Positions 1 through 26,533 of a stretch of DNA of 26,533 nt are shown one piece after another; position 1 is the first letter of the stretch; the number at the start of each line of letters is the position of its first letter. The stretch spans positions 1 to 26,533 of the forward strand of contig LWDP01000022.1 in assembly GCA_002087915.1 (NCBI GenBank), given 5' to 3'. The notes beneath the pieces were generated by a model that saw only the letters and a program-made list of their open reading frames with translations, made no database searches and was not told the DNA's origin. A program made the translations under genes and the position numbers. Origin of the DNA: Enterospora canceri. Its lineage: Eukaryota; Microsporidia; Enterocytozoonidae.

Positions 1-200
1 TATCCACTGCAATCATGGTTGTAGCACCTGAACGCCATTCCATCTTTGTTGCGGGTGTATGGCTTGCATACCATGTCAACAGAGCACGTTGGACATGCAA
101 CCACTCGCTTCAACACTCCTCTAACTCTGAGGAACTCCACGAGACCCGCAACAGGCCCATTCATAACAGGTTCCAGCACATTCTGGTAGTAGCTAAACAT
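1..200 (-). CDS. Merlin/IS1016-type transposase, N-terminal fragment cut by window edge
   Basis: The first 66 codons of a gene that continues beyond the window. Residues 36-64 form a zinc ribbon (C36-x2-C39-x19-C59-x4-C64, with DGMAFRC before the third Cys). This is the layout found at the N-terminus of ISXO2/IS1016-like DDE transposases, called Merlin elements in eukaryotes and known from several microsporidia. The start was chosen because ATG at 200 is preceded by TTTTTACCCTT, the start-proximal signal of most genes here. The catalytic DDE region lies outside the window, so whether the element is intact cannot be judged. A transposase would cut and paste the element at its terminal repeats; a domesticated ISXO2-like protein is the alternative. 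The assignment rests on the zinc ribbon alone. Confidence 0.7.
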   Translation of the reverse strand, partial: MFSYYQNVLEPVMNGPVAGLVEFLRVRGVLKRVVACPTCSVDMVCKPYTRNKDGMAFRCYNHDCSG

Positions 201-211
201 AAGGGTAAAAA
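201..211 (-). promoter_or_regulatory. Start-proximal TTTTTACCC signal of the transposase gene
   Basis: On the minus strand the ATG at 200 is directly preceded by TTTTTACCCTT. The presence of the host-type signal suggests the transposase could be transcribed like a normal gene. Confidence 0.6.
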
Positions 212-255
212 CCTACTAAATATAAAGGGTGGATTTTTACCTTAAAATTTCTAAG

Positions 256-291
256 GTCCCTTTTTTTCCCCACGTGGGGAAAAAAAAGGAC
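256..291. repeat. 36-bp near-perfect palindrome centred on CACGTG
   Basis: Two 18-nt arms pair around the centre between 273 and 274 with one mismatch (260 against 287): GTC, C-run, seven T, four C, ACGT, four G, seven A, then GGAC. It begins 6 bp downstream of the stop of the gene at 298-837 and 55 bp upstream of the transposase start. It could form a strong hairpin or cruciform in either strand. Possible roles are a transposon end, a transcription terminator or a binding site for a CACGTG-recognising factor; the sequence alone does not decide. Confidence 0.75.
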
Positions 292-297
292 ATGATC

Positions 298-837
298 CTA
301 CTTTTTATAAATTTTCTCTCTCTCATCATCCAATAGTTTGATTTCTTTATTGTAGATCAGTATTTCATTCAGGAACAAGGCTATTCCTTCTTTCTTAGCG
401 TGAATAAAACCATAATAGAGCCTTTTGATATCCTTTTCACACATTAGTGATTTGAAACATGCTATTTCACATATCCTGCGTCTGAGTATTAAGAAGGATG
501 TGAATTCACATTTCTTTTTGAACTCTTTCCAATTACTTGTGTCATCCAATACCTGTTTATCCAAAAGGGCATCAAACTTCTCAATTAATTTCACCATATC
601 TTTTATGTTATTGATTTTCTTATCCAATTCAATTATCTCGCGCTCTTTCCGTACAAGCTCATTCGTAATACACATCTTTTCTCTAGTTATCTTGTTTTTC
701 TTTAGTCTTTGACGTGCTAAGCTTCTATATTTATATTTTAGTTCTAAATTAGTTAAACAGCGGTTGGTTCGGCATGGATTGGCCTGTTTAATTGGTGTAG
801 TATTGATAAAATAAACCAATAATTGAATAATAAACAT
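298..837 (-). CDS. Secreted coiled-coil family protein A (tandem array, most distal member)
   Basis: A 179-residue protein of unknown function. The start at 837 is supported by TTTACCCATA directly before the ATG. Residues 1-20 are a hydrophobic signal-peptide-like stretch (MFIIQLLVYF onwards). The remainder is Lys/Glu-rich and predicted by eye to be helical, with a coiled-coil-like segment at about 45-95 (LIEKFDALL box at 84-92) and another at the C-terminus. Size, signal peptide, the aromatic box and position match the other genes of the array, but the Pro-Glu-Phe box of its better-preserved relatives is not recognisable, so family membership is inferred. Its stop lies next to the palindrome. 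Confidence 0.8.
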   Translation of the reverse strand: MFIIQLLVYFINTTPIKQANPCRTNRCLTNLELKYKYRSLARQRLKKNKITREKMCITNELVRKEREIIELDKKINNIKDMVKLIEKFDALLDKQVLDDTSNWKEFKKKCEFTSFLILRRRICEIACFKSLMCEKDIKRLYYGFIHAKKEGIALFLNEILIYNKEIKLLDDEREKIYKK

Positions 838-900
838 TATGGGTAAATTTTTAGGTAAACTATTTCTGTTCTACAACATATACCTTAATAATTTATCATA

Positions 901-1540
901 TCAACCAGATATTTCATTTGGATTACTTGTAAAATATTTCACATTTGATTTTTCTTTGATTTTTGTGGTTATTTCACTATGATACTGTTTTAACTCCAAC
1001 AACCTTTCTTTTTTTGCCTTAATCAGATCCCCACAATCCAATATCTCCTCAATAACATCTGATAATTCTTGATTCATCAAATTGTTGTCTGTTGCACTTG
1101 CCTTGAATTCCATAGTGAATTTAAGCACCATTTTACAATTATATTTTGCTTTTATCATGTTTTTCAGTCCTTGTACAATTTGCATATGTAAATTATTCCA
1201 TTCTCTTAAGTACATTTTCATGGTTCCCTAAATCTTCTACCTCATTATCTACCATAATTTCCAGCTTATTTAACCTAACAAGCAGCTTCTCCAAGTCGTT
1301 TTCTCCCAACAACATATTATTTCTAGTTTGTAGACCCAATATGATTTCATATTTTCCCTGATATTCCATCCTTTTAAACACATCCAATTTTATCTTGTTG
1401 GCTATCTTGGCTCTTTTCAATGCATCATCTTCTTTAATCTGATTCTTTAACACTCGCATATGCTCGTCCAATTCATCTTCAATCATCTGTTGTAAATTTA
1501 TTACACTGGTGAATATCACAGTTATCAATAAAACAATCAT
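901..1540 (-). pseudogene. Secreted coiled-coil family member B, broken by a frameshift
   Basis: Two overlapping reading frames together make one gene of normal family size. Frame 1 starts at ATG 1540, which directly follows TATTTTACCC, and encodes a signal peptide (MIVLLITVIFTSVINL) and a charged helix; it ends at 1193. Frame 2 is open from a TAG at 1230-1228 down to a stop at 901. The span is 640 nt, i.e. 213 codons plus one base, so one extra base (or loss of two) between about 1193 and 1227 explains the break. Either it is a recent pseudogene, a sequencing or assembly error, or a rarely used frameshift site. The product would be about 212 residues, like its neighbours. No function is known. 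Confidence 0.7.
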
Positions 1541-1550
1541 GGGTAAAATA
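1541..1550 (-). promoter_or_regulatory. Start-proximal TATTTTACCC signal deciding the start of member B
   Basis: TATTTTACCC abuts ATG 1540 on the minus strand. It moves the start 14 codons downstream of the longest open frame (1582), puts the signal peptide at the very N-terminus and removes the overlap with the neighbouring MPE1 gene. Confidence 0.7.
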
Positions 1551-1556
1551 CATAAA

Positions 1557-2228
1557 CTATTCAATTTTATTCCATTTCTCATATTCTTTTACCTCATCCT
1601 GTTTTCTAGAACTCTCTTTAAGCCACATTATCGTCTTTCTGCACCTTGGACACCTTTCATTCCTTACTGCACATCCCTTACAGAAATAATGCTGACATGA
1701 TGACATCTCTGCCTCATTCAACAGCCCATTGCATTCTTCACACTTCAATCCATCTGGAATATTCTTATATTTTATCAAATTTTTCTGCTTTTTCCATTCT
1801 TGTATTCGTGGTTTCATTATTCTCAAATTCGCCTCACTTGCATTATTTTGCTGAATATTCTGTAAATTTGGACAGTGTTGGATGTAATGGCCCTTTTGGT
1901 TGCATTTGAAACACGTGTATGTCTCTGGTGGCACCCTACTGTACGAAATGAGCCTTTGTTTGAACTCCATATTATTCCTGTTGTTACTCATCCACAGTGG
2001 TATCTTTTCCACTATCAAATTAGCAAATCGGTCTATTTTGACGTATTCGTCTTCCAATTTCTCATCTGTCTCTGCATCGTAGAATACCAGGTCAAAGTCC
2101 TTGCTGTACATCCTTCTCTGGCTGATTATCTCATACTTCAGCTCCCAGAGACTCAATGATTCAGAATCAAAGAATATTTTGCTGTAGTTTTTGTATGATC
2201 TGAATCTGTAGTTTATTGAATAGGCCAT
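1557..2228 (-). CDS. MPE1: Mpe1/RBBP6-type mRNA 3'-end processing factor
   Basis: A 223-residue protein with the three domains of Mpe1/RBBP6 in order: a DWNN ubiquitin-like fold (about 1-80), a CCHC zinc knuckle (C106, C109, H114, C119; CFKCNQKGHYIQHCP) and a RING/U-box-like C3HC4 finger (C163, C166, C178, H180, C183, C186, C193, C196). In yeast this protein is a nuclear subunit of the cleavage and polyadenylation factor that helps the complex recognise the poly(A) signal. Yeast Mpe1 has about 440 residues, so this is a stripped-down form ending soon after the finger. The start is preceded by TTTTCCACCCCAAA. It lies inside the array of secreted proteins, 16 bp from member B and 22 bp from member C, without any functional link I can see. 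Confidence 0.92.
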   Translation of the reverse strand: MAYSINYRFRSYKNYSKIFFDSESLSLWELKYEIISQRRMYSKDFDLVFYDAETDEKLEDEYVKIDRFANLIVEKIPLWMSNNRNNMEFKQRLISYSRVPPETYTCFKCNQKGHYIQHCPNLQNIQQNNASEANLRIMKPRIQEWKKQKNLIKYKNIPDGLKCEECNGLLNEAEMSSCQHYFCKGCAVRNERCPRCRKTIMWLKESSRKQDEVKEYEKWNKIE

Positions 2229-2250
2229 TTTGGGGTGGAAAATAACCAGG

Positions 2251-2865
2251 TCATTTATTCTTCATTTTTATGATTTCAATCTTAAATTTGTCAATATCAC
2301 TAACAATTTTACGCCTTGCTTTCATCAGAACACGTACTTTACTCTCCTTTTGCTGTATCTTTAGTTTGTTGTCATGTTTTTTCTGCTGTATTTCTCTTAA
2401 CATTTCCCTTATCTCATTCAAAGTCTCATTCTTAGTCTGATTATACCTATTCAGTATCACAGTTAAATCCATTTCATCCTTAATAAACCTATATTCAGGT
2501 AAAAGTGTTAATACAAAGGTTGTTATGTCATAATCATTCAACAATCCGATATTATTTTCACCATTATTCTGCATTTCAATCACATCAGATAATACTCTGC
2601 CAAATGCGTCTATCACAAAGACCAGACTATTGAAATTGTCTTTTTTAGATTCCAAACCTCTTATTTCCGCCCTTGTGTTCTTAATTATTTCATTATTTCT
2701 TCTTATTTTTTGAGTTATTGATTTTTTCATTTTCTTGAAATCCTCTAGAAGATCATTCATCTCATTTACTGAACTTCCAGCATCTGATACTCCTTTAACC
2801 TGAGTGAAATCAGATCCAGCTATTTTATTCAGCATCATTACAATACAGCTAATCATGAACATCAT
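2251..2865 (-). CDS. Secreted coiled-coil family protein C
   Basis: A 204-residue protein of unknown function. ATG 2865 follows TTGCACCCCAA. Residues 1-17 form a signal-peptide-like segment (MMFMISCIVMMLNKIAG). A charged helix or coiled coil covers about 35-80, followed by the family core: VIDAFGRVL (84-92), NNGENN (100-105), LLPEYRFI (121-128), then a second long Lys/Glu-rich coiled coil to the C-terminus. It is most similar by eye to the gene at 4258-4899, with the same FGxVL, NGE and PE-aromatic boxes at the same spacing, which points to duplication. It is separated from the next gene by only 15 bp. Secretion is inferred from the N-terminus; no cysteine framework or enzyme motif is seen. 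Confidence 0.85.
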   Translation of the reverse strand: MMFMISCIVMMLNKIAGSDFTQVKGVSDAGSSVNEMNDLLEDFKKMKKSITQKIRRNNEIIKNTRAEIRGLESKKDNFNSLVFVIDAFGRVLSDVIEMQNNGENNIGLLNDYDITTFVLTLLPEYRFIKDEMDLTVILNRYNQTKNETLNEIREMLREIQQKKHDNKLKIQQKESKVRVLMKARRKIVSDIDKFKIEIIKMKNK

Positions 2866-2880
2866 TTGGGGTGCAATAAT

Positions 2881-3513
2881 TTACTGATGGCTTCCAAGTT
2901 CTTCACGTATCCTTTTTTCTGTCTTTTGAAAGTACTTGAGTTCATCTTTTAACCTACTGGTTTTACTTACATTACGAAACAGTTTGTCCTTGTACTCTTC
3001 CAGTTGCTTACCCATTTCATCATATTTACTTTCTAACATCAATTTTTCTTCTTTGATTCTAGTAAAATCCCTGTTCAATACACAATGAAAGTGAGCTTCC
3101 ACTGACAACAAATTATCGTGATTAAATACACATTCAAATCCAGGTATCTTCTCAATTATTTTCTTGGTTTCCACGTATGCATTATTTAAAATGGTTGTAC
3201 ACAATTCTGTGTTTTCTATTGCAATCAATGACTGCAATAACACTTTCATTAGGTTAAGTTTATCTACCCATACTTTATATCCTTCCATTTTCTCTTTCAA
3301 CAAATCGCTGGACTCTTGTAACACAAACGCCTCTTGAACTATTTTTCCATGGGTTTCTTGTAGGGTGCTTAATTCAACATTTGTTGTTTCCTGTTTCTTT
3401 GTTAGATTTTTAAGTTCAATTGTTTTTCGAAAGATGTAGTTTCTGTTAGCATTCTTATATAGATGACTGTTTCCAGTTGCACATCCAATCGTTGATATCA
3501 GGTTCAATAACAT
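2881..3513 (-). CDS. Secreted coiled-coil family protein D
   Basis: A 210-residue protein of unknown function. The ATG at 3513 directly follows TTATTACCCCC. A short N-terminal signal-peptide-like segment (MLLNLISTIGCATG) is followed by a long coiled coil (about 28-80), a hydrophobic helix (LMKVLLQSLIAIE, 88-100) and the family box KIPGFECVF (122-130, Gly replacing Glu of PEF). A second coiled coil with heptad-like Leu spacing runs from about 150 to the end. The family position of the PGF box (124-126) matches members C and F within two residues. All features point to a secreted or endomembrane-lumen helical protein. Confidence 0.83.
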   Translation of the reverse strand: MLLNLISTIGCATGNSHLYKNANRNYIFRKTIELKNLTKKQETTNVELSTLQETHGKIVQEAFVLQESSDLLKEKMEGYKVWVDKLNLMKVLLQSLIAIENTELCTTILNNAYVETKKIIEKIPGFECVFNHDNLLSVEAHFHCVLNRDFTRIKEEKLMLESKYDEMGKQLEEYKDKLFRNVSKTSRLKDELKYFQKTEKRIREELGSHQ

Positions 3514-3623
3514 GGGGGTAATAAAACATAATAATTTATAGCTGAGTTTAATTGATTTATCAATATGTTTGATTAGTGTTATTCCAATTTGGGTTCATCT
3601 AGTAATTCATTTCGTTCCTTCTT

Positions 3624-4231
3624 CTATTTATCTGTCGATGGAGATTCGTTACTCTTTATATCATAAAAACAATCCATCTCTTCCTTTTTCCTCCTCAACA
3701 AGATGAGTTCATTACTTCTCTGTTCCAACAACATTTCTAGATACTTTATATCAGCTTCAATCTCGTTCATTTTCCTACTTCTAACCTGATTATAGAAATC
3801 CAACTCTTTCTGTAAATCACCTGTTACAAACATACCTTCAAAGCCTGGTGTATTACTCAGCACATTTCTTATTATTAAATAACGCAATACAGTGCTATTA
3901 GTTGTTCCAGCAATTATATCTTTTATAACACCATCAAATATGCTAATGAAGAATAACAGAGATGAGTGGTTGTAAATGTCTGCTGTGAGTATATTAATGA
4001 GGTATTCTGTATATGATATAGTACTTTTGAGTATTTTGTGAGCATAAAACCCATCTTTCTTAATAGTGATTGCATTATTAAGTTCTTTATCCAGTTTTAT
4101 GATTTCATTTGATATTCGTGCACATTCAAACTCCCTGCATTGCCTTATATTATCAACTAAAGTATTGCTTATAATATTGTACGGACTTCCTAAAGCAGTA
4201 CAGGATATGAAATATTTAATAAAAGAAACAT
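3624..4231 (-). pseudogene. Secreted coiled-coil family member E, frameshifted in its signal peptide
   Basis: ATG 4231 follows GTATTACCCT, but its frame stops after 13 codons at 4192. A second frame, open across this region and continuing without interruption to the stop at 3624, carries the family core: FISIFDGVI, then NTPGFEGMF and a C-terminal coiled coil of Glu/Arg/Lys-rich heptads. The span of 608 nt equals 203 codons minus one base, the usual family size, so loss of one base within about 4190-4228 accounts for the break. The T-rich tract coding the signal peptide is the likely site. No ATG precedes the long frame. Pseudogene, slippage-prone site or sequencing error are all possible. A downstream start inside the long frame would yield a protein lacking the signal peptide. 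Confidence 0.72.
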
Positions 4232-4241
4232 AGGGTAATAC
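4232..4241 (-). promoter_or_regulatory. Start-proximal TATTACCCT signal marking the original start of member E
   Basis: The minus strand reads TATTACCCT before ATG 4231. This is the only ATG with the signal near the long frame, and it is in the wrong frame, which is the main argument for a frameshift. Confidence 0.6.
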
Positions 4242-4257
4242 AAATATGATTATAAAT

Positions 4258-4899
4258 TTATTGCACCAGTTTCTTTTCTAAGCTTTTCTTATAGAAAATC
4301 TTGTTCCTTAGTTTCTTAATATCATGAATTAGTTGATTCAAATACTCATTTTGTGTGTTCGCTTCTTTTTTCAATACCATCATTTCATTGTTAACTTGGG
4401 TCAGTCTTGTTGATAGCATCATTATGTACACGTTGATACAATGTATTTTGGCATATTTGATCTTTTCAAATTCATCCAATGTTTGATCGTATTCTTTTTG
4501 GTAGAATATTGTCATAAATTCAGGTATCTTCATTATCACTTTTCTTATCTCTAAATAATGTACCAGTATATCACCTATATCCTCACCATTCTTTTTCAAT
4601 ACAACTACTGCTTTCAGTACTTCTCCAAACAGCTGTATCACGTAAATCAGTTTTTCATGATTATCTTTTTCCTTCTTTATGCAAGTATGTAATTCCGTTA
4701 AATTTGCTATTTTGATAATCATGCTGTTTATGTTCTTTGCAGCAACCTTCCTATTCGCATCTAACACAACTTTTTCCGCATTAAGTGCCTCTAACTCATC
4801 ACGGTTTCTCTTTAGTGCTGCACTTTTAAGACATTCCTGTTCCATTTTGGTGTCACCTGTACAATTCACTATAAGTAATGTTGATAATAAATTATACAT
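4258..4899 (-). CDS. Secreted coiled-coil family protein F
   Basis: A 213-residue protein of unknown function. ATG 4899 directly follows TTATAACCC. The N-terminal 14 residues (MYNLLSTLLIVNCT) look like a signal peptide. A coiled coil spans about 20-80, then the family core: VIQLFGEVLKAVV (87-99), NGEDIGDIL (104-112), KIPEFMTIF (124-132) and a Tyr/Leu/Phe pattern (YDQTLDEFEKI). A second coiled coil follows (about 160-210). It is the clearest representative of the family core together with C and G. There are no recognisable enzyme motifs. Confidence 0.86.
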   Translation of the reverse strand: MYNLLSTLLIVNCTGDTKMEQECLKSAALKRNRDELEALNAEKVVLDANRKVAAKNINSMIIKIANLTELHTCIKKEKDNHEKLIYVIQLFGEVLKAVVVLKKNGEDIGDILVHYLEIRKVIMKIPEFMTIFYQKEYDQTLDEFEKIKYAKIHCINVYIMMLSTRLTQVNNEMMVLKKEANTQNEYLNQLIHDIKKLRNKIFYKKSLEKKLVQ

Positions 4900-4946
4900 G
4901 GGTTATAAAATAATTTATCTGTTACCTATTGATATTGCAACTGTAT

Positions 4947-5570
4947 TTACTGTTTACATCTAAACAGATTTTCAAGTTTCTTTCTTCGACGTAACAAGTT
5001 AATGCCGATGGTCTTGTTTCTCCTTATTTTTATTGCTAGTGATGTGTTATTGCTGTTTAATCTGTCACCAACCAACCTAATGAAATCTATTTTCTGCTCT
5101 ACTGTTACACTTAAGTCTTCTTTGATCTGTTCAATCCTTCTAACTACATCTTCTCGCACATTGTTAAATTGCAACAATATTCCATTATAATTATCACTAT
5201 CAAATATTCTAGTAAATTCTGGTATTATTTGAATAATCTGTGCCTGCATGTTGAATTTTTCTATTAATTTCTTACTGATATTTGCATTATTGTATTCCTT
5301 GAGACACAATATAGATAATGTTTTCTCAAACGCCGATATCATCTGAATCAGTGCATTGTAATTCTCTTTCTCTACTTTAAACTTGCCTATTCTCCTATTT
5401 GTTTTAACAATCAGATTTGCGTCATTATCTATTAATTGCCTTAATTCTTTTATTTTCATTGCATTTTCTCTTTTCTCTTTTTCCAACTCTGTTATTTTCG
5501 TATTATGAAACTCATACAAGCTAACACCAGTACCTGTAGAACAATACAAGCAACTCATCATCATTAACAT
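4947..5570 (-). CDS. Secreted coiled-coil family protein G
   Basis: A 207-residue protein of unknown function. ATG 5570 was chosen because TATTTACCCTT stands directly before it; the open frame extends a few codons further without a usable ATG. Residues 1-15 (MLMMMSCLYCSTGTG) form a short, Met-rich signal-like segment. The coiled coil at about 22-75 is followed by the family core MISAFEKTL (77-85), IIPEFTRIF (115-123) and the pattern YNGILLQFNNVRED. The C-terminus is a basic helix ending in cysteine and lysine. The architecture and spacing match genes C and F. Confidence 0.85.
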   Translation of the reverse strand: MLMMMSCLYCSTGTGVSLYEFHNTKITELEKEKRENAMKIKELRQLIDNDANLIVKTNRRIGKFKVEKENYNALIQMISAFEKTLSILCLKEYNNANISKKLIEKFNMQAQIIQIIPEFTRIFDSDNYNGILLQFNNVREDVVRRIEQIKEDLSVTVEQKIDFIRLVGDRLNSNNTSLAIKIRRNKTIGINLLRRRKKLENLFRCKQ

Positions 5571-5579
5571 AAGGGTAAA
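5571..5579 (-). promoter_or_regulatory. Start-proximal TTTACCC signal of member G
   Basis: TTTACCCTT lies immediately before ATG 5570 on the minus strand and decides the start. Confidence 0.65.
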
Positions 5580-5604
5580 TATCAATAAAATAATTTATTT
5601 CCTA

Positions 5605-6084
5605 TCATTTCTCACCTAAAGCCAATGCTATTTCAGACTGATTGAACCGTATTGCTGTTCTGGATCTTATTATAAACTCCTCTACTTGACACATAAAGAC
5701 CTTGATTTTCTTATAGACTTCCTTCTTATTCTTATTGAATATTGAAATATTCATTAGCATACTTTTTGTCTTACACATTTCCTTCAATTCTGGTAGCATC
5801 TTTAGTACATTGATATAGTCTAAATATTGTCTTTCTCTCATCAATGGACGTTTCCTTGCATTTGATTCGTTCACAAACCAATCAAAATCACTCACCAAAT
5901 TAGATAAACACGCAAGGTTCCTTGCATGGACCAATGCTGCATTTAGTTCAGACTGGTAGACCAAGGTCATTGCATTTAGTTCAACCACACGTTTATTATT
6001 CCAACTTCTCATCATTCTCTCATGTCCATAAACCGTTCTAGCACACCAACACATTTCAACCACCATTAAAACAGTTAATATCAT
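5605..6084 (-). CDS. Secreted coiled-coil family protein H (short, divergent)
   Basis: A 159-residue protein of unknown function. The open frame runs further upstream, but ATG 6084 is preceded by AATTTACCCTAAA, gives an N-terminal hydrophobic segment (MILTVLMVVEMCWCA) and removes an overlap with the gene that stops at 6101. The mature part has a charged helix, then VSDFDWFV and KMLPELKEM (95-103), which corresponds to the PEF box of its neighbours, and a C-terminal helical stretch. It lacks about 45 residues relative to the array average, mainly the first coiled coil and the C-terminal end. Membership is likely but less sure than for C, D, F and G. Confidence 0.78.
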   Translation of the reverse strand: MILTVLMVVEMCWCARTVYGHERMMRSWNNKRVVELNAMTLVYQSELNAALVHARNLACLSNLVSDFDWFVNESNARKRPLMRERQYLDYINVLKMLPELKEMCKTKSMLMNISIFNKNKKEVYKKIKVFMCQVEEFIIRSRTAIRFNQSEIALALGEK

Positions 6085-6097
6085 TTTAGGGTAAATT
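6085..6097 (-). promoter_or_regulatory. Start-proximal TTTACCC signal of member H
   Basis: AATTTACCCTAAA precedes ATG 6084 on the minus strand and fixes the start 16 codons inside the longest open frame. Confidence 0.6.
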
Positions 6098-6100
6098 TTA

Positions 6101-6694
6101 TTACACCGATAAATCACTCGTATCAATTCCACTGCTTATTTCATCAATATTAATTGATACCTTGCTATTCTTCTTCACTTCTCTAGTTATACTACTGAAT
6201 ACTATTATTCCCATCACCATCTTATCAATATCAACTACATCATTCATAAATGATACCACTGGTGTCAACTCACTTTTTTCGTATTCATCAAAGAATGGCT
6301 TTCCCAATATAATCCATAGTTCCCATAGGACTAATGTGTTGTATGCGACGTAGGCTATTCCATACTTCTGGAATAACACAATGAAACAGAATATCACTAT
6401 TGATACTTCCATAGTTAATATTCCATCTGATTCACTCATCATGAACAGTAATACGTGTGATAGTATTATACTGGATAGTATTGAATGAACATACTTGATC
6501 ACACTATTAATATGATTATTGATGTACAGAATTATGGTAGTAGAAATCAGTGACAATATGACTGCTATTTTGATAGGTGTAACGTACTCTATGGTGTAAT
6601 AGAATATGCTAAATATGCTGTACAGTAACAGATCATCAGAATAGATCAGTACTGCAATTAGGGTGATTATGACTAATTGGATGTAAATCAGCAT
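6101..6694 (-). CDS. Multi-pass membrane protein, unknown function
   Basis: A 197-residue protein from the first ATG (6694); the frame is open three codons further without an ATG. It has about six hydrophobic segments: residues 2-18, 24-40, 43-60, 70-87, 97-112 and 115-130. A hydrophilic C-terminal tail of about 60 residues ends in a Ser/Asp-rich stretch (SSGIDTSDLSV). No family signature was recognised. No clear C-rich signal precedes this ATG, unlike its neighbours, so the start is less certain. It lies 16 bp upstream of the array of secreted proteins on the same strand. Location in an endomembrane or plasma membrane is all that can be inferred. Confidence 0.72.
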   Translation of the reverse strand: MLIYIQLVIITLIAVLIYSDDLLLYSIFSIFYYTIEYVTPIKIAVILSLISTTIILYINNHINSVIKYVHSILSSIILSHVLLFMMSESDGILTMEVSIVIFCFIVLFQKYGIAYVAYNTLVLWELWIILGKPFFDEYEKSELTPVVSFMNDVVDIDKMVMGIIVFSSITREVKKNSKVSINIDEISSGIDTSDLSV

Positions 6695-6752
6695 TATAAA
6701 CAATCAACACTGGTTTATTGACTATTTTGGTCATATTTCAATATCACCCCAT

Positions 6753-7526
6753 TTACTGATATCTGGCTTTGATATTCCTTTTATACAAATATAGCACCAA
6801 ATAGAATAAAGGTGTGATCAGTGTTAGTAGTATGAAATATTTCAGACTGTCTTCTCCCTCAAATGGCACTCTCACATTCATCCCAAATAATCCACTGATC
6901 GCCTGAATTGGTAGAAACAGAAATGTGATGAATGTGATGTATCCGATGCTATCGTTGAGTTTGTCTGTTTTCAGGGTGTATTTCACGTCCAAGTAGCCTA
7001 TGAATGTCTGTCTGAAGGTGTCGATGCTCCTTTTAATGTTTTTGATATGTTTTCTGATTTGAGCCAATTTGATTCCAATTCTACTGCTGTTAGAGAGTTT
7101 AGTGGCCATTTTATTGAATATCTCATTCTTAGCAATCACTTCATTCTCAATATCGTAGACATCCTGCAGTATTCTGCTTGATTCTGAGGCATACCTGACG
7201 TATTGATCAATTCTATTGGTTCTGTGACTCCTCATGGATTCAATATGGTCTTGTTTGATGATTCTGATACCCTCCCACACCTTACTGATCCTAGCCAAAT
7301 ATTGATCAATCACAAGTGTGAATATCTGATCAATATTCTCAACACTATCATCAATGAGACCTATAAAAATGCTATTTTCCTGGTAACCAACCAGAACATC
7401 CTCATCAACGAGATCAATCCAAATGAACTCACCAAACACCCTTAGACGAATCTCACTTAAATCATTAGCAACCATTTCATGCTTCTCAATTTCACTGAAT
7501 TCTCCAATGCATTTTGTTACAACCAT
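6753..7526 (-). CDS. CorA-type Mg2+ transporter
   Basis: A 257-residue protein with the CorA/Mrs2/Alr1 layout: a soluble N-terminal domain with long helices (about 65-190) and two C-terminal membrane helices (about 195-214 and 229-247). The first ends at the diagnostic pore-loop triplet Gly-Met-Asn (215-217, within SGLFGMNVRVPFE), followed by an acidic loop (EGED) and a basic tail. The family forms pentameric channels for Mg2+ and some other divalent ions. At 257 residues it is shorter than bacterial CorA (about 316) and much shorter than yeast Alr1, the deficit being at the N-terminus. Plasma membrane location (Alr-like) is more likely than mitochondrial, since microsporidia keep only mitosomes. 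The start follows an A-rich leader without an obvious CCC signal. Confidence 0.88.
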   Translation of the reverse strand: MVVTKCIGEFSEIEKHEMVANDLSEIRLRVFGEFIWIDLVDEDVLVGYQENSIFIGLIDDSVENIDQIFTLVIDQYLARISKVWEGIRIIKQDHIESMRSHRTNRIDQYVRYASESSRILQDVYDIENEVIAKNEIFNKMATKLSNSSRIGIKLAQIRKHIKNIKRSIDTFRQTFIGYLDVKYTLKTDKLNDSIGYITFITFLFLPIQAISGLFGMNVRVPFEGEDSLKYFILLTLITPLFYLVLYLYKRNIKARYQ

Positions 7527-7600
7527 AATTTGTTTGTTTAGGTTGTTTTATGTGTTTAGAAGTTGTTTGATTTAGTCTCGTAAAGCGAGATTGTATCCAA

Positions 7601-8716
7601 TCATATCACACAACAGCCACAGAATAGCGAGTATATGCTCTGGGAGATCGTCTTCTTCTCCTTGCTTCGAATAATCTCACGCATCCTTTCGTAAATCCTG
7701 GGATTGTAGACTGTGGGAATCTCAACAATTTTAAGCAGATTCCTACGCCTCATTTGGCAGCTGCTGATGAATTTGTACAGTTCGTGCAACTTCCTGTCTT
7801 TGGTTAAGCTTGTTTTACTACCATTTATGACTTCTTCCATATATTTCATTTTTGTTTGACAAACTCGCATATTCGTGCTACTCTTGTGCTGTGAGTCTGC
7901 TGCTCTACTGCTCCCCACAACTTGTTTATTGTGCTCTTCCACGTCCTCAACCCTGCTCTCTTCCATCACGCTGCTTTCTACTATTTTCAGGTACTTTTCT
8001 TCCCAGGGCAGTTTCCCCTCGTACATCCAAATACAAACGTAAACAAGATTCTCCAGGTCGTCCAGAAAGCAAGGTGCCTTAGCTCGATGGCAATTTATCG
8101 AGCAGTATCGCAGGGTTCCAACGACTGAATTGTTCAGAATGGCTGATATTTTGATTGCTGAACCAAAATCAACCAATTTAAGGTTAGTTATGGAATTTTG
8201 GTTGCATGAATTCAGTAGAATATTCTCAGGCTTAATGTCCCTGTAAACGTATCCACTGCTGTGAATGTGCTCCAATGCATCCAGAACCATCTCGAATACC
8301 CTGAATATCCCCTGTGTCACCACTTTCCTGCTTCTTCTCATCAAATCCAGGCAACTTCCTCCTCCAAGCTCCATCATCAGGTACTCGTTCTTCTCGTAGC
8401 TCACTGCCCTAATAATCCCATGATGCCTTCTTATGCTCTCCAATGCCTCTATTTCCGCATTCAGGTACTCCACTGCCTTCCTACACTTTTTTGTCTTATC
8501 CTTTTCTGTTTCCCTAGGCACTTTCATGGCATAGAACTCATCGTCATTTCTGTCCTGTATTTTGTAGACCACTCCAAAACTCCCCTCTCCCAGCTTCTCT
8601 ACCACCGTGTACCTGTTTCCATCCAATTCCCCTGAATCCGCCTTTGTTGAATTGTTTCTCATTTCTGTTGGGTGACTTGAAACAATCCCTTTTGGTCGAT
8701 GACGCATGTTTTGCAT
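7601..8716 (-). CDS. Casein kinase 1-like Ser/Thr protein kinase with C-terminal lipidation motif
   Basis: A 371-residue kinase with an intact active site: glycine loop GEGSFG (43-48), ATP-binding Lys65, catalytic loop YRDIKPEN (158-165, Tyr replacing His of HRD) and DFG (183-185). CK1 assignment rests on GTLRYCSINCH (200-210), which replaces the usual APE region, and on LDDLENLVYVCIWMYEGKLPW (from 218), both typical of the family. The C-terminus CGCCVI ends in a CaaX-like box (C368-C-V-I) with an extra Cys, suggesting prenylation and/or palmitoylation and membrane tethering as in yeast Yck proteins. Two ATGs lie three codons apart; the first is used here. A Ser/Glu-rich insert (about 246-285) interrupts the C-lobe. 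It is divergent to the MFS gene. Confidence 0.88.
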   Translation of the reverse strand: MQNMRHRPKGIVSSHPTEMRNNSTKADSGELDGNRYTVVEKLGEGSFGVVYKIQDRNDDEFYAMKVPRETEKDKTKKCRKAVEYLNAEIEALESIRRHHGIIRAVSYEKNEYLMMELGGGSCLDLMRRSRKVVTQGIFRVFEMVLDALEHIHSSGYVYRDIKPENILLNSCNQNSITNLKLVDFGSAIKISAILNNSVVGTLRYCSINCHRAKAPCFLDDLENLVYVCIWMYEGKLPWEEKYLKIVESSVMEESRVEDVEEHNKQVVGSSRAADSQHKSSTNMRVCQTKMKYMEEVINGSKTSLTKDRKLHELYKFISSCQMRRRNLLKIVEIPTVYNPRIYERMREIIRSKEKKTISQSIYSLFCGCCVI

Positions 8717-8817
8717 TCCACTGGTTCAATTCCCGTCTCTCTCATTTTTATCTACCACTGCGCATAATCCACTTTCTATCCAACCTATTTCACCACTCTA
8801 CTAAAACAGTTTCATTA

Positions 8818-8824
8818 TTTACCC
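8818..8824 (+). promoter_or_regulatory. TTTACCC start signal of the MFS transporter gene
   Basis: TTTACCC directly abuts ATG 8825. It lies in the 108-bp divergent gap (8717-8824) shared with the kinase gene, which must hold both promoters. Confidence 0.7.
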
Positions 8825-10000
8825 ATGGATATCAATACCAATGAAACCACTCTACCACTGAATAAGGAGACTACCAGAATAACCCATTCCAACATTAGTG
8901 CAGTCGTAGGCCTAATGCACTGTCTAATCATGGGAATGGTATTCCAGTCTTCCACGACACTCGTAGAAGACAGCTTCATCAGAAATGCGGCCCTCTGCCT
9001 CTTCACGGCCGCCGTATTCGGAAACCTCCTTGCCACTCTCATCAAACTGGAGTGCACTGCCTCGTTCATCCTCATCGACAGCATTTTCAGCACCGTCACT
9101 GCTGCCAGAATCTACTTCAACTCAAAAATGACTCTTCTTCTGGTGGTGCTCCTTTTCACCCCGTATGGAGTTGCAATAGGCTACATGATGAATATCGTAC
9201 CAGTCTACATCCTACAGACTGCTTCTGACAAGTACAGGGTCCTTCTGCTCAACTCAATTGGTGGCCTCGGAATTGTAGGCGGATTCATCCTCTTCAGAAA
9301 TGCCCAGGATCTCATCTCACTAACTACCGCCTTTGGCCTCATTCTTGGAACCAGCCTCCTCTTTGGCCTCTTCATGGGCCTGGCTGGAAAGAGAGTCAGA
9401 CTCAACACAGGCAGGAAGTTCGATCTAAGAAACCTCACTGACATCTTCTCCAATGGCCCCAACTCAGCCGCAATAATAATTCTAGCCATGGTCTCAAACA
9501 ACTACGCTGGAATCAACTACATCGTCTTCAACAGCACGACCATCTTCAAGGACTCCAACGCCCTCCTCGTCTTCAACCTGGTCAACTTCTTTGCTCAGTT
9601 TGTGACGTATCTCGGATACCTCTGCACCTTCAAATTTGGTCGAAAGCAGCTGATGCTCTTTTCATCTGCTGCCTGCTTAGTTGGAAACCTGGCATTTCTG
9701 CTCTCTGACATCCGCTACCACCGCTACATCTCGTTCTTCTTCATCCTCAGCTACAATCTTGGACTAGGAAATATCCCATTTGTGCTGACTTGTGAGGTGT
9801 TTCCGCCTCATGTCCTGCAAGAAGGGTCAATGATTGGATCATCGGCCAACTTCCTGGGTGGTTTGCTCTTCTCTCTCACATTCTCTAGTACTGGTAAGAC
9901 TGGATTTATTGTAAGCATGGTTTATCTAGCACTAAGTGGCCTATACTTTGCAGTATTCATGAAGGAAACAAAAGGGCAGAAAGAAGGAAAGTATCAATAA
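8825..10000 (+). CDS. MFS sugar transporter
   Basis: A 391-residue integral membrane protein with about 10-12 hydrophobic helices and the signatures of the sugar porter family: VPVYILQTASDKYR (125-138) after the fourth helix, FGRKQ (271-275) between helices 8 and 9, GLGNIPFVLTCEVFPP (313-328, compare the G-P-x-x-W-x-x-x-E-x-F-P pattern) and ETKGQ (381-385, compare PETKG) at the C-terminal end. It probably imports hexoses. It is about 100 residues shorter than yeast hexose transporters, with a reduced central loop. In microsporidia such transporters have been found in the parasite plasma membrane, taking up host sugar. The start directly follows TTTACCC. Confidence 0.9.
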   Translation: MDINTNETTLPLNKETTRITHSNISAVVGLMHCLIMGMVFQSSTTLVEDSFIRNAALCLFTAAVFGNLLATLIKLECTASFILIDSIFSTVTAARIYFNSKMTLLLVVLLFTPYGVAIGYMMNIVPVYILQTASDKYRVLLLNSIGGLGIVGGFILFRNAQDLISLTTAFGLILGTSLLFGLFMGLAGKRVRLNTGRKFDLRNLTDIFSNGPNSAAIIILAMVSNNYAGINYIVFNSTTIFKDSNALLVFNLVNFFAQFVTYLGYLCTFKFGRKQLMLFSSAACLVGNLAFLLSDIRYHRYISFFFILSYNLGLGNIPFVLTCEVFPPHVLQEGSMIGSSANFLGGLLFSLTFSSTGKTGFIVSMVYLALSGLYFAVFMKETKGQKEGKYQ

Positions 10001-10051
10001 AGTGGTTACAGTAGTTAGTTAGGGTAGTTTAGTTATTGGAGTATGGTACAA

Positions 10052-10062
10052 TTTACACCCCA
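10052..10062 (+). promoter_or_regulatory. TTTACACCCCA start signal of the dUTPase gene
   Basis: TTTACACCCCA directly precedes ATG 10063 and selects this ATG over non-ATG codons further upstream in the open frame. Confidence 0.65.
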
Positions 10063-10458
10063 ATGTCCTCCACTTCCTGTTCTATTCAACGAATCAAATT
10101 CTGTAAAATTGACAAGGCAGCAGTGATTCCACGGAGACAGACCACTGGTGCGGCTGGATACGACCTCCATTCAATTGAGAACGTCTGCATTGGCCCACAG
10201 GAGTCAGTGATCATCAGAACGGGTCTCTTCATTCTACTACGCCCAGAAATATTTGGGATGATTTTCAGTAGAAGTGGCCTATCCTACAAGAACGGGATTG
10301 AAGTCAAGAACTCCTACGTAGTAGACAGGAAGGAGATCGTAATTACGGTAGTGAATAACACGAATATACCATTTGTAGTAGAAAGTGGAATGAGGGTAGC
10401 ACAGTTGGTATTCATAAAGAAGGATGAGAGGAGATTTAATAGGGTAGGTAGCAGTTAG
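10063..10458 (+). CDS. dUTPase-like protein (dUTP diphosphatase), divergent motifs 3 and 5
   Basis: A 131-residue protein with trimeric dUTPase motifs: motif 1 AAGYDL (30-35), motif 2 SRSGLSYKNG (69-78) and motif 4 ESGMRVAQLVF (107-117). The enzyme hydrolyses dUTP to dUMP, protecting DNA from uracil and supplying thymidylate synthesis. Motif 3 is unusual: where the family has G-V-I-D-x-D-Y the protein reads NSYVVDRKEIV (83-93), about two residues shorter and without the Tyr that stacks on uracil. Motif 5 (glycine-rich, G-F-G-S-T-G in others) is reduced to RFNRVGSS at the extreme C-terminus. So the fold is clear but normal activity is uncertain. The stop is followed by TAG/GTAG-rich DNA and the gene converges on TSR3. 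Confidence 0.85.
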   Translation: MSSTSCSIQRIKFCKIDKAAVIPRRQTTGAAGYDLHSIENVCIGPQESVIIRTGLFILLRPEIFGMIFSRSGLSYKNGIEVKNSYVVDRKEIVITVVNNTNIPFVVESGMRVAQLVFIKKDERRFNRVGSS

Positions 10459-10535
10459 TAGGGTAGATAGTAAGACAGTAATTGGTAACACAGTATAGTT
10501 AAAACAGTAGTTTGTTTGCACCAAATTTACTACAG

Positions 10536-11066
10536 TCACTTCTCACCCTCTTTCGCGTACTCCTCTGATGCCTTCCTGACTTCTTCCTCTGTCTCACACC
10601 CTTCGTACCTGTCCAATCTCTCCTGATTCATCCTAAAGAACTCATCTCCGTAGCTGAATCCACCAAACACCTCTCTTGCCTCCTCCTTGTATCCCAAAAT
10701 GAACAGTGCCCCAGCCAGTGCCTCTACGCAGTTCAACTTCCACGGTCTACCGTAGTTGATCGTATTCGATGCCACCAAGTACGGCAGTGTCCTGTGCAAG
10801 TGAATCGGAACCAGCCTACAGAACTTCCCAAAATCAAATTCCCTTATTCTGTTCCAGCTGCAATCAACCAGGCCAATTCCAACCAATTCCACCTTGTTCA
10901 AATCTCGCCTACTCAAAACTCGTTTTCCAATTGGAGAGAGAACAATCCCATTCCACCTTGTCTTCGTGCTCAGTGGCCTCACTCTCCCGTATTTGACCAT
11001 CCTGTGCCCACTGCACTTGCGCATATCACACTCTCCAAATTCATAAATTATTCTGGTTGGCTTCAT
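10536..11066 (-). CDS. TSR3: Tsr3, 18S rRNA aminocarboxypropyltransferase
   Basis: A 176-residue protein with the Tsr3 signatures: DMRKCSG (14-20), VLSPIGKRVLSRRD (42-55), IGLVDCSW (64-71), and RTLPYLVASNTINYGRPWKLNCVEA (starting at 92). The enzyme transfers the aminocarboxypropyl group of S-adenosylmethionine to a hypermodified pseudouridine in 18S rRNA, a late step of small-subunit maturation. Yeast Tsr3 has about 310 residues; this version is essentially the catalytic core with an acidic tail. ATG 11066 is the first in-frame ATG; the open frame extends upstream without one. It is divergent to the 107-residue gene with only 15 bp between the two start codons. Confidence 0.93.
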   Translation of the reverse strand: MKPTRIIYEFGECDMRKCSGHRMVKYGRVRPLSTKTRWNGIVLSPIGKRVLSRRDLNKVELVGIGLVDCSWNRIREFDFGKFCRLVPIHLHRTLPYLVASNTINYGRPWKLNCVEALAGALFILGYKEEAREVFGGFSYGDEFFRMNQERLDRYEGCETEEEVRKASEEYAKEGEK

Positions 11067-11081
11067 CCTCTTTATCACCCC
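11067..11081. promoter_or_regulatory. 15-bp divergent spacer with a shared ATCACCCC/GGGGTGAT signal
   Basis: The spacer reads CCTCTTTATCACCCC on the plus strand. For the plus gene (ATG 11082) it supplies the usual TTTATCACCCC; for TSR3 (ATG 11066) the same bases read GGGGTGATAAAGAGG, resembling the GGG variant described for microsporidian promoters. Any further promoter elements must lie within the opposing coding regions. Confidence 0.6.
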
Positions 11082-11405
11082 ATGCCAAAGGACTATTCAG
11101 TTGAAATTCCAATTGAGCTGGCCCATGAAATACAGTCGTTCATAACACACGTGAAGGCACACGAGTACTCAGAATGCACCAGAAAAGCAGATGGGAGCAG
11201 CACATTCAAGGACCTAATCAAGAAGTACAAGTACGAAATGGGACTCACGTACAAGTTGGAGTATCTGAAGACGTATGCTGATATAATGAAGATTGAGGCA
11301 GAGAAGGAGTACAAGAAGATGAAGGAGACCATTGCTAAGGACGAGTTGATCAGAATATGCGAGAGATTGAATGAGAAGGAGACACAATATGTTGACACAG
11401 AATAG
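11082..11405 (+). CDS. Small helical protein, unknown function
   Basis: A 107-residue protein. ATG 11082 directly follows TTTATCACCCC; the frame is open much further upstream only because it lies opposite TSR3. The protein is charged and mostly helical by eye, with a Lys/Tyr/Glu-rich coiled-coil-like C-terminal half (about 55-100). There is no signal peptide, membrane segment or known motif. A nuclear or cytosolic subunit of a larger complex is possible but not shown. The stop is followed by G/T-rich GTAGTTAGTGTC repeats. Confidence 0.75.
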   Translation: MPKDYSVEIPIELAHEIQSFITHVKAHEYSECTRKADGSSTFKDLIKKYKYEMGLTYKLEYLKTYADIMKIEAEKEYKKMKETIAKDELIRICERLNEKETQYVDTE

Positions 11406-11520
11406 GGTGGTAGTTAGTGTCGTAGTTAGTGTCGTAGATAGGGTGGTAGTTGGCTACATCCTTTCTCTCCTACTACTACTGTTATTACTATTACTACTAC
11501 TATACTACTACCACTATACC
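11406..11520. repeat. Intergenic GTAGTTAGTGTC repeats followed by a TAC-rich tract
   Basis: The first half repeats GTAGTTAGTGTC and GATAGGGTGGTAG after the stop of the 107-residue gene; the second half is a TACTAC/TATTAC tract ahead of NOC2. The change from TAG-type to TAC-type triplets occurs at about 11455-11470. No gene is supported here. Confidence 0.7.
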
Positions 11521-11555
11521 AATTGTGTTATCAAATTATTTGGCCTAAAACACCC

Positions 11556-12272
11556 ATGGATGATCTGATATTTTTGTATGAAAATCCAGAGAGACTGAAT
11601 GATCTCATTGATGAATTCAGAGCCAAGAGAAGCTACGCAGATGAAATAACAGAGCTGAAGTCGATGATTGAGAAGGACGATGCCGAGAGAATGAGAATCA
11701 TTTTCTACGTAAAAATTCTATCAAAATGTGTGGTGAAGAAGAGTGACGTGACTGAATTCCATTCAACTGTTCTTAGGGAAGTGGGAAGAAGAAACAGCAT
11801 CAAGAACGGAATACTCGTTCTGAACATGATCAACAGCCTGGGAGAAGGAAGGGCGTTTGTGCCAGTGGTCTTTGAGGCACTGAAGCTGCTGGCTGCTGTC
11901 GTGGCAACCAGGCCCAAAGCACAAATCAGTAGAAAATTCAGCCTCGATCGAATCAAAATCACCAGTGATGACATGCAGAGTGTGGAGTTGCAGCTGTTTC
12001 TGGTTGAGGAGGCAATTGGTGTCATCAGACGAAGCATGTCAGCCCATTCCAAGAGCATCGGATTCCCAGAATTGGCTGAGGCCGTGAACAGGGAGTTGAG
12101 GAAGGCCAAAGTGGGGGACTTCAAGGAGGTTGTGGGAAGTCTGGTGAATCGGATTGAAAAAAGGAGACTGCTCATTCTGAAAGAGAGAGAAGAGGCATTT
12201 AGGAAGGAGGACGTGTTGGATGAGAACAAGGTGAGGGAGTTTGAGAAGAAGATTGGAAGTGTTGAAATGTAG
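11556..12272 (+). CDS. NOC2: Noc2-like nucleolar protein, reduced to the C-terminal core
   Basis: A 238-residue protein. ATG 11556 directly follows AAAACACCC. The C-terminal half matches the conserved Noc2 region: the VLNMINSLGEGRAFVPVVFE segment (about 86-105, compare the N-S-L-x-x-x-x-x-Y-I-P pattern), then MSAHSKSIGFPELAEAVNREL (about 161-181, compare Y-x-x-S-I-A-F-P-E-L) and a terminal region RIEKRRLLILKEREEA like the Noc2 K-x-I-x-x-K-R motif. Noc2 forms complexes with Noc1 and Noc3 for pre-60S assembly and nuclear export. Yeast Noc2 has about 710 residues, so two thirds are missing, including the acidic N-terminus. With Tsr3 nearby it is the second ribosome-biogenesis gene here. Confidence 0.8.
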   Translation: MDDLIFLYENPERLNDLIDEFRAKRSYADEITELKSMIEKDDAERMRIIFYVKILSKCVVKKSDVTEFHSTVLREVGRRNSIKNGILVLNMINSLGEGRAFVPVVFEALKLLAAVVATRPKAQISRKFSLDRIKITSDDMQSVELQLFLVEEAIGVIRRSMSAHSKSIGFPELAEAVNRELRKAKVGDFKEVVGSLVNRIEKRRLLILKEREEAFRKEDVLDENKVREFEKKIGSVEM

Positions 12273-12330
12273 GGCACTATGAGACCAATAAATAGGTTGC
12301 GTAATTGTCATTTATTGTGGCTACTTTCAG

Positions 12331-12723
12331 CTAGGAGCTGTCGTACTCATCCAGGTCATACGTCTCGTTGTCACTCTCACTAGAGCACTTCATTTCTTCT
12401 GCAACTTTAATCGACCTTTCTTCCATGTACGTCTCCTCCTTCTCCTCCATTCTCTTTAGTTCCAGCTTTATTTCGATCTTCTGTTCTGCGTATTTGGCAT
12501 TCAAGATGTGAGATGCCGTAATATGCCTAGAAAGCATCCTTGATAGGTCACTCACCCTCTTCCTGCCTGGCTCCACCCTCTTTTCATCCTCTCTCTTCTT
12601 CCCAATTCCCTGTTCAATCTTCTTCACCATCTCCCTCACTTTGTTCCCATCACCATCTCCTTCTTCTTTCATTGGGGCTCTTCTAGAAGACTGAAACAGC
12701 CTCCTTTTTCTTCCAGAATCCAT
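12331..12723 (-). CDS. Small charged protein, unknown function
   Basis: A 130-residue hydrophilic protein from ATG 12723, the first in-frame ATG. The leader reads GACCCTATTCCAATTGCACCAA, with a C-triplet about 20 bp upstream. The N-terminus is strongly basic (SGRKRRLFQSSRRAP), suggesting a nuclear or nucleolar localisation signal; the middle is Lys/Glu-rich and helical; the end is acidic (SSESDNETYDLDEYDSS). No domain was recognised. It is divergent to the DSK2 gene (103-bp gap) and convergent with NOC2 (58-bp gap). Confidence 0.68.
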   Translation of the reverse strand: MDSGRKRRLFQSSRRAPMKEEGDGDGNKVREMVKKIEQGIGKKREDEKRVEPGRKRVSDLSRMLSRHITASHILNAKYAEQKIEIKLELKRMEEKEETYMEERSIKVAEEMKCSSESDNETYDLDEYDSS

Positions 12724-12826
12724 TTGGTGCAATTGGAATAGGGTCAATGATTCAAACCTAATTCAGCCCATTCTCATTCGTCACTTTCCTCCTTTTTGGT
12801 TTATTTTTGTTTTGCTGCCCTAGGCC

Positions 12827-13609
12827 ATGAATGTCTTCCTTCAGTATCTGCATACAACACGCACCATGGAGATCAGGAGCAACGAGACGGTGGAAGACAT
12901 CAAAGAGAGGGCAGCAGCCCTCTTCCAACTCCAACTGGCTGAAGTCGTCCTCTTCTACAGAAACAGAAGCCTGAATTCGGACTACAAGTGCTGTCACGAA
13001 CTGGGAATAGAGGAGGGTGTCACAATTGTGGTTAAGCGTAACGTAAAGGTGGGAGAAGGAAGGAAGGAGAGCAGCATGCAGGAGATGCTCAAGAATCCAG
13101 CAATGAAGAACATGCTTAAGAACCCAAACACGCTCAAATCGATCAAGAAGATGTTTCTGGCCAACGAGGAGAACGAGGACGTGAAGACGAGCCAGCTGGG
13201 GGCGCTGCTGAACGAGGAGGGCATCGAGGACGAGTTGGAGAGGATGACTGAGAACACGGAGTACCTGAACAGCCAAATGAGGAACGCAGACCTGGCCATG
13301 GCGAAGCTGGAGAACATGCCAGGCGGAATGAACATGATGAGCTCGATGCTCAAGGACGTGGAGGACCCGCTGAAGCGCCTTCAAAGGAAGACGTACAATG
13401 CTGGGAGTGAGATGAGCACGAGACAGGAGTCATTTATACCAGGAAAAGTCAAGATGAATCCACACGTCCAGTACAGGAAGCAGAATGCAAGCATGATTGA
13501 GAAGGGGTTTGCTGATGGGCTAATGAACATAGATGCCCTGGTCAAGACTGGTGGAAATGAGTCACAGGCAATAGAGCTGGTTTTGGAGAAGTTGGATCAA
13601 GAGCAGTAA
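12827..13609 (+). CDS. DSK2: Ubiquilin/Dsk2-type ubiquitin receptor
   Basis: A 260-residue protein with the ubiquilin order of domains: a ubiquitin-like domain (1-71), STI1-like repeats (LKNPAMKNMLKNPNTLKSI, 88-106, and NADLAMAKLENMPGGMNMM, 153-171) and a C-terminal UBA domain (about 214-256, with GFADGLMNIDALVKTGGN). Such proteins bind ubiquitin chains with the UBA and the proteasome with the UBL, delivering substrates in quality control and ER-associated degradation. Yeast Dsk2 has 373 residues; the low-complexity linkers are missing here. The start follows TTGCTGCCCTAGGCC. The UBA retains the hydrophobic patch pattern but begins MIEKGF where most relatives have a more canonical M-G-F loop. 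Confidence 0.92.
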   Translation: MNVFLQYLHTTRTMEIRSNETVEDIKERAAALFQLQLAEVVLFYRNRSLNSDYKCCHELGIEEGVTIVVKRNVKVGEGRKESSMQEMLKNPAMKNMLKNPNTLKSIKKMFLANEENEDVKTSQLGALLNEEGIEDELERMTENTEYLNSQMRNADLAMAKLENMPGGMNMMSSMLKDVEDPLKRLQRKTYNAGSEMSTRQESFIPGKVKMNPHVQYRKQNASMIEKGFADGLMNIDALVKTGGNESQAIELVLEKLDQEQ

Positions 13610-13660
13610 CGAGTATTTTATAATGATAAAATTATCACTGATAATTTACTCAGAGATTGA

Positions 13661-14980
13661 TCATGTTTCAATTTTGCCATCGAGCATCTGCTTCCTCTTT
13701 TCAGTCATCCTCAGTTCTCCGCCCTTAATGAATGCGTGACTCAGTAGCACATTTACGTCTGGTCTCCTACTAACATCACTGGTCAAACAGAGTGCCATGA
13801 AGTCCCTGATTGCGTACGAATAGTTCTTGTTGAACTCGTAGTTCCTGTAGAAGTCATCGTAGTCGTATGCGTCACACTTAGCCCCCTCGTACTCGCCTAT
13901 ACACTTGTCACCATCCTTCATCACCCCTAAGTCAGCCAGTATCATCCCAAACATGAATACGTCTGAGTGGGTTCCAGCACTTTTGGTGCTACGCTCTTCC
14001 TTGGTGCAGTACCTAATTGGCCTACCACTCTTCAACAACGTGGTGTGGTTCACACAGTCAGTCAATCGCGATATTTTGAATACAACTTTAGCACTAACGG
14101 AGTAGCCCGAAATAGATCCCGTATCTAAGTTCAGCAGTGCTATACCCAGCCTATGCAACTCACTTAGGCCACTCAAAACATCCCTCGCGTATCTCCTAAT
14201 GAGATCTTCAGTCTCCTCATAATTTGTGCCCATTGCCCTAATAGCGGTCTTAAAGTGGTCTTCTGCTATTTCTGGTCCCATAATGAGAGTTTCAACGAAG
14301 TTGACCATTTTCACATTCGTCCTACTAAATTTCATCACCTTCATGACGTCTATCACGTTCTCATGTTTCAGTTTCGCTATTTTGTTGCTGATGGCCAGCA
14401 ACTTCCTCCTGTTTGCAACACTCTTCTCTTCAGTGACCACTTTGATCCACACATCCCCAAAATTGTTGATGTACCTGATCGTGTTCCCTGACAGAATATG
14501 GAGGTTATTTGGCTTATCTCTGTGGCAATTCAATTTTTCCAAGTCTGTTGTTATCATGTCATCTACTAAGTTAAAGAATTTCCTGATCTTATCGTAGTTA
14601 CTCTCACCAGGTAATTTCTTCTTCCCTCTCTTTTTTTGTTCCTTTTTTCTCATAAGTTGATCTATTTTATTCACATTTGGGTAATTGATCAGTTTTGTGG
14701 TATACGCACCTGGAAATGGTGTATTATAGATCACACTATTGTCTACCATCACAATAAAGTGTGGTGTAGGTATCGGTGTAGGCGTAGGTGTAGTATTTGT
14801 TTCTGATTGTGATTCCTTTGATCTAGTCTCAATTATATTCTGTGACTGAATTTTCGCATCATCATCCTTCATATTTCCTAGAGCCACTATCAGTCCCACT
14901 ATTCCCCCTACAGCAAGTAGAACAACAACTCCCAATGCTATTTTGTGCTTATTTGATAATTTGCTTCCAATCTTGTTCAT
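13661..14980 (-). CDS. Membrane-anchored pseudokinase
   Basis: A 439-residue protein with a single N-terminal hydrophobic helix (14-34, Gly/Val/Leu-rich) after a basic start, so probably a type II membrane protein or signal anchor. A Thr/Pro linker (TPTPTPIPTP, 64-73) and a basic stretch (111-124) lead to a degenerate kinase domain (about 165-420). A VWIKVV segment with K180 matches the ATP-binding strand, and SDVFMFGMILADL (339-351) and SRRPDVNVLLSHAFI (404-418) match the C-lobe. The catalytic residues are lost: the HRDLKPEN segment reads LLNLDTGS (282-289) and DFG reads SRL (304-306). No glycine loop is seen. A signalling scaffold is plausible. Its promoter carries five ATCRCCC units. Confidence 0.82.
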   Translation of the reverse strand: MNKIGSKLSNKHKIALGVVVLLAVGGIVGLIVALGNMKDDDAKIQSQNIIETRSKESQSETNTTPTPTPIPTPHFIVMVDNSVIYNTPFPGAYTTKLINYPNVNKIDQLMRKKEQKKRGKKKLPGESNYDKIRKFFNLVDDMITTDLEKLNCHRDKPNNLHILSGNTIRYINNFGDVWIKVVTEEKSVANRRKLLAISNKIAKLKHENVIDVMKVMKFSRTNVKMVNFVETLIMGPEIAEDHFKTAIRAMGTNYEETEDLIRRYARDVLSGLSELHRLGIALLNLDTGSISGYSVSAKVVFKISRLTDCVNHTTLLKSGRPIRYCTKEERSTKSAGTHSDVFMFGMILADLGVMKDGDKCIGEYEGAKCDAYDYDDFYRNYEFNKNYSYAIRDFMALCLTSDVSRRPDVNVLLSHAFIKGGELRMTEKRKQMLDGKIET

Positions 14981-14996
14981 CGTAATTTATATTAAA

Positions 14997-15099
14997 GGGT
15001 GATAGAAAGAAAGGGGCGATGGAATGAAAGGGGCGATAGAAATAGTAGGGGTTGTAACCCAATTAAGTATAAAGGAGCAGGGGTGATTAATAGGGTGAT
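14997..15099 (-). promoter_or_regulatory. Five ATCRCCC units upstream of the pseudokinase gene
   Basis: Read on the minus strand, ATCACCC or ATCGCCC occurs at 15099-15093, 15087-15081, 15037-15031, 15020-15014 and 15003-14997. The last is about 16 bp from ATG 14980. All units point the same way. They resemble the start-proximal C-rich signal but are iterated, so they may be binding sites for a transcription factor. This gap also serves the divergent gene at 15178. Confidence 0.55.
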
Positions 15100-15136
15100 T
15101 CTCCCTACAAACTCTCCCTAGTCCTGTTTCACTCCC

Positions 15137-15181
15137 ATGTTTCATATCCACCTAAAACAGTCTCAATTCTCTCTCATATGA
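15137..15181 (+). other. 14-codon upstream ORF overlapping the next start by ATGA
   Basis: ATG 15137 directly follows CTCCC, the usual start-signal position, and encodes 14 residues (MFHIHLKQSQFSLI) before TGA at 15179-15181. The stop overlaps the ATG at 15178 of the secreted Ser-rich protein in the arrangement ATGA. It may be a regulatory upstream ORF or mark the true transcription start of that gene. Confidence 0.45.
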
Positions 15182-15801
15182 TACTTCTATCACTCACACT
15201 ATTCACCTACTGCACCACCAGTGGAATATTCACCAGTTTATTTGGAAATAGCCCACTGATCAGGTCACACATGAAGGAGTATCACAGTCTCAAGAACAAG
15301 GTACACAGCCACAACTCCAAGGCAAACAGGGAGAACAGGTCGATTCCAAACCACATGCTGACGGTAGAGAGGCCCAAGAAGGAGAGAGACTGTCGCAAGG
15401 CCAAAAACAGCCTCTATAAAATGAGGAGAAACGTGTTGAAGACGACTGAGAAGCTGGCTGATATCAACAGGGGAGTTAAGAGACAGCATGGGAGGATGAA
15501 TAGGATGGACATGGGCAAGGATGACTCATCTGATGATTCGAGTGATAGTAGTTTGAGTAGTAGTGACGATAGGCGTGGCAGCAAGAGAGACGGTAAGTAC
15601 GGTAGAAGACGTAGGAAATCAGGCAGGGGCTATGGTGGCAGTAGTTCAGGCTGTTCTGACTCGTCTCGAAGCAGTGACAGTTCAAGCAGTTCCAATTCAG
15701 TAACCAGGAAAATAGACAAAGTATCACATAGGTTCAAGGATAAAGCACGAGACGTAATGAAAATGAGAAGTGCAGCAAAACACTTATTTGGAATGAAGTA
15801 G
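15178..15801 (+). CDS. Secreted Ser/basic-rich protein, unknown function
   Basis: A 207-residue protein. The N-terminus MILLSLTLFTYCTTSG is a convincing signal peptide. The mature protein is very basic, with a Lys/Arg/His-rich first half, then acidic serine clusters (DDSSDDSSDSSLSSSDD, about 114-130), an Arg/Lys/Gly block (KYGRRRRKSGRGYGG) and a second serine cluster (SSSGCSDSSRSSDSSSSSNS, from about 154), ending in a basic helix. The serine clusters flanked by Asp look like casein-kinase phosphorylation sites. Candidates are a spore-wall, polar-tube-associated or exported protein; a lysine-rich polar tube protein of the PTP2 type is conceivable but has a different cysteine pattern. No homologue was recognised. 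Confidence 0.78.
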   Translation: MILLSLTLFTYCTTSGIFTSLFGNSPLIRSHMKEYHSLKNKVHSHNSKANRENRSIPNHMLTVERPKKERDCRKAKNSLYKMRRNVLKTTEKLADINRGVKRQHGRMNRMDMGKDDSSDDSSDSSLSSSDDRRGSKRDGKYGRRRRKSGRGYGGSSSGCSDSSRSSDSSSSSNSVTRKIDKVSHRFKDKARDVMKMRSAAKHLFGMK

Positions 15802-15915
15802 AAGTAGAAGTAATAGCAGTAATATAATAGCTAACATAATATAATAGCTAACTCAATATAATAACTAATGTGTATATAATAATAACTAATGTACTATAAT
15901 AATAACTACTATAAT
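15802..15915. repeat. Degenerate AT-rich tandem repeats between convergent genes
   Basis: After a short GAAGTA repeat, units of about 17-20 bp recur: ATAATATAATAGCTAAC twice (about 15819-15852, the first with one change), then TATAATAACTAATGTG, TATAATAATAACTAATGT and TATAATAATAACTAC. They lie between the 3' ends of the secreted Ser-rich protein and the amino-acid transporter and could be a bidirectional 3' region. No gene is supported. Confidence 0.7.
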
Positions 15916-15931
15916 ATACTCCCTATCCCAT

Positions 15932-17113
15932 TCAGTGTACTGGTATCCTTAGTGATAGTGATATAATTGTAGTCAGAAACACGAATATTCCAATCAGAAA
16001 TGATGCATATGACATCAGTGTCAGAAGAAGTGTCTTCTCAATATCAGCATGGAGGTAGTAGATTGCTGGGAGTATCAGTGACATGAAAGTGGAGGCAGTT
16101 GCGCCCACGATGGCGTAGAGAAAGCCAAGCCCAACCCCTGAGACTGCAATTGCGTACGTCCCCAGAATCATCACCGTCGTAACCACGTTTCCAATTGCTG
16201 CTGAATTCTTCCTCTTTTCGCCCCCAAAGTGGCCTACCAAATTCATGAAATACGTCTTCCCAGGCGCAAGCTGCAGCGGATACGACACGCCCATGACCAC
16301 GACGTAGAGGACGTGGACAATCGACGCCAGCAGATCCTCGGGGTAGTTCATCAACACGTTGTCTCTGACGGTTGATCCGTAAATCAGGTAGTTTGATGCA
16401 CCAAATGCCATGTAGAGGAAGAAGGCAGAGAGGGCCGTGACTGTGATCAGCCTCCTCATCCGCCTAAGCGAGTTGTCCTCCATCTCGGCGTAGACGTAGA
16501 AGATGTTCTGGTGGCAGGTGAAGGAGAAGACGAACTTGCCTAGGCCAGCGAGCCAGTAGACGGAAGGAGGCGTGTGGCCGTAGGAGAAGGAGGCGTCGAC
16601 GGCAGGCAGCTCGTGGCTGTAGCGGTAGACGGAGGCAGCCACGACGAATGCGACTGCTACGACTCCAACAGCACTGGTGTACTTGAGGGTGTCCAATCTA
16701 CGGGTGTAGCAGATTGGGGATATGAGGAGGACGTAGCAGCCGAGGCAGAAGGGCGGATAGGCCAGCAGGGGCGAGTCGTAGAAGGTGGCAAGCAGCTTCG
16801 GAAGGAGGCCGCCCACGATGACGACGTAGGAGGTGGCGACGCCAAAGCACTTGACGAAGACGGCCACGTCCACGAGGGTTCGGGCGTACGGGATCGAGTG
16901 GGCGGCAAGTAGCCCGAGATCGGCGCCACGGCCAACTTCCTGGCTGCAGAGCATCAGGAGGTAGAGGCCGGTTGAGGCACAGGCGCCAGCAACGAGGGCG
17001 AGAGCAACGGCAGTGGCCATTCCGTACGTCTTGAAGAGGTACGGGAAGTTCAGGACGCCGCTGCCGATGCTCGTCTTCAGCAGATTCACGTAGGCACTTG
17101 CAAGGGATTTCAT
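15932..17113 (-). CDS. AVT/SLC36-38-type amino-acid transporter
   Basis: A 393-residue membrane protein with about 11 hydrophobic helices. The first carries the family hallmark LLKTSIGSGVLNFPYLFKTYG-like segment (from residue 11; compare N-x-x-K-x-x-x-G-x-G-x-L-x-x-P). Further typical stretches are FVFSFTCHQNIFYVYAEME and NVLMNYPEDLLASIVHVLYV. It belongs to the amino acid/auxin permease family, which moves neutral amino acids across plasma or vacuolar membranes. In a parasite with few biosynthetic pathways it would serve amino-acid uptake or vacuolar export. The cytosolic N-terminus is almost absent. The coding sequence is markedly GC-rich compared with the left array. The upstream leader holds a GGG rather than a CCC near the start. 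Confidence 0.88.
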   Translation of the reverse strand: MKSLASAYVNLLKTSIGSGVLNFPYLFKTYGMATAVALALVAGACASTGLYLLMLCSQEVGRGADLGLLAAHSIPYARTLVDVAVFVKCFGVATSYVVIVGGLLPKLLATFYDSPLLAYPPFCLGCYVLLISPICYTRRLDTLKYTSAVGVVAVAFVVAASVYRYSHELPAVDASFSYGHTPPSVYWLAGLGKFVFSFTCHQNIFYVYAEMEDNSLRRMRRLITVTALSAFFLYMAFGASNYLIYGSTVRDNVLMNYPEDLLASIVHVLYVVVMGVSYPLQLAPGKTYFMNLVGHFGGEKRKNSAAIGNVVTTVMILGTYAIAVSGVGLGFLYAIVGATASTFMSLILPAIYYLHADIEKTLLLTLMSYASFLIGIFVFLTTIISLSLRIPVH

Positions 17114-17219
17114 GTTGTTTACGTCTGATTCCCAGGATTTGTTGGTTTGTTACAGAATGGTAACCAGAGGGGGAGTTATATATGTTGGTAAATAAGGGGG
17201 AGTTAGACATGTTGATAGT

Positions 17220-17366
17220 AACAGTGGTATTCAATTTACTACTACTCTTCTTATATCACTAACTGCCCTACTACTACTACTACTACACTTATTATTGCTA
17301 CTATATTTAGTGCTACTACACTAATTGCTACTACTATTATTATTACTACCTACTACTATCTCATCC
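17220..17366. repeat. TAC/TAT triplet tract upstream of a secreted-protein gene
   Basis: The region consists largely of TACTAC, TATTAT and GCTACTA triplets, with a run of six CTA units at about 17270-17287, and ends at ATG 17367. A TTG-initiated reading would encode a poly-Leu stretch from this tract; it is treated as leader. The divergent gap 17114-17366 as a whole contains no gene. Confidence 0.65.
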
Positions 17367-18140
17367 ATGTTCTCCCTAACAATGACAATGACAATAACAA
17401 TAACAATCACAATATTAAATCATCTTTCATTTATCACCTGCGCCAATCCTGGAATACCTCCTAGTGCCTACTACACGGATATGGTAGACAGCCACTACTG
17501 CACACTCTCAGTCCCAGTCGCACACTCCCATGAGATGACGTCATCATCAACTCCTATTTATCACAGTCTATTTTCACTAAGAATGAATTCGTCTACTGGA
17601 ATCATTGGGAATGAGACGTACCATACTACGGTGGACGTAGGAGTGAGACTGGTCTACGAGGACGAGGATGACTGGTCTAGGATGCACAGGGGCATCAATG
17701 GAATGAGAATGAGGATGGATATTGAGAGAATAGTTCAGATTAATATTGATCAAATATTCCTGGGACTGCTTCAGAGGCCATTTGTTCAGAGTAGGGCAGA
17801 ATACAGAATTAGTTCATCAGGAACACTATTCATCAGCAACATGGAGGTGAAGAATGAGATAGTGGTGCATATTAGGGGTAGAAGAGAGGTGGAAAAGGTG
17901 GATAAAATTGAAACAGGGGAAATAAGAATCATTCCATACACCAAGTACGATAAGAAGAATGACATGTTGGTGAATAGGAAGGTGGTAGAACGGCTGAATG
18001 AGTATTTGGAGTGGGTGAGTAAGTACGGATGTGAGGAACAAAGGGGTGATACCGTTTTAGGTGATAAATCAGAATACGAAAAGTATCAGGAAGAAATGAC
18101 CAAAGTGTACGAAGAATACATGAGAGAGGTAGATGAGTGA
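17367..18140 (+). CDS. Secreted protein, unknown function
   Basis: A 257-residue protein from the first ATG (17367, after TCATCC). The N-terminus has a hydrophobic stretch built from a Thr-Met/Thr-Ile dipeptide run (TMTMTITITITIL, encoded by an ACAATG/ACAATA repeat) and probably ends at ITCANPG, so it looks like a signal peptide. The mature part has potential N-glycosylation sites (NSS, NET), three cysteines, a beta-rich middle section (about 60-190) and a Tyr/Glu-rich helical C-terminus. There is no second membrane segment. I do not recognise a family. A host-exposed or ER-lumen role is possible. Confidence 0.7.
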   Translation: MFSLTMTMTITITITILNHLSFITCANPGIPPSAYYTDMVDSHYCTLSVPVAHSHEMTSSSTPIYHSLFSLRMNSSTGIIGNETYHTTVDVGVRLVYEDEDDWSRMHRGINGMRMRMDIERIVQINIDQIFLGLLQRPFVQSRAEYRISSSGTLFISNMEVKNEIVVHIRGRREVEKVDKIETGEIRIIPYTKYDKKNDMLVNRKVVERLNEYLEWVSKYGCEEQRGDTVLGDKSEYEKYQEEMTKVYEEYMREVDE

Positions 18141-18263
18141 ATGAGGGTGTCACAAAACATCATATAGTAGAGTGAGTGACACTGAATATAGTTACATAAT
18201 TCGTGGTAGTGCCCTTCTCTTACCTCTCTTACTTCCCTATCACTTCTTACTATTTTATCCCCT

Positions 18264-18470
18264 ATGGACACCAATCTCAAACAAACTAGTCGGAACAAAC
18301 TGCTTGAAACCAGAATGGAGAGCGTACTATCCCGTCTCCAGTCGTCAATAAACCACTCTTCCACCCTCATGAACGAGATAAACGAGACACTTGAGCAGAT
18401 GATCGAGGAGAACAGGAAGACGGTGGAAATGTGCGAGATCTACGCCCTCTGGTCCACCAAAATGGCCTAG
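18264..18470 (+). CDS. 68-residue helical protein, possibly a small DASH/Dam1 complex subunit
   Basis: The ATG at 18264 directly follows TTTTATCCCCT, good support for a real gene despite its size. The protein is one long helix with hydrophobic spacing (LETRMESVLSRLQSSI, then LMNEINETLEQMIEEN) and ends in VEMCEIYALWSTKMA. Size, a helix containing N-E-x-x-E and a terminal segment with a conserved Trp recall Dad2 and Dad1 of the kinetochore DASH complex, but such short helical proteins are easily confused, so the identity is a guess. It ends 62 bp before the eIF4A start. Confidence 0.68.
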   Translation: MDTNLKQTSRNKLLETRMESVLSRLQSSINHSSTLMNEINETLEQMIEENRKTVEMCEIYALWSTKMA

Positions 18471-18524
18471 ACCAACAATCTGCCCTAAATGGCCATTCTC
18501 TTCCTCTTTTAGAATCCTCTCAAA

Positions 18525-18532
18525 TTTTACCC
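18525..18532 (+). promoter_or_regulatory. TTTTACCC start signal of the DEAD-box helicase gene
   Basis: TTTTACCC abuts ATG 18533. It excludes the in-frame extension upstream, which would overlap the 68-residue gene. Confidence 0.7.
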
Positions 18533-19789
18533 ATGGCTACAGAAGCACGTAAAGTGATTTTTGACGATGACACAAACACGAAGACGGAGGAGCGAGAGAC
18601 GACGTGGGAGGACTACGGGCTGAAGAAGGAGCTCGTGAAGGGGTGCTACGCCTTTGGCTTCGAGAGACCGAGCTTCATTCAGAAGAAGGCCGTCCCACAC
18701 ATTGCAAGAGGGGCGAACATCCGAGCCCAGTCGCAGAGTGGAACTGGGAAGACAGGCGCATTCTGCGTGGGCGCATTGCAGCGAATCGACGCGTCTGTCG
18801 CCGGGACGCAGTGCCTGGTGCTCGTTTCGACGAGGGAAATCGCCCGCCAAATCCACCACACTTTTGTGGGGCTGTCTGGCTACATGGGCATAAACACACT
18901 TCTTCTGACTGGCGGATGCCCCAGGGCAGATGACATCGATGCACTGGCAACCAGAACGAACCACGTGATTGTTGGGACGCCTGGGCGCATCTTCGACATG
19001 ATGGACAACCAGCTGATCAAGGCGCAGTCGATTCGGATTCTGGTGCTCGACGAGGCCGACCTCCTCTGCAAGAACGAGTTCCTGGAGCAGATCCACTCGA
19101 TCTACACGTTCCTGAAGCCGGAGCAGCTGCAGGTCCTCTTCTTCAGCGCCACCTACTCGCCAGAGGAGATCAAGACCATCTCGTACATCGTGAAGGAGGC
19201 AGTTGAGATCGACCTCAGAAATGACGAATACACCCTACAGGGAATCAAGCAGTACTTCATCAACCTGGGCAGCCCGTACGACTCCAAGTTTGGTGGCCGA
19301 TTCAGTCTCGAGAAGAAGAAGATGGAGCTCTGTCTCAAGGTCCAGACGCTCATCAACGTCCTCAGGAGCCAGCCACTCGGCCAGATGATGATATTCGCAA
19401 GGAGGAAGGCAGACGCACAGGACGTGTTCAGGATGCTCGAGGACGAGAAGTTCCAGTGTGCCCTGATATCGAGTGACCTGAATCAGGAGCAGCGAAATGA
19501 CGTCATATCGGAGTTCAAGAACGGGAAGAAGAGGATTCTGGTCACGTCCGACATCTGCAAGAGGGGGATTGACGTGCAGGGGCTCTCTGTCGTCATCTGT
19601 CTCGATGTCCCAGCCTACGACCAGAAGGAGGACTTCATTCACAGGGTGGGAAGAGCAGGTCGATACGGAAAGAGGGGAATTGCTCTACACATTCTGAATC
19701 AGTTTGAGTACGAGACACTGGCTAAGATAGCAGGTGACTATAGAACAGTTCTAGAGGAGTTGCCAAAGACATTCTCGTTCAGTGAATAG
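18533..19789 (+). CDS. TIF1: eIF4A-like DEAD-box RNA helicase
   Basis: A 418-residue helicase with all core motifs: Q motif (FERPSFIQ, 43-50), I AQSQSGTGKT (65-74), Ia STREIARQ (99-106; most relatives have PTRELA), TPGR (149-152), DEAD (173-176), SAT (205-207), V TSDICKRGID (338-347) and VI HRVGRAGRYG (370-379). The N-terminal stretch TWEDYGLKKELVKGCYAFGFERPS follows eIF4A closely (unwinding of mRNA leaders during ribosome recruitment). eIF4AIII/Fal1 is an alternative since motif I reads AQSQSG. An insertion of about 20 residues (about 246-266, Gly/Lys-rich) separates the two RecA lobes. The coding region is GC-rich with C/G-ending codons, as expected for a highly expressed gene. Confidence 0.9.
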   Translation: MATEARKVIFDDDTNTKTEERETTWEDYGLKKELVKGCYAFGFERPSFIQKKAVPHIARGANIRAQSQSGTGKTGAFCVGALQRIDASVAGTQCLVLVSTREIARQIHHTFVGLSGYMGINTLLLTGGCPRADDIDALATRTNHVIVGTPGRIFDMMDNQLIKAQSIRILVLDEADLLCKNEFLEQIHSIYTFLKPEQLQVLFFSATYSPEEIKTISYIVKEAVEIDLRNDEYTLQGIKQYFINLGSPYDSKFGGRFSLEKKKMELCLKVQTLINVLRSQPLGQMMIFARRKADAQDVFRMLEDEKFQCALISSDLNQEQRNDVISEFKNGKKRILVTSDICKRGIDVQGLSVVICLDVPAYDQKEDFIHRVGRAGRYGKRGIALHILNQFEYETLAKIAGDYRTVLEELPKTFSFSE

Positions 19790-19844
19790 GATGGGTAGAG
19801 TGGATAGAGTGAGTAGGATGACTAGAGAGGTAAATTATTGTTGC

Positions 19845-19970
19845 TACTGTTTATAGTTGCTATTATTGTTACCACTGTTTATACTTGCTACTATAATTGT
19901 TACTACCCTAACTACTATTCTACCCTAACTACTATTCTACTCTAACTACCCCTACTACTGTTACTACCAC
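19845..19970. repeat. Tandem repeats and TAC-rich leader upstream of the Rab gene
   Basis: A 17-bp unit, TACCCTAACTACTATTC, occurs exactly twice (19904-19920, 19921-19937), followed by a partial third copy with one change. Before it, a longer unit around ACTGTTTATA-TTGCTA occurs twice (about 19848-19870 and 19872-19892). The tract continues as CTACTAC triplets to the Rab start. No gene is supported between 19790 and 19982. Confidence 0.75.
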
Positions 19971-19982
19971 CATACCCCCACA

Positions 19983-20600
19983 ATGTCATCTTATAAAACT
20001 ACTAACAAAATAAGCAAGGCACCTACATTTAAGTTGATAACCATTGGAATGACAAACGTGGGCAAATCGAGTATTCTACTCAAATTCACACGAGATGAGT
20101 TCAGCGAGTGCATCAGCAACACAGTTGGAATCGACAACCTCAACAAGGAGCTGCTGGTGGGCAGCAGACCAGTGGTGCTCCAACTGTGGGACACTGCTGG
20201 CCAAGAGAGATTCAATGCAATCGTAAGAAGCTACTACAGGGGAGTGGATGGGTTTGTGTTTGTGTTTGATGCATCTGAGAGCAGGTCGTACGAGTACGTG
20301 GTGGATAAGATGGATAGCACGCGAAAGGAGAACAAGGAGGTGCCATTTGGAATAATTGTAGCAAATAAAATAGACTTGGTTGAAGACAGGTTGGAACTAG
20401 AACAGAGACTGGATAGGCTAAGTAGTAAAACAGGGTATAAGCACTATATGACGAGTGCAAAGACAGGAGAGAATATCAGTAGGATGTTTGAGGAGTATGC
20501 AGCAGCAATATACGAGCACAAGAAGAACGAGAAGGAGCAGAAGGAGATATTGGACAAAATAAGTGTGACCAAAAAGGGAGGAAGAAGGGGATGTTGTTGA
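19983..20600 (+). CDS. Rab-family small GTPase
   Basis: A 205-residue GTPase with complete nucleotide-binding motifs: P-loop GMTNVGKS (22-29), switch I Thr47 (TVGID), switch II WDTAGQERF (69-77), NKID (128-131) and TSAK (157-160). WDTAGQERFNAIVRSYYRG is the Rab-specific switch II region, and the C-terminus RRGCC carries the double cysteine for geranylgeranylation, so the protein acts on endomembranes in vesicle traffic. Which Rab it corresponds to (Ypt1, Sec4, Ypt31 or other) cannot be told by eye; switch I TVGID differs from the common TIGVD. The start follows ATACCCCCACA. Confidence 0.92.
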   Translation: MSSYKTTNKISKAPTFKLITIGMTNVGKSSILLKFTRDEFSECISNTVGIDNLNKELLVGSRPVVLQLWDTAGQERFNAIVRSYYRGVDGFVFVFDASESRSYEYVVDKMDSTRKENKEVPFGIIVANKIDLVEDRLELEQRLDRLSSKTGYKHYMTSAKTGENISRMFEEYAAAIYEHKKNEKEQKEILDKISVTKKGGRRGCC

Positions 20601-20795
20601 AATTGTGGGTAGGGTGGTAGGGTAGGTAGTGTGGGTAGAAATTATAAAAGAGGAGTATCACCACAGTTATTCTACCTGATTATTCTACTACAATAATAAT
20701 AAGAATAAACAGTATAATAGAATTACTACTACTACAATACTCTAATTAGTGTAGTATTTATTACTACTACCCCTACTACCATTTTAGTAGTGAAA
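20601..20795. repeat. Convergent intergenic region with opposed GTAG and CTAC tracts
   Basis: After the Rab stop the plus strand reads GGGTAGGGTGGTAGGGTAGGT (about 20605-20626, one base group per repeat), and before the end of the RRM gene it reads CTACTACCCCTACTACC (20765-20781). The two are roughly complementary, so each gene has a GTAG-rich 3' flank in its own sense, and a transcript crossing the gap could fold back. No gene is supported. Confidence 0.55.
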
Positions 20796-21365
20796 TCACT
20801 CTTCTGCTACCTGTGTGAGAGATGGCCTTCTCTTGTTGCTTGTCTTCTTCACCTTGTTGATTGCGTAGGTGACTGAGATCGGCCTTCCATCAACAAGTGC
20901 ACCGTTGTACTTCTGCTTGATCTGCGCCTGCTCGTCCTGGTCTGCGCACGTGATGAAGCAGAAATGGCCCTCCTTTCCTGGCTCGGTGATCTTCAGCCCA
21001 GAGAGCTTCTCCTTCAGGGAGTCAAAGCTCACCGTGCTTGGATATTTCACGTACAGCTTGTTCTCCGATACCACGGTCGTGTGCTGCTGCAGCGCATTCG
21101 ATGGCGCGTAGAACGGATACAGCTCAGTCCCATCCAACTTGATGGCACTGTGGAGCGCCCTTGCCCTCTCGCACGCCTCTGGGTGCAGGAACTCAAGCAG
21201 GAAGTTGGCTGTCCCATAGTGCTTCGACGTGAATCGCTTCACCAGAATCAGGTCGTCCATCCTGTAGTTTGCGACGACGTCTGCGATGGTCACCGTCAGA
21301 GGCGCCTTGTTGATTCCAAGAATGCACGTCTTTCGCTCCTTCTTTGCCAAATCACTTGTTGCCAT
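20796..21365 (-). CDS. Protein with two RRM-like domains
   Basis: A 189-residue protein. ATG 21365 follows AAATTTTACCCCAAG; the frame is open upstream but without a supported start. Residues 12-88 and 102-170 each have the alternation of an RRM: KTCILGINKAPLTVTIADV ... ANFLLEF for the first and KLYVKYPSTVSFDSLKEKL ... HFCFITCAD for the second, with RNP1-like strands YGTANFLLEF and GHFCFITC that keep some aromatic positions. The C-terminus is basic (KKTSNKRRPS). It probably binds RNA; the gene resembles poly(A)-binding or splicing-type RRM proteins but no specific orthologue is evident. Codons are GC-rich, suggesting high expression. Confidence 0.8.
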   Translation of the reverse strand: MATSDLAKKERKTCILGINKAPLTVTIADVVANYRMDDLILVKRFTSKHYGTANFLLEFLHPEACERARALHSAIKLDGTELYPFYAPSNALQQHTTVVSENKLYVKYPSTVSFDSLKEKLSGLKITEPGKEGHFCFITCADQDEQAQIKQKYNGALVDGRPISVTYAINKVKKTSNKRRPSLTQVAEE

Positions 21366-21377
21366 CTTGGGGTAAAA
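21366..21377 (-). promoter_or_regulatory. TTTTACCCCAAG start signal of the RRM-protein gene
   Basis: TTTTACCCCAAG precedes ATG 21365 on the minus strand and chooses it over the upstream in-frame extension. Confidence 0.65.
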
Positions 21378-21455
21378 TTTTGAAAAAGAGAAAGAGAGAG
21401 AAAGAATAAATTGGAGTAGGGGTTGTTGAAGCAGTGTCACTAACTACCACTACTA

Positions 21456-22334
21456 CTAATTACTACCACCACTAACTCTAATTACTACCTCATCAATGTA
21501 CCATATCCACCCATCCACTCCAACTAGAACTGTTTCACCTGAAAAACAGATTGAATCAATTCTGGATCCCAGATCACACCTGTTGATGATATTAAATTCA
21601 TCATCAAAAATGACCAGAACAGTTCCATTTGCAACAACTGCAATGAGAGAGTGCTCGACAGAGAGGCAGCTGTGCAGAATGGGAGTGTGTGAAACGGGTA
21701 TCACACTTTCTACCTGCCAGAATCCACCTGCTTTCCTAAACACCCTCATTGATCCATTTTGGAGAAATGCTACCATTTTGTCTCCTACAAACAGGGTGTT
21801 CCAGACTATGCTACCACAGTCTACAGAATCAACCAGTTCTATTTCGTCACCAGCGTACTCCTTCACCGTCCTATCGTACGACCACGAGTAGACTCTTCCA
21901 CCCCACTTTCTGACTCCCTTGACGTCCTGGCTGTGATCATCGATGATTCTGGTCACCTCAAAGGAGCCATTTGATGCATCGAGCACCCAGACGACCTGGC
22001 CGCGAGTGGCCAGCAGCAGCTGCCCATCGCCAACGTAGCACGCCTTGATCTCAGTCTCAGGGCCCTCGACCGTGTCGTGGAACTCAACTGATCCATTTTT
22101 GATGAAGATCGTGGCAGTGCAATCGTAGGAGGCACAGACGAGGAATCGGCCACCAACTGAAACAGAACTAACCGTCTTATCGTGGCCACAGATCAGCTCC
22201 ACCTTCTCACCAATTCGGTACAACTCTGATCCATATGCTCCATAAATCACCCCATCATCCACGACCAGTGCCCTGATTCTGTCGTAGAACTTCTTCCCAC
22301 TTTTTGGTAGCTGAATTCTCCTACCAACTCGCAT
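21456..22334 (-). CDS. CIA1: Cia1-like WD40 protein of cytosolic Fe-S assembly
   Basis: A 292-residue WD40 propeller from the first ATG (22334). The order of blades matches Cia1: CGHDKTVSSVSV then LVCASYDCTATIF, EGPETEIKACYV then LLLATRGQVVWVLD (compare E-G-H-E-x-E-V-K-x-V and A-T-C-S-R-D-K-S-V-W), and DDHSQDVKGVRKWGG then SWSYDRTVKEY (compare H-x-Q-D-V-K and S-x-S-Y-D-x-T-V). Cia1 is a scaffold of the targeting complex that hands Fe-S clusters to cytosolic and nuclear apoproteins, a pathway microsporidia keep with the mitosome. Yeast Cia1 has 330 residues. The start lies one base from the stop of the upstream gene, so its promoter must be inside that gene. Confidence 0.83.
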   Translation of the reverse strand: MRVGRRIQLPKSGKKFYDRIRALVVDDGVIYGAYGSELYRIGEKVELICGHDKTVSSVSVGGRFLVCASYDCTATIFIKNGSVEFHDTVEGPETEIKACYVGDGQLLLATRGQVVWVLDASNGSFEVTRIIDDHSQDVKGVRKWGGRVYSWSYDRTVKEYAGDEIELVDSVDCGSIVWNTLFVGDKMVAFLQNGSMRVFRKAGGFWQVESVIPVSHTPILHSCLSVEHSLIAVVANGTVLVIFDDEFNIINRCDLGSRIDSICFSGETVLVGVDGWIWYIDEVVIRVSGGSN

Positions 22335-22335
22335 A

Positions 22336-23286
22336 TCAGGCCAATTTTTTACATCTGCTTCTATTCGCACTCTTCTGCTCCAGAACCTCCTTCAGTCCGC
22401 TTCCAAGGGAGTTCCACTCCGTCCAGAGGCAGAAGATGGCAACAAAGTCGGCTACTCCAGCAAACAGAAATGTCAGGCTGAATTCAGTTATTCCGGTGTA
22501 GAATAGGGCAAGTCGAAAGGCGATGAATACGACCACAACGGCCATGTGGAGAACAAGGAGAACAAGGAGCAGTATCCTTCTCATCTGCTCCTCCAGGTCC
22601 AGCTTCCTGTTGAGGAGAGCAATCAGAATCCCATTCAACAGAACCAGAACAACCTCCATTGCCATGTTGTAGGTTTCGAGGTGTCTCCTATTCACGTGAT
22701 ACGACCTAAGTATTCGATTGAATCCATAGGGCGTATTATTGATCAGGGCAATGTAGGTGTAGATTGCAATGAAGAAGCAGAAGAGGACGCGGACGTTTAG
22801 GAGCCGCTCTCTTCTCTTGTACGCCTCGATGATTCGCACGTCACTCGTTCCCAATATGGTGATATTCGTGTCATTCTCCTTTCTCCTATGCATTTTTACT
22901 GATAGGTGGATTTCGTACAAAATGGTTAAAAGCAGCAGCACCAGCACGAAGTAGGGCGCCCTGATCTCAGACTGGCCGACCAGGGCAAGCACCTGGGCGC
23001 CCTTCAGGTACGTCAGGACGTAGAAGTAGATCAGCGAGTACGTGGCAGTGCAGTAGATTTGGATGTTCTCGTTCAGGGAGATGTGGACGATGTCGATGAA
23101 GAGGAGCAGGTTGAAGACCATGATCAGCGACACCTTGTGCTGGACAAGATACTTGTGATGGAACTGGATGTAGGCATCAGTTGAAAAGAGTATCACAAAA
23201 TAGAGCACGTTTTTCATCATCAAAACTACTCCTTGTGATATGATATCCCTTCTAATCTCGCTTTTTATTCTAACAACCTGTCTCAT
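22336..23286 (-). CDS. Multi-pass membrane protein, unknown function
   Basis: A 316-residue membrane protein. ATG 23286 directly follows GGCACACCCC. About eight hydrophobic segments can be seen, in two groups separated by a charged loop (about residues 132-165, with KMHRRKENDTN and EAYKRRERLL): near 20-37, 51-68, 75-95, 108-126, 167-185, 207-226, 235-260 and 265-290. The C-terminus is short and basic (RSRCKKLA). I recognise no transporter signature. Its stop is one base away from the CIA1 start on the same strand. Confidence 0.78.
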   Translation of the reverse strand: MRQVVRIKSEIRRDIISQGVVLMMKNVLYFVILFSTDAYIQFHHKYLVQHKVSLIMVFNLLLFIDIVHISLNENIQIYCTATYSLIYFYVLTYLKGAQVLALVGQSEIRAPYFVLVLLLLTILYEIHLSVKMHRRKENDTNITILGTSDVRIIEAYKRRERLLNVRVLFCFFIAIYTYIALINNTPYGFNRILRSYHVNRRHLETYNMAMEVVLVLLNGILIALLNRKLDLEEQMRRILLLVLLVLHMAVVVVFIAFRLALFYTGITEFSLTFLFAGVADFVAIFCLWTEWNSLGSGLKEVLEQKSANRSRCKKLA

Positions 23287-23741
23287 GGGGTGTGCCAAAC
23301 AAATGACATATCAGTTGGTAGGAATATTAATGTAGGCCATAACTACTATTAAATGGGTTTGATGAGACATTAATATGTTGAAATAGTAGGGTATTATGAT
23401 AGGTGTGGTGGGAGATGTGATAATATCAAGGATAAGAGCAATAATTATGGTCATCAGTATCTTAGAAATTTGTAATTTAGGCAAGTTACTGATTATCAAA
23501 TTAGTAATTTGATTGATAATACTGGTATAAAGGAGTAGTACGCAAGAAATGTATTACGCTAATGATTCTATTGCATTATACTGTATTATACTGCAGATAT
23601 TTAACTATTTACATTGCTAACTATGCAATAACAAGAAAAGAAGGTGTATAAAATCAAGAAAATCACAATTTACTAAAATAAAAACTACATTTATAGCTAA
23701 ATTTATCAATAATTATGTAAAATATAGAATAAATACCCAAT
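23287..23741. other. 455-bp AT-rich gap without a supported gene
   Basis: A TTG-initiated 62-codon frame (23499-23311, minus; first ATG at 23454) is hydrophobic but lacks the C-rich start signal and is probably chance. A partly complementary stretch, GATTATCAAATTAGTAATTT followed by GATTGATAAT (about 23491-23520), could form a weak hairpin, and GCATTATACTG/GTATTATACTG is repeated at about 23573-23593. The GC content falls abruptly here compared with the genes to the left. No RNA gene was recognised. Confidence 0.5.
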
Positions 23742-24821
23742 TCAATCACAGCTCTCATTGCTTTCTACTGTCTTGTTTTCTAACCTGTCCATAAACTCCT
23801 TGATTTCACCAACTACGTGATCAGGTAATGTCAACATATTCACTTCAATCTCATCATTACCAACGTAACTGAAACTGCTGCAACTTCTCTGAATAATTTC
23901 AACAATCTTATCACTTTCTTCTCTTCCAACAGCCAATATCTTGTTTCCTAATGATTCCCTGATTTCAATTCCAAAAATCAGGTCATTTTCCAGTCTTTTT
24001 GCTTCCTCTAATGAATTCAATTTCATCATCAGGTCGCTTATCTTCTTCCTGAGTTCTTCAATTTCTGCATCAGGTCCCAATTCCTTTTTACTCAATTCTC
24101 TCTTAAATAACTTTTCAAACTCCACTCCCAGCCTGAATATTTCAGAATTCTCTGGATTGTACAGTTTACAGTTCTCAACAATCAGAATCAGGTCATTTTT
24201 GAATCCTTGCAAGTTCTCATATTCTCTACTGGTTAACTTTGATCGTATTCTACTCATATCCATAGGATTCTTAATTATTGCAGAGTATCCTGGTGCTTCT
24301 GCATCTGTAACAGGTTGTGTGAATGCCCATGTTGTCTTTTTGTATTTCGCCTTCTCTAATTCATTCAGGACACCATTGGCGAGTTCAAAGTCACTTTGAG
24401 ACATTTTCACTGCTTTAATCTTATTCTTTAAGGTTGGTTTCTTGTTTTGTTCAACTTCTTCTTTTGTATTCTCAATTGCTTCATATGCATTTATGAAAGC
24501 CTTTTCTAATTCTACTCCCATCTGTCCAACTGGACTACTTTTTCCATTGTACAAATAGTAATTGTTGAATATCAGGTTCATATCTGTCTTAAACTGTTCA
24601 TTTGATGTATAACTGTTATCAGCGAGTTTCTTTTTTATTGTTCCTAAATCCATTGGTTCTTTAATTTTTTCTGCATAATCTGGAATACCAAGTGCAACTG
24701 GATCTACTGGTTGTAGAAATGGACCAGCATTTGCATTGGCACGCATCTTTCTCATGATGTTGTTTAGTATTTTTGGATTATACTTTTCTTCAGTAATATT
24801 TTCACTATTCTCAACTGACAT
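23742..24821 (-). CDS. BDF1: BET-family double-bromodomain protein
   Basis: A 359-residue protein with two bromodomains and a C-terminal ET-like region. Bromodomain 1 (about 15-113) contains FLQPVDPVALGIPDYAEKIK and PMDLGTIKKKL with the acetyl-lysine Asn92 (YNG); bromodomain 2 (about 142-243) contains AFTQPVTDAEAPGYSAIIKN, PMDMSRIRSKL and Asn222 (YNPENS). A coiled coil (252-278) and EIEVNMLTLPDHVVGEIKEF (324-343), the ET signature, follow. Yeast Bdf1/Bdf2 bind acetylated histone H4 and assist TFIID; Bdf1 has 686 residues, so the linkers are lost here. The start directly follows CAAACCC. AT-rich codon use contrasts with the GC-rich genes further left. Confidence 0.92.
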   Translation of the reverse strand: MSVENSENITEEKYNPKILNNIMRKMRANANAGPFLQPVDPVALGIPDYAEKIKEPMDLGTIKKKLADNSYTSNEQFKTDMNLIFNNYYLYNGKSSPVGQMGVELEKAFINAYEAIENTKEEVEQNKKPTLKNKIKAVKMSQSDFELANGVLNELEKAKYKKTTWAFTQPVTDAEAPGYSAIIKNPMDMSRIRSKLTSREYENLQGFKNDLILIVENCKLYNPENSEIFRLGVEFEKLFKRELSKKELGPDAEIEELRKKISDLMMKLNSLEEAKRLENDLIFGIEIRESLGNKILAVGREESDKIVEIIQRSCSSFSYVGNDEIEVNMLTLPDHVVGEIKEFMDRLENKTVESNESCD

Positions 24822-25000
24822 GGGTTTGTATTTTGTAGAATTAGTTGTATTGGAAAGTGTACATATTCTAAGTTCCTAAGAACAAATATCTACATGAGTA
24901 ACACTGTTGCTCTATGAGATGTTCGTAACAAAATTAAATCAGGTCAATTTTATTTATAGTCAAATTTATTTTGAAGAGTGTTTTAGAATACCCCAAAATT

Positions 25001-25660
25001 ATGCAACGAAGAAATGATGGAAGATATAACAGAAATGACTACAATCGACAGAATAAGACATGTTTAGATTGGATCAATGGAATATGCACTAGAACTAATT
25101 GTAAGTTCTTTCATCCGGAGACACATCCATATTATATTTATGCATCTAAAACAAATGACATTCATCCAGATGAATTACATATTGGATGCATGTATAACAA
25201 TCTACAAGAACAAGCTGATGCTATTTGGGTTGATAATTACATTCAGCTCATTACAGAATACAAAAACAGCAGCAATTTCACAATTCCAAGTTATAGATCA
25301 TTCTGTATTCCTTTTGATAGCAACAAAGTGTATGGGGAAATAAAACAGTTCCAGAGTGATATTAGAGGCAACTATAAAAGAGATAATAGAAGTAATAGGA
25401 ATGATTTCAGTAGAAACAATTATAGCAGTCATGGTTATCAAGGTGGTCAGAATTATCAGAGAAATCAAAATGGGCAGAGTAGTCAGAATAGTCAGAGTAG
25501 TCAGAGAAATAACAATAATTATTCACCAAATACTGGTAACAACTACCGAAACAATTACAGGAACAATTCAAGTGATTTTCCAACTAATCAGAGACAGACA
25601 AATCATTCAAGAACCAATGATTCTGCTGAATATGAAGAATATAGAGTGCCATATGAATAA
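25001..25660 (+). CDS. CCCH zinc-finger protein with Asn/Gln/Ser-rich tail
   Basis: A 219-residue protein. ATG 25001 follows AATACCCCAAAATT; the open frame extends ten codons further upstream. A CCCH finger lies near the N-terminus (C21-x7-C29-x4-C34-x3-H38, CLDWINGICTRTNCKFFH), of the kind that binds RNA. A folded section (about 40-120) with Tyr/Ile/Phe-rich stretches follows, then a low-complexity tail (about 125-205) of Asn, Gln, Ser, Arg and Tyr, with NNYRN and SSQ repeats. An RNA-binding, possibly condensate-forming mRNA regulator is inferred. Residues 10-20 are also Arg/Asn/Tyr-rich. No specific orthologue is assigned. Confidence 0.82.
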   Translation: MQRRNDGRYNRNDYNRQNKTCLDWINGICTRTNCKFFHPETHPYYIYASKTNDIHPDELHIGCMYNNLQEQADAIWVDNYIQLITEYKNSSNFTIPSYRSFCIPFDSNKVYGEIKQFQSDIRGNYKRDNRSNRNDFSRNNYSSHGYQGGQNYQRNQNGQSSQNSQSSQRNNNNYSPNTGNNYRNNYRNNSSDFPTNQRQTNHSRTNDSAEYEEYRVPYE

Positions 25661-25840
25661 TCAATCAATATAATATCCATCACAACATATTAATTCATGT
25701 AGAGGCAGAAAAATGAGTTAATAAGGTATGCATTTAGCTCCTGCTGAACAACTGTAAATAAATTATTCTTCTTCAAGTGAATAACTAATTCAAAAAGTGC
25801 TTTATAAAGACAATGATGTCATCTATTACTCTAACCAAAG

Positions 25841-26533
25841 TTATATCAGGAAATCATGCATGTCTATTTCTAGTTGATCAAATACTTCAATTGTATCTGA
25901 ATTCAAAAGTAAATGTGGATCATCTTGACCTAAATAGTCTGGTGAGAATGCATACAGAATATTTTCAATTCCTGTTGCAAATATTCTTGGTATTTTAGGA
26001 TGCATTACAGCTTGATTTACAATGCTATTGAATCCTATCAATTCCATTCTCATATTGTTCATAACGATGTTATCTTTAGTTTTTGAACATATTGTTCTAC
26101 ATATTCCATACGTGAATGCATCTTTCTCTATATTCATTTCTTCTGAACTACTCATTTCATGATCAAATGATTCAATCGACTTGTTCTTTATATTGAACAG
26201 ATTCTTCCAACTTGGATCAGGTAGTATTTTCCAATAACACAATTTCTTATCATCAAACCCTCCTAAAACGTATTCATCATCAGGTCCACCAAATCTAAAT
26301 GTTTTACCTGTTTTGTGATTATTTGGTTTGTTCTTTACGAATTTCATCTGTGCTTTGTTTCTTTTTGCAGAATACAATGAAGCAGTATCGAAACATTCTG
26401 ATACCAGAAAATGTGTTCCTGCTTTATTCCACTCTACATTTGATATTCCAGCCAGAATATTTCTTGTAGAATATTTGTATATTGGAGTGTTATAATTCCT
26501 ATGATCAAACATATTCAATTCATCAGTTCCATT
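25841..26533 (-). CDS. WD40 protein resembling DCAF5/6/8, N-terminus beyond window edge
   Basis: The 231 visible codons are the C-terminal part; the frame stays open to the window edge, where the residues before the first in-window Met (NGTDELN) read like the middle of a propeller, so the true start lies outside. Blade-like segments are TPIYKYSTRNILAGISNVEWNK-type, FRFGGPDDEYVLGGFDDKKLCYW-type and VNQAVMHPKIPRIFATGIENILYAF-type. The last (HP-x-x-P-x-x-A-T-x-G) and the G-P-x-D-E-Y-V-x-x-G-x-D-D stretch are characteristic of the DCAF5/6/8-WDTC1 group of WD40 proteins, which serve as substrate receptors for CUL4-DDB1 ligases in other eukaryotes. The C-terminus is acidic. Assignment to the group is moderate; function in this organism is unknown. 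Confidence 0.75.
   Translation of the reverse strand, partial: NGTDELNMFDHRNYNTPIYKYSTRNILAGISNVEWNKAGTHFLVSECFDTASLYSAKRNKAQMKFVKNKPNNHKTGKTFRFGGPDDEYVLGGFDDKKLCYWKILPDPSWKNLFNIKNKSIESFDHEMSSSEEMNIEKDAFTYGICRTICSKTKDNIVMNNMRMELIGFNSIVNQAVMHPKIPRIFATGIENILYAFSPDYLGQDDPHLLLNSDTIEVFDQLEIDMHDFLI

What the first reader, a model, noticed from the sequence alone, without database searches (positions are those of the whole stretch)
298..6084. Tandem array of eight secreted coiled-coil paralogues of unknown function
All eight genes (298-837, 901-1540, 2251-2865, 2881-3513, 3624-4231, 4258-4899, 4947-5570, 5605-6084) lie on the minus strand, have a start signal, a signal-peptide-like N-terminus, a length of about 160-213 residues and a charged helical body. 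Established: microsporidia expand lineage-specific secreted families. Inferred: this is one diverging family acting outside the parasite cell or in the spore or polar-tube pathway. I recognise no described domain in it, so it is the best candidate for a new system in the window.
Basis: partly seen in the sequence, partly recalled or inferred. Interest (0 to 1): 0.85.

Follow-up and report, generated by a model that had tools for sequence, protein, structure and literature searches.

The report
Small tandem family of secreted microsporidian rods
A microsporidian parasite carries a row of related but strongly diverged, probably secreted, rod-shaped helical proteins for which we found no relatives elsewhere; it looks like a new family, but of a kind already well known in these parasites.

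Summary
On the minus strand there are eight array positions, each with an ATG preceded by the microsporidian CCC motif. Six are intact genes (159-213 aa). Two are not: g2 (901-1540) changes frame, and the ATG of g5 (3624-4231) is out of frame with its body. An unrelated conserved gene (MPE1/RBBP6, 1557-2228) interrupts the array.

Profile tests show real homology for five members (g3-g7). It is likely but marginal for g1 and g8, and undetectable for g2. Similarity is concentrated in a central 'tip' with a proline kept in six of seven aligned members; the helical arms diverge. AlphaFold2 models g6 as a long antiparallel helical hairpin with a small helical cap (pLDDT 90.9). PDB matches are generic helical hairpins.

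Eight of nine pieces found no copy outside this contig in the 2.24 Mb assembly. Two searches of 5.8 billion proteins returned only the window's own proteins (MPE1 control: 22 relatives), but each missed a window protein of its own query, so absence is weak evidence.

Best reading: a single-locus, probably lineage-specific secreted family, most likely binding host proteins. Such families are well documented in microsporidia: a new member of a known kind. Secretion and function are inferred.

The parts
298..837 (-). g1, 179 aa, intact; marginal family member
   Evidence: ORF. 12.1 bits leave-one-out, best shuffle 8.5; 13.5 bits vs core4 (best shuffle 9.7) but 7.8 vs core5, below the best shuffle 9.8. 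Lacks the tip proline. Folded alone: pLDDT 51, inconclusive.
901..1540 (-). g2, interrupted: two overlapping frames (1193-1540 with ATG and signal-like start; 901-1221 in another frame)
   Evidence: No detectable similarity in profiles. Membership rests on position and N-terminus only.
1557..2228 (-). MPE1/RBBP6 (DWNN, zinc knuckle, RING-like); conserved neighbour inside the array, not a member
   Evidence: Pfam DWNN 7.7e-21; 57% identity to Nucleospora cyclopteri NUSPORA_01832.
2251..2865 (-). g3, 204 aa, core member
   Evidence: Leave-one-out 40.7 bits; BLASTP to g7 E 4.7e-8 and g6 2.1e-7.
2881..3513 (-). g4, 210 aa, member
   Evidence: 24.2 bits vs core4 profile; leave-one-out from the 7-member set only 11.4 bits vs best shuffle 10.1; as a genome query it finds only itself.
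3624..4231 (-). g5, core member by its body, but the CCC-linked ATG (4231) is out of frame with the body
   Evidence: Body 46.1 bits leave-one-out; frames.
4258..4899 (-). g6, 213 aa, core member; modelled structure
   Evidence: 45.1 bits leave-one-out; genome search with g6 finds g5 (5.5e-7), g3 (1.8e-5), g7 (5.3e-4); AlphaFold2 pLDDT 90.9.
4947..5570 (-). g7, 207 aa, core member
   Evidence: 41.6 bits leave-one-out.
5605..6084 (-). g8, 159 aa, marginal family member (tip region only)
   Evidence: 9.5 bits leave-one-out vs best shuffle 8.8; 12.6 bits vs core4 (best shuffle 9.7), 9.0 vs core5 (best shuffle 9.8).

Best explanation
A tandemly duplicated, strongly diverged family of small proteins that probably enter the secretory pathway. 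SHOWN by computation: common ancestry of g3, g4, g5, g6 and g7 (likely g1 and g8), one genomic locus in this assembly as far as single-protein searches see, a conserved central tip with more divergent helical arms, and own CCC start signals. INFERRED: cleavage of the short hydrophobic N-terminus, export to the host cell (cytosol or nucleus), action by protein binding, and restriction to this lineage. In this model each paralogue is a hairpin of two long helices (87 and 76 residues in g6) capped by a small helical tip. The arm surfaces have diverged to bind different or co-evolving host partners, while the tip keeps the hairpin folded. The interrupted g2 and g5 would be copies in decay, as expected of birth-and-death evolution.
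For: Homology above shuffles and control ORFs. Tip (g6 79-149) mean BLOSUM62 0.78 against 0.08 and 0.46 for the arms. The only proline in g3, g4, g6 and g7 is the tip proline, also present in g5 and g8. Helices 17-103, 109-122, 126-133 and 137-212 at mean pLDDT 90.9. Hydrophobic N-termini at 8 of 8 positions. No other copy in the genome for 8 of 9 pieces queried. No outside relative returned, although a control gene returns 22. [quoted passage not shown] Antonospora signal-peptide proteins without membrane spans were shown to be secreted into infected cells (PMC3976299 abstract).
Against: No trained signal-peptide prediction, expression, proteome or polymorphism data. The protein searches are leaky: one search did not return g7 and one search did not return g3, though both are in that database (P0027, P0003) and were rows of the query; relatives at about 20% identity could well be missed. 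Two of eight positions are interrupted. g2 is unrelated by profile; g1 and g8 are marginal and fail one design. Helical periodicity is weak in most members. In the body, the best 19-residue hydrophobic mean is 1.75 in g6 and 1.65 in g5, just above the customary 1.6 for membrane segments (cut-off recalled), though the window's Noc2 (1.96) and WD-repeat (1.69) proteins, presumably soluble, reach similar values. High pLDDT for long helices is easily obtained.
Confidence: 0.45

Rival explanations
1. The proteins are secreted but structural: helical rods laid down in the spore wall or polar tube, paralogues forming mixed assemblies.
For: Signal-like N-termini and rod-like model. All eight array genes have an AAATT[ATG] element within 50 b of the start, against 7 of 22 others. 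In E. cuniculi an AAATTT-like element marks ribosomal-protein and highly expressed genes (PMC2803860 passages).
Against: Structural spore proteins would be expected to be more conserved; no relative was returned (leaky searches). The element was chosen after looking, the array is AT-rich (2.0 of 8 expected from shuffles), and promoters copied by tandem duplication are not independent.
Confidence: 0.2
2. The N-terminal segment is an uncleaved anchor and the proteins face the host from the parasite plasma membrane, or remain in the ER/Golgi.
For: Hydrophobic peaks start at residue 1-6, with no positive charge before them in the seven sequences that begin with ATG; no small-residue cleavage candidate in g2N. 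The tip helix of g6 and g5 is itself rather hydrophobic (1.75, 1.65).
Against: The N-terminal stretches are short; in the g6 model residues 1-4 and 8-15 are below pLDDT 50 and lie outside the confident rod.
Confidence: 0.17
3. A decaying array without present function.
For: g2 and g5 are interrupted; the contig ends in a multi-copy transposon-like element about 100 b beyond g1.
Against: Six of eight frames are intact at 159-213 codons in roughly 32% GC DNA, with start signals kept at 8 of 8. The interruptions may be assembly errors, not testable here.
Confidence: 0.1
4. No family at all: unrelated helical proteins that look alike by composition.
For: g2 shows no similarity; g1 and g8 are marginal; helical, charged composition is shared.
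Against: Four members at 40-46 bits in leave-one-out profiles against at most 13.6 for 1800 shuffles; a whole-genome search with g6 hits only array members.
Confidence: 0.05

Closest known systems
Large clade-specific families of microsporidia with signal peptides or membrane segments (NemLGF1, NemLGF5, PanLGF1, EbrLGF1; PMC5423893, PMC10393165)
   Same: Paralogous, enriched in targeting signals, mostly restricted to one clade, mostly without a known domain; a C-terminal bundle of alpha helices is reported for NemLGF1 (PMC10393165 section 8).
   [quoted passage not shown] here at most eight positions at one locus, five to seven supported. No direct comparison with these families was made beyond the searches.
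InterB / DUF1609 family (NemLGF26)
   Same: Multi-copy microsporidian family of unknown function.
   Different: No DUF1609 match listed for any member at E up to 1.
Generic long helical hairpins: SMC arm segments, dynein stalk, chemoreceptor and PI3K inter-SH2 hairpins
   Different: Within the range that the tool states as common for helical models; no Foldseek match at E <= 0.001. Shape likeness, not kinship.
EnP1 (PMC12795459 abstract) and the secreted serpin of Nosema bombycis (PMC11741654 listing)
   Same: Experimentally studied microsporidian proteins acting on the host cell.
   Different: Named as precedents for the proposed role only; no sequence comparison made.

Membership tests
Microsporidian large gene family (LGF, sensu PMC5423893/PMC10393165) | At least 10 homologous members in one species | tested here: not met
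   At most 8 positions; 8 of 9 pieces queried find nothing outside contig C17 at E <= 10. Single-sequence queries, counts are lower bounds, and the contig breaks in a repeat beside g1, so this holds for the assembly only.
Microsporidian large gene family (LGF) | At least half of members with signal peptide or transmembrane segment | tested here: inconclusive
   All 8 N-termini have a hydrophobic peak by Kyte-Doolittle, but no trained predictor was run and the g5 segment has no in-frame ATG.
Microsporidian large gene family (LGF) | Restricted to one species or genus (true of most, not all, such families) | tested here: inconclusive
   No outside relative in two word-based searches, which also missed g7 and g3 respectively although these were in query and database; the MPE1 control returns 22 relatives.
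One paralogous family within the array | Sequence similarity above composition-matched shuffles | tested here: met
   Clearly for g3, g5, g6, g7 and g4; marginal for g1, g8; not detected for g2.
InterB / DUF1609 and other Pfam families | Pfam match above the curated cut-off | tested here: not met
   No member reaches a cut-off.
SMC arm / dynein stalk / chemoreceptor coiled coils | Fold match standing out from unrelated helical bundles | tested here: inconclusive
Spore wall or polar tube proteins | Localisation in spore wall or polar tube | not testable with these tools
   No proteome or imaging data.

The most novel reading that the evidence does not exclude
The array is a self-contained, co-expressed set of helical-hairpin rods that share one tip and differ along their arms, secreted together and assembling with one another (or each with its own host partner) into a host-side scaffold: an orphan protein family born and diversified at one locus of a strongly reduced genome.
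Probability: 0.12. Interest if true: 0.55.

Novelty: new member of a known kind. Interest (0 to 1): 0.3.

Why it matters
If the proteins are host-exposed, this is a compact, single-locus case of how a reduced microsporidian genome creates and diversifies host-interaction proteins, small enough to study member by member. The conserved tip with more divergent arms gives a direct hypothesis about which surface is under host pressure. The general phenomenon is already documented.

Full report
OBSERVATION. The window is C17:1-26533 of an unnamed 2.24 Mb, 75-contig genome. It is microsporidian: the MPE1/RBBP6 gene at 1557-2228 has its best named relative in Nucleospora cyclopteri (57% identity; the other 57% hit is unnamed), and the seven other hits that carry a species name are also microsporidian. 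An enterocytozoonid relative is therefore likely, but this rests on one gene; sequenced Enterocytozoonidae have 3.1-4.84 Mb assemblies with 22-40% GC (PMC12134460 passages), whereas this assembly is smaller and the window runs from 30 to 57% GC. Six of the eight claimed genes are intact ATG frames at the stated coordinates. Two are not. The stated lengths of 901-1540 and 3624-4231 are not multiples of three. g2 consists of two overlapping frames, and the CCC-linked ATG of g5 opens a 13-codon frame while the family-like body lies in another frame that has no ATG upstream of the body. Whether these are pseudogenes, assembly errors or spliced genes cannot be told here; the spliceosome marker search was uninformative.

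START SIGNALS. All 8 array ATGs have CCC within the 10 bases upstream, against 12 of 22 other window genes tested (Fisher p 0.02). The other genes were picked by hand from the ORFs; a 23rd, at the right contig end, was left out because most of its upstream is not in the window. All 8 have AAATT[ATG] within 50 bases, against 7 of 22 (Fisher p 0.001); shuffled upstream bases give 2.0 expected of 8, and 2.35 of 22 for the others. This pattern was chosen after viewing the upstream sequences. CCC-like and AAATTT-like elements are described for microsporidia, the latter on ribosomal-protein and highly expressed genes (PMC2803860, passages seen). Shared promoters fit tandem duplication, and perhaps strong expression.

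HOMOLOGY. BLASTP among the members gives E 4.7e-8 (g3-g7), 2.1e-7 (g3-g6), 2.1e-4 (g3-g5), 1.0e-9 (g5-g6), 2.8e-6 (g6-g7), 5.8e-4 (g4-g7) and 0.012 (g1-g5) in a database of 11 sequences. Leave-one-out profiles against 11 window proteins, 120 control ORFs and 1800 shuffles gave g3 40.7, g5 46.1, g6 45.1, g7 41.6 bits; g1 12.1, g4 11.4 and g8 9.5, each just above the best shuffle of its run (8.5, 10.1, 8.8). With a four-member core g4 rises to 24.2, g1 to 13.5 and g8 to 12.6 (best shuffle 9.7). With a five-member core g8 (9.0) and g1 (7.8) fall below the best shuffle (9.8). g2 is never above noise in these profiles. A pairwise test of 36 pairs with 200 local shuffles each agrees: g1 is supported only through g5 (0 of 200 reach it) and weakly g3 (11 of 200), g8 weakly through g3 (5 of 200); g2N reaches its best with g8 (7 of 200), which among 36 pairs is no evidence. 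As genome queries, g6, g7, g3 and g5 find other array members; g1, g4, g8 and g2C find only themselves. So: five members established, two likely, one by position only.

SECRETION. N-terminal 8-residue hydrophobic peaks are 1.69-3.60 in the array (g5 lowest, read without its own ATG) against a lower spread in 23 other genes (Mann-Whitney p 0.0014); five of those 23 also reach 1.9 (the kinase-like gene, 15178, 17367, 22336 and 6101). Body stretches of 19 residues stay at or below 1.40 except g5 (1.65) and g6 (1.75), in the tip helix; comparable values occur in the window's Noc2 and WD-repeat proteins. This is suggestive only.

DISTRIBUTION. Genome searches with g1, g3, g4, g5 body, g6, g7, g8 and g2C found only array members; g2N was not used as a query. 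Two profile searches of 5.8 billion proteins (2547 and 3013 candidates) returned only the window's own proteins: g6, g4, g3 and g7, g8, g1, while MPE1, which sits inside the array, returned 22 relatives. The searches are leaky: g7 was a row of the first query and g3 of the second, both are in the database, and neither was returned there. Absence of relatives is therefore weak evidence for lineage restriction. The contig ends beside g1 in an element present at 8 places on 7 contigs, four of them within 312 b of a contig start; at one place (C72) an IS1595-type transposase match, with a stop inside, follows. The array may be longer than what is assembled.

READING. The best explanation is a probably lineage-specific, tandemly duplicated family of secreted helical-hairpin proteins, most likely host-exposed and acting by protein binding. 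Kinship and single locus are computed; export, binding and lineage restriction are inferred from the precedent of clade-specific host-exposed families (PMC5423893 passages; PMC10393165 section 8) and demonstrated secretion in Antonospora (PMC3976299 abstract). Structural spore roles, membrane-anchored display and decay remain open. Filed as a new member of a known kind: the formal LGF threshold of 10 members is not met on this assembly.

Noticed in passing
1-200 (-): The contig edge carries part of a multi-copy element (8 places on 7 contigs, four of them within 312 b of a contig start); on C72 an IS1595-type DDE transposase match lies just downstream. The assembly seems to break at this repeat, so the array may continue.
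   Followed up: partly
13661-14980 (-): Kinase-like protein with a single N-terminal hydrophobic anchor (Pfam PK_Tyr_Ser-Thr 3.9e-9); six further places in the genome at E <= 1e-5. The usual catalytic motifs look degenerate by eye; not tested.
   Followed up: partly
15178-15801 (+) and 17367-18140 (+): Two further proteins with signal-like N-termini and no Pfam match at E up to 0.01; the first is rich in Ser, Lys and Arg by eye.
   Followed up: no
1557-2228 (-): MPE1/RBBP6-type gene between array members; its position could serve as a synteny anchor in relatives.
   Followed up: partly
6101-6694 (-): Hydrophobic, probably multi-pass membrane protein with no Pfam match directly upstream of g8, without a CCC start signal.
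   Followed up: no
window: GC content rises from about 0.30-0.34 in the first 7 kb to 0.57 at 16-17 kb and falls again past 23 kb; the array lies in the AT-rich part.
   Followed up: no
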